Source: Lichenostomus cassidix (taxonomy: Eukaryota; Chordata; Aves; Passeriformes; Meliphagidae). From it: a DNA stretch of 64,000 bases. Position 1 is the stretch's first letter. Every line of letters begins with the position of its first letter. Below are positions 1-64,000 of this stretch, piece after piece. Position numbers and translations under genes: made by a program. The stretch is from the NCBI GenBank assembly GCA_008360975.2, contig CM039210.1, positions 20,359,007-20,423,006 on the forward strand, written 5' to 3'. The notes under the pieces are model-generated. The model did no database searches. It was not told the DNA's origin and saw only the letters and a program-made list of their open reading frames with translations.

Positions 1-1060
1 ACCTCCAGCACAGCTAATTCTCTCAGGTACCGGATACCTTGCTCCATGGTGTTCCACTTGTCTTGGTGCACTACTAGATCATCCTTGAAAAGATGCCTTT
101 CCCTCAAGCTTGACAGGAGTTGCCTCCAGAGGCTGAGTTTCTATTCTTTTCACAATCTCCTGGTCAATGCCCACATCCTGGGACAGGGATCCCAGTAGCT
201 TGGCTTCACTACCATCTAGTTTCATATTGCGGGCCACAACATCCCAGCATCGGAGCAACCGGGTCACCAGGGGCTCACCCAACTGGCAGCTGAAATATTT
301 TTGCATATCTCGCAGCTCACTCAGGAATAGGGATTAGATGATTATCTCTGGCCCTGCCTCTTCCTCCTGCTGTGAGGGCCCTACTTCTTCATCCCTTGGA
401 GAACTGGTTTTGTCTTGGCTTTCTTCCTCTGTATAAAGGCAACTGCTACCAGCACAGGTTGTTCCTCTGGTTCAGCTGCAGTTTGAGTGGCCATAGTGCC
501 TGCTGGTATGCTTTCCTCCTCCTCCTCCCCCTGATGGTGCTGTCTAGTAATGGGCAGTGTCCAATAAATAGTAGCCAGGGCCTGGCACCGTGCATAACTT
601 CACTCCTCTCTAGAACTGCCACAGCATTTTTCTTTCCAATATACTGCCACTTTATCAGGGTCCTGTAGTTGTTCAGGGGTGAACTTCCAAACCATTGGAG
701 CAGAATAGTCCTTCAAAAGCTGGCTGATTTTCTCCCACCTTCCACGCCACTCATGATTATCCACCCTCAAAGCAGATCTCTGAAAGACCCTCCTAAAAAT
801 CTCTTGTAACTCTAAACATGGTGTGGACCTCACTGAGGAGACCTGGCAGACATAGCAACAAGAACATGCTTTCCTTAACATCCAAAGGGAATTAAAAATT
901 CTCAAAATCTGTTGTAACAGGCCTGAAGGAGGAAAAGGGGGTGAAAATCTGGGGAAAATCATCCTCCCCTGTTCCCCCCACAGGCTGGGTATGATTATTA
1001 AAGAACTCCTAGAAGTAGCACGCAAGGTAAGGGCATGAGGGAAGCACTGAAGACACATCC
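1..1060 (-). pseudogene. Decayed gag region of ERV M
   Basis: On the minus strand this stretch carries broken reading frames (about 1058-600 and 306-1) that resemble the Gag N-terminal half of class II (betaretrovirus-like) bird ERVs. The 306-79 frame has the LLRCWD and EAKLLGSLS segments that I recognise as recurrent in avian ERV gag. The segment at 60-1 continues the same protein in another register, so there is at least one frameshift. The region lies directly downstream, in sense orientation, of a Lys-type primer-binding site and an LTR at 1336-1794, which fits leader plus gag. No intact frame spans it, and the rest of the element lies outside the window to the left. Confidence 0.6.
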
Positions 1061-1335
1061 CAAATGACCCTCATTGCCCTTGATGTTCTGTCATAAACTG
1101 ATATCACACAGTACATCAACAAAACATTCCTGATCCCTCTCCCTGCTCTGAAAAGGATCATCATGAGGAGCACATCTTGTATATATGAGAATATATACAG
1201 GATTAGGTGCCACAACCATGTGAACAGACCAAGCAACTATGTGACCAGCGGCTCTGCACCTAATACAACAAATGCTTAGATTAAATTTGGTTCCAACCGA
1301 CTCTGGTAAGATCTGTTGTTATCTCAACCCTTTGA

Positions 1336-1353
1336 GCCCCAAATTGGGTGCCA
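1336..1353 (-). other. Primer-binding site of ERV M (tRNA-Lys1,2-like)
   Basis: The minus strand reads TGGCACCCAATTTGGGGC, close to the tRNA-Lys1,2 complement used by many class II ERVs. It sits 2 nt from the inferred LTR end. This fixes the orientation of M as minus. Confidence 0.65.
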
Positions 1354-1355
1354 AA

Positions 1356-1794
1356 TAAGGCTGTCATGGTTTAGGAATGGTATTCCCCAATTTAGTGTTC
1401 CCACTGAAACACTCCAAACCATGCTCCGCCTGCTCACTCTCCCCCTTTCCCCTGTGGCAGGCTGGAGAGGAGAATTGGAGGCACAAAAGGTAAAGATCAT
1501 GGGTTGAGATAAGAACAATTTACTGGAAACAGCAATGAAATAAGGAAATGAACAGTAACAGCAACAATATTAATAACTAAAGTGTATGAGGGAGGTGAAT
1601 GATTCACACATGATTTGTTCACCACACAGAGCCTGGCAATACCTGCCCACCCGCCATGCTACATGACCCCAAAGGGACCCCTTTCCCTGTTCTCAGAAAA
1701 TGACATGAGGTTGTAAAGAATAACCTCTGTGTGCTAGCCATGCCCCCTCTTGGCTATTGCAAAAATTAACCCTGTCTTGGCCAGAACCAGGACA
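1356..1794 (-). mobile_element. 5' LTR of ERV M
   Basis: On the minus strand the segment begins TGTCCTGGTTCTGGCC, a typical start for bird class II LTRs, and ends just before the Lys-type primer-binding site. The end by the PBS is taken as CTTA plus a 2-nt spacer, by analogy with other LTRs in this window that end in TTA, and may be off by a few bases. The matching 3' LTR is outside the window, so the target duplication cannot be checked. Confidence 0.65.
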
Positions 1795-3310
1795 GGCAGA
1801 TATTCATACTTACTCTATGCATTTAAATCAGGCACCTCAGCCAACAGTCTAGGTTCTCTACCAGAGAGAAATTCAGAGCCCCAAATTCAGACTTTACCTC
1901 TCTGTTCTGATTATACAGGTAGTCTGAAATTAAACTATTTATGCTGCTTGCCTGCAATCAGTCTCAAGGAGGTTAGGTTCTGATTAAGATGTCCTGAATA
2001 AGAGCAGGAAAACACCACAGCTCTCGCTGCTCTAGATTTATATAACAGCACCTGAAAGCCAAAGTACTCTGCAAGACGCTAAAGTAACAGCAGAGAATTC
2101 CTGTTGCAGAGAGCTTACCACCTAGATAGGAAACATGCACTAAAGTAAGGGGGAAATACAAAGAGAAGATGCTCTACTATCAATTCTCACAATTAAAAGC
2201 CACAAGAGTCCAGGCATTTGACATTGTTCTCAAAGCCTCAGCCCTGAAACAACATCAAAATGAAATCAGGTTTTTCTTTGGAGGGGAAAGGATTCTTAAA
2301 TGTTAGCTCAGTGTATCCAAATTGCCAAAAGGCAACTCAAAAATAATTTTTAGGCCTGGGTTTTTACATCAAAACTATCTGATTTTTGATTACTTGGCTT
2401 TGGCAATACTATGAAAATCAAGCTCAGACAGGGCTAGTGACAAGGGAGAGATCAGAACCCAGGGTCACATAATCACAGTCCAAACTTAAGGCACCGATTA
2501 CATACAGAATTTTTCCAGCTTCACAATACAGATAAGCAGCTGGCTACCCATACTTTAAGCATCTCCATTTGAGTACTCCCTGTTTGGTAACTACTTTATT
2601 TTGTATAACAGCCTTATTTAAAAAAAACTTCACTTTTCATATGTACTTTGGATATCAGTACTTTGGCAGTAGAGGGATGAAGTCGCATTCCTTACGTACC
2701 ACAGGCATTCTGCATTAAGATGCTTGAGCAGGCACTAGTCAGATTTTGAAGAGCAGAACAGCAGTGGGATAAGTCAGAAAGGCACTGGATTAAGAAACAG
2801 GAGTAGGTAAAGTTACTCAAGAACTGACTAAAGAATTTAAATGAAATACAGGCAAGCAAATGTTTCAAATGCAGATAAATTCCCCTGTGCCACTAAGCTG
2901 TGGCTGAAACAGCAATTGCAGGAGACAATATTTTAGTGGCACTAACAGAAGTTAAAAAAAAGTGTCCTACAGAGACTGAGATGGCCTTGCATGCAGGCAG
3001 TACCACAGGTCCACAGATAACATCTGCGGTGTCCTTGTCTACTCGGAAGTGCCCACCAAAAAAAGGGTACGGTCAAGGTTATTAATTACAATGTTCAAGG
3101 CAAAGCAAATAATATTGCCATAAGTGAAAGAACACATACAGAAATCCACAGTAAGGGGACTACAGAATTAGGTCACCCAACTGATTCAAGTTGCAAACTG
3201 CTCATAAATGCAATGGGAGTCTTTCACCTAGACAAGTCGCTCTTATCTGTTTCATAGGTGAAAGTAATAATCTGAGTTAGTAGGATGCAATTTGATTGTG
3301 GTAGGTAAAA
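1795..3310. other. Intergenic stretch without a recognisable gene
   Basis: Unique-looking AT-rich sequence between ERV M and solo LTR P, downstream of the SMAD2 3' end. I see only short chance frames and no RNA gene or clear repeat. Confidence 0.5.
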
Positions 3311-3816
3311 GCAACTTGCTGTAGTGTGCTTATAAGATTTTTTGCATATTGATGCTGTTCTAGAGACTTCTCCCTAGCAGAAACCTGTACCATCCCATGC
3401 TGTAATCTTATTGGTTTACCCCTTTCTCCTCCCTGGTTCCTCCCCTCTGGCTTCCCCTAGTTGGTTCTTCTGAGTAACCACGCCTCTGTTCCCTCTCCTG
3501 ATAACCCCCTGCGAAAGCCAGACTCAGGGTTCACCATCTTGGCTTTCCAGCATCCCGAATCCTCCCCTGCCTCTCCGCCCCTCTCCACCCTCCTCTGACC
3601 CTCGACTGTGGACCTTAATAAATCCCTGGAAACCTCAGATGGTGATCCTGCATTTCTTCCATCGCCACACCTCCACGGTGTCTTGCGTCCCCCGCAGCTC
3701 CACCGCCTGCCACAGCCACGTGTCTGCCTGGCGTGTTCTGGCCCCGGGCGGCCCTCTCCACATTGCGGCGTGGAGTGGCTGTTCCTGAATTGTGATACTG
3801 CGCTGCCGCAGCAACT
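3311..3816 (+). mobile_element. Solo LTR P with 6-bp target duplication
   Basis: The LTR itself is 3317-3810 (494 bp). It starts TGCTGTAG, ends TGCCGCA, and is flanked on both sides by GCAACT (3311-3316 and 3811-3816). An AATAAA at 3617-3622 inside it supports plus orientation. There is no internal ERV sequence, so it is a solo LTR left by LTR-LTR recombination. A 6-bp duplication fits class II or alpharetrovirus-type integrases. Open frames over this segment (for example 3457-3912 minus) are chance frames in GC-rich LTR sequence. Confidence 0.8.
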
Positions 3817-4019
3817 GCTTAAAAAAACTTGATCAGGAGTAGAAGTCTGTATCACTAAACACACATAGATCCAGAACCTCCACAACAGCTGTATGAGAAG
3901 TGATTTTAACATCTAAATGATACCTTTCCAGCCACAACATGCAGAGCAGTTGTGCCATTTATTTGGGTGGGTTAGAATGGCACAATAGAAAATATAGACA
4001 GCAATTAATAAAAAACCAA

Positions 4020-5784
4020 ACCATTATGAGAATTAAAAGTTTTATTAGTGTATTCATATATTAGAGAAATGCAACACACATGAAGCTTATTTCTTAGGTT
4101 CACAAGTTCTACCAATATATTAGTCTAGTGGTAAAACTACCATAAACTGGTAACTGCTTTGCCAATTTTTGAAGAGTGTCTGGCCCACTTTTTCAAGGCT
4201 TGAGTTTTGGTATTGCTTCTATGCCCCAGCCATTATGGCATAAAAATATCCATCACTATTGTCAATTCAGTTAACAGATTAAAAGCTGTAGCACTGGCCC
4301 CATTTTTGTTCTAAAAACTATCACTAGCTGTACTTACAAAGTACAGTACTAGTGTAATGGATGAAACAATGGGAAAAACAAAGACAATGCTGCTACTGCC
4401 ACAATAACAAAAGAATGACAGCTAGACCACAAGCTCATTAGTAAGATATATATTTTTCAAGTCAGAATAACCCTTCTATACAGCTTCCCAACCCATCCCC
4501 AACCCAGACTTATTTGTAGAATATATTTCAGAATATTTTTAATATGGTGCAGTTGTAGTGTCCAAAGGTTCACAATAACATGCAGTGTCACAAAGAACCT
4601 AGATGTCCTCCTTTACCAGTCATACCTCAGCAAACACTATCCTAGAGGTTTTGCAGAAGCAACTACTTTTAATAACAATACCCATTATGACATAATGAAT
4701 GTGTATGATCTGGTATGCAAGTAAGCTATACAAAGCCACACAGATCAGAAATTTAAAATCTGTTTCTGAAATATATTAAGAAGATGCATCTATTTAAAAC
4801 CAATACGAAAGAGTAGTTTACCTTGGGAAAGGATTTTTCAAGGTATTTAGCTCCAAAAACTAAACCCCATGATTTTTAGAGACATCTGTTCAATGAAAAA
4901 ATACAGATGTAAGGGGTAAGCCAATAACCTTGTGTACTTAATCCAGTATCCAATGCTATGATAAATTCTCATTCCATGAGAAAAAACACTGACTTCAATG
5001 ATTCAAGGTAAACAAAAAAGTCCCAAATTACACCAGTGCCAGCAATAATGCTGGCACCAGATGCATCAACTCAGATGGGTAGGGAAAAGTAGATTCATAG
5101 TGTGATGGATACTTGGAATTTATAATATGAATTGATTTAGGCCCCATTATCTATATAGGTATCTCAAGATTTCACAGATGAATCTCAAGACATTTTTTTC
5201 CCTTCCAATTGAGGGATTTTCTTTTTCTTTAAGAAGGCAGCAAAAAGTTGAGCTTTTTATGTTTAGGACAACTCAAAAATCTGCTTATATAAAAAAATAT
5301 AAAAGAATAAGGGAGTAGAGTCTTGGAATTTTATAAGAGATTTACCCAAATAAAAAAACCCCAAGCAACTATTTATGGGAACTAAAATGTAGAACAGCAC
5401 AATACTGTGATAGTTGAGATCTTGATGCATTACCTGTACATATACTTAGTTATTCATGTTATTGATAAACCATTAGGACACTCAATTATATACCCAATAA
5501 AAACACCATTAAGACTCTTGAGAACAGTCCTATCTTCTTTCTGAAGAAAGCATTTCTATACACTAAATTTTCATCTAGTAGCAGAGTATAGGAAACAGAA
5601 TCCACAAGGTGCTTTAATTGATGAGACCTCAAGTGCGGTTTTTATTTTTTTTCTTTTTTAAAAACCTTTTTAGATAGTAAACAGTTCATGGGGACCACAC
5701 ACAAATACTATGACAGACGAGGTGTTATATTAAGTCTGTTAATTAGACTTGATATTTAGCCCACTGGTAACAGAGGAAGGAGTT
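4020..5784 (-). other. SMAD2: SMAD2 3' untranslated region (proximal)
   Basis: This follows the SMAD2 stop codon (5785-5787) on the minus strand. It is AT-rich, free of retroviral sequence, and reaches an AATAAA on the minus strand (plus-strand TTTATT at 4041-4046). Vertebrate SMAD2 transcripts are known to have long 3' UTRs with several polyadenylation sites, so this may be only the proximal one. The 3' end given is inferred from the signal alone. Confidence 0.5.
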
Positions 5785-9009
<3,225 letters not shown>

Positions 9010-9736
9010 CCAGAAATGGGTCCTGTAGCTTTAAGCTGGGTCCGGGGGAGGGGCGGGAGCCAGGGGAACTCTGGCGCGGGCTTTGTTCAAACTCTCACTC
9101 CCGCGTGCTCAGCTTGTGGAGCAGACAGGTGTTACATTGTTGTTTTTAGCTAGCTCGGTTTTTGTTAGCTGAGGCAAAAAGTTTTTCCCTGGACTGCGAT
9201 AGCAATCCTCCGGCAGCTTCTGTGGTTTCTTCTGGAACTGTTCAACTTAGCTTTGGTCCAAGAATCAGACCATTGGTGGGAGCCCACTCGGCACGGACCA
9301 ACGGGGTAGCTGCAGGGACACCCCAATGTCGCTGTTGAGCAGCTAGCAGAGTAATGAAGGCACCAGTTCTCAGTGGCAAGAAGGAATGACCTTTATTGTT
9401 TTGATTTCATCATATATATAGAGTTTTCAAAAGTCACCCAGATTGGTCGGTCAGAAGCCTTCCCCCAGGCCTGATTGGCCAGGCTTGCACCGTCCAAGTT
9501 CTGGAACACTGTTCCAATAACATCCAAACTTTATCTTTATTTATAAAACACAAGAAAATTCTCATGGGAAAAGCCTGTGCTAGCCACACCCCATCTCAGC
9601 CCAGACCTCAGGAGAAGCTGAACTACTGAAAGAAAGAACTCTAAATCTCCAGATTCGTCTGCTGCAAGAAGGAGACCAACATTGAAGTTCACCAGGTTCC
9701 CATCTGTTTTCTTTTTTCCAAGCTGCTGCCTGGACT
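9010..9736 (+). mobile_element. Left part of old LTR H, the host of provirus A
   Basis: A GC-richer segment with LTR-like character (GGGGGAGGGGCGGGAGCC box, AGCTAGCTCGG segment, CAGCTTGTGGAGCAGACAG) that resembles a common long bird ERVL-type LTR. It is cut at 9,736 by provirus A and resumes at 43,461: the TGGACT flanking A occurs at 9731-9736 and 43,455-43,460. It is also interrupted at 9327-9588 by short LTR G. The exact left end is uncertain, and the family name is from memory of similar sequences. Confidence 0.55.
9327..9588 (-). mobile_element. Short LTR G, copy 1
   Basis: A 262-bp LTR that reads TGTGGCTAGCACAGG...CAGCGACA on the minus strand. The flanks are CCCCAA and CCCCAT, a 6-bp duplication with one mismatch. 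It is nearly identical to three other copies in the window (13,983; 27,525; 42,917). In sense orientation it has TATA-like and AATAAA signals. It is a solo LTR. Confidence 0.8.
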
Positions 9737-10203
9737 TGTTGGGGTCTGGCCTATGTTAACAGCTGGTCTGTCTTAACAGACCTATGAAAGTCTTTGAAGA
9801 TAGATAAGAGGAAGTATTTTGCTGATGCTGCAAGAAAGCAAGCAGCTGGCCAGAGAAAACCGGATCTTGCCCAAAAGTAGAAGATGACTTGTTGGCCAAA
9901 GAAAACAGGAAATATTGCCCAAAGTAGGGAATTCCTTGCTGGCTAAGGAATATAGGAAATATTGCCCAAATTAGTAATCTGCATATACCAATCATATAGT
10001 GCATGCTTAGCTTTGTTTATCACATATAACCAATTGTATAATATCATGGCGCATGTACAAACCATATGTAGAAGTTCCGTGTCACGTCTACAGAAGGTAA
10101 AAAGCTTTAAAAGAAGCACTGCTGAAGAATAAAGTTGGACGACTCTCTGCATCACATTGGTGTTATGTCGTACCTGTCTCGCATGAATTATTAAACCCTG
10201 ACA
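9737..10203 (+). mobile_element. 5' LTR of provirus A
   Basis: 467 bp, starting TGTTGGGGTCTGG and ending CCCTGACA, with AATAAA near 10,126. The 3' LTR is the same sequence in three pieces (34,547-34,624; 42,789-42,916; 43,180-43,454). Confidence 0.9.
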
Positions 10204-10205
10204 AC

Positions 10206-10223
10206 TGGTGAGCCCAACGTGAT
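10206..10223 (+). other. Primer-binding site of A (tRNA-Trp-like)
   Basis: TGGTGAGCCCAACGTGAT lies 2 nt after the LTR. It differs from the alpharetroviral tRNA-Trp site at two positions by my reading. Confidence 0.7.
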
Positions 10224-10360
10224 TCACAAGGATGGATTTGCGGCGTACCAGGGTGATCGGGAGAACGCGAGGATCCCACCGGCCGGCAAGGTAAGCCGGG
10301 CTGTCCGAGAGAGACAGGAAGCAGGTCTGCGGCTGGCGAGAGAGCCAGAGAATTGGTGGG

Positions 10361-12767
10361 ATCGGGAGCGCTGTATCAGCAGTAGAAAAAGCAGCTGTAA
10401 GCAGCCTGCTTCAGCTGGAAAAGAGGACTGGCACTGAGCTGAATGAGGCTGAGCTCACAGCACTGTTATGGTGGTGTTGGAGAAAAAGATTTATTACACA
10501 ACCTGATCAGTTGTTTAATCTAAACGCATGGGAGCAAGTAAGAAAGGAGCTCTGGAATGGAACAACTGTGAAAAACAAGGAGGCAATAAAACATGCCCTA
10601 GTGTGGAGAACTGTCACTTTTATGGTTGAGCAATTACAGGGGGAAGCTCAAATTACTGCCGCGGCACGGAGAGCTATAGAAGAGGCTGGAAAGAGTTTAA
10701 ATGGGAAAGAACAGGAAAAAGTGACAGAAACCAAGAAAACTGACTCCCTGTTGCCAGAAACACTTGCGTGCCGGGCCACTCGAGTGGAAAAGGAATTTTG
10801 GGGGGGACCAGAGATAAACATAGCTCTGTGGAATTCCCCCGAGCCGCCCCCTCCTCCACCCCTGTCTCAGCTGCCCCCCCCTTCCTCCAGTAACTCGCCG
10901 AGCCGTCCTGTCCTCCCCTCCGGTAGCGAGGAAGCTGCAGATCTGAGCAAAGTGCTGCTACCAATGGAAATAGATGAGTGGGAGGGCAAGCCGCGGCGAT
11001 ACCCTGACCTGGTTAACAAGGAGACCAGAGAGGTTGTCCGAGCGCAGCAAAGAGCTGTGAGGCAATTACTAGGGGAAAGGCAGCAACTGGATGCCAGGTC
11101 TAAAAAAACTAAGATCAAAGAGGCTTATAGCAGAGCTCACAAGGCTATCGTAGAGGGGCTGCAAGCTGTGGAGGCTTGGTTCCTCAGAGAGGAACAACCC
11201 ATGCAACCTACCAATCCATTTTCACCATCTGAATCAGTCAAGCCCTCTGGCCCCCCCCCAGAACCTGCTTTTGCTCCCATGAGTGATTTGAAAAAGTGGA
11301 AATGGGTGATTGAATGTGTCAAGGACAGGGAAATGTCCATCGAAGAGGCCGACAATTACTTGCAATCTCAATTTGGCCCAGATGGCAAACTGACAATGCA
11401 AGAGATACGGGCCATAGTGGACTGGTGGGACAAGGTGGGCGGAGAGCCCAAGCAGACGCGATCTACAACCGACGCATCAGGGTGGACAGGCTGGCTTAAA
11501 TCCAAAGTGATGGGAGGAACAGAATAAAAAAAGGGGGAGGGCAAGCACGAGACAGTGTCCGCGTCCTCCAGGGCCCCAGATGCGCCCCCCCCCCCCACGA
11601 GACCCATCTTACAATGCTGGCCAGCGATGGCACGGGGTCATAAGAGACGCTGTCATTGAAGGGGTCATGTTGCCAGATGAGGTTATCTCTATGCCCGTTA
11701 TAGTCACGGGTAACAATAGGGTCTGGCATCCCTTTGACTGGAAAACTGTGAGTCAGTTACAAAAGACTGTCATAGAATATGACTATAACGATTGACAAGT
11801 GCGGACCCTGGTGCAGGTATTTTTCACGAACCAGGACCTGGTTCCCCTGGATATCAAAAACCTTTTCCAAATCGTGCTGCCTCCCACTGCCTATATGTTA
11901 TTTAAAGATAAGTGGAAGGAGAAGTGTGAGGTCGCTATGCTTGCCAATTTAGAGGAGCGAGCCCGGGATGACCCACTCCATGCTGTGACCATTGATATGC
12001 TTATGGGAGAGGGTCAATATCAAGATGGCACTGCTCAAGCCACCCTCAATCCTCGAGTGACTCAGCAAAGCCAAGCATTTGCACTGGCTGCATTCCAAGA
12101 GTTACCCCAAATGGGAACGCCAGCGCTTCCATATACAAAAATTGTACAAGGACCAAACGAGCCATACATGCAGTTTATAGATTGGCTTAAAGCCTCCCTT
12201 GATGCAGCACCCACACTTGATGCTGCTGCAAAAAGCGCTGTAGGAAAAGATCTGGCCTTTCAGAATGCTAACGCACAATGCCAGCAGATTATTGCTGGCT
12301 TACGTGGGGGAGCCACACTTTGCCAAATGGTAGAAGCCTGCTCAAAAATCCCTGTACTCATACACGAGGAAGAAAAAGCCAAAATTCATGCAACAGCCAT
12401 GGCCGCTGCCTTAAAATCTGCAGTAGTGCAAGGTAGAGGGGACCAAAGGCTCTGGAAAGCACCTGGTGTAGGATGTTACAATTGTGGAGAAAAGGGACAC
12501 CTTAAGAAAAACTGCCCAAAAAATGCCCCCAAAGAGAACCCATTTGGGGGGGTGTGCCATAAATGCGACAGATTTGGCCACCGAGCGGTGGAATGCCGCT
12601 CACGTTTCAAAAGGGATGGCATGCCGCTGCAGGGAAATGGGAAGTTCAGCACCAGGCACGGGGGCGCGATGACAATCAAATACCCGCAAGTGGTGGCTGT
12701 CTCGACAAACTTGCAGCCACCACCAGAGGCAGCGCCGGAGTCGATTTGGCTGTGGGAGACACAGTAA
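10361..12767 (+). pseudogene. gag: gag of provirus A, broken
   Basis: The open frame runs from 10,361 through the end of a matrix/proline-rich region at 11,527, then shifts frame around the G/C homopolymers at 11,530-11,590, and has an in-frame TGA at about 11,794. The capsid part (11,799 onward) has the major homology region (QGPNEPYMQFIDWL) and two CX2CX4HX4C zinc knuckles of nucleocapsid (CYNCGEKGHLKKNC and CHKCDRFGHRAVEC). A small glycine comes second after the expected start, as in myristoylated matrix proteins, but the codon at the expected start (10,361-10,363) is ATC. The frame ends at 12,767, overlapping the next frame, which is -1 relative to it. Confidence 0.85.
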
Positions 12768-13423
12768 ACCTTGCTGACAATCAAGTGCATGTTGTTCCCT
12801 CCACTTGTAATGGACCCCTAGGATATGGACTGTCGGCCCTCCTGTTGGGGTGATCCTCGACATCATGTCAAGGAATTTTTGTGGTACCTGGGGTCATTGA
12901 TGCTGATTTTGAAGGGACTATAAGCATCATGATTTACACCTTGAGTCCCCCGGTTACCATCCCACGGGGTAGTGTGATTGCTCAGCTTGTTCCTTTTAGA
13001 GCCAGTATACTCAATGCCAAGGATGTTTCCCGAGGACAAAAGGGATTTGGATCCACCGGAGCCCCAACAGTGGCATTCACACAGGTAATAACCACTGAAA
13101 AACCTACCCGGACGGTTAACATTAATGGGCCTTACAGTGTCACCCTGCAGAGAAAGGCTATGCTACTTGACTCTGGGTCTGATGTCACAATCATCCCTAG
13201 GGACGCTTGGCCTGAAGCCTGGCCACTGGAGCCTGTCAGCAGCTATGTCAAGGGCATTGGGGGAGCCACCCCCACGCATGTAAGCCGCCACCATTTGACC
13301 CTCACTGACGTGAAAGAAGGACTGGTGGCCCAAGTATGTCCTTACGTCCTGTCTACACCTCCCTGTATTTTAGGCTGTGATGCCCTAGCTCAATGGGGGT
13401 GTCGTCTCGTAACCCCTTTTTGA
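12563..13423 (+). pseudogene. pro: dUTPase-protease frame of provirus A
   Basis: This frame is -1 relative to the capsid frame. It starts with a trimeric dUTPase domain: RGSAGVDLAV, a GLS...LLG motif, the GVIDADFEG uracil-pocket motif, IPRGSVIAQLVPF, and a glycine-rich RGQKGFGSTG motif. The aspartic protease follows, with LLDSGSDVTII at the active site (DSG triad). There is one in-frame TGA at 12,851-12,853 between dUTPase motifs. The frame ends CCT TTT TGA; the preceding C gives a possible C-CCT-TTT slip site, and pol is -1 from here. A dUTPase upstream of protease is typical of betaretroviruses. Confidence 0.85.
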
Positions 13424-13982
13424 GTGCGGTCATTGCTGGCTCCTCTCGACCCACCTTAAAACTTACATGGACTACTTTGGAGCCGGTGTGGGTCGAGCAA
13501 TGGCCACTGACAGAAGAGAAGCTCCAACATCTAACGCACCTCGTGGAGGAGCAGGTGCAAGCTGGACATTTGCAGGAATCTTAGAGCCCATGGAATACCC
13601 CTGTGTTTGTCATCCAGAAAAATCGGGGAAATGGCGTTTACTGCATGATTTGTGGGCAGTTAATGCTGTCATGACCAACATGGAAGTCTCCAGCCTGAAA
13701 TGCCTACACCGGCTATGCTACCCAGGGAATGGGATACTGCAGTTGTGGACCTAAAAGACTGTTTTTTCACAATCCCATTACATCCAGATGACTGCGAGAA
13801 GTTCGCCTTTACTGTTCTGTCCATCAATCGACAAAAAACAGCTAAGCGGTATCAATGGACAGTGCTCCCACAAGGCATGAAGAACTCACCCACCATCTGT
13901 CAGTGGTATGTGGACCTCGCCCTAGAGCCGTGGCTTAAACAACATCAAGACCTAATTGTTTACCACTATATGGATGACCTTC
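13424..13982 (+). pseudogene. pol: pol of A: reverse transcriptase, N-terminal part
   Basis: Fingers and palm of reverse transcriptase. The EPVWVEQWPL start motif, TPVFVI strand, [12 protein letters not shown] (first catalytic aspartate), [16 protein letters not shown] and YMDD (catalytic loop, about 13,967-13,978) are recognisable. The reading frame changes twice between 13,580 and 13,700, and there is a stop at 13,582. It is cut directly after the YMDD loop by short LTR G at 13,983. Six bases (ACCTTC) are repeated on the other side, where the same domain continues. Confidence 0.88.
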
Positions 13983-14245
13983 TGTCGCTGTTGAGCAGCT
14001 AGCAGAGTAATGAAGGCACCAGTTCTCAGTGGCAAGAAGGAATGACCTTTATTGTTTTGATTTCATCACATATATAGAGTTCTCAAAAGTCACCCAGATT
14101 GGTCGGTCAGAAGCCTTCCCCCAGGCCTGATTGGCCAGGCCTGCACTGTCCAAGTTCTGGGATACTGTTCCAATAACATCCAAACTTTATCTTTATTTAT
14201 AAAACACAAGAAGAATTCTCGTGGGAAAAACCTGTGCTAGCCACA
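13983..14245 (-). mobile_element. Short LTR G, copy 2, inside reverse transcriptase of A
   Basis: 263 bp on the minus strand with a perfect 6-bp TSD ACCTTC (13,977-13,982 and 14,246-14,251). It splits the reverse-transcriptase domain of A just behind YMDD. An internal body is absent, so it is a solo LTR. Confidence 0.93.
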
Positions 14246-15408
14246 ACCTTCTGCTTTGTTCTGCTCAACGAATCGTAGATGAGATATTGGACTCCTTACA
14301 GACACACCTTCAGGCCTGGGGGCTGGTCATCGCACCAGAGAAAGTACAGCGAACCACCCCGTGGCAGTACCTAGGCCTTTCCATAACAGACTGCAAAATC
14401 TGGCCACAAAAATTATCACTTTGCCCCAACGTTGCCATCTTGCTAGACGCGCAGAAGCTTGTCGGGGACATACAATGGATTAGCAACGTTTGTGGGATTA
14501 CAAATACAGACCTCAAACCACTCTTTGAATTATTAAAAGGCGAAGATGCCAAGCCTCAGGCGCCAAGAATGCTAACCCCCAATGCACAAGATGCCCTGCA
14601 AACAATCACATGAAAGATTGAGCAATACGCCATCCACCACATTGACCTGACACAGCCTGTGATGATCATTGTATATAACACTGATCAAGAAGTTTCTGGC
14701 CTTCTTGACCAGTGGTTGGGAAACAGTCCAGATCCACTGGCCATCCTAGAGTGGATGGCCTTACCTAGCCAACCCAAGAAAAGCGTCCTACCACAACACG
14801 AGGCTATTGTTCAGTTATTGCTAAAAGCACGTGATCACCTATATATGATATCTGGAACCGACCTAGATAAGATTCTCTTGCCATACCCCTTGGACCTTGT
14901 TCGCCGTTGGACATTGCAAAGTATACCCTTTGCTCTGGCGACCAATGGTGTGTCCTTGGACAATCATTATCTGAAACACCCATTGTTTAAAACGCACTTG
15001 CCCCTTGAGCCTCGAATGTTATGACAAAATCAGCCTGTGGAGGGCCAAACAATTTTTAATGATGCCAGCAGTAAAACCAACACTGCTGGGTATGCCTGGC
15101 AGCAAGAAGGACAATGGCAGCATGAGACCTTTGTGGCTCAGAACTATGTACAGGTGCTAGAATTGCAGGCAGTGATGAAGGCCCTCATACGATTTGAAAC
15201 CCCAATTAATATCATTTGTGACTCTTTGTATGTTGTTGGGGTAGTCCAAAGGATACACCGAGCACTGTTAGGCCATATAACTAATTCGGTTCTGTTTGAT
15301 ACAATGAGACTCCTATGGCAGGCATTGCAACAACGCATAAACCCCTTTTTCATTACTCATATTAAGAGCCATACTCCCTTGCCAGGTCCCTTAGTGGAAG
15401 GAAATGCC
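14246..15408 (+). pseudogene. pol: pol of A: RT thumb/connection and RNase H
   Basis: Continues reverse transcriptase from the other side of LTR G (PEKVQRTTPWQYLGL is the RT primer-grip/thumb region). The connection domain follows, then RNase H beginning TIFNDASSKTNTAGYAW, where the first acidic residue is present, with later ELQAVMKAL and CDSLYVVGVV motifs. In-frame stops lie at about 14,611 and 15,022. The RNase H frame is cut at 15,408 by provirus D. The TSD AATGCC (15,403-15,408) recurs at 28,449, where pol resumes. Confidence 0.87.
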
Positions 15409-15749
15409 TGTTGGAAACTAGATTGCAGAACGAAGCTATATGAATATGTTTCTTAAGCTTAATTCAACTGTGTGACTAGATCTAAGGTGCCTTTCCTAGA
15501 AGATAACAGAATGTAAAGAGCCAGAAATGTGAGCATCGTAAAAGAATGTTAAACAAGATAAAGAAAAATAGACAGAGCCTTAGCTAATGATAGAAGAAGC
15601 ATGATGAAAAGCCTCAGCCAATTAAGAGAGTAGATTAGACACATGAACAGTGCTTTCTGTATATAAAAATGCTTGCTTCCTGAAAATAAAGGGACATGAC
15701 ACCGATACGTCTATGAAGATGTGTGTTATAGTATGGGTGACCCCCAACT
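15409..15749 (+). mobile_element. 5' LTR of D
   Basis: 341 bp, TGTTGGAAACTAG...CCCCCAACT, with a TATATAAAA box and AATAAA near 15,687. It differs from the 3' LTR (28,108-28,448) at roughly ten positions by eye, about 3 percent. Confidence 0.88.
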
Positions 15750-15751
15750 TT

Positions 15752-15771
15752 TGGCGCCCTGGAACAGGGAC
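15752..15771 (+). other. Primer-binding site of D (tRNA-Lys3-like)
   Basis: TGGCGCCCTGGAACAGGGAC follows the LTR by 2 nt. It matches the Lys3 site apart from two extra bases in the middle. Confidence 0.55.
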
Positions 15772-15810
15772 TCCGGACATTATGCTTCGAGCATGTCTGT
15801 ACTCAGAGTA

Positions 15811-16329
15811 TGTGGTGGTGGGTGATACCACCTCAGGAACTGCTGGGGAGCCAAGTGGTTCCAGTACAGCAGGGTTTCACTGGTGGCAAAACATCCCAGT
15901 CCAATTAACACGATAAGTCCCTCCCCAAATTATGTAAATCCCCCTGGCTGTAACCTAACCCCTGACTCCATCCCTCCCTTCTCCCCATTGGTTGTAGTGT
16001 TCCCCCTGCCTCCTCTGCCCTGACCCCAGGTGATCCCTATATCTAGGGACACCGAGGGCTCGTCCTCCTCTTTCACCCTGGAACCCTCCGGAATAAATAT
16101 CTGGAACATCCAGCTGATTGAGCCTCTGGATTCTTTGTCTCTGGTAACGCATGAGCTATCCGGCTCTCTGGGTGAGTGAGAATCTGTGCCTTACACCAGC
16201 ACGGGTGTGAGAAGGGTCTTTCTGTACAGCACCAGAGCAGTGCTGGCTGGAGTGATCTCTCGATAGCCTTAGAGACACTTTCGGTAAACGCAGAGGCCTG
16301 TTTCCACCCCTCCTCCCCCCACTGCGTTA
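15811..16329 (+). mobile_element. Solo LTR C, same family as the LTRs of provirus B
   Basis: 519 bp, starting TGTGGTGGTGGGTGATACC and ending TGCGTTA, with a perfect TSD AGAGTA (15,805-15,810 and 16,330-16,335). The sequence aligns along its whole length with the B LTRs at 34,625 and 42,264. AATAAA lies near 16,093. It sits in the leader of D, so it is younger than D. Confidence 0.92.
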
Positions 16330-16335
16330 AGAGTA

Positions 16336-17961
16336 CATATATTTGCGAAGCCGCCAAAAAATTGTACCGATTGAGCGGTGAAAGCAGGGGGGTCGCAGCA
16401 GAGAACGCCAGCTGGAGACGGGAAGTCACAGCCAAGGTGAGGAGGTCCGCTTCACGCCGTGAAGCATGGTCATAGGGCTTGCAGCGGCACAAAAAAAAAA
16501 TTGCTCCTTAATATTCTTGCCGAGCAAGAAGAGAGAGTAAAAGAAAAAAGAACTAGATAAGGTTATTTCCTATATTAGGAAGCACAGTTTCCCTGACCGA
16601 ATGGCAGGGCGTCAGCAGATGCCACAGTCACCAGCCCCGCGCGCCCGCTCCGCCCCGCCGCGGAAAAAGAACAGCAGCTTATGCCGAATCAGAGCCGCCC
16701 GCCGGGCTGAGACGCGCCGCGGCGGCGCTGCCCGCTGCAAGCTGAGGAAGCTCATGGTGGCCGCTCCGCCCATGCCGCTCCGCTTGGCTCCGCTCCACTA
16801 ACCTCTTAAAGCCACAGCAAATACCGCAACTAACACAGCAACTACAACAACAATCTCAGCAAGAAACAGCAGTGCAGCGCTGAAACAAAACATCTCCGGG
16901 GAGCGGCGAAAGCCCGGAGCTCCCCCCTGAGCATCCCGTGCCGGCGCTCCCAGCCCTCAGACAAAGGGAGCCCCGGTCCTGGCCGGTCCAGCCCAGCTCC
17001 CCTGCATCAGCCTGTAATGACTGCTCCCCGAAAAAGCAGAAGAAGCTGCCCAAAAGAAGCAGCGCCGAGAGCCGCTCCTCCCCCACCCGGCCCCCGTGTG
17101 AGCCCGGCGGGGTGAGGAGAAGTCAATAGCAAGAGCACAGCCAGACGAGACGTGAGAAAAGAGAAAAAATGCCAGCTTCTCTAAGAAAACTGCAGCAAAT
17201 AGCTGTTTTTATAGCACTGTTCAGTGGCAGAGAACGCTTTGTGATGTATAATCTTATGCAAAAAGGTTTTGCCAAAACCTAATATTACCCAAAAACTTTA
17301 AAGCTGCTTAGCTCGGCGGGGCCCGGCTCAGCGCAGAGCCGGCCGGGGCCGAGCCTGCGCCGTGCAGCTGAGCGGCGCTAGGACCCAGAGAACAAGTTCC
17401 GCGCAGAGCCAAGCAGAAGCTCGGGGTAGCTCCGCCGCCTTATTTTTCCTCCTCGCTTTCTCCTGTTCCGTTCCTTCCCCCACCCCGAGTGACGCAAGCA
17501 AGCGCCGGCTGGGCCCCGAGAAGTCTTTTTCAAAGCTCCAAAAATCAATTCCTAAATGTATTTTCAAAGTACCCTGTTAATTAGTGCAACTAAGTTATAT
17601 TTTAAACTTGTTTTTACCTTTTCAGAATGACAAAGCCTTACAGCAAAATAATTTTCCTGATGAGTGATAACACCGTAATTGATAAAACCTTGAACAAAAG
17701 CTAAATTCCTTGCTAAAGCAGTTTTAAAAGTGTTTATCTTAAGTATACCTCAGCAATGTTAATTTTTTATCTCCTCAAAGCACCATTTACCGTTATATGC
17801 ATAGTATCTTAGTTTATAAACCAACTCAGTGTTTTAAACAAATTTAGTAGAGCCCTTTTTAGAATATTTAAAGTGAATAGTAACTAAACAAAATATAGAG
17901 CTATAGCAATTAACCTTAAATCCTTATGTCAAAACATCGAATGATTTACAAAAAGTTACTA
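16336..17961 (+). pseudogene. Leader and gag-like remnant of D
   Basis: After the solo LTR the leader of D continues. At about 16,554-16,640 one frame reads like a Gag matrix helix segment (ELDKVISYIRKHSFPDRM). It is followed by a very GC-rich part with proline/arginine/alanine-rich chance frames, then AT-rich sequence from 17,560. I see no intact gene. It ends at the E insertion (duplicated AGTG at 17,962-17,965). Confidence 0.5.
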
Positions 17962-17965
17962 AGTG

Positions 17966-18375
17966 TGTTATCGTGGAAAACACATAATCACTGAATGATT
18001 ATATGCAGGTGCCTTTATTCTCGAGCTTGGGAAGTCGGGGTAACATCCACCCAAATCTGACTTCAACATGGGTCTGAAGTGAATACATTTTATACCTTCC
18101 CTTACCTAACAGTGGTATGATCATATGTTAATCATCAACATTGTTCTATTGTTTTATCCCAAGCATGACTTTAAGCCCCCCTCCTCCTGCAATATTTCTG
18201 ATTTATTTCACAGGTATGAATCTGCATCAGTTAACTGAAATAATCCTGATGTTTTCTAAGCAATCTTCATATTCATGTCAACCTGACCCTGTACAAGCAG
18301 TTCTTACCTACTCCCATTCCCAAAGCCTATTCTTAACTATCCCGATTTTAGAAACATTTTAACCCTATGTTAATA
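17966..18375 (-). mobile_element. 3' LTR of E
   Basis: 410 bp. The AATAAA on the minus strand lies in the CTTTATTCTCG segment. The first bases on the minus strand read TATTAACA instead of TGTTAACA, a change in the terminal dinucleotide. A minus-strand polypurine tract (plus TTCCCCCCTTT, from 18,376) adjoins it. Confidence 0.85.
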
Positions 18376-18436
18376 TTCCCCCCTTTGAAAGCATTTTCAC
18401 TTTATAGGTATGAATGCTTTCACTTGATATAGTCCT

Positions 18437-20076
18437 TTATACTGGATGCTCGTCTTCGAATCCAGGGTTGTCATGAGCATTGTTATGGATGCTGTTGTGG
18501 ACCGGAGAATCCGCAGGTGATGGATGTGGATCCTTGTTCCGTGTCACTGCCCTCATTATTCTTCGGTTCCAGGATGTCTTTCTCCATATCTCTCCTTTCA
18601 GTATGCTGTAGACTACCCAAAGTACTAGAAACGTAACTAATAAGATTATTAAATTTTCAATGATAGATTTAATCCATGAACTCACATTCCATCCTAACCC
18701 CTTGAAGATTTTATCTAACCAACTCGTAGTCAAGTCCTTTTGTTCACCCCATGCTCCATGCTTTATTTGTTTTAACTGATTGATGTCATGTTCTACATCT
18801 GCAGTTACATTTGGGATGTGGATGCAACAATGATCAACTTATCCTTTTAAAAACCCACACACTCCATGTTCTTTCAGGAGTAGCATATCTAAAGCCAATT
18901 GATTTTGTAAAGTCATTTTGGTAGTAGCTTGTAATTGCATGTTTAGTTCTTTGAATCCTTCCCAAGTAACTCTTGCTAACCTCTCTACCTGACCTGTAAG
19001 TCTGTACATAATTTCTCTGTTTCGGTAGTTTGCTATAGGGCCAAACAGAGATTCTAGAGCCCACCCAAATTTTACTCCACTAGAGGGTTCTTGCCAAGTT
19101 TCATCCTGATTTTCATTATCTGAAACCTCTCGTCTTGTTCTTATTTGCAAAAGTTCACGTTTCCCATTGAATGGGGACTTTTTCCAGATTGCACATAAAG
19201 TAGGGAGGCCCAGAGTAAATTCTTTTACTTTTCCATCTACGGACAGGTGGGTTGTCCAGGTACCATCACTTGTTGCCCCAATTGTCCTGGGCTTTTGATT
19301 GTACTTTTACTACATCCTATTTTTATTCTATAATTTACATTACCCTGTTTATGTTTGATTCTTCTACAGGCACAACCAATTCACATGGCAGCTGCCAGTG
19401 ATGATACTTGTTTTATCTTTACATCATCAGACATGCAATCATAGGTTCTATTACATGCCCACCAACTTACTTTATCTGCCTGCGCTCTGCTGCTGGTGGC
19501 AGTGTTTATTACTGCTGGATCAGTGCCATCTTCAGGGCCTGTCCATTTTAGGCACCAAGGGGTGTTTGCCATATATTGAAATTTTTGAAGTATACTCAGA
19601 GACCATGCACTGTCCCAGGGTTCCATCCGATCCTTTCTATCCTTTGCTTCACATTTCCATATCAAGGTGGTCTCTGTGACATTTTCTGTGACCTTTTGAT
19701 AGTGTGGCAAGAAGCATTGCCGTTTGGCAAGGTTTTGATCTTCAACCCACCACTCCAGATTTTGTCCCAACTTCCCATTGCTTAAAAGACAGTCCTTTTT
19801 GCTCAAGTACTGCATCCAATCATAACCTGTTATATTCCAAGTTACTTTAACTTTCTGCCTGGACTCGGGTACTTGTTCACATTCAATTGTTTTATTGTCT
19901 GGAATTTCAGGTAATTTTGATGTGATAATTCCCCAGTTTATTGGGTCTCCTGCTGCCTTTGGTATTGGCAGGCAGGCAGTTATTCTACTGATGTTTCGCA
20001 TTTTGGCAAAATCTTTAACTAACCCAATCATTACATTCTCAGCCCGAATTTCATTGGAAACTTTTATCACTTGCAT
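18437..20076 (-). pseudogene. env: env of E, broken
   Basis: Surface-unit sequence at 20,076-19,381, then transmembrane subunit at 19,150-18,437 in changing frames. The TM part has a heptad-rich segment, the LQNQLALDMLLLKEHGVC immunosuppressive-type motif, then a cysteine pair spaced C-X9-CC (about 18,858-18,822) with a TAA stop inside the loop, and a membrane anchor near 18,680-18,610 followed by a short tail. The C-X9-CC spacing is that of alpharetroviral TM rather than the usual gamma C-X6-CC. Frameshifts and stops make it non-functional. The same family is seen intact at the window end (J). Confidence 0.82.
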
Positions 20077-20217
20077 TTTTGCCTATACCTCTCTCTTCAT
20101 TCTAGAATGAAGAGTGGTTAGTTGATTATCCTGCATTCCATATCCCCAAGCAATATCACCCCCAATTAATATCCATAAAATGAGCATCGGCACAGGTACT
20201 AAGATAATTTTAAACAG

Positions 20218-23205
20218 TTAAACCCATCTTATCTGCAATTTCATCAGTCCCAGGGTTTGTGCAGCCCACAGTCTCGGATGGGTCTTCTTCGCTTGTGTGT
20301 AGTGTATCCAAGGATCCACTCCAGCCACCTTGACTGCTGTGAAAGTAGTCAGCAGCACCTGATGGGGTCCACTCGGTCCACTCCACCTCTCGTTTAAAAG
20401 TTCTTCGTCTCCAGGGAGAATATCGTGGACTGGATTCTCGAGAGTCAGCGGCCTATTCCACACAAGGGTGCTCCAAAGCTGTGCTAAGGTTTTCCCAAGA
20501 GACAGAACATGATTATATATTTCCTGTTTCCCTGCAATATGTGTGTTGTCTTTTTAGTGTTTGGTTCATCCTCTCTACCTGTCCACTAGATTGTGGTCCC
20601 CATGGTGTGTGGAGGTCCCAAGCTATTCCCAGTAGCATGCTCACTTCCCTTACCACTGTAGCCATAAAGTGTGGTCCTCTATCTGAAGATACCCCTAACG
20701 GCACTCCAAACCTGGAAATGATTTCGTGTAGCAGCCATTTCACTGTCTCTTTGGCTTGGTTGGTGCGACAGGGAAGGGCTTCTAGCCATCCTGAAAATGT
20801 GTCAACCCCCACCAGCAGGTATTTGTACCCTCGAGTTCTTGGTAACTCCACAAAATCTACCTGCCAATAATCTCCTGGTTCTATACTTACCCGAATTCTT
20901 CCTAGCTGTGCCTGCCGTCTAGCCACTGGGTTGTTTCTCAGGTAAATTTCACATTTTGACATTATTGATTTGGCCATTGTTAACATTCGTACTGAGACTA
21001 CACTTCGTTTTAGCCATTTCAGCAATGCTTCTGCACCCCAATGACATTCCTTATGTTTAATTTGCAGAATTTCTCTCATTATCAAGGGGGGTAGGACTAT
21101 CTGTCCTTGTGCAGTAACATACCACCCCTCTGAATTCTTTCGTGCATTCAGCAAATGTCCCAGTTTCTCGTCTTCTGTTGAATATTTTGGTTCTGTAGGC
21201 AAATTGAATTGAGACACCTTTAGCTTCGTAGGTATCAGTGCCATTGCTATTTGCACATCTCGAGCAACCTGTCGGGCTGTCCAGTCTGCCTTTTGATTTC
21301 CCTCACAGATTTTGGAACTTCCTGATTGATGTGCTTTACAGTGCATAATTGCCACTTGCTCAGGTTTTTGTACTGTTTTTAATCAACTGCAGAATTGCAT
21401 CTTGATGTTTAATATACGCCCCTTTAGAGGGCAGCCACCCTCTTTCTTTCCACAGTGCCCCATGTACATGCACTGTTCCAAATGCATATTTTGAATAAGT
21501 CCAAATATTTACCTTCTTTCCTTCACTCAATTCTAGTGCTCTGGTTAAGGCAATCAATTCTGCCCTCTGGGCAGATGTGTTTGATGGTAATGCTTTGGCC
21601 TCTACTACTGTGCTGATTGTTGTTACCACATATCCCGCGTATGTGGTTCCATTCTCCATGAAGCTTCTTCCATCTGTGAATAATTCCCACTCCAGTTGCT
21701 CCAGCGGGACGTCTTTCAGGTCTTCTCTCGCTGAGTAGGTGTACTCTATTACTGCCACGCAGTCATGTTCCAGTGGGCCTTCCTTGGGTGTGATGCCTAG
21801 AAACAGAGCTGGATTCAAAAGGTTAGTTGTCTTTAGTGTGACATCATCCTGCTTGGTTAGGATTGCCAGGAATTTTATCATCCTGCTCGGGGATAGCCAG
21901 TGGCCCCCCTTTTGCTCTAGGACAGTGGCTACCATGTGTGGCACATAGACATCTATGTGTTTTCCCATTGTGAGCTTCCTGGCCTCCTGTATCAATAATA
22001 CAGTGGCTGCGACTGCCCGCAGACATGCAGGCCATCCAGCACTTATTTTGTCAAGCTGTTTGGAGAAGTAGCCTACCGGCCTTTTCCAGCTCCCCAAACG
22101 TTGGGTCAGGACCCCCAGTGCCAAGCATTGCCTTTCATGCACGAACAGCTGAAAGTCTTTAGGCAGATCAGGCAATCCAAGCGCCAGGGCAGTCATCAGT
22201 TCTTCTTTCAGTTTCAGGAAGGCTTCTCTCTGTGCTTTGCCCCAGCTGAACGGCTGCGTCTTCTGAGCTTCATGCAGGGGTTTGGCAATTAGCCCAAAGT
22301 GCATAATCCACAGGCGGCACCATCCTGCCATGCTGAGGAAGACTGGCAGCTCGTGGAGATTCTGGGGCTCTGGAATATCACAAATAGCTTGGATACGGTT
22401 AGTACCTAATTTTCTCTGCCCTTGTGAGATTTCACATCCCAGGTAAATTACAGTCTGTTGGGCAATTTTTGCCTTTTCCCTGGACACTTTGTATGCTCCC
22501 ATGCCCAGTGAGATTAAAATCTCAGTTGTTACCTTTATGCAGGTTTCCTTTTCTTCTGTTGCTATCAGTATATCATCAGCATACTGTAGCAGGAGGTATT
22601 GATCTTTTGGTACTTGCCTCTCTTTGGTCCAGATCTCCAGCTGCTTTGCCAGTTGGTTTCCAAATAAGGTGGGGGAGTTCTTGTACCCCATGGGAAGCTG
22701 AGTCCACATGCGCTGGGTCTTCCTTTCATTCTCTGGATTTTCCCATTCAAAAGTGAACAGCTTCCTACCTTCTTTGTCAAGGGGTATGCAGAAAGGCATC
22801 TTTTAAGTCAATTACGGTAAACCACTTATAAATCTCTTTTACAAATGTTAACAATGTATAGGGGTTAGCAATTACTGGATAAATGTCTTTGGTTATTGCA
22901 TTTATTGCCCTTAGATCCTATACTAGCCTGTAATCTCCATTGGGTTTCTTTACCGGGAATATTGGGATATTATACTCTAATTTGCACTCTGCCAGAATTT
23001 AATATTTTAGGAATTTATTAACAGTCTTTGCTATGCCGTGCCTCCGGTATTGTTTTACCTGCATGGTTTTTCCTTCCTCTTTTAACTCTACATGTACTGA
23101 CTGTGCCAACTTAGATTTTCCAGGTATGTCCATCTCCCATACTGAGGGAATTACGGCATTCTCCACTTCCTCTGGGATTGCAGAGACTGGTTTCTCTTTT
23201 ATCAT
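20218..23205 (-). pseudogene. pol: pol of E (RT, RNase H, integrase), broken
   Basis: Gamma-type Pol in three blocks. RT has LPMGYKNSPTLF and a YADD catalytic loop (LLQYADDILIA). RNase H has WELFTDGRSF. Integrase has a zinc-binding region, WQVDFVELP (first D), SSDRGPHF (second D) and SSGQVERMN (E), so the DDE triad is present. Breaks: a gap and stops around 22,800-23,000, and a frameshift near 21,356 at a T run between RNase H and integrase. The integrase C-terminal part continues in another frame to 20,218. Confidence 0.88.
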
Positions 23206-23755
23206 TCAGATTTTTTTTTTCTTTTTCTTTTTTTTTTCTTTTTTTTTTTGACTCCGGAATTCTCATTAATAACTCACCATTCTCAAAAGTTACCACTGCT
23301 TCCAATTTTGCCAGTAAAACATGGGACATATAAAAATTAATGAGTCAATACTTTGTTTCCAAAACACAGGTCTAGGGGTTGCAGAAATGGCCATTTTTCC
23401 TCTTTCCCTGTGGCCCAACTGTTATGGTAGATTTATCTGTCCTTCTAGATCGTTTAAAACCGAATATGTGGCCCCCCTGTCGATTAAAAAAATCCCACCG
23501 CTTCTTCTCCTAACTGTGAAGTTGCCAGCGGTTGCTGGGTCGCAGCGCCCTTGGCAACCTCTTCCTGCTGGAGCTGAGCATTCCAGTGGAACCGGTTGGG
23601 ATACCTGTCTTTCCAATGACAAATGGCACATTCATCAAAAGCTAATGGCCTCCCCCCCCCCCCGACCTCTTCCAAACCCCTTGCCACACTCCTACCCCCG
23701 TACAACTGCCAAGAGCTGCCCTTCTATTGTTATAAACTTTCCAAGTTATTTCAAG
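23206..23755 (-). pseudogene. pro: Nucleocapsid/protease remnant of E
   Basis: Contains a retropepsin-like motif (FLIDRGATYSVLN, about 23,500-23,460), where the usual T of D-T-G is R, so the active site is altered. A cysteine/histidine-containing segment (CAICHWKDRYPNRFHW) upstream may derive from nucleocapsid. A long pyrimidine-only tract (23,209-23,248 on plus) interrupts the frame. Confidence 0.65.
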
Positions 23756-23955
23756 TAATTTGTCCAGATTTCTTAATTCTTCCCCTTCCAATTCCTATAA
23801 CCTTTTTCTCGGGTTTTTTTTGTTTGTTTGTTTTTCTCTTTTTTTTTTCTTTTTCCTTTTTCCTTTTTTTCTTTTTTTTTCTGTAACTCTAAGTACCATC
23901 TCTCTGAGTTTTCATAATCATTTTCACTACCCTAGCAACCTTATCAGGGTTTTCT

Positions 23956-24948
23956 CTATAGGTTCCAGCTGACTGTTTCCATATAACCAAACCTCCTGAC
24001 ATATACCAGTCCGTCCACCCCCACCCCTTGTCTTAAAATTACAATTTTCTTTTGCTTACCAAGTCTTGGCAGACTCTTTCCCATCCTGGAATGGGTCCAA
24101 TGGGCTATGGGTCCACCACCACCACCCCCACCGCTGTCCAGTCCCCTGGTACCCCCTCCCCCACACCCCTGTACCGAAACCAAACTGCGGTCATCCACGG
24201 GCAAGGGTAGAAAGGGGCTGCCACAAGCAGGTGAAGAGGGCATGGGTGGCAGGGGGGGACATCCCCAGGGAGGTGTAGGTGGGAAAGGTGGGCACCCCCG
24301 AGAAGGCGCAGGCGGTGTAGAGTCAGACCCTGTAGGAACCACTAGTAAATCCCTTTCCAATATATCTTTCCAATATAAACTCTCATTCAATGTCAAGCGT
24401 TTTAAACAGTCGTTCCCTTGAATGCAAGCCAGACATTTATCGTTGCAACCTGCCACATCAACCAAACCACCCTCCGACAGCCACCCTGGGTTTTCTCGCA
24501 AACAGAAAAATAAATCAACATACGGAACTTCATCTAATTTTCCCTTATGCTTACAAAACAACAACAAATGAGAAATCAGGTCAGATTGCAAAGAACCATT
24601 TTCAGGCCACTTTCTTCCAGCCTGCAAAACATATGTTGGCCACTGAAAATTACAAAACTCAATCAGCGTATCCTTACGCAATCCTTGGCCAAAATTACAT
24701 TGCTTCCAATGTGCTAACAAGCACCCCAAAGGAGAATTACGAGATATAGGAGCATTGCCACCCAAAATACCTTTAAGCTTCTCCATTTCCACTTGCCGAC
24801 TCCGCAATGCTTTCGCAATTGTCTTAGGAGCGGCGCCTGGGCATACCAGCAGGAATTCCTTAGCCCAACCAAGCATAGCTTTTGCTGCGTCTTACTGGCA
24901 GGCAACCAAACCACCATTAAAAGGCACCTTACCTTCCCCAGGGGACAT
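23956..24948 (-). pseudogene. gag: gag of E, N-terminal part only
   Basis: The ATG at 24,948-24,946 opens a frame that meets a TAA after 18 codons and then continues to 23,956. The matrix domain has the gamma-type pattern SPLGCLLAHWKQ and FCNFQWPTYVL. A proline-rich stretch (PPLPPMP, PTPPWGCPP) follows, with a glycine run, and then the frame ends. Capsid and its major homology region are not found between here and the protease remnant, so a deletion is likely. A second pyrimidine-rich tract (23,800-23,880 on plus) lies in that gap. Confidence 0.75.
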
Positions 24949-25048
24949 TGTGAGCGGCGGAGGGTCGCGGCGCGATGGGCTCCCCGAGAATCCCTCGGTG
25001 CCGGCTGGAGCGTGATCAGGTCGCGGGGTCCTCAGCAGCGCTCACAGG

Positions 25049-25066
25049 GTCCCACCTGGGTCGCCA
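25049..25066 (-). other. Primer-binding site of E (Arg-like)
   Basis: The minus strand reads TGGCGACCCAGGTGGGAC, 3 nt from the LTR end. The TGGCGACC start matches tRNA-Arg acceptor ends; the rest matches an Arg isoacceptor T-stem only partly. Confidence 0.5.
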
Positions 25067-25069
25067 AAA

Positions 25070-25484
25070 TGTTAGCGTGGAAAACACATAATCACGGAAT
25101 GATTATATGCAGGTGCCTTTATTCTCGAGCTTGGGAAGTCGGGGTAACATCCACCCAAATCTGACTTCAACATGGGTCTGAAGTGAATACATTTTATACC
25201 TTCCCTTACCTAACAGTGGTATGATCATATGTTAATCATCAACTTAACATTGTTCTATTGTTTTATCCCAAGCATGACTTTAAGCCCCCCTCCTCCCGCA
25301 ATATTTCTGATTTATTTCGCAGGTGTGAATCCACATCAGTTAACTGAAACAATCCCGATGTTTTCTAAGCAATCTTCGTATTCATGTCAACCTGACCCTG
25401 TACAAGCAGTTCTTACCTACTCCCATTCCCAAAGCCTATTCCTAACTATCCAGATTTTAGAAACATTTTAACCCTATGTTAACA
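25070..25484 (-). mobile_element. 5' LTR of E
   Basis: 415 bp, minus-strand TGTTAACATAGGG...CGCTAACA. The outer flank AGTG (25,485-25,488) matches the duplication at 17,962-17,965. Confidence 0.87.
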
Positions 25485-25488
25485 AGTG

Positions 25489-27440
25489 CAATTAACTGTG
25501 TGAAGCTCACACTAAGCTTAACCCCATGTATGTTATTTGTAGAAGCATCCAAAATAACTACCTCACTAAATTTAAAGAAATGTTTTTGTTTACAAGTATT
25601 ACTTAAAACAATATATGTGTGTAAGTATGACAGTACTGCAGCAGCAAACGTTAAAAATACTGTTCTAACTTCTTAAGTATTTTAAATTTGTAAATTAAGC
25701 CTGTAAGTAAAACTCTACTGTTATAGTAAATTTTACATGAATCAGCTACTAAATAGTTTAAACTACCTATTAAGTGCCATTGAAGTTAAGTTCAAATCAT
25801 ACCTTAATGAGCTTACCTAAAACAAAAGCTAGACAAAGTTTAAAAATTAAAAAGCATTTAAATTTATTAAAAAGCCTTCAAAGTGCATTTAAAGCAAACA
25901 AAGCCTAAGTGAAAAGCTACACCCAAAATAGATGATAGCTCCCGAGTTTTTCATATTTTATAAGTTCTATTAATTTAGATATTGAGTTTTAATCCTCCAA
26001 TTACAGTTTCAAGCAATGATGTCAATTACTGCAAGTTTGCTCCCTACAGTTATGTGTTGTTTACATATATTGTAGCCTGAGTCAGTGAGCTATCCTTGAA
26101 GTTCAAGTTTAAAAAAAAAAAATTGTTTTGTCTAAAAATGCTGAGAACAAGAGTTCTAACATCCTATATAGTGTCCAAAGTTATACTCAAAAATCACAGG
26201 TACCCACAAAATATAAAAGCTAAAAGTCCCAAAGCATCACAAATTATGTTAATTTTAAATTCTGTTAAGTTTAAATTCTATTGAAGTTCTGTTAAAGTTG
26301 GATGAGTTTGGGTTTTATTACAAGTACATTATGTTAAGTTTGAGTCAATTTAAGTTTAGACAATCGTTATTTTAAATTCCATTGAGTTTAAATTCAATTA
26401 AAGCTAAGTCTGTTCAATTTAAGTGTTGCTCAATTTAATATTTATTATTTTTTAAGTTCTGTTACTTTTATCTTCTGTTAAATTCTATCAAGATTGAATT
26501 CTGTTCATTTTCAGTAATGTTAATTTTAGGTTTTATCCAGTTTACATTTTGTTATATTTTGCTCACTTATTTTAAAGAACACAGTTCTGCAGCTATAAAA
26601 ATAAGATGAAAATTTACAACAGAAACCTTCCTAATTTAACCATGTGAACACACAGTCTGTAAAATGCTTACTGTCGTCAAAACTTCTAAATATCCAGTTG
26701 TTTTAAATTTGTTAGTTAATGTTCTCAAAAACCTTTGCAGTTTTATTTTCCACAAGTGAAACAGAATGAGTGAGAGCTTCAAACAATGCTGCACGTGCAC
26801 AATTCAATTATTTTAAAAATTATTTATAGTACCATTGATTGTTTAGTTAAAGTTAAATGATAATACCTGCTACTTTCAAATATTTCACGTTACCTTGTGT
26901 AGTTATCTGCAAAAACTGTATCATTTTAAGACACTTTCCTAATTAATATTAATAAAAGCTTGTTTATAAAATGTTTTAAGAAAACCCTCCTAGTTAAGGC
27001 CTGGGCTCTGGCCAAGCCCTAGTCCTAACTAGTTGGGAAATATGCCATCAGTCCCAGTTGTTTCTGCACTAAAAATATGATCGAGTCATTTTGACTTGCT
27101 AAATTAAACTTAAAAAAGCTAGACTCTCTTCCAGGTAAACTTGGAATCCTTGCCCGGGAAACGTTCTCCAAGCCCTACCTGTGAAATGAAGTTCTCCAGC
27201 AATTGCAGTCCCTAAGTGATAGCAAAGTAGTTAAACAATTAATGATGTATTTTCTTAAGTAAGCTTCTTGTTTCATTTCATGTATTGTTACACTTTTGTG
27301 TAATTTTCACCTTTTTATAGAAAGAAACACATCTTGTCAAAAACAAAAAGAGGGGAGGTATAACCTCTCGCAACTAGACAATGCAATATTTGCGCAAAAA
27401 ATTTTTTTGTGTGTAAAAATGTAATTTTGCTTTTTAGAAC
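25489..27440 (+). other. AT-rich repeated spacer and conserved block of D
   Basis: No gene. From about 25,770 to 26,560 there are many degenerate copies of a unit close to TTTAAATTCTGTTAAG. From about 26,930 to 27,200 follows a higher-complexity block (AAAGCTTGTTTATAAAATGTT, CTCTGGCCAAGCC, GTAAACTTGGAATCCTTGCC, CTCCAAGC) that has a clear counterpart in F at 30,540-30,830 on the opposite strand, in the same position relative to the element's 3' end. Confidence 0.7.
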
Positions 27441-28079
27441 AGTTATTGTTATTGTATTGACAATTCTAAATATGCTGTTAATAGAGCTGCAATAGATTTT
27501 CTCTTATTAGCCCAAAGACATAGCTGTCGCTGTTGAGCCGCTAGCAGAGTAAGAAGACCCGGGTTCAAAAGGTGGCATCCAGAAGAAGATTTTATTATTT
27601 AATTCCATCTTATATAGACTTTTCAAAGGTCACTCGGATTGGTCAGTTTGAAGCCTCCCCCAGGCCTGATTGGCCAGGCCTGAACTGTCCACATCCGAGA
27701 AACTGTTTTTAATAACATCCAAACTTTATCTTTGTTTATAAAACACAGGAAGAAGAGATAAAAAGTTCCCATGGGAAAGGTCTGTGCTGGCCACACATAG
27801 CTACAAAGAATTTGAAGAAATGTGCTGTATGAACCTTTCTGACTACTCAAAGTCCATTTCACCGACAACTTACTACAACACCTGTCAAGACAGCTACGAG
27901 TAGCCAATGGCCTTGGACTTGCCAAGTAGTTAAAGAGTTTAAGAATTACTGAATAGTTCAAAAACCTAATCCAAGCAACTGTATTCATTTTAATTGTAGT
28001 TTTGCTATTTTTAACAATTTTGCCATGTATAGTACAATGCTTACAGCGTATACTAGTAAAGACAGTCAACCAAACCTAG
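27440..28079 (+). pseudogene. env: env transmembrane-end remnant of D
   Basis: Before G copy 3 one reads AAIDFLLLAQRHS, and after it YKEFEEMCCMNLSD: the immunosuppressive-type region and the C-X6-CC loop, whose first cysteine is now tyrosine. The sequence then decays, but a hydrophobic anchor (FILIVVLLFLTIL) and a short tail remain, ending in TAG at 28,077-28,079, just before the polypurine tract AAAAAAGAAAAACGGGGG (28,087-28,104). The upstream part of env is absent. Confidence 0.75.
27525..27795 (-). mobile_element. Short LTR G, copy 3, inside the env remnant of D
   Basis: 271 bp with a perfect TSD CATAGC (27,519-27,524 and 27,796-27,801). It falls inside the cysteine-loop coding sequence. 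It shows several private differences from copies 1, 2 and 4. Confidence 0.92.
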
Positions 28080-28107
28080 CTTGTGCAAAAAAGAAAAACG
28101 GGGGAAT

Positions 28108-28448
28108 TGTTGGAAACTAGATTGCAGAACGAAGCTATGTGAATATGTTTCTTAAGCTTAATTCAACTGTGTGACTAGCTCTAAGGTGCCTTTCCCAGGA
28201 GATAACAGAATGTAAAGAGCCAGAAATGTGAGCATCGTAAAAGAATGTTAAACAAGATAAAGAAAAATAGACAGAGCCTTAGCTAATGATAGAAGAAGCA
28301 TGATCAAAAGCCTCAGCCAATTAAGAGAGTAGATTAGACACATGAACAGTGCTTTTTGTATATAAAAATGCTTGCTTCCTGAAAATAAAGGGACATGACA
28401 CCGATACTTCTATGAAGATGTGTGTTATAGTACAGGTGACCCCCAACT
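28108..28448 (+). mobile_element. 3' LTR of D
   Basis: 341 bp, same ends as the 5' LTR, followed directly by AATGCC (28,449-28,454), where pol of A resumes. Confidence 0.9.
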
Positions 28449-29382
28449 AATGCCTACATTGATTCTGTGATTTCTGCGAATGCCATCACTGCTCATCCTT
28501 CCCCGATGCAACAAGCGTGAGAATCACACGTTTTTGCATCTGCCATCCTGTGCTTTACAGCGTCAGTTCCATATATCAAAGGCTGATGCCCAAGCAATTG
28601 TTTCATCATGCCCTGATTGTGCCAGAATAAGCCCTATACAAGATCTCTGGACAAACCCATGAGGGTTACAGCCCCGCCAAGTCTGGCAGATGGATGTTAC
28701 AGATTTTCCCTCTTTCGGTACCCTTAAGCACGTTCATGTCTCCATTGATACATGCTCGAGAGCCATTTGGGCTACTCCGCTGGCAGCCACAACAGCCAAA
28801 GCCATAAAACAGCACTGGCTACAAGTCATCGCCACTTTGGGCGTGCCAGCAACAATTAAGACCGACAATGGTCCTGCATATCGCAGCACCGCTGTAGCTA
28901 CTTTTTGCAATAAGTGGAATATTCAGCATGTAACAGGTATCCCGTACAACAGTACTGGACAAGCTATAGTTAAACGTGCTCATCAGTCACTTAAGCGCTA
29001 TTTTACTATAGTTTTAAAAGAGGGGGAGAAATCCCCAGCGAACATTGTAGCAAAAACCCTTTATGTGCCTAATTGGCTAAATCCTTGCGCTGATGCAAAC
29101 ACTGAATCTAAGATCTCCATTTTTTCTCATTTTTCTCAAAATCCACCCAATTTTTCAGAACCTGATATACCCGTAGATGTATTCAACCCGCAACAGAACA
29201 GTTGGGAAGGTCCGTATAGACTATTAACCTGGGGAAAAGGTTATGCTTGTGTCGTTACAGGACAAGACCATCACCCGCACTGGTTGCCAGCCAAGTGGGT
29301 AAGAGCGCACGTTACAACACCCGCTGAGCTGGATGTCATGCCCCGAGGCCCAGAGGAGAAGCAATCAGCAGCTCAAGTGTGA
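28449..29382 (+). pseudogene. pol: pol of A: integrase
   Basis: Picks up pol after D. The HHCC zinc-binding region (paired histidines near 28,530, SCPDC near 28,610) is followed by the catalytic core with QMDVTDF (first D), TIKTDNGPAY (second D) and GQAIVKRAHQSL, where the catalytic glutamate is lysine. Stops are at 28,518 (TGA) and 28,660. The last open block is 28,690-29,382. The C-terminal DNA-binding domain (GPYRLLTWGKGYACV, HWLPAKWVRAH) is complete. The E-to-K change alone would abolish integration. Confidence 0.88.
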
Positions 29383-29806
29383 ACTAGCTCCTCTGCTGTG
29401 GACCCTATATGAAGTTTCAGGGTTCTCAATTTGCTTATTTCCACAAGAGGCCTTACTGTCGGACATCTTTGTTACGCAAGAGCATGCAGCGTGCTTGCCG
29501 CGGCCTCAAGTAAAGCAAGAGCCAGAGAGACCATGTGATGAGTGTGGGGCAAAGCAGAAGTGGCTGAAAATTTTGTGTGGGGAATGTAAGCAGAAGATCT
29601 GGGTAAATGTAGTGGTGTTTATTGGAGAGTAGCTGTGCATAGCCTGCAGTTTTCGCTTTCGTGAGCAAGATAATCCTCTGAGAGCCTTGCGAGAGTTTAT
29701 AGGAGATTTTTCTTTGTGCAATCAAGACCTTATAGGGTTGTTTGAGAGCATTGAAGCTAGGGAGCGAGCTTTACGTATGTGGCAGGTACTAACAACAATA
29801 CAATGA
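29333..29806 (+). pseudogene. Small cysteine-rich ORF between pol and env of A
   Basis: An ATG at 29,333 opens a frame that overlaps the end of pol by 50 nt, runs to a TAG (29,630-29,632), and is then open again in the same frame to TGA at 29,804-29,806: 157 codons in all with one internal stop. It carries three CxxC pairs (CDEC, CGEC, CIAC) in about 40 residues, then a charged helical end (LRALREFIGDF, EARERALRMW). I do not recognise the family. The position between pol and env is where some retroviruses keep accessory genes. No counterpart is visible in B, where pol and env are separated by only 220 nt. Confidence 0.5.
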
Positions 29807-29900
29807 GCCAGAGCAAATAGAACCACTGTGATTTTACAAGCCCAGTGCCACTGGAACATTTTTGTACCAGTTAACCATTCTGTTCCTGAGAGTCAGTGGG

Positions 29901-30045
29901 ATGAGGCATGTAGGAGGTGGGCACGGCACCATCACAGGGATCATCGCTCTTCTCAGCGTGATCCCAGTAGGAATGGCCCAATGGGTACCCCCTCAACTGA
30001 AAACTAACATATGGATAACTATGGCCAATCTTACTGGTCAAGATG
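29901..30045 (+). pseudogene. env: env of A: signal peptide and start of surface unit
   Basis: The ATG at 29,901 starts a hydrophobic leader (GIIALLSVIPVGMA) followed by QWVPPQLKTNIWITM. The env of B has the same pattern after its own leader. It is cut at 30,045 by element F, with AAGATG duplicated. Confidence 0.82.
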
Positions 30046-30419
30046 TAACATTGCGACGAGAGGGAACTCACGGCAGTCTCAATATGAGATATAGAGTAAG
30101 CTCCATTTTATTTCACCAAACGAGAAACTTATATACTGTTACATGTGTTACCAATTATAACTACACACACACCTGCAGTCTGTTCTCACACATTCAGGGA
30201 TCTTCCCGGTGACTCCCTTTTTTCTTTCTCATAACACTTCTGACTCCCTAATCTTTCTCCTGACATTCTTCCCACAGCTCAGAAACACAGCTGTGGTTCT
30301 CAGGCGTCAGCTCTTCAAAACAACTTGTCAGGATTTTCACTGAGGCCTGGCTATGCTGAGGCTCCGTTCAGGCCTGTTTAGTTAGCATAAGTTTTGCTGG
30401 AAAACTGCGTTTTCCAACA
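30046..30419 (-). mobile_element. 3' LTR of F
   Basis: Minus-strand TGTTGGAAAACGCAG...GCAATGTTA, with AATAAA (plus TTTATTTCACC). The polypurine tract on minus (AAACGGGGGAAC) adjoins it at 30,420-30,431. Confidence 0.9.
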
Positions 30420-30431
30420 GTTCCCCCGTTT

Positions 30432-31642
30432 CGCTTGTGAGAACAGACGTTGTCTGTTATCAGATTAATTTGCTTTGCTATAAGTAATTCTTATTATTAT
30501 TATTTAGATATGTTGCCATGGTCTAGGAACTGTCATTGCTGAAAACATTCACTTCACAGGTAAAGCTTGGAGAACCTTTTCCGGACAAGGACTCCAAGTT
30601 TACTTGGAAGAAGGTTTAGCTTTTATAAACTCAATTTGGTAAATGAAAATTATTTGATCACATTTTGGTGCAAAATATTTGGGACTCATGGCATGTTTCC
30701 CAGCCAGTTAGAACCAAAGCTTGGCCAGAGCTTAGGTGCTAAGTGGAAGGGTTTTCTTAGAACATCTTATAAACAAGCTTTGATTAATATCAATAAGGAG
30801 AGTGTCTTAACATGTTACTATTTTTGTAGATAACTATATAAGGTGAGATGAAATATTTGAAAACAGTAGATATTATTATTTGACTTTAACTAAGAAAGAT
30901 GAAACTGCAAAGCTTTTGTGAATAATAATATAAACTAACAAATTTAAAACTTAAAATTAATATCACTAAAAATGAATAAAACTTAATAAATCTGATTTTA
31001 AACTAACAAATTGGACTTAACTATAATGGAATTTAAAATTGATATCACTTTAACAACTTAACTCTAAAAAAATTTAAAACTTAACAGAATTTAAAATTAA
31101 CATCACTTAATATTACTTAACAGAATTTTAACTTTAACAGAATTTACAACTTAATAGAATTTAAATTCACTATTACTTAACTTTAACAGAATCTATGCTT
31201 AACCAAAAGTACTTAACAGGTAAACTATTCAGTATAACTTCACCCACAGGTCCTCATTCACACATCAAAACTCTCAAGAAATCAAAATCACACTCTCATC
31301 AGTCACAGGTTTCATCCACATTAAAGCATTCGAAAAGCAAACAACACTCTCAGTAGGCCTACAATATTCACACATACACACAAATGCTTTAGCAAAATTC
31401 AGCTTTCGTTTAAGGCTTTTAGTATTCAAGGTGGTTTTTTTTTTTGTTTTTTTTGTTTTTTTTTTTAATCAGGATAATATCTTGTTACAATGCTTCTTTA
31501 TTAGTAAAACATTGAAAATAGGTTTTGGTCTGTTGGTCAATACGTGGCAATGGGTGTTTCACCCGGCAAAGCGAATAATTAGAGGTTTTGGAGAGAACAG
31601 CTGGAGAACGTGTTCAAAGATTTGTTTCTGAAGCTAGAGAGC
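30432..31642 (-). other. Conserved 3' block and AT-rich spacer of F
   Basis: No gene. 30,540-30,830 matches the block at 26,930-27,200 of D when read on the minus strand. 30,850-31,230 is made of degenerate units close to TTTAAATTCTGTTAAG in sense orientation, as in D. A pyrimidine tract interrupted by G lies at 31,433-31,466. Confidence 0.7.
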
Positions 31643-31842
31643 GCGGCGGGATCGCTGCCGCCATGGGGGACGACATGGATGTGATTCCCGAGCGGGAGAT
31701 GAAGGACCTCTAGTTCAGAGCACTAAAGAAGATTCGCATCTTTGAAACTCTTAAAAGTTCTCCATTGTGTATCAAACTGCAGTTTTTGCTGGCAACGCTG
31801 TTGGTTAGTTCTGGTTCGCTGCTGAAGCTGTCAATCATTTCT

Positions 31843-32835
31843 TCATCCTTGGGGAGGAGTAGAGTTTAGAGTTTCACCACAGACGTTACAGTTGGGGCAG
31901 TGAAGGAGGCGTGGATGGCTCGCGGCTCCACCTACCGGGGCACCCTCTGGGACCTCTGCTGTCGCCGTCATTCGGCCGGAAACCACGGTTGGAGCAACTT
32001 CCGCCACAGGTCCGCCCGTGTGGTCCGCAGGCGGCGCGCAGCGAAGGGTAGGGGCCGCCGCTGCTACTCGGTCACTGGTCACTTTCTGTTTGTTCTTTCT
32101 GTTTCTACAAGCCTTTGTGCTGTGAGTATCTCTGTTGCAGCGGGAACACCAAACCTTTTTGTTACAGTTCTTTCTTATGTGTTTTTTACTATCACATCGA
32201 TAGCATCGGGATGATTTCTGGTTACTTTGTTTCTTTACCCACGATATTTGAGCCCTCTCAAACAAAGCAGCTAAGATGTTTTTCGTTGTAAAATTGCCAA
32301 GCTCTGTGATACATTGAGACAGGAACAGATTTTTCATCCAATTGAGTAACTTTGTATTCTCGGCTGTCGGCAGCGCGGGAGAGCTACTATTCTCCCCCCC
32401 CCTCCCTGGCGGGGGGGGTTTCCCCGGCTGCGCGGCTGCCGAAGTTCCCCGCATAGCAAAAGCAGTACAGTAACTCACAGGTTTCTCTCTGCTCCATGCA
32501 GCTGCCATCTCCTGCGCCGTCAGCCACACAAGGTTTTGTTCCGTGCAATGCTTCTGTAAGCAGGCTACGACTGTACTCCATGGTTTACCAAGCTTTCTTG
32601 CAATTTTATCACAGTCCAAAAGTAAAATAGCTCCGTAATTCAACCACTCTCCCACACTGAATACTGTAATAGGATTTGTAAAAAATCCATAAGCTTGTCC
32701 TACCACCATCAGGCTCATTAAGTGTGATAGGCTACTTTTACTGAGTCCGTGCTTTTCTAAAAAGCATAACAATAAAAATTGGGCTACCTCTGTTTCCATT
32801 ATGGTCCAGCTGGTTTTCAGGGTCCTGGTCGACAC
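31843..32835 (-). CDS. gag: gag-like ORF of F
   Basis: An uninterrupted 330-codon frame. The first ATG is at 32,799; upstream codons are open from a GTG at 32,835. The N-terminal 130 residues look helical and matrix-like. The middle is glycine/proline-rich (PGKPPPPGRGGE). Two well-formed zinc knuckles, CX2CX4HX4C (CYRCDSKKHIRKNC and CSRCNRDTHSTKAC), lie near residues 205-245, and another cysteine cluster (CPNCNVC) lies near the end. I do not see a capsid major homology region, so it may be a Gag with matrix and nucleocapsid only. It is the only coding sequence in F and is kept open, so it may serve packaging by a helper element. Confidence 0.7.
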   Translation of the reverse strand: MSTRTLKTSWTIMETEVAQFLLLCFLEKHGLSKSSLSHLMSLMVVGQAYGFFTNPITVFSVGEWLNYGAILLLDCDKIARKLGKPWSTVVACLQKHCTEQNLVWLTAQEMAAAWSREKPVSYCTAFAMRGTSAAAQPGKPPPPGRGGENSSSPALPTAENTKLLNWMKNLFLSQCITELGNFTTKNILAALFERAQISWVKKQSNQKSSRCYRCDSKKHIRKNCNKKVWCSRCNRDTHSTKACRNRKNKQKVTSDRVAAAAPTLRCAPPADHTGGPVAEVAPTVVSGRMTATAEVPEGAPVGGAASHPRLLHCPNCNVCGETLNSTPPQG

Positions 32836-33049
32836 CGTCTAAGCACTCTGTCGGAGCTCACAATCGCCAGAGTTTGTGCAGTTCACCGAAGTGTAGCCCC
32901 CACGGTAGGCAGGTCCTATTCGGCCTGTGCCGCTGGATCTTCCCCGATTCAGGCGAAGATTTTGACACACCGTCGCTGCACTGCTTCGGCGCCTCTCCGT
33001 TCCCGCCGCTCTCAGAAGCAGGGTCGTAAAACTCTGCTGTCGGTGTCCG

Positions 33050-33067
33050 TAGTCGTCGGGATCACCA
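33050..33067 (-). other. Primer-binding site of F (Trp-like)
   Basis: Minus-strand TGGTGATCCCGACGACTA, 2 nt from the LTR. The first 14 nt match the alpharetroviral Trp site with one change. Confidence 0.55.
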
Positions 33068-33069
33068 TT

Positions 33070-33443
33070 TAACGTCGCGACGAGAGGGAACTCACGGCAG
33101 TCTCAATATGAGATATAGAGTAAGCTCCATTTTATTTCACCAAACGAGAAACTTATATACTGTTACATGTGTTACCAATTATAACTACACACACACCTGC
33201 AGTCTGTTCTCACACATTCAGGGATCTTCCCGGTGACTCCCTTTTTTCTTTCTCATAACACTTCTGACTCCCTAATCTTTCTCCTGACATTCTTCCCACA
33301 GCTCAGAAACACAGCTGTGGTTCTCAGGCGTCAGCTCTTCAAAACAACTTGTCAGGATTTTCACTGAGGCCTGGCTATGCTGAGGCTCCGTTCAGGCCTG
33401 TTTAGTTAGCATAAGTTTTGCTGGAAAACTGCGTTTTCCAACA
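33070..33443 (-). mobile_element. 5' LTR of F
   Basis: 374 bp. It differs from the 3' LTR only near the U5 end (GTCGCGACGTTA against GTCGCAATGTTA). The AAGATG duplication follows at 33,444. Confidence 0.9.
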
Positions 33444-34559
33444 AAGATGCTATATGCTTAGCCTTCTCATCCCCGGGTAATCCATTTTCTACATGTTTAG
33501 TGGGGGTACCAATGGACTACTGGCCCTGTCCCAGCATGGTGCCCACATGCAGCAACTCTGATATAGTTAGCACGGTGAACAATTGGGATGCATGGATACC
33601 CTATTTGCCAATTGCCCCGACTGAGCCCCAAGAATTGGAACTATTGGGCTCAGTCTGAATGGATGCCTGCGTAAAGTTTAATTGGTCAAGCTCTTCTTGT
33701 AGAAACTTAGGTTGCAATGGTTCAGCTGTTAATGTAAATTCTAGTTTGCTAGCCTACCGTGATGACTCCTGGTGCGGTTACGTGTCCAAAAGCATTTCCA
33801 AAGCAACCAACCACCCTTTGCAGCTATCCCTAGGATATTTCTTTATTTGCGGGGACCATGCATGGGCTGGCATCCCCTCAAAAATCAGGGGAGGCCCCTG
33901 TTCGATAGGGCGATTAACCCTCTTAACACCGAACATGTCAATGATTCTCAACGTGAACAGACAAGCATTCCCGAGGCAAAAGAAGTGTGCATAAGTTTCA
34001 GGCTGACTGTAACAATAACTTTGAGTCCTGGAACAATGGAGAGATAATTGCATCCTCCATTTTTGCACCCGGAGTCACATCGGCGCAGGCCCTAGCCACA
34101 TTAAGGAAGTTAGGGTGCTGTCTAGCAAAACATACCAACGCCACATCAGCAACTATTAGCAGTTTGTTGAATGATGTTGACTCTGTTCAACATGCTACCC
34201 TACAAAACAGAGCAGCTATAGATTTCTTGTTGTTAGCGCAGGGGCATGGATGTGAGGAGTTTGAGGGTATGTGCTACATGAATCTCTCAGATCATTCAAA
34301 ATCGATACACAAGAAAATAAAAGAGTTGCAGTCCCTTACCCACCAGTTAACTATATCCGACGGGCTGGGTATTGATGGGTGGCTCAGTGGCTGAGGTATT
34401 ACTGGCTGGCTAAAGGACCTCTGTAAGTTAGCATTTATGTTGGTGGTGTTCCTTTTGGTGGGTGGGATTTTGCTGTGCTGTGCCCTACAATGCTGTAACC
34501 TGGTTATTCGCCGAGCGTTGGGCTTATTTGAAAGGGAAGGGGGAGATGTTGGGGTCTGA
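33444..34559 (+). pseudogene. env: env of A: surface and transmembrane parts, broken
   Basis: Continues env after F. The surface unit has several N-glycosylation sites and runs to a basic RQKK segment at about 33,985, close to the subunit border. The TM unit has the LQNRAAIDFLLL motif, then a cysteine loop in which the last cysteine of C-X6-CC is tyrosine (CEEFEGMCY), and an anchor helix (FMLVVFLLVGGILL). Breaks: TGA at about 33,657, a frameshift near 33,990, and TGA at 34,392. The frame ends at 34,559, 13 nt into the 3' LTR, after a polypurine tract (AAAGGGAAGGGGGAGA). Confidence 0.85.
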
Positions 34560-34624
34560 CCTGTGTTAACAGCTGGTCTGTCTTAACAGACCTATGAAAG
34601 TCTTTGAAGATAGATAAGAGGAAG
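34547..34624 (+). mobile_element. 3' LTR of A, piece 1
   Basis: Starts TGTTGGGGTCTG like the 5' LTR, then is cut by provirus B, which duplicated AGGAAG (34,619-34,624). Confidence 0.9.
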
Positions 34625-35147
34625 TGTTGGGGTGGGTGATACCACCTCAGGAACTGCTGAGGAGCTGAGTGGTTCCAATACAGCAGAACCCCACTGGTGG
34701 AAGCCTTCTTAGTCCTCCCCTCTGGAGAACACGATGGTTCCTCCCCAAATTATGTAAATCCCCCCAGCTGTAACCTAACCCCTGATTCCATGCCTTCCTC
34801 CTCCCATTGGTTGTGGTGTTCCCCCCGCCTCCTCTCCCCTGACCCCCCAGCCGCCCCTTTAAATGTAGACGGCTGGGGTGTCTCGCCCTCTTTCACCCTG
34901 GAACTCTTCAGAATAAACTCTGGAACCTCCGGCTGACTGAGCGCTCTGAGTTCTTTGTCTTTGGTAACGCACGAGTTATCCAACTCCGTGGGTGAGTGAG
35001 AATCTGTGCCTTACACCGGCATGGGTGTGAGAAGGGCTTTTCTGTACAGCACCAGGCAGTGCTGGCTGGAGTGATCTCTCGATAGCCATAGAGACACTTT
35101 CGGTAAACGCAGAGGCCTGGTTCCACCCCTCCTCCCCCTCCGCGTTA
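34625..35147 (+). mobile_element. 5' LTR of B
   Basis: 523 bp, TGTTGGGGTGGGTG...CGCGTTA, AATAAA at 34,912-34,917. The same family as solo LTR C. Confidence 0.92.
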
Positions 35148-35149
35148 AG

Positions 35150-35168
35150 TGGCGCTCGATACAGGGAC
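35150..35168 (+). other. Primer-binding site of B (Lys3-like, divergent)
   Basis: TGGCGCTCGATACAGGGAC, 2 nt after the LTR. It resembles the Lys3 site with one substitution and an extra base. Confidence 0.5.
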
Positions 35169-35467
35169 CTGAAAAATCCCTGAAAGTGTCTCGGAAGGCT
35201 TTATGCCATAGATGTCACGATCGGAGCAGCTACTTCCCTCGAAAACAGGTCTAAGTTTTATTAGATCTGTTTAAAGAGGCAGCCGAGAAATCTCCGCTTG
35301 TCTGGGACAGGAGAAATCGGCTAAAACCAGAGAACCACGCCGAAAGTTTTTTTTTTACACTCTCGGAAGCCTCGAGGTGGTAAGTGAGGCTTTGCTGGGG
35401 TGAATCCTTCTTTTGTTTTTCTCCTAATTTTTTTCTTTCGGTGTTGGGAAGAATTTATTTGGGGAAT

Positions 35468-37345
35468 ATGGGTGGGAAGTTAACCCATCCTCAATCAGAG
35501 CTTTATACCTCCCTTAAAACTACTCTTAAGTCAGATAATTCCCAGTTCTCTAAGGGGAATTTGAAATGTTTTGTTCGCTGGATTTTTAACATCTTTCCAA
35601 ATGTTTCTGTAACTGCTGTTCAATCTCTTAGCTTCTGGGATAAAATAGGACACGAGCTGACTGTTCTCACACAGGCTGGGGATTGAAAGGTTGCTAATTT
35701 TCTCCCTTTGTTTGTAGTGATTTATAAGTCTGTTAAGAACGCTAAGACTGAAACAGTTCTGCCTAAAAATTCAGATCTCTCTTGTTCTGCCTCCCCCGTG
35801 TCTGTTCCCTCCCCCGCTGTCCCCAAACCCTCGGAACCCCAGGGGGGAGGAGCGCTCTCTCCCCTATCCCCTGCTCCAGCCGGGTCTGGCCAGCCCGGCT
35901 CGAGCCTGTCCCTCACCCTCTTCCCAGCTCCCCAAAACCTCCCTACCTTGACTCCATGTTTCTCACGGGACGGCACAAACCACGCGTTACCCCCCCCTGC
36001 CGCGGGTCCATATGGCGCGGACCACGTGGAGATACAAGCTAGCATGCCTGATCCTTATCAGCTTAAACTTCCCGGGCTGGCATCGGCCCCGCCCCTTGCA
36101 TCATCGGGTATCCCTGCGCCGGGTTCACCCCCCCCCGCGGTGTCGGGTGTCGTCCCTGCGTCGGCCCTGCCCCCCGCGGGGAGCTCCCACCCCGGCGCGG
36201 GTCCCTCCCTCGTTCACCCCCCCCTCCCCTGCGGCGCTACTCCTACTGCCCCGCTCCTCCCCGGTTCCCACGGCAACGGAGCCGGCCAGCGACAGAGGAA
36301 GAGCCAGCCCCGCCGGCACCGGCCTCGGGCTGCCTGTTCTTCTTCGGATGAGGAAAGCAGCGATTCTGAAGAGGATCCCTGGCTTGAAATACGCAAGCAG
36401 GCTGCATACGAGGGGCACTGGGAATTAGCCAACAAAATCTCTGTCACTGCTGCTCCAGTCCATTATAATAGAGCTGGAGGAAACCCCCGCTGGGATGCCC
36501 TCCCATATGCACAGATAAAAGAGATGTGCAAGGCAGGGAAAGATTTTGGGCGTAACTCCCCTTACTTTAAGAACCTACTCCAAGCTACCTTTGCTGCGAA
36601 TGTACTGGTCCCACATGATATAAAAAATCTTATGGCATGCCTTCTGTCACCTGGAGAATACATGCTGTGGGACAGAACTTGGAGAAAACAATTAAAAGAC
36701 CTCCTCCAGGTATATCACAGAGATCCCAACAGGGCTCACATAACACTGGATGATCTTTGCGGGGAAGGAAACCTGGTTAAACCCCAGGATCAGGCGAGAC
36801 AATTGCCTGAACTGATTTTAGAAGATATCAAAAGAGAGGCTGACAGAGCTTTGCTCTCAACCCCCTCGGATTCCACTCCCTCTCTAAATTTCTCCACCAT
36901 AAAACAAACTATCGATGAGTCCTTTATAAAATTCTTCGATAGACTAAAAGAGTCAGTTGAAAAGCAAGTTGGGAATCCAGAAGCCCAAAAGGAGCTGCTG
37001 CATGCATTAGCTATGGCGAATGCTAATGAGAGTTGTAAAAAAGTCCTCCAGGCCCTTCCGCTAGACCCACCTCCTAGCCTCGATCAGATGATTGAGGCTT
37101 GCACCAAATTGGCATCTCCTGAGGCAGCCATAGCCCAGGCAGTTTCAAAAGGGGTAGCAGAAGCACTAGCAGCATCTCAGAAACCTCCACGGAGATGTTA
37201 TAATTGTGGGAGTTTTGAACACATTGCCAAAGACTGCCCTAAACCAAAGCGTGTTAAGAGAAATACTAACAAAAATACTGAAGCTGTGCCCCCAGGCTGT
37301 CCCTGCCAGCATCACCATCAGAAGGACCAGGGAAACGAACATTGA
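35468..37345 (+). CDS. gag: gag of B (one in-frame TGA)
   Basis: The ATG at 35,468 gives MGGKLTHPQ, a myristoylation-type start. The frame is open for 626 codons apart from a TGA at 35,684-35,686 in the matrix region; the frame is the same on both sides. Then come a long proline/serine-rich part (residues about 90-290), a charged segment with SSSDEESSDSEEDP, a capsid region (about 300-530) with PHDIKNLMACLLSPGEYM, and one zinc knuckle CYNCGSFEHIAKDC near residue 580. Only one knuckle is clear, against two in A. The end overlaps pro through a -1 slip site. The TGA would limit product unless read through. Confidence 0.85.
37330..37336 (+). promoter_or_regulatory. Gag-pro -1 frameshift site of B
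   Basis: The heptamer G-GGA-AAC is in exact phase with the gag frame (codons GGA 37,331-37,333 and AAC 37,334-37,336), seven nucleotides before the gag stop. The pro frame is -1. This is the slip heptamer known from Mason-Pfizer-type betaretroviruses. GC-rich sequence follows that could fold. Confidence 0.75.
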
Positions 37346-38109
37346 AGCGCAGCACGGCTCCGCGCCAGGACACAAATTCTACAGCCGTCTCTCCCTGCCC
37401 TGCCACCCCTGCCATGGATGATAACTGCGCACCACACAGCAGAACGGACAAGAGACTCTGTCTTGTAAGTACTGATACACACCACTTCCGCAATGGAAAT
37501 CAACAACACATATATGTGGGCTTTGAAAAACCTTTTGACAGGACTGTGGACATTCTAGTAGTCGGGGACACTAAGCATGGTCCTCCCGAACTTTTTATTT
37601 TACCTGAGGTGCACAAAATAGACCCCAATGGACAAGTACAAATTTCTGTCTCCTGTAACAACACTCCCTGGTTTCTATCAAAGGGTCAGGTGGTAGCACA
37701 AGCTATCATACTACCTGAAAACCACCCCAGGTGCCACAGAACACCTTCCATATGGTGGGCAGAAGTTGTAAGCGCAGACAAGCCCATGATGCATTGTAAA
37801 CTACACAATGATAAATCCACTGCTTACCTGACGGGGATGGTAGACACAGGGGCCGATGTAACCATCATTTCTCGAGCAGAATGGCCCCAGGACTGGAAGA
37901 CCAAACCAGCAGGCGGCAGAATCACAGGCATAGGAGGGTCAGCAACTTCCCAGAGGAGTACAAATAATATCATCATAGAAAGCCCTGAAGGACACACAGC
38001 CACCATCTGCCCGTACATAATTGACTCTGGTTTTACCCTCTGGGGCAGAGATCTCCTTACCCAGTGGGGGACTCAGCTGGTAATCCCACCTCCATCTCAG
38101 GATTTTTAG
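37337..38109 (+). CDS. pro: Protease of B with degenerate dUTPase-like N-terminal part
   Basis: Expressed by -1 frameshifting from gag. About 150 residues precede the protease; they have a dUTPase-like layout (beta-rich, then GQVVAQAIILPE, resembling the GxxIAQL segment) but lack the catalytic and glycine-rich motifs seen in A, so this looks like a relic. The aspartic protease has MVDTGADVTII (active D-T-G-A-D) and a flap-like GRITGIGG. It ends CAG GAT TTT TAG at the second slip site. The frame is uninterrupted. Confidence 0.85.
38100..38106 (+). promoter_or_regulatory. Pro-pol -1 frameshift site of B
   Basis: G-GAT-TTT is in exact phase with pro, directly before the TAG stop, and pol is -1. 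It resembles the G-GAU-UUA site of mouse mammary tumour virus pro-pol. Confidence 0.65.
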
Positions 38110-40811
38110 TTGGGGCCACTGGGGTGCACTCCACCCCGCCCCTAACCTGGAAGACAAGCGACCCCGTGTGGGTGACCCAGTGGCCCCTAAGCACAGAGAA
38201 GCTCAGCGCTCTAGAATCCCTAGTAGAAGAACAGCTCGCCAAAGGTCATATTGTACCATCTAATAGCCCTTGGAACTCCCCTGTCTTTGTCATACGGAAA
38301 CCTGGAAAAGACAAATGGAGGCTCCTCCAAGACCTCAGGAAAATCAATGAAGTCATTGAAGATATGGGACCCCTACAGCCTGGCCTGCCCTCGCCCTCAA
38401 TGCTTCCTAGGAATTGGAAGCTTGCTGTCATTGACATTAAGGACTGTTTCTTCACAATCCCCCTACACCCAAGTGATGCTCCTCGGTTTGCTTTCTCCGT
38501 GCCATCCCTAAACCAGGAAGCCCCCCAGCGCAGACACCACTGGTGTGTGTTACCCCAGGGTATGAAAAATTCTCCAACTATTTGCCAATGGTACGTGGCT
38601 CGCGTCCTGTCCCCCATCCGCAAAGAGTTTGCACGTTCTATCATTCTCCACTACATGGATGATGTGTTAATTTGTGCACCAAATGATAAATACCTGAACT
38701 TAACTCTAGAAAAAACTATTCAAGCCATTGAGAAAGCAGGGTTTGAGATCCAGCAGGAAAAGATTCAGCGTACCTGCCCGTGGACCTACCTGGGACTCCG
38801 CATCAGCGAACGGACCATCGTACCCCAGCAGCTCACCATTAAAGACAACCCAAAGACACTCCGGGACTTGTACCAACTGTGTGGTTCTATAAACTGGATT
38901 CGTCCTCTGCTGGGAATTACTACGCAAGACCTTGCTCCGCTGTTTAACTTCCTGAAAGGCTGTGACCACCTGGACTCGCCCCGAGTCATCACAGAGGAGG
39001 CCCGGGAATCCATCGCTAAGGTACAGCTTGCCCTGTCTTCTCGCCAAGCCCATCGGACAAGTCCTGAGTTGCCTTTTAATTTCATCGTTCTGGGTGAGTC
39101 ACCTAGGCTGTATGGACTGATTTTTCAATGGGACACTGCACAAAAAGACCCACTTCTTATAATAGAGTGGATTTTCTTACCACATCAGCCGCTCAAAACC
39201 ATAACAACACGACAGGAACTAGTAGCTCAACTAATTATGAGAGCCAGAGCACGCCTCCGTACCCTTGCAGGGTGTGATTTCACCTGCATCTATCCGTCAT
39301 TGGAAAGTGAATCCTTAGCAAACATACTCCAAACAAATGAACACCTTCAAGTTGCTCTGGATAGTTATCCAGGCAAGATTTCAAATCATCATCCAAAACA
39401 CAAATTATTCAATTCGGCTTTTCATTTGGCCCCAAAAGAACTCCAAAGTCGAACCCCTCTCAAGGCTCTAACTGTCTTTACAGATGGCTCCGGGAAATCC
39501 CATAAGTCAGTCGTGACTTGGAAACATCCCGAAACGCAAGTGTGGGAGCACGATATCCAAATAATCGAAGGCTCACCGCAGATTGCGGAGCTTGCGGCTG
39601 CTGTTAGAGCTTTTGAGATGTTCGAAGAACCTATTAATCTGGTAACAGATTCAGCTTATGTAGCTGGGGTAGTCGCCAGAGCAGAACATGCCTGGCTAAA
39701 AGAAGTGTCAAATCCTAAATTGTATAAACTGCTCTCAAAACTTGTTTTACTGCTTTCCCACAGAAAGCAGCCGTTCCATGTGATGCATGTGAGGTCACAC
39801 ACCGATCTCCCTGGACCAGTTGCTGATGGGAATCGGAGGGCAGACGCTCTAGCTATGCCGGTGAAAGCTCCTAACATTCCAGACACCTTTGCTCAGGCAA
39901 AGCTGAGCCATCAATTTTACCATCAGAATGTACCAGCACTCATGAGAATGTTTAAATTACCCCGAAACCAGGCAAGGGCAATTGTAGCAACCTGTCCTAG
40001 CTGTCAGAGCTACCAAGTGCCATCATTAGGGTCTGGAGTTAACCCCCGGGGTCTAGGCAGCTGTGAAGTCTGGCAAACAGATGTAACCCATGTCCCCCAG
40101 TTTGGCAGATTGAAATATGTACATGTTTCTGTAGACACATTTTCTGGAGCTGTTTTTGCATCTGCCCATGCAGGAGAAAAGGCAAGAGATGTTATACAGC
40201 ACTTTCTCCTTGCTTTTGCTACCCTGGGCGTTCCTGCTGAGATAAAAACTGACAACGGTCCAGCTTACATCTCTAACAAACTTCAAGAGTTTTTTAGCTC
40301 ATGGGGCATCAAACACATTACAGGTATCCCCCACTCCCCCACAGGACAATCCATAGTTGAGAGGACCCACCAGACAATTAAGAGGGTCCTAGACCAACAG
40401 CGGGGAGGGTCAGAACTCAATTCCCCCATTATGAGACTCTGCAAAGCCCTTTTTACAATAAATTTCTTAAACAATTCGTTTGAAGAGCCTGACCCCCCTG
40501 TGTTCCGGCATTTTACCAATTCGACCCAAGCCAAATTGAAAGAACAACCACCAGTGTTAATCAAAGATCCAGAAAGCCATCAAATATCAGGCCCTTTTTC
40601 ACTAATTGTATGGGGGAGGGGATATGCTTGTGTTTCCACACCTTCAGGACCCAAGTGGATACCAGGAAAATATGTAAAGCCCTACCTCCGACCGTCAGTG
40701 ACAGCTCCTGAGCAGGCGAAAGATGACACACCAGACACTGACAAAGAAACTCCAGACAAAGAAACCAGTGCCGCTTGGAGAAGACGTTGGCGCAAGATAC
40801 CAGTCATGTGA
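38107..40811 (+). CDS. pol: pol of B (RT, RNase H, integrase), intact frame
   Basis: Open from 38,064; the part used after frameshifting begins at about 38,107 and runs roughly 900 codons to TGA at 40,809-40,811. RT has [29 protein letters not shown] and YMDD (about 38,655). RNase H has VFTDGSGKS near 39,480. Integrase has a zinc-binding region (histidine pair near 39,910, CPSC near 39,995), QTDVTHVP (D), EIKTDNGPAY (D) and GQSIVERTHQT (E), so the DDE triad is complete, and the C-terminal domain has GPFSLIVWGRGYACV. A charged tail rich in D, T and K ends the protein. No inactivating change is visible, unlike the integrase of A. Confidence 0.92.
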
Positions 40812-41031
40812 ACAGCTATTTGTGCCGCCTTCAAGCAGTTCCCCAAACCCACAAATCCCTTATCTGTTACCCTCATGTGTTTCCCTAACCCACAACCTTA
40901 TTACCTGTGTCTTATGAAAAAAAAGGGGGGATGAGAGGGGAAAAAGAAAAGAAGTAACAGAAAACCATCTTTTAATGATTTTTGCTTGAAATCCCACAGA
41001 AAAAAGGACTACCTATACCTCTCTTACCACC

Positions 41032-42351
41032 ATGCCTGTAATTGCCTACCTCTGCATTCTCCTGACCTCCTGCATCCTGTTACCACCAGAGGTTGCCGCA
41101 TGGATTGTCCCTCAGCCAAAGACCAATATATGGGTTACATTGGCAAAAGCACTCCAGCAAGACCATATGTGCCTGTCTATGGGCAGCGTCAGTGACCCAC
41201 TTTCATCATGCCTGGTGGGGATCCCTCTCCACAAAGATGAACTGCCTTTTGCAAACGAGGTGCTCCCCCAGAAAGAAGCTTGGGAGAAATGGGTAAACAC
41301 GCTGGCAGCAGCACCAGAGGAACCCCACGAATTACTATTATTGGGGTCCTCCCAGGCTACCCTTTGCCTCAAGTTTGTCTTCAGCCCGAAAAGAGGGATG
41401 GCATTATCCTGGTCAGAACACCAGAAATTAAGTCATAGTAGAAAAGCAACACCCCAGGGAAAGGTTTACTCTGTCAGTAATTGGTGTCAGGATAAAAAGG
41501 TCATCCCAACAGAGTCATCTGTACACCCCAAAATGCTGCCCAAAGGTATGTTCCTGATTTGTGGGAATCAGGCGTGGTCTGGAATCCCATCCCAGCTCCA
41601 AGGGGGACCGTGCACTCTTGGCAGGCTTTCTGTACTAGCACCCAACAAAACCCAAATTCTGCATTGGAAAAACCATACTCGATTGGCCCGCCAAAAAAGA
41701 CATATACAACAATTAGATCCTAATTGTGATAGCGAAATTATCAATTGGTCATTGTCTAAAAGGATTGCTGCATCGTTTTTCCTGCCTGGAGTAGCAGCAG
41801 CAAAAGCCTTAGGAGAACTTAGCCACCTTGAGTGCTGGCTCGGAAAGCATGCTAACCTAACCTCGAGTGCCCTCTCTCAGCTTCTTGAAGATGAAGAAAC
41901 CACCAGGCATGCAACACTGCAAAACAGAGCAGCCATCGATTTTCTTTTATTGGCCCATGGACATGGCTGTGAGGAATTCGAGGGACTGTGTTGCTTTAAC
42001 CTGTCATCTCATAGCCAGAGCATCCACGCGACGATACAGAAAATAAAGGATCAAATCAAAGAACTGAAGACAGAAAAAGAAGCAGACTGGATTAGCGATC
42101 TTTTCGGACAGTGGGGACTTCAGGGGTGGCTAGCATCCTTAGTCAAAACTGGACTGTGGGTGATCCTAATAATTTTCCTTGTTCTAAGCTTGTTCGGTTG
42201 CCTCAAGAAGTGTTTAACTAAGCAAGTAGGGGAGGCCTTTCCTTTAAATAAGGAAGGGGGAGTTGTTGGGGTAGAAGATACCATCTCAGGAACTGCTGAG
42301 GAGCTGAGGAGTTCCAATACAGCAGAACTCCACTGGTGGAAGCCATCTTAG
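41032..42351 (+). CDS. env: env of B, intact frame
   Basis: The ATG at 41,032 is in a good context (ACCACCATG), 220 nt after pol. The signal peptide is about residues 1-22. The surface unit is short and ends at RQKR (residues 220-223, furin-type). The TM subunit has a fusion-peptide-like stretch (IAASFFLPGVAAAKAL, about 245-260), LQNRAAIDFLLLAHGHG (immunosuppressive-type segment, about 296-312), C-X6-CC at 313/320/321, and an anchor near 370-395. The last 29 codons lie inside the 3' LTR. This is the covalent, gamma-like (D-type) envelope that some betaretroviruses carry. The surface unit of about 200 residues is small for the class. Confidence 0.9.
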   Translation: MPVIAYLCILLTSCILLPPEVAAWIVPQPKTNIWVTLAKALQQDHMCLSMGSVSDPLSSCLVGIPLHKDELPFANEVLPQKEAWEKWVNTLAAAPEEPHELLLLGSSQATLCLKFVFSPKRGMALSWSEHQKLSHSRKATPQGKVYSVSNWCQDKKVIPTESSVHPKMLPKGMFLICGNQAWSGIPSQLQGGPCTLGRLSVLAPNKTQILHWKNHTRLARQKRHIQQLDPNCDSEIINWSLSKRIAASFFLPGVAAAKALGELSHLECWLGKHANLTSSALSQLLEDEETTRHATLQNRAAIDFLLLAHGHGCEEFEGLCCFNLSSHSQSIHATIQKIKDQIKELKTEKEADWISDLFGQWGLQGWLASLVKTGLWVILIIFLVLSLFGCLKKCLTKQVGEAFPLNKEGGVVGVEDTISGTAEELRSSNTAELHWWKPS

Positions 42352-42788
42352 CCTCCCCCCTGGAGAACACGATGGTTCCTCCCCAAATTATGTAAATCCC
42401 CCCAGCTGTAACCTAACCCCTGATTCCATGCCTTCCTCCTCCCAGTGGTTGTGGTGTTCCCCCCGCCTCCTCTCCCCTGACCCCCCAGCTGCCCCTTTAA
42501 ATGTAGACGGCTGGGGTGTCTCGCCTCCTTTCACCCTGGAACCTTCAGAATAAACCTTGGAACCTCCTCCGGCTGACTTGAGCACTCTGAATTCTTTGTC
42601 TTCTTTTGGTAACGCACGAGTTATCCAAAGAACCCGTGGGGTGAGTGAGAATCTGTGCCTTACACCAGCACGGGTGTGAGAAGGCAGTACAGCAACAGTA
42701 AAGCAGCTGGAGTGATCTTCTCGATAGCCATAGAGACATTTTCTTCGGTAAATGCAGAGGCCTGGTTCCACCCCTCCTCCCTGCGTTA
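42264..42788 (+). mobile_element. 3' LTR of B
   Basis: 525 bp, following the polypurine tract AAGGAAGGGGGAG (42,250-42,262). Compared with the 5' LTR it has small insertions (near 42,565 and 42,603) and a rearranged stretch near 42,680. Confidence 0.92.
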
Positions 42789-42916
42789 AGGAAGTATTTT
42801 GCTGATGCTGCAAGAAAGCAAGCAGCTGGCCAGAGAAAACCGGATCTTGCCCAAAAGTAGAAGATGACTTGTTGGCCAAAGAAAACAGGAAATATTGCCC
42901 AAAAGTAGGGAATTGC
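42789..42916 (+). mobile_element. 3' LTR of A, piece 2
   Basis: Continues the A LTR after B and matches 9,808-9,934 of the 5' LTR; it is cut by G copy 4. Confidence 0.9.
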
Positions 42917-43179
42917 TGTGGCTAGCACAGGCTTTTCCCATGAGAATTCTTTTTGTGTTTTATAAATAAAGATAAAGTTTGGATGTTATTAAAAACAGTG
43001 TCCCAAGATCTGGACGGTGCAGGCCTGGCCAATCAGGCCTAGGGGGAGGCTTCTGGCCGACCAATCTGGGTGACCTTTGAAAACTCTATATATATGATGA
43101 AATCAAAACAATAAAGGTCTTTCCTTCTTGCCACTGAGAACTGGTTCTTCTTTACTCTGCTAGCGGCTCAACAGCGACA
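42917..43179 (+). mobile_element. Short LTR G, copy 4, inside the 3' LTR of A
   Basis: 263 bp, the only plus-strand copy: TGTGGCTAGCACAGG...CAGCGACA. Flanks AATTGC (42,911-42,916) and AATTAC (43,180-43,185) form a TSD with one mismatch. AATAAA lies at 43,110-43,115 and a TATATATA box near 43,087. Confidence 0.88.
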
Positions 43180-43454
43180 AATTACTTGCTGGCCAAGGAA
43201 TATAGGAAATATTGCCCAAATTAGTAATCTGCATATACCAATCATATAGTGCATGCTTAGCTTTGTTTATCACCTATAACCAATTGTATAATCTCATGGC
43301 GCATGTACAAACCATATGTAGAAGTTCCGTGTCGCATCTACGGAAGGTAAAAAGCTTTAAAAGAAGCACTGCTGAAGAATAAATTTGGGCGACTTTCTGC
43401 ATCACATTGGTGTTATGTCGTACCCGTCTTGCATGGATTTATTAAACCCTGACA
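43180..43454 (+). mobile_element. 3' LTR of A, piece 3
   Basis: The rest of the A LTR to CCCTGACA, followed by the duplicated TGGACT (43,455-43,460). Confidence 0.9.
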
Positions 43455-43460
43455 TGGACT

Positions 43461-43745
43461 CTTCTTCCTCCCCTAAGGCAAAGGCCATCCGCCATTTTGT
43501 TCCTTCTCTCCACATGGCAGAGTTTTTTTCCCCTTCCCCTGGCATTTTTGGGGGTTTTTTTCTGCTGTGGGTGGGCATCTGTGTGTATGTGGGTAAGGTT
43601 CTGAAGGTTCAATATATAACAGCTACTCATTTTTTTCCCCGTGTGTCTTGCATGGGGGACAGGAGTTTTATGTGTTTTGCAGTTTGACAGACTTTAAGAT
43701 AGCTAGTTCCCCAAGATTTAGTCCCGTTCGCAAGATTCTTTGATA
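43461..43745 (+). mobile_element. Right part of old LTR H
   Basis: Continues the LTR-like sequence interrupted at 9,736 (CTTCTTCCTCCCC, CCGCCATTTTGTTCC, CAGTTTGACAGACTTTAAG). The end is not sharply visible. A possible H polyadenylation segment (GTCAAATAAACAG) lies further on at about 44,421, which suggests that another insertion separates the two. Confidence 0.5.
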
Positions 43746-45129
<1,384 letters not shown>

Positions 45130-45247
45130 TCAATACTTGTGTTTGCTACACAGAAGCCCAAGACTACGAAAACTATGAAAAGGAAAACAAATGTCCAGTG
45201 AATACATTCACTGAATATTTTTATACAAGACCTTTGGTAAGATACTA

Positions 45248-48450
<3,203 letters not shown>

Positions 48451-48504
48451 CCAGGCTATGATTAACTGGAGAAAGACTACTAGGAGACAGCTCTGCTGGA
48501 GATC
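48451..48504 (-). CDS. SMAD2: SMAD2 short linker exon
   Basis: 54 bp encoding SPAELSPSSLSPVNHSL, the proline-directed phosphorylation part of the linker, flanked by CAACAG and GTAAGC. This exon sets the gene apart from SMAD3. S-P sites are kept. Confidence 0.95.
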
Positions 48505-50181
48505 CTGTTGAAGCAATACAGATTGTTTCAGAGCAAATGACCCTTGTTATTTCAGATAGGTAGGAATAACCATTATCTAGATATAGTTTTACATTGAAAT
48601 TCTTTGGAATAAGAAACCTCAGAAATCCTAACACCACTTTTCCAGCATATAACACACTTATTGTGAATTAAGACTGGATTTAATTTTCTAGACTCACGGG
48701 ACCCTACCCCTCCTCATAAAGACTCAATTAACATCTTAGTGTTGTATTTGCCAGAGCTTTTATTTCATGCCCACTCTGTGAACATAGCTTTATTTATGTG
48801 CTTGTCACAGAATCATAGAATGGTTTGGGTTGGAAGGGACCTTCAAGATCATCTAGTTCCAACCCCCTGCCATAGGCAGGGACACCTTCCACTAGACCAG
48901 GTTACTTAAAGCCCCATCCAACCTGGCCTTGAACACTTTCAGGGACGGGGCAGCCATAGCTTCTCTGGACAACCTGTGCCAGTGCCTCACCATCTTCACA
49001 GGAAAGAATTTATTCCCAATATCTAATCTAACCCTGCCCTCTGTCAGTTAGAAGCCATTCCCCCTTGTCCTATCACTCTATGCCCTTGTCCAAAGTCCCT
49101 CTCCAGCTCTCTTGTAGCCCCTTTAGGTACTGGAAGGTGCTCTAAGGTCTCCCTGGAGCCTTCTCTTCTCCAGGCTGGACAACCCCAACTCTCTCAGACT
49201 GTCTTCATAAGAGAGGTGCTTCAGCCCAGTGAGACGGTAGTGACTTCTTCCCAAATTCAGTGGAAAAAAAAGCTAAGAAAAAGTGGACGAGACAAGCAAG
49301 ATATTGCCTCTATTCTCAAAGGAGAGGGTTTATCTCTAGAAGAACAAGCTGGATTTCCTCATTTGAGATTATTCTTTCCTGGAAGGAGGAAGGAAAAAAT
49401 TTAGAAAAACATGAACTCTCCAACAAAATTTGTGCACTTGTAGACAAAATACAAAGAGGCTTTGCACAGAATCATTCCTACAATGATTGCTGATATCAGG
49501 CTTTTTAAATTAAGGTACCCATTATCACATAGTGGGAAAATATTGCAGTTCTTTCAGAAACTGGTGCAGTTGATGCCAACTAACTGGAAAAGATTGCTAA
49601 CATTGGCTAACCAAATACACTCAAGTCTGCCAGCACATAGCAGGATGTTCTTCTCCAGCACATTAACTGTTCTTTGACCAAGTCTAAAGCCAACCACATT
49701 ATCTAGAAACTCTTTCATACAAAGGCACAGGTGCTTAATATTTCTACTACTCTTTCCATAGAGCCTTCCATACAAGAACTGATTTGAAACATGGCAGAAG
49801 TGATAAGGTGCCAGAGGTAAGAGAAAGGTTCTCAAAATGCAGAGTCTGTAACTTGTTTAAGCCAACAGACATATTGCTTCAATTTCCAGAAGGTAAAGTT
49901 GGGGATGGTTAAAACAAATCAACTATTAAAATCTGATAAAGACTTAATTAGACCTGTATGTTTTTGTTACAGAACAAATGTAATGTACTTAATATGGCAC
50001 AGAACATTTTAAAAGCATTCCCCTAACAAAGTATTAATTTGTTCACTAAAGACTGAAAGTGATATTTTAAACAGAAAACACTAGGTTGTACAGAGAAAAA
50101 CTGCCATCATCTTTTAGGCTGAATTCATGCTGCTATGCAGAGTGATCACAGCTAGTAATCCCAAGTTTTGAAAGTAGTTAC
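48505..50181 (-). other. SMAD2 intron with CR1
   Basis: 1.7-kb intron; its only recognised content is the CR1 fragment at 48,808-49,228. Confidence 0.6.
48808..49228 (-). repeat. CR1 LINE 3' fragment
   Basis: The plus strand begins AGAATCATAGAATGGTTTGG, the reverse of the CR1 3' terminal repeat, and continues TTGGAAGGGACCTTCAAGATC, the usual bird CR1 3' region. It is truncated at its 5' end, as CR1 copies normally are. Confidence 0.93.
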
Positions 50182-50256
50182 CTGTATCCATGCTTTGGTT
50201 CAACTGCTGGTCATTTGTTTCTCCATCTTCGCTGATATATCCTGGAGGTGGTGTTT
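50182..50256 (-). CDS. SMAD2: SMAD2 linker exon with PPxY motif
   Basis: 75 bp encoding [24 protein letters not shown] is the WW-domain (NEDD4L/SMURF) site. Splice sites TTTTTTGACAG and GTAACT. N stands where mammalian SMAD2 has S (GETSDQQ). Upstream exons (MH1) are not found in the rest of the window, so the preceding intron is longer than 13.7 kb. Confidence 0.95.
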
Positions 50257-50653
50257 CTGTCAAAAAAACCCAACAAAACACCTAATGGTTCAATGACTGG
50301 GGAAATTTGTAAGATTTAGCATTTAGGGTTTTTGTTCTCAAGTCCTCACGAGCTCCATACAATACCTAAATACTTTATTAGAATGTCATTTTGCCATCCC
50401 TTTCTCCTTCCAGTAGGCCTTCAAACACATTACCTGCCTTAATTGTCTATGTAAAATGTATCATCTCTTTTATGCCAGTCAACTGTTCAAATAGGTTATA
50501 TAATTAAGATATAATCCTTGTCTTTTCCATTTAAGACAAGATACTTTCACTACAATAAGTAACAGTTTTGCAAATGTGATCAACAGCTTTCACATTTAGT
50601 AGAATTACAAATGAAAAAAAAACCACATATGGTGACTAGCACAAAAAAATAAT

Positions 50654-52755
50654 TGTCTTGGTTTGAAAGACAGGTGTCTGCCAAGGAAGGCGAGAACCTC
50701 CCGTAGAATAGAGAATGTGAACCCCCTCCCCTCCGAATTATTATAACTTTGGAATCAAGGGTTTTCAGGCAAAGAGAAGGGAAAAGGAATAACAGTTCTT
50801 TACTAGTATCTATAACGAGGCAAACAAGCAACAACAACAGTAGCAACAAAAAACAGACCAGAAACCCAGTGACAGCTTTCTTTGGGCTGCCAGGCACCTT
50901 CCTTTTGGTGCAATTACAGTCACAGCTGGCAGGGGCGCTGTTGGGCTCCCAGCCAGGCAGGGCAGGTGTGATGATTCCCCCACACAGCTGCAGGGGGCGC
51001 TGCGGCGTGGGTTCAGCTCCCTCTCTCACATGGGTAATGGCGGGTAGGCTGGATGGCAGAACAGGGTGTGTTATAAATTGAGCTTCATTATCCAATCAGA
51101 GACGTAGATCCAATTAAAAAAAATTTATTAATTAAAAGTAAGCGGATATCAGTCAAGTCAGCGCTGGACGGGCAGAGGTTCAAGCATACCTCTATGCACC
51201 GCACGCTGGTCCACAGAGTGCTGATTTTTATAACCCTTGGTGTCCCATTTCCTCCATATGTCTTGATTGGCGTCTCTTTGTGAATCCTTGATTGGCTGCT
51301 GAGTCGTCTAGGCTGGCGTGCTCTGCGTTGTGTGGCTGTCACTGGGCCTCCTGGTAGCCTCCCCCCTCCGTGGGGGTTGCACCAAGCTCTTGGTAGGGGG
51401 AGGTTTTATGATCCCTGAGTCAAATTCCTTTCATATCTGTCTTGTGGGGGTTGGGTGATGCCGCTTGCCCGCATCCTGTGGGGGGGTTGTGAGGGAAGGC
51501 TACGTGGAGCCACCAGCTTGTTTAAAAATAAATGGAAAGGCAATTTAAAAACCATCACCCTTTTCAAATAGTTCGTGAACTAAACTGATTGTAATTTATT
51601 ACAGGGTGCAGCAGGGAGCTCAGAGCAGCAAGCTGGAACAGCAGGGCTGGCTCACCCGGGGGAGCAAGCAAGAGGTGGCAGAAACTCTGCAGCTCTGGCA
51701 GGAACCATAGTGTGTCCCGGAAGGCGGGGTGCGGGGTTACAGGGTAGCAGATGAGAAAGGGGTAATCAATAGGTAACTCAAGTTAACTATTGAGAGACAG
51801 AATATGTGAATTCTAAAACCTAGAAAAACAGGATTCCCTTAATCTTATCAAGATAAGACAAACAAAAGAATCTGTTTAAAGCCAGCACAAGAAATCATTG
51901 AATCATCCCACGAAGGACGACACATGCTCCAGAGAGAAAGGTGAAAAGTGCATTGTGATGAAGACTTTTGGGGCCTTCATCTGAAGGTTACTTTGGGGGT
52001 CTCCAAAGACCACTGGGACATACAGAGCATGTGTGGTGCACATGCTAATGATATTAATGACTTCCGAGAAATCATTTGTATAACCACTCCTATCCTGGGG
52101 AATGTGATGAATTTTCATGAATTTTACCAATAACACTGTGTCTTTGGAGGTACCGAGGTGTGTGTTTGGAGGAGTGAATTCCCCCACACCCGGTGCACCG
52201 AATAAAGCAAATACCCACTTTTCTGACTTTGTGTCTGAAGTGTCTCTGGGCTCGCTTGGGGCAAATCACAGAAAACAACCCGAGGCAGCGGCAGAAAAAA
52301 CCAGCAGGGCTAGGGACTGGCAGCCGAACTCCTCTGTAGGGAAAAAGGGTCCTGGGTTTCCCCTGAGGCATCCGAGTAGATGGTAAAAGTCCTCCCCAGT
52401 GAAAATTTGGTGTTAATACGGTCCCAGTTCAAACAGCTGCTCTTACAAACAAAAGCTCACCCAGTAAGGAAGAAGCGCAGAGCTGGGCTCTGGCAGTCAC
52501 AGAGAACCCTCTCACAGCAAACAGGAGCTCGACTATCCCCTCCGATACCCAGAGCACAAGAGAGCTAGGAGCGGCGAGGTGAGGTGCTGTGCTGTGCTGT
52601 GCTGTGCTGTGCTGTGCTGTGCTCTGCTCTGCTCTGCTCTGCTCTGCTCTTCCTCTCCTGCCCCCCACCCTGGCTATATCTTTTGTCTCTCTTAAGTACC
52701 GGTAGTTAGGGTCTCTTAGCAACAGGTGGGACAAAATTCCCTAAGAGAACGAAAA
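50654..52755 (-). mobile_element. LTR mosaic in SMAD2 intron
   Basis: Begins TGTCTTGGTTTGAAAGACAGG, a frequent bird LTR end. It seems to contain at least two more LTR-like pieces: about 51,068-51,535 and about 51,900-52,380, the latter in plus sense with CCGAATAAAGC near 52,200. The piece after 52,380 (to TCTTAGCAACAGGTGGG) may be the remainder of the first LTR. I could not establish exact borders or duplications. No coding sequence was recognised. Confidence 0.45.
52584..52650 (+). repeat. Pentanucleotide microsatellite
   Basis: About seven GTGCT units followed by about six CTGCT units, within the LTR mosaic. Confidence 0.95.
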
Positions 52756-53225
52756 CAAAATGAAAAAAATCCTAACCTCCAACAATCATGTGAGCTGTTT
52801 TTATGTACTATAACCATCAGATCAGATCCCCTCCCATACCTTATAGATTTAAAGGTTACTTTTCAGTTCTATCCCCAAATCCATTTTTCTTCATTACCTA
52901 AAAGTTGATTTCACTCCATAATAACTATATTATTTAACTAGTTACACTGCACAAGCTCCATTATCATTATTACTTCCAAGCTCTATTGAAACAATCACCT
53001 ATTCTTTTAACTAGCTTTCTTTAAAGATGGAGCTTCTCCAACCAAAGCAAACTCAGTAACAAGTTTGAAGCATTCTGATACTAGAAACTTTATCTAATTC
53101 AACAGAAATATTTTCAAAATCCAGAAGAGTATGCATGTTCCTTTTCTCCATTCAAAAGGTACTTTGTAATCCAGATAAGTTAACCAACTGCCTTTCAGGA
53201 AATAATTTTCTTTGAACTAGGCAAA
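52756..53225. other. SMAD2 intron, no gene seen
   Basis: AT-rich intron between the LTR mosaic and a CR1 fragment. Confidence 0.5.
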
Positions 53226-53300
53226 TGTTCCTATATGGAGCTGGACTTTGATGATCCTTGTGGGTTCCTTTCAAGTCAGGATATTTTATGATTCTATATA
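53226..53300 (+). repeat. CR1 LINE 3' end, short
   Basis: GAGCTGGACTTTGATGATCC, CTTGTGGGTTCC and ATTTTATGATTCTATA are the CR1 3' end in sense orientation. Only about 75 bp remain. Confidence 0.88.
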
Positions 53301-53465
53301 TTAAAGGCAAAACCTGGATTGCTTTAGTGAAAATGTTTGAAGCTAACTATGTCTACAACTGCCTTAGAATTTTCTCTGAGACATCTGATCGATTAAATAC
53401 GTTTAATTACATTATTATCAAACAGCAGAAATTTAAAGCTTTTCGCTTAAGAATTAAAATCAAAT

Positions 53466-53908
53466 TGTCACCGAATCTGCGGGAAAATAAGAAAAACCCT
53501 CTAACACTGTATTTGAAGTGATAGAGAATCAGGCATTACTTTATTTGCTGGCCAGGATGTGCCTAGGAAAGCATTCCAAGACCACATGGCCTCAGAGAAT
53601 TTTCTCCCGAATTTTATACAGTCAAAACCCTTGCTGCAGATGGTATCTGGCGAATGTCTGTGATAACCCCATGACCTGTGGATGTCCAGTTGGTGCCACA
53701 ATGTCTCGAGGATGTTCTGTTAATGGTCTTTATCTTTCTGGTTATCTTCGGGGTTTACTCCCAATCCGTGGTATGTTAATCCCATCTCCTTAGGGTGATA
53801 CTATATCTCTAAAAAAAACTAAAGAAAAGCTCCTTTCCCTAAGTAAAGTCAATTAAAGATAGCTAGAGAGATACAATAAAATTTCTTAAGTAATATTTTT
53901 TTCTGACA
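53466..53908 (-). mobile_element. 3' LTR of K
   Basis: Minus-strand TGTCAGAAAAAAA...TCGGTGACA with AATAAA (plus CTTTATTTGC). It adjoins a polypurine tract (plus ATTCCCCCCTTT, 53,909-53,920). Confidence 0.9.
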
Positions 53909-54065
53909 ATTCCCCCCTTTGGAAGTGACCATAATTTCTTTAAGGTCACTTCCACTTAACTTATCATCTAAACTAAGTTAATTCAAATAACAAAAATTAA
54001 AACAAAACAAAATTATTCTCGGAATAGTCAGCCATCCTTAGAGATGTTTCTTAAACTTTAGACTT

Positions 54066-55157
54066 TTATATGAGTTTGTTTTTATTAAGTTTGCACAATG
54101 TTTTACACCCTAATTTGCAAATTTGGATTAAGATCCATACGCCAACTATTAAGGTCAGAACTATGATAGCAATGCCAATTAGTTTTCTTATGATCGCATT
54201 CAGATTTGGAATCCATGATGTAATCTAGTCAAATATATCTACTCCCTGGTTCTTTTGGATTTCTTGAAAAATTTCAGAATTTTTCCTTATTTCTTCTAAG
54301 TCAGTTTGTACTCTCTGGGTCTGATCTATGTACACACAGCAGCTGGTATTAATGACTGTGCACACTCCACCTTTGGAAGCAAGAATCAGATCTAGGGCCA
54401 TTCGATTTTCTTTGACTACATTAGAAAGGCTAGTGACTTCTTGTTGTAAAGCACCAATTGCATCACTGGTTGGGTTTTCTATTTGCTCAATAACTCCAGA
54501 GATGTTTACGATGGCCTTTTCTAATTCAGGTACTCCTAACCATGGTACAAGTCCTCTCATAAACTTGTCAAATCCAGAGGACTTTTCAACTAATGAATTT
54601 AGAGTTTGTTTATGTCGCATAATAAAGGATCGCAGATGTCCTTTGGGGAATTCTGATTTACTAATGATATCTATTTCTGGTACCACAGTCTCAATAGTGC
54701 ATATTCCTTGCCATTTAGGTGGCAGAGCTTTTCTAGCTGAATTCCCACATAGCCAGTAGTATCCTATGTTATCAGGAATAGGCCACCATTGTGTATTTAG
54801 GATACTTTTATTTGTTACATCTAAGTATGAATTACATTTCGGGTAATTTCCTACCATTATTTTCGACATACAATTAGGTGACTTTGTTTGTTTTAGAGGG
54901 GTTGCCCCTGATTTTTCTGGACATCTCTGAACACAAGAGGCATTCACAGCTGTTAATTTTACTGATAGGATTTGTTTATCTAAGGTGTTGCGTGTTACCT
55001 TTTCTTTAAAAAGGTGCATTACATCAACTGGGGGAAAGCTATTGGAGAATGTGTTTGGGATGGGAAGTCCCATTAGTTGTATACTTTCGTCTGAGTGGGT
55101 GGGAAACTGAGAGCAAATCCAGCAGTTGCTGCTGTTTATCAGAGTTACAGCTTGCAT
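54066..55157 (-). pseudogene. env: env of K, 5' end lost, one stop
   Basis: Surface-unit sequence with CWIC (the CXXC isomerase-type motif of gamma envelopes) near the start, then a TM subunit with ENRMALDLILASKGG, C-X6-CC (CTVINTSCC), and, after one TAG at 54,225-54,227 in the same frame, an anchor helix and tail to TAA at 54,066-54,068. The signal peptide and a normal start are missing. The TAG falls where tryptophan would be expected (WITSW-like context). Confidence 0.82.
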
Positions 55158-55390
55158 GAGTTTCAGGTGTGAGTTTCTCTTCCAGGGGTCAGGTAGTATT
55201 TGTTCAATGTGTCATGTTAGAGGAAAAATACATATCACTACCTTTCTTTGTGCGCTCACTTACCCATCCGGGATTTGAGCCTGGGTTTGTCAGTTTCAAG
55301 GCCTTGCTGGGATGGTTGACTATTCCAGACAAAATTAGCCAGACAAAATTATTCCGAAAATATAAAAGAAACCATTTAGTATTTCCCATC

Positions 55391-57749
55391 TTAGCGTCTC
55401 TGATTTCGTTGCAGCTTTATCTGCAATGGATTAGTTGTTTGTCGCACTGTCCAGAGTGTTTCTTCTGGGTCTGGGGCTGGTTTGATTCGCGAGTAATGGA
55501 TCCAGGAGTCTCCACCAGTTGTTTTTACTGCTGTATGAGTAGTTAATAGAACTTGATAGGGTCCTTTCCACTTGGGCTGAAGGGGTTCTTCACTCCACGA
55601 CCGGACGTAAACCCAATCTCCTGGCTGATGAGGGTGCACTTGAATATCCAATGGAACTGGTGAGGCTAAAACGACAAACTTATGCAGCGATGAAAGTGTT
55701 TTTCCCAAGGAAATTACATGCTCTTTCAAATGATGATCACCCATTACATGATTTTCCCCAGGAACCATCACAGTTTGGTAAGGTCTTCCATACAGGATTT
55801 CAAATGGGCTTACATTTTCTTTGGAACTTGGCTGAATTCTGATTCTAAGTAAAGCTAAAGGCAGAGCCTGTGGCCACTTAAGCGAGGTTTCCTGACAGAT
55901 TTTACTCATTTGTCTTTTTAGACTTTGATTCATTCTTTCAACTCTGCCACTGGATTGTGGTCTCTAAGGAGTATGTAAATCCCATTTGATTCCTAAAGTT
56001 TTGGACAGGTTTTGCACAATATCTGCGATGAAATGGGGTCCCCTATCAGAGGACATTCCTAAGGGGACTCCGAACCGAGGTACTATTTCTTTTAACAATA
56101 TTTTAGTAACCTCTCTAGATTTGTTGGTGCAACAGGGAAAAGCTTCAGGCCATCCAGAAAATGTATCAACCAAAACTAGCAGGTATCGAAATCTCTCTTG
56201 CCGAGGTAATTCAGAGAAATCAATTTGCCAATAGTCACCTGGACAATTTCCTCTTTTTGTGGTTCCAGGAGAAGGTCTTTTGTAGGACTGAGGATTGTTC
56301 TGCAAGCATATTTTACATTTCCCAACAATACTTTTAATGATTCCAGTCATTCTTACACTGACTACTTGTGGCTTTAAGCTATCAATAATAGCTTCTGCCC
56401 CCCAATGTGTTTCCTTATGCTTGTCTTCAGCTATTTGTCTCATTACTGCTTGAGGTACTATAACTTGTTTTTGTGGTGTCACCCACCACCCCTCAGAGTT
56501 TAGGTGGGCTTTTAGGTGTTCAGCTAACATTTTATCATGGGTTTGGTATTCCGGGGTTACTTGTGGAAGGTTCATGGATTTTGATGGAACAACTATAAGG
56601 ATGCTTTTCTCTGCCACCTCTTTAGCAGTTTTATCTGCCAATCTGTTTCCAACATTAGTTGGTGTATTTCCAAATTGATGAGCTTTACAGTGCATAACAG
56701 CCACTTGGATTGGTAGCTGAACACTATCCAGAAGTTGTTTAATAATATCTCCATACTTAATAGGAGATCTTTGTGCTGAGAGGAGCCCTCGTTCTTTCCA
56801 GATAGCTCCATGAGCATGTACCACTCCAAATGCATATTTAGAATCAGTCCATATGTTGACCTTCTTACCTTTAGACAACTCTAAGGCTCGCTGCAGTGCA
56901 ATGAGTTCAGCCTTTTGTGCGGAGGTGTTAACAGGTAATGGATTAGCTTCAATTACCTCAGTCTGAGTTACTACAGCATACCTGGATTTTCGTTTTCTTT
57001 CCTGCACAAAGCTGCTACCATCTGTGAAGAGTTCCCAATCTGGATTTTCCAGTGGAGTGTCCTTCAAATCTTCTCTGCTGGAATAAACTTGTTCAATAGT
57101 TAGAAGACAGTCATGTTGTATGGCCCCTTCGTAATCTAGTGCACCTTCAAGGAACATAGCTGGGTTAAGGGCAGCTGTAGTTTTTAACTCCACATCATCT
57201 TGTTCCAATAGAACCACTTGATATTTAAGCATTCGGCTAGGGGATAACCAGTGGCCCCCCTTTTGTTCCAGGATGGAGATAACCATGTGTGGGACATGGA
57301 CAGTCATTTTCTGGCCCATTGTCAGTTTCCGAGCGTCTTGTATCAGAAGGACTGTTGCTGCCACAGCTCGAAGACAGCTGGGCCACCCCTTGCTCACATT
57401 GTCTAGCTGTTTAGAAAAATATCCCACAGCCCTTTTGCTTGTGCCCAACCTCTGAACCAGCACTCCCAAAGCAAGGTGCAAACGTTCATGCACAAACAGT
57501 TCAAAGGGTTTGGTCAGGTCAGGCAATCCTAATGCAGGGGCAGACATCAGGGCTCTTTTTAAGTCTCTGAAAGCTGTTTGACATTCTGGAGTCCATTCTA
57601 GTATTTCTTCTGAGTTTTTCAGGGCGTCATACAAGGGCTTTACCAGAAGCCCATAATTAGGAATCCACAAACGACACCAGCCCACCATCCCTAGGAAGGT
57701 TCGTAACTCATGTACAGACCTTGGCTCCGGAATCTGACAGATGGCTTCC
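55391..57749 (-). pseudogene. pol: pol of K: RT end, RNase H, integrase
   Basis: After solo LTR L the frame continues with the RT connection (ICQIPEPRSVHELRTFLGMV), RNase H (WELFTDGSSF, SDSKYAF-type segment as TDSKYAF) and integrase with HHCC, WQIDFSELP (D), SSDRGPHF (D) and GRVERMN (E). A TAG at 55,964 stands in the conserved P-W-RPQSSG context. Beyond it the same protein continues to 55,391 with the integrase C-terminal domain (GDWVYVRSW, KGPYQVLLTT). Otherwise open. Confidence 0.9.
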
Positions 57750-58155
57750 TGCCGAGACACGGAGGCTTGACAATCCAATATGGATTTACTACAAGCTTCG
57801 GTTTATTGATTTACAGCATACAGTTTTATAGTGTAGTTAACTAAATCATGCATATTCTGTAATCATACAATACTATTGGTTATATACTTCCACGCCCTAA
57901 GTTTGGCTACTTGCCTTAACATGTATCTATGTTTATCTATAGTGCCTGATTTCTGCATATTTGCTACCAATTAACGCATTCTCGACGGCTCCCACGACTT
58001 CTATGTTGCAGGAAAGTCATGGTGACCTAGATCGCTGATTGGACGAAGGTATCTAATTAATAGTTGGCTGAATATGGCTATTGTTAAGAAGCGGCTTGTT
58101 AAGAAGCAATCTATCTACATCTGCGTGTCCCTTCTCTAGAAGCCAGCTTTCCACA
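57750..58155 (-). mobile_element. Solo LTR L inside pol of K
   Basis: 406 bp, minus-strand TGTGGAAAGCTGG...TGTCTCGGCA, with perfect TSD GCTTCC (plus; 57,744-57,749 and 58,156-58,161). AATAAA (plus TTTATTG near 57,812) and a TATAAAAC-like box in sense order. It is distinct from the G family. It splits reverse transcriptase from its connection domain. Confidence 0.92.
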
Positions 58156-59310
58156 GCTTCCTTTCTTTCAGTCCCGAGACTTCGCTTACCCCGGGAGATG
58201 GTGAATCCCAGATAGGTTACGTGTTCTTTGGCGATTTGGGCCTTCTTCTTGGATACCCTGTAACCAGCTTGTCCCAGAAAGTTTAGTAAACTTATAGTCA
58301 TTTCAACACAGTCTGCTTTAGTCTTTGCAGCAATCAGGATATCATCAACGTACTGCAGCAAAGTGATTTCTTCATTCATTAATTTCCATGTTTCTAATTC
58401 TTTTGCTAGTTGGCTACCAAACAAAGTGGGACTATTTTTAAAGCCTTGTGGAAGAACAGTCCAAGTTAATTGAGTTTTACGACCTGTTGAGGGGTTTTTT
58501 CCACTCAAAAGCAAACAGAGGTTGACTTTCATTATCAAGGGGTATGCAGAAGAAAGCTTCCTTAAGATCTAAGACAGTGAACCACTCATCAGACTCTTTG
58601 ATTTTGGTTAAAAGTGTGTAAGGGTTTGATACCACTGGGTGAATGTCTTGCACTATTTTGTTAATGGCTCTGAGGTCTTGTACTAGTCTGTATTCATTAG
58701 TATGCGGCTTTTTTACAGGTAAGATAGGAGTGTTGTATACTGATTCACATTCTCTCAATTGCCCATGTTGTAGGAATTTTGCAATAAGTGTTTCTAATCC
58801 TTGTCTGGCTTCTAACTTTAAAGGGTATTGTTTTTGCCTTACCAGTTTTGCATCAGGTTTTAGTTGTATCCTTACTGGTTCTGCTGCTTTTGATCTCCCT
58901 GGAATGTCAGTGGCCCACACTGATGGATTGACAGCCTTGTTCACTTCCTCTGGGATCTCCTCTGTAGTGTCTGCTTGCTGTAACAACATAAAAATTTGGG
59001 CTTCCAGAGCTTTACTTTCGGGAATACACACTTGTATTTGTCCATTTTTAAATATTATTTTTGCATCTAACCTACTTAAAATATCTCTTCCGAGCAAAGG
59101 CATTGGGCATTCAGGCATATATAAAAATTGATGAGTTAACCACATTTTTCTTCTTTTAAATTTTAGAGGTTGAAAGAATGGCAAGTTTTCGCTTTTCCCG
59201 GTGGCACCTGTGACATTTACAGTGTTTTGGTTAAGAGCCCCTTTGCAAGTGTTTAGAACTGAGTAAGTTGCACCCGTGTCTACTAGAAAATTAACTTGTT
59301 CGTTCCCCAA
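58156..59310 (-). pseudogene. pol: protease and RT of K
   Basis: Protease FLVDTGATYSVLN (intact D-T-G). RT follows: LDLKEAFFCIPL, LPQGFKNSPTLF and YVDD (LLQYVDDILIA). A frame change occurs at about 58,510 in a T/A-rich run. The sequence is cut at 58,155 by LTR L. The start shares the gag frame, which is separated by one TGA: the gamma readthrough layout. Confidence 0.88.
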
Positions 59311-59358
59311 CGTCAGAGTAACCAGGGGGTCAGCTGGGGATGACTTCCCCAGTCCCCG

Positions 59359-60994
59359 TCATGCTTCATTTAACTCTAAAAGTCTTACAGTTTCGTTAGG
59401 GGTGTGTCCATTTTTAAATGGGCAGTCGCGCTGCCAGTGACCAACTTGTTTACAATTTGCACACTGATCTTTACCCAGGCCATGAAAGCTGTCCCTCCCT
59501 GTCGTTTCACGGGAGCTGCTTCTCCTTGGGAGTCCCTGGAAACCACCCCTCCTTGGGATTCCCCGGTAACCGCCCCTCTCTGGGGTTTCAGGATGACTGC
59601 CTCCCCCTGAGGCGTCATGAGGATTGTCTCTTTGGCCTCTTATAGCTGCTATGAGTTTAGCATCTCTAATGTCTTCTCTGTTGCTGTAAACTTTACAGGC
59701 TATATCCAGTAATTTGTTTATATTTCTAGAATCTTCCCCTTCTAATTTTTGAAGTTTTACTCTAATGTCTGGAGCAGATTGCCCCACAAATATTGTTGTT
59801 AACAGCAATGCATCCCCTTCTCTTTCAGGGTCCAGATTAGTATATTTCCTGGCCACATCTAAAAGTCGCTGATAAAAGTCAGAAGGGGGTTCATCTTTTC
59901 CTTGGACTATTTGATACAGCTTTGATATATTTATAGCTTTTGGAATACCATGTCTTATGCCAAACGTAATCAACCTCTGATACCGAGTCAATAGTTCCCT
60001 GTGCCCTGGGTTATTGGGGTCCCACCGCGGATCTGTCTGTGGGAAATGCTGATCTAAGGTTCCTGGCTGAGCATTCTGAGCATGGAGTCTCTCTGCTTCT
60101 TCTCTTGCTTTTGCCAACACCATAACTTTCTCCCCCTGGGTTAGCAGAGAATCCAATACCACTTGAATGTCTAACCAGTCTGGGTCCTGTGTTCTAATAA
60201 TAGTCTCGAAAATCTTAGCTACTTTCTCAGGATCTTCCCTGTATGATCCTGCAAGCTCTTTCCAGGATCTTAAATCTGCTACTGAAAACAGCACCTTAAC
60301 AGTAACTGGTCCTTCTGCCCCAGCAGCCTGCCGAAGTGGCGCTTGAATTACCCCCCTTTCCCCATTCCTGTCTCTTATTCCATTTCGGGTTCTACTTGCC
60401 ACCGGACTCAACATCCCTTCACCTTCAGCATGCCCACTCGCTCCCTCTTCATCCCGTGCTGCGGGAGGCTCCCCAGCGGCTGCCCCCCCTTTCCCTTCTT
60501 CGAGGGGAAACTAAAAATTCAATCTCTTCTTCTACAGAATCATGCTTCTGACACTTCTTTCCACCACAACATTCTACACAACTATATTCCAGAGATTCAC
60601 TTTTATTAACCTTCTTTAAAGCCAGTATCACAGACTGCTTTGTTTCCCTAGGTAGCAAACCACATTTCTTCCGTAAATCTAAGTCATTTTTCAACTCACA
60701 AAACAAATCTATGTAAGGTATTTCATTCCACTTTTCCTTTTTCCGGCAATATAGCATTAGCTGCAGGATTGTTTCAGAATCTAAACACCCGTTACAAGGC
60801 CATTCTTCCTTATCTAATACATAACTCGGCCACCAGCGGTTACAGTATTCTATTAACTGTTTACGGGTTAAAGAGGGGCCTTTAAACTTTTTCCAATTTT
60901 GTAAAATACAACCCAGGGGTGAACTCCTGGGTATACCTCCTTCCCGAGTAGGTGAAGATACCTTTGAACCCATATTGAATTGTGTAGCTACCAA
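59359..60994 (-). pseudogene. gag: gag of K, one frameshift
   Basis: Matrix (SPLGCILQNWKKF, YCNRWWPSYVL) from about 60,970, a cysteine-rich part (CVECCGGKKC), then a frame change at about 60,450-60,490, next to a run of seven C. The second block (60,414-59,359) has capsid with a major homology region (QGKDEPPSDFYQRL) and one zinc knuckle (CANCKQVGHWQRDC). The gag frame ends in TGA at 59,359-59,361, in the same frame as protease-pol. Confidence 0.88.
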
Positions 60995-61296
60995 CTATGC
61001 CAGTTACACACACATAGATGTCGCAGAGGTATACTTAAGCTCACACAACGATTCCACAATCACTCAGAATGTTTCAACACTCAGCAAGTTATTTATATTT
61101 CGCGGGCGTCCCCGCGTGGGTTTTTATACCGGTAAAACACAAGTTAACAGGTAATTTGCACACACACAGTACACTCACATGCATTCAAAAATTCAAAAGC
61201 ACCGGAGCAAACTCTGTTAAAAAAAAAACTTTTCACAGTAACCTAGGCAGGAGACTTGAACTCCAAAACACTCTGCAATTGCGTTTTAACTAGGTA

Positions 61297-61588
61297 TCGG
61301 GACTCAAACCCGAAACCGCGCGGCGGCTGGACACCGAGACTCTAACTCAGAACCGACACGATCCGAGACTCTATCTCGGAACTAAAGCAGCTGAGACTCA
61401 AACTCACACACCGGGCTCTGAGACTCAAACTCGGAACTGAGACAACCCAGACTCGAACTGGGAACAAACGCGACCGAGACTCGAACTCAGAAACACAGGA
61501 AGATGACACCGAGACTCAAATTCGTAACCAAGGCAACCGAGACTTTAACTCGGAAACACAGGGATTCGGCGCCTAGACTCAAACTAAG
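61297..61588 (-). repeat. Tandem array of ten T-arm-like hairpins in the K leader
   Basis: Ten 17-nt units at 61,297; 61,334; 61,363; 61,391; 61,418; 61,446; 61,474; 61,509; 61,537 and 61,572, spaced 27-29 nt or 35-37 nt. On the provirus sense strand each is a 5-bp stem around a 7-nt loop (for example CCCAG-TTCGAGT-CTGGG). Stems vary by paired changes (CCGAG/CTCGG, CCCAG/CTGGG, TCGGG/CCCGA, CTTAG/CTAGG). The layout equals a tRNA T-arm. See the findings. Confidence 0.85.
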
Positions 61589-61820
61589 AAACCGAGAAAA
61601 CATGCATGTATCACTAGTGATTTTCCAGTATCTAATTAAACCATCACCCTTGTATTTTACCCCAAAGTAATGCCTTAACAAAAAAAAAAAAAAAAAAAAC
61701 CACGGGATCTTGTGTTGAACTCACCGGATTCCAGGGACTGAGAGGTCTCCTGGATGAAATCTCCGTGCGCGCTGGGGAGACACTCACGTTCCCGGAGTCC
61801 GTGGAGTGATCAACAGCCCC

Positions 61821-61838
61821 GTCCCTTCGTGGTCGCCA
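61821..61838 (-). other. Primer-binding site of K (tRNA-Arg)
   Basis: Minus-strand TGGCGACCACGAAGGGAC. This is, from memory of vertebrate tRNAs, the exact complement of the tRNA-Arg(TCG/CCG) 3' end including CCA. It lies 5 nt from the LTR. Confidence 0.8.
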
Positions 61839-61843
61839 AAAAT

Positions 61844-62285
61844 TGTCACCGAATCTGCGGGAAAATAAGAAATACCCTCTAACACTGTATTTGAAGTGAT
61901 AGAGAATCAGGCATTACTTTATTTGCTGGCCAGGATGTGCCTAGGAAAACATTCCAAGAACACATAGCCTCAGAGAATTTTCTCCCGAATTTTATACAGT
62001 CAAAACCCTTGCTGCAGATGGTATCTGGCGAATGTCTGTGATAACCCCATGACCTGTGGATGTCCAGTTGGTGCCACAATGTCTCGAGGATGTTCTGTTA
62101 ATGGTCTTTATCTTTCTGGTTATCTTCGGGGTTTACTCCCAATCCGTGGTATGTTAATCCCATCTCCGTAGGGTGATACTATATCTCTAAAAAAACTAAA
62201 GAAAAGCTCCTTTCTCTAAGTAAAGTCAATTAAAGATAGCTAGAGAGATACAATAAAATTTCTAAAGTTATATTTTTTTCTGACA
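61844..62285 (-). mobile_element. 5' LTR of K
   Basis: 442 bp with the same ends as the 3' LTR. An A run of about 20 (61,680-61,700) lies downstream in the leader. Confidence 0.9.
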
Positions 62286-62879
62286 GGGGTGAGAGCAGAA
62301 AACTGTCTGGGAAGAGAGAGAGAGAAACAAGTAGAGATAAAGAGTATTTGTAGTAGAAAAATTGTGGTGATGAATAAATTTGAGAATCTGCTCTGTGGAC
62401 TGAAAAGAGGCCCCACACCCTGCCCCCACCTGGCTTGTGGATTGTAAAGGAGTAAAGGGGGTGAATACTATAGGTTCGTAAGAAGGAGGGGGGAGTGAAC
62501 AAAATAATGTATGAAAAGTTTATTTTTGCCTTGCATTTATCCTCCAATTCTGTTAAGTAATTAAATCACCTTTTGCAACTTTAAGCTTGAAGCCTGGTTG
62601 CCCTCTTTTCGTGTGTCCTTCTGGCAAGGTCCTGTCTCAAACCCATGACAGGGAGGTAATTAGAATAAGGGGGCAATTACTTCATTTGTTAGGTTTCTTA
62701 TTGGAGAATTTTAGATAGGTATGCTAATCGATGAAGTCCATAAATTGTATACGCATGATACCGTGGCTCTCTCTTTTCGTCATAGTGCACCTGAGATCCT
62801 ATTAAACCAAGGTAATACCCTTTTTCCTATACTGCAATATCTGCATCTCAATTTTTACCAGCATTTTAGGCATCAATAT
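62286..62879. other. Spacer between K and J, possible LTR debris
   Basis: No gene. GAAGCCTGGTTGCCCTC...CTCAAACCCATGACAG (62,590-62,651) resembles an LTR end, but no partner is visible. Confidence 0.35.
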
Positions 62880-63366
62880 TGTTGCCCGAACCGAGGAAAC
62901 ACAAAACAACCGAAGTTATTTTATGCGGTGCTTTATTGAGGGCCCTGGGGACCTGAGGACTAATGTCCAAAGTCAGAGCCCCAAACCTGCTACAAATCAC
63001 TGAGTATATATATGTTTTCTTTCCAAATTGCTTCATCTTAACGAATTTGATTTCTAGACACATCAACCTGATTTATGATTACATTGTGACTTTGTTTTTC
63101 GTTAACTGAACATTCTTTATCATCATTAATCTACTACACCCTATTAGATAAGTCACACACTCCACTTAGCAGATTACTTAAATAAACAAACTGTTCTATA
63201 GCTACATTCCTTAGACAAGTCTTTCTCCCCTCATCAGTATGCTCTATTGATCCTTTTGATCGCTACTGGCAACTTCGCTACACAACAGTGTTTACACTCA
63301 GGCCTACTGATCCCTCCAAGCCTTAGCATGACTACTACTAAAGTTTTTATTCATAGTTTTGCAACA
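62880..63366 (-). mobile_element. 3' LTR of provirus J
   Basis: 487 bp, minus-strand TGTTGCAAAAC...GGGCAACA, with AATAAA (plus CTTTATTGAGG). A polypurine tract (plus AGTCCCCCCTTTTG) starts at 63,367. The other end of J is outside the window. Confidence 0.85.
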
Positions 63367-63419
63367 AGTCCCCCCTTTTGAGCATTCTTCAATTTTCAAG
63401 TTGCAAGGATGCTCAAATC

Positions 63420-64000
63420 TCAAAGTCTTTCTTCTCTATTTGCTGGAGGAGGTGTGGAAGACGTTGCATTCCTGGTCATTGCATTGATCAGCCTTCGGGT
63501 ATGTAGGCGCTCCCTTCCAATGGTTCCTAAAATACATTTATAAACTCCAAAAATAATTAGAATCAAAATCAAAAACATTATCGCATACTGAATCACCGAT
63601 GATATCCATCCAGACACCTGGAGTCCTAAAGAGCTAAACACTTCTCCAATCCAATTATGTTCTGCTTCCCTTTCGAGATCTTTTGTTTTGTCTTCTATTT
63701 GTTCTAATTGTGAAATGTCCTTTTCCACATCAATAGTTACATTTGGGATATGGATGCAACAATGATCAATTCTCTGGCTCAAATATCCACACACTCCATG
63801 TTCCTTCAGTAAGAGCATGTCAAGAGCCATTCTATTTTGTAATGTCATTCTTGTGGTAGCCTGTAACTGAATATTGAAATCTTTAAATCCTTTCTTAGTG
63901 GCTGCTGCCAATCTTTCAGTCTGCCCCATTAGTTTGTAGAGCATATCCCTGTTCCGATATGAAGCTACAGGTGCAAACAAGGATTCCAAAGCCCACCCGA
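63420..64000 (-). CDS. env: env of J, transmembrane part, open to window end
   Basis: Uninterrupted frame entering from the right edge. It has heptad-like LQATTRMTLQNRMALDMLLL, KEHGVCGYLSQRIDHCC with C-X9-CC spacing, a second helix (SQLEQIEDKTKDLEREAEHNW), an anchor (AIMFLILILIIFGVYKCI) and a tail of about 35 residues ending at 63,420. It is closely related to the broken env of E, and unlike E has no stop in the part seen. The surface unit is outside the window. Confidence 0.85.
   Translation of the reverse strand, partial: GWALESLFAPVASYRNRDMLYKLMGQTERLAAATKKGFKDFNIQLQATTRMTLQNRMALDMLLLKEHGVCGYLSQRIDHCCIHIPNVTIDVEKDISQLEQIEDKTKDLEREAEHNWIGEVFSSLGLQVSGWISSVIQYAIMFLILILIIFGVYKCILGTIGRERLHTRRLINAMTRNATSSTPPPANREERL

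Follow-up and report, generated by a model that had tools for sequence, protein, structure and literature searches.

The window, by which we mean the whole 64-kb stretch of DNA analysed, carries on its minus strand an endogenous retrovirus (ERV) bounded by a 5' LTR at 61840..62285 (limits approximate; repeat match 99% over 300 nt) and a paired 3' LTR at about 53462-53908, the two being 98.0% identical over 447 nt. The open frames of the element encode Gag p30, a zinc knuckle, protease, RT, RNase H, an integrase with an MLV C-terminal domain and TLV_coat, and its coding region is divided among several ORFs. The Gag p30, MLV-type integrase C-terminus and TLV_coat domains identify the element as gammaretrovirus-like. 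Its primer-binding site (PBS), TGGCGACCACGAAGGGAC, which we take to be of tRNA-Arg type, was read directly at 61821..61838, running from 61838 to 61821 on the minus strand and confirming the placement given in a first-pass annotation of this DNA. A predicted major splice donor, TCCG GTGAGTT (61718..61728), and a predicted gag start codon, ATG GGT TCA (60971..60973), with the gag p30 domain downstream of it, were also read directly on the minus strand. In the leader, between the PBS and gag and 3' of the donor-like GTGAGT (~61724), lies a hairpin-like array of eleven tandem units. Since the array is downstream of the predicted donor, full-length RNA would carry it and the predicted spliced RNA would not. 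Rfam gave nothing for positions 60000-63000 at E-values up to 1, and no tRNA gene was predicted in the window by ARAGORN. Another, largely open ERV, with Gag_p24, RT thumb and an Avian_gp85-type envelope match, occupies 35687-42351 on the plus strand.

The eleven units span 61249-61588 on the minus strand, each 17 nt long, with a 7-nt loop between two stem strands of 5 nt. All were read directly and aligned: unit 1, CTTAG-TTTGAGT-CTAGG (61572..61588); unit 2, CCGAG-TTAAAGT-CTCGG (61537..61553); unit 3, ACGAA-TTTGAGT-CTCGG, imperfect with 3/5 pairs (61509..61525); unit 4, CTGAG-TTCGAGT-CTCGG (61474..61490); unit 5, CCCAG-TTCGAGT-CTGGG (61446..61462); unit 6, CCGAG-TTTGAGT-CTCAG, with 4/5 pairs (61418..61434); unit 7, GTGAG-TTTGAGT-CTCAG, also 4/5 (61391..61407); unit 8, CCGAG-ATAGAGT-CTCGG, whose loop in the window copy deviates at position 54 (61363..61379); unit 9, CTGAG-TTAGAGT-CTCGG (61334..61350); unit 10, TCGGG-TTTGAGT-CCCGA (61297..61313); and unit 11, TGGAG-TTCAAGT-CTCCT, a 4-bp stem 48 nt beyond unit 10 that was also found as a match to GAGTTYGAGTCTC (61249..61265). 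The first ten had been listed by the first-pass annotation and all ten are present; the eleventh is new. That annotation had given every unit a 5-bp stem and a 7-nt loop spaced at 28 or about 35 nt, which is true in part: seven of the eleven units form all five pairs, units 3, 6, 7 and 11 are imperfect, and spacings of 37 and 48 nt occur beside those of 27-29 and 35 nt. Overall, 50 of 55 stem pairs are formed, with G-C as the closing pair in most units. When the 3' stem strands were re-dealt among the 11 units, the mean was 43.5 paired cells, and 50 or more were reached in 91 of 200000 permutations. The 13-mer GAGTTYGAGTCTC, allowing up to two mismatches, has 11 matches in the window, every one inside the array, against 2.07 expected and a maximum of 6 in 100 dinucleotide shuffles of the window.

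The leader was used to search the bird's own genome (1.10 Gb in 514 contigs; the window lies on contig C32). Thirty-one matches, the window included, were found at 72-100% identity, and 29 loci, here called the K family, cover all of them. Twenty-four of the 31 lie on C32 (24.1 Mb), as do most of the 150 listed gag matches, a crowding that would be expected of a W-like ERV refuge. Units are present in all 29 loci, from two in a fragment (L037) to 18 in two blocks (L034), and GGTGAGT precedes the array in 20 of the 29 leaders. A second sub-array with a GGAG/CTCC stem and mostly ~48-nt spacing follows the main array, with one copy in the window (unit 11), three in L027 and four in L031. A search of this genome for two units side by side gave 124 matches versus 4 for the reversed control, and the places among the matches listed all belong to the K family. 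The array would expand and contract by tandem duplication, each unit staying foldable. The first-pass annotation had held that K relatives without the array would speak against its reading: the array is found in all 29 leader loci, and it is nearly lost from L081, a relative with 71% matrix identity, an open frame of 478 aa (the match includes one stop) and about one and a half units left. No unit was found within 1500 nt ahead of the gag match in L076 and L086; the leader-matching array of L076 lies about 4.6 kb further upstream. Looser patterns were set aside: a generic three-unit pattern occurs in at least 120 stretches of viral contigs, which we judged uninformative, and the counts in the bird's own genome for this pattern (171) and for pairs of GGTTNRAGTCC (15) are no evidence because the reversed controls give more (522 and 77). 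Further T-loop-like clusters, by pattern match alone, lie at C32:12105217-12105333, C13:13654312-13654371, C5:112465430-112465863 and C15:18598565-18598686.

Conservation was measured in an alignment of 25 of the 29 loci, L028, L034, L036 and L037 being omitted because they are fragments or doubled; the counts retain a few rows that are plainly misaligned (e.g. the loop AAAGGTT in two loci). The loop consensus of the 25 copies is UUNRAGU, which we take to be the general T-loop pattern: there is almost no variation at positions 54, 55 and 58-60, a purine is kept at 57, and variation peaks at 56, the mean pairwise differences at 54 to 60 being 0.039, 0.014, 0.321, 0.175, 0.043, 0.044 and 0.051. 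The nearly fixed columns average 0.038 versus 0.133 for the linkers (one-sided Mann-Whitney p = 1.9e-6, for columns that share one history), while position 56 is more variable than the linkers (0.321 versus 0.133, p = 0.0016). Among the 246 ungapped loops, a purine stands at position 57 without exception, and all four letters occur at position 56 (97 C, 84 T, 55 A and 10 G). Part of the C-to-T change at position 56 may be CpG decay; the A and G found there are not so explained. A T-loop fold is built on a reverse-Hoogsteen pair between U54 and A58, a U-turn and a purine at 57, and C56 of a true T-arm contacts the D-loop, pairing with G19 in tRNA. Judged by sequence, the array conserves the U54, U55, R57 and A58 of a tRNA-type T-loop and not its C56. 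The earlier description of the loops as TTCRANY stands as far as the general T-loop pattern goes and fails at C56, the least conserved position, and in unit 8, where ATAGAGT deviates at 54.

The stem letters are not conserved as such, since the mean difference of the stem columns (0.137 over 25 loci) equals that of the linkers (0.133). Pairing was compared with a tree-aware null in which the changes of each column were scattered over a tree built without the stem columns (2000 simulations). Paired stem cells number 1102 of 1237 versus 1027 +/- 28 under the null, a value reached by 4 of 2000 simulations, so that the covariation proposed in the first-pass annotation is supported above a phylogenetic expectation. 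Stem pairs changed on both sides number 10 where 5.6 are expected (matched by 47 of 2000), and cells bearing such a two-sided change number 19 where 9.6 are expected (matched by 55 of 2000). Unit 4, for example, occurs as CTGAG/CTCGG, TTGAG/CTCAG and CCAAG/CTTGG, and unit 10 as TCGGG/CCCGA and TCGAG/CTTGA. We consider the covariation support for stem pairing, as read from these alignments, to be moderate because there are three near-duplicate locus pairs among the 25 (L011/L012, L023/L024 and L032/L033) and few changes (141). A strand test that compared changes to G-U with changes to A-C gave a weak result, 15 versus 10 on internal branches and 21 versus 27 on terminal branches.

A second ERV family with such an array was found in the same genome. 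A protein search with a piece of the gag matrix gave 150 scored matches among 685 candidates, and the upstream DNA was read for L068-L097 (30 loci, six of which besides L093 lie outside the K clade) and for 20 more (L098-L117); in a strict hairpin count of L068-L097 the minus-strand loci were counted unturned, and those outside the K clade were recounted turned. L093, on contig C20, is gammaretrovirus-like and about 43-45% identical in matrix. Between 49 and 200 nt beyond its own GTGAGT stand six T-arm-like units, of which four have 5/5 pairs and two have 4/5. Its stems include AGGGG/CCCCT, GGGGC/GCCCC and GGGGG/CCCCC, the family as a whole also having CAGGG/CCCTG, and three of its six loops depart from TTNRAGT (TACGAAT, TTCAAGC and TTCCAGT). 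Partial relatives of the L093 leader, the 241-nt pieces L118-L120, hold further units. Because the first look had asked for pairing, the second family was recounted by loop alone: L093 and L118-L120 contain 14 TTNRAGT sites, related copies included, of which 13 have at least 4/5 pairs, as compared with 9 of 94 in the rest of the window. With both families aligned (30 units, 27 distinct, the second-family rows partly chosen by pairing), 91.9% of cells are paired versus 66.4% after shuffling, the covariation score is 0.745 versus 0.247 with every slid register lower, and two-sided changes occur at all five pairs. The presence in a distantly related retrovirus of the same genome of an array with different stems makes it likely that the window copies are selected RNA structures. 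The T-arm-like geometry and the selection on pairing claimed by the first-pass annotation are supported by the UUNRAGU loop of 25 copies, by tree-aware covariation and by this second family.

In the matrix tree L093 joins L092 (support of only 0.48), separate from the K family; close to gag, L092 contains one AAGGG-TTAGAGT-CCCTT, of which L110 has a near copy. Twenty related leaders (L098-L117) contain no array, with one strict T-loop hairpin versus 4.7 expected from shuffles; counted by loop alone they have 28 sites, of which 16 have four pairs and none has five. L090, L091, L094, L095 and L096, outside the K clade, likewise contain no array, with 0, 4, 0, 1 and 0 loop sites respectively and none with five pairs. 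Twelve of the 16 four-pair sites of L098-L117 are one weak hairpin, TTGGT-TTGGAGT-ATCTG with close variants, shared by 12 gammaretrovirus-like leaders (L099-L104, L107, L108, L112, L113, L115 and L116), where it lies about 320-345 nt before the gag match.

Folding of the leader as RNA gave a mixed answer. Positions 61240-61600 are predicted to fold with z = -4.16, unusually stable, but not as eleven separate hairpins: the minimum free energy (MFE) folds pair unit with unit, and relative to the MFE, the all-hairpin fold loses 21.6 kcal/mol of stability for the window and 24.4 for L093. Across 26 leaders, 81 of 234 units exceed a hairpin probability of 0.5. Energy models score neither T-loop contacts nor co-transcriptional folding. 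Even so, the predicted folds count as real evidence against eleven hairpins in a simple row, unit-to-unit helices being preferred in the leader fold that the first-pass annotation had suggested as a check.

The position of the array 3' of the predicted donor, where most packaging determinants of HIV-1 and MLV lie, has led us to choose, as a reading that falls slightly short of an even chance, one in which the array acts as a multivalent, genomic-RNA-specific packaging or dimerisation element whose units are likely selected as RNA hairpins. Each loop would fold as a T-loop, to judge from its letters, and present a repeated compact knob on a short helix; the repetition of units would give avidity for multimerising Gag or nucleocapsid; and the loops or self-complementary units could also join two genomes. 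For HIV-1 and MLV, most packaging determinants are described as lying 3' of the major donor, and nucleocapsid as interacting with helix-loops whose loops are purine-rich (PMC5086612). Against a packaging role stand the unit-to-unit folds, the varying copy number, the stem columns that vary like linkers, the weak strand test, the near-loss of the array in L081, the lack of units in the 1500 nt read for L076 and L086, and the twenty related leaders that do without it.

The first-pass annotation had suggested mimicry, by the array, of the T-arm of the element's own primer. More broadly, the units could be T-arm mimics of primer or tRNA that recruit a host tRNA-binding factor (synthetase, elongation factor, export receptor or modifying enzyme) and so aid primer capture or RNA export, which we consider unlikely. 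The loop does resemble a tRNA T-loop, and in the HIV-1 leader a tRNA-like element is bound by LysRS (PMC11181671). The window PBS occurs exactly in 2 of 29 loci, the window included, and TGGCGACTCCGCCGGGAC in 5 of 29; in 8 of 29 no PBS was found at up to 4 mismatches, and the others differ. No host tRNA gene end in the bird's own genome matches the window PBS at up to 1 mismatch, so that priming by tRNA-Arg, as first annotated, is putative for this copy; a tRNA-Arg gene used as a query has four relatives in the host, which match at positions 7-62 or 7-63 only. One host gene end matches TGGCGACTCCGCCGGGAC, the PBS of five sister copies, exactly and has the loop TTCGAGT, and one more matches with a mismatch. 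Unit 10 (TCGGG/CCCGA, its loop reading TTCGAGT in 8 of the 25 copies) falls one base short of TTCGAGTCCCGG in the gene end that matches exactly, and the L092 unit has the CCCTT strand implied by the window PBS. However, the commonest stems, of the CCGAG/CTCGG type, are unlike the CCCTT or CCCGG 3' T-stem strands implied by two of the PBSs, and the PBS differs among K copies while the array persists. These data leave the claim of primer mimicry weakly placed, the loop being shared and unit 10 nearly so, while most stems are not and the PBS changes under a constant array. L010, L014, L016, L019 and L026 differ in PBS from L009 and L020, with the rest of the leader kept. This suggests that copies of the ERV family switched primers among putative tRNA-Arg types.

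The modifying enzymes of the T-arm place a further constraint on tRNA mimicry. The pseudouridine synthase reading requires GUUCNANNC for TRUB1, yet C56 is the least conserved position of the array loop. The same holds for TRMT6/61A, whose mRNA substrate is described as GUUCRA in a T-loop-like hairpin (PMC9141559); the C of GUUCRA is missing in 149 of 246 loops. Single units still fit, but position 56 is free and we therefore set aside m1A formation by TRMT6/61A and the pseudouridine enzymes as the main explanation.

We judge it more doubtful that the units work as a dimerisation zipper, being quasi-self-complementary and pairing unit to unit, in cis or between genomes, with the hairpins as one of two forms. 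This duplex or dimer reading is kept alive because folding programmes prefer unit-to-unit helices; in addition, UCGA loops are self-complementary, and two T-loops can interdigitate in the IDTM arrangement (PMC8704770). Units with private stems (CCCAG/CTGGG, TCGGG/CCCGA and CTTAG/CTAGG) would, however, pair best with themselves, and the A or G present at position 56 in 65 of 246 loops costs loop-loop complementarity.

Two further explanations are improbable. The array could act as DNA, as a row of B boxes bound by TFIIIC for RNA polymerase III, or of other protein sites serving as promoter or insulator in the manner of the Su(Hw) array of gypsy; GGTTCRANTCC is both B box and T-arm, and some second-family units fit it exactly, but C56, essential in the B box, is kept in only 97 of 246 loops, with T (84), A (55) or G (10) in the others, and two-sided stem changes that preserve pairing are unexpected for sequence-specific DNA binding. 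The freedom of position 56 thus sets the B-box reading aside as the main explanation. That one hairpin was tandemly duplicated without selection, its T-arm likeness due to chance and its pairing inherited from an ancestral unit, would agree with 2 to 18 units per locus, stems that vary like linkers and an L081 almost without array, and has little to recommend it against the two-sided changes specific to single units, the contrast within the loop between nearly fixed positions and a free one, and the recurrence of this kind of loop on unrelated stems in a second family.

Stem-loops in retroviral leaders are already known; the loop type and the tandem arrangement found here are unusual, and the open-licence literature searched for such leader arrays or their setting contained no report of them. 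Two distantly related gammaretrovirus lineages of an avian host carry T-arm look-alike arrays with unrelated stems and one kind of loop. They may represent a new class of retroviral cis-element whose repeated T-loops would act as multivalent docking knobs, the partner being Gag, a host protein that binds the tRNA elbow or a second genome, a suggestion we regard as possible rather than probable. The selection of full-length RNA by retroviruses is known mainly from a few viruses, and a natural repeat of a single type of hairpin, in which the loop is kept while the stems drift, offers a clean multi-copy object with which to ask what recognises a leader loop. If true, retroviral tRNA mimicry would extend from the anticodon arm, as in HIV-1, to the T-arm.

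The closest structural parallel is the T-arm or T-loop of tRNA, RNase P and T-box riboswitches, which shares with the array a 7-nt loop on a 5-bp stem, U54, U55, R57 and A58, and the G-C closing pair present in most units. Unlike those systems the array has a free position 56, and it stands in tandem in a viral leader, with no D-arm partner noticed and with a likeness to a T-loop judged by its letters. The MLV packaging signal is similar in its place between a donor-like site and gag, in its repeated stem-loops and in belonging with MLV-type gag, pol and env domains; it has GACG loops, whereas the array has UUNRAGU loops and up to 18 units in varying copy number. The leader of gypsy, also a retroelement, offers a further likeness, its Su(Hw) array having roughly twelve closely spaced units. 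Those units are protein sites on DNA, whereas the stems described here change on both sides and keep pairing. Finally, in the HIV-1 element bound by LysRS (PMC11181671), a part of tRNA is likewise apparently imitated in a retroviral leader; that element mimics the anticodon arm within the PBS segment, while the array reported here is a repeated likeness of the T-arm 3' of a donor-like site.
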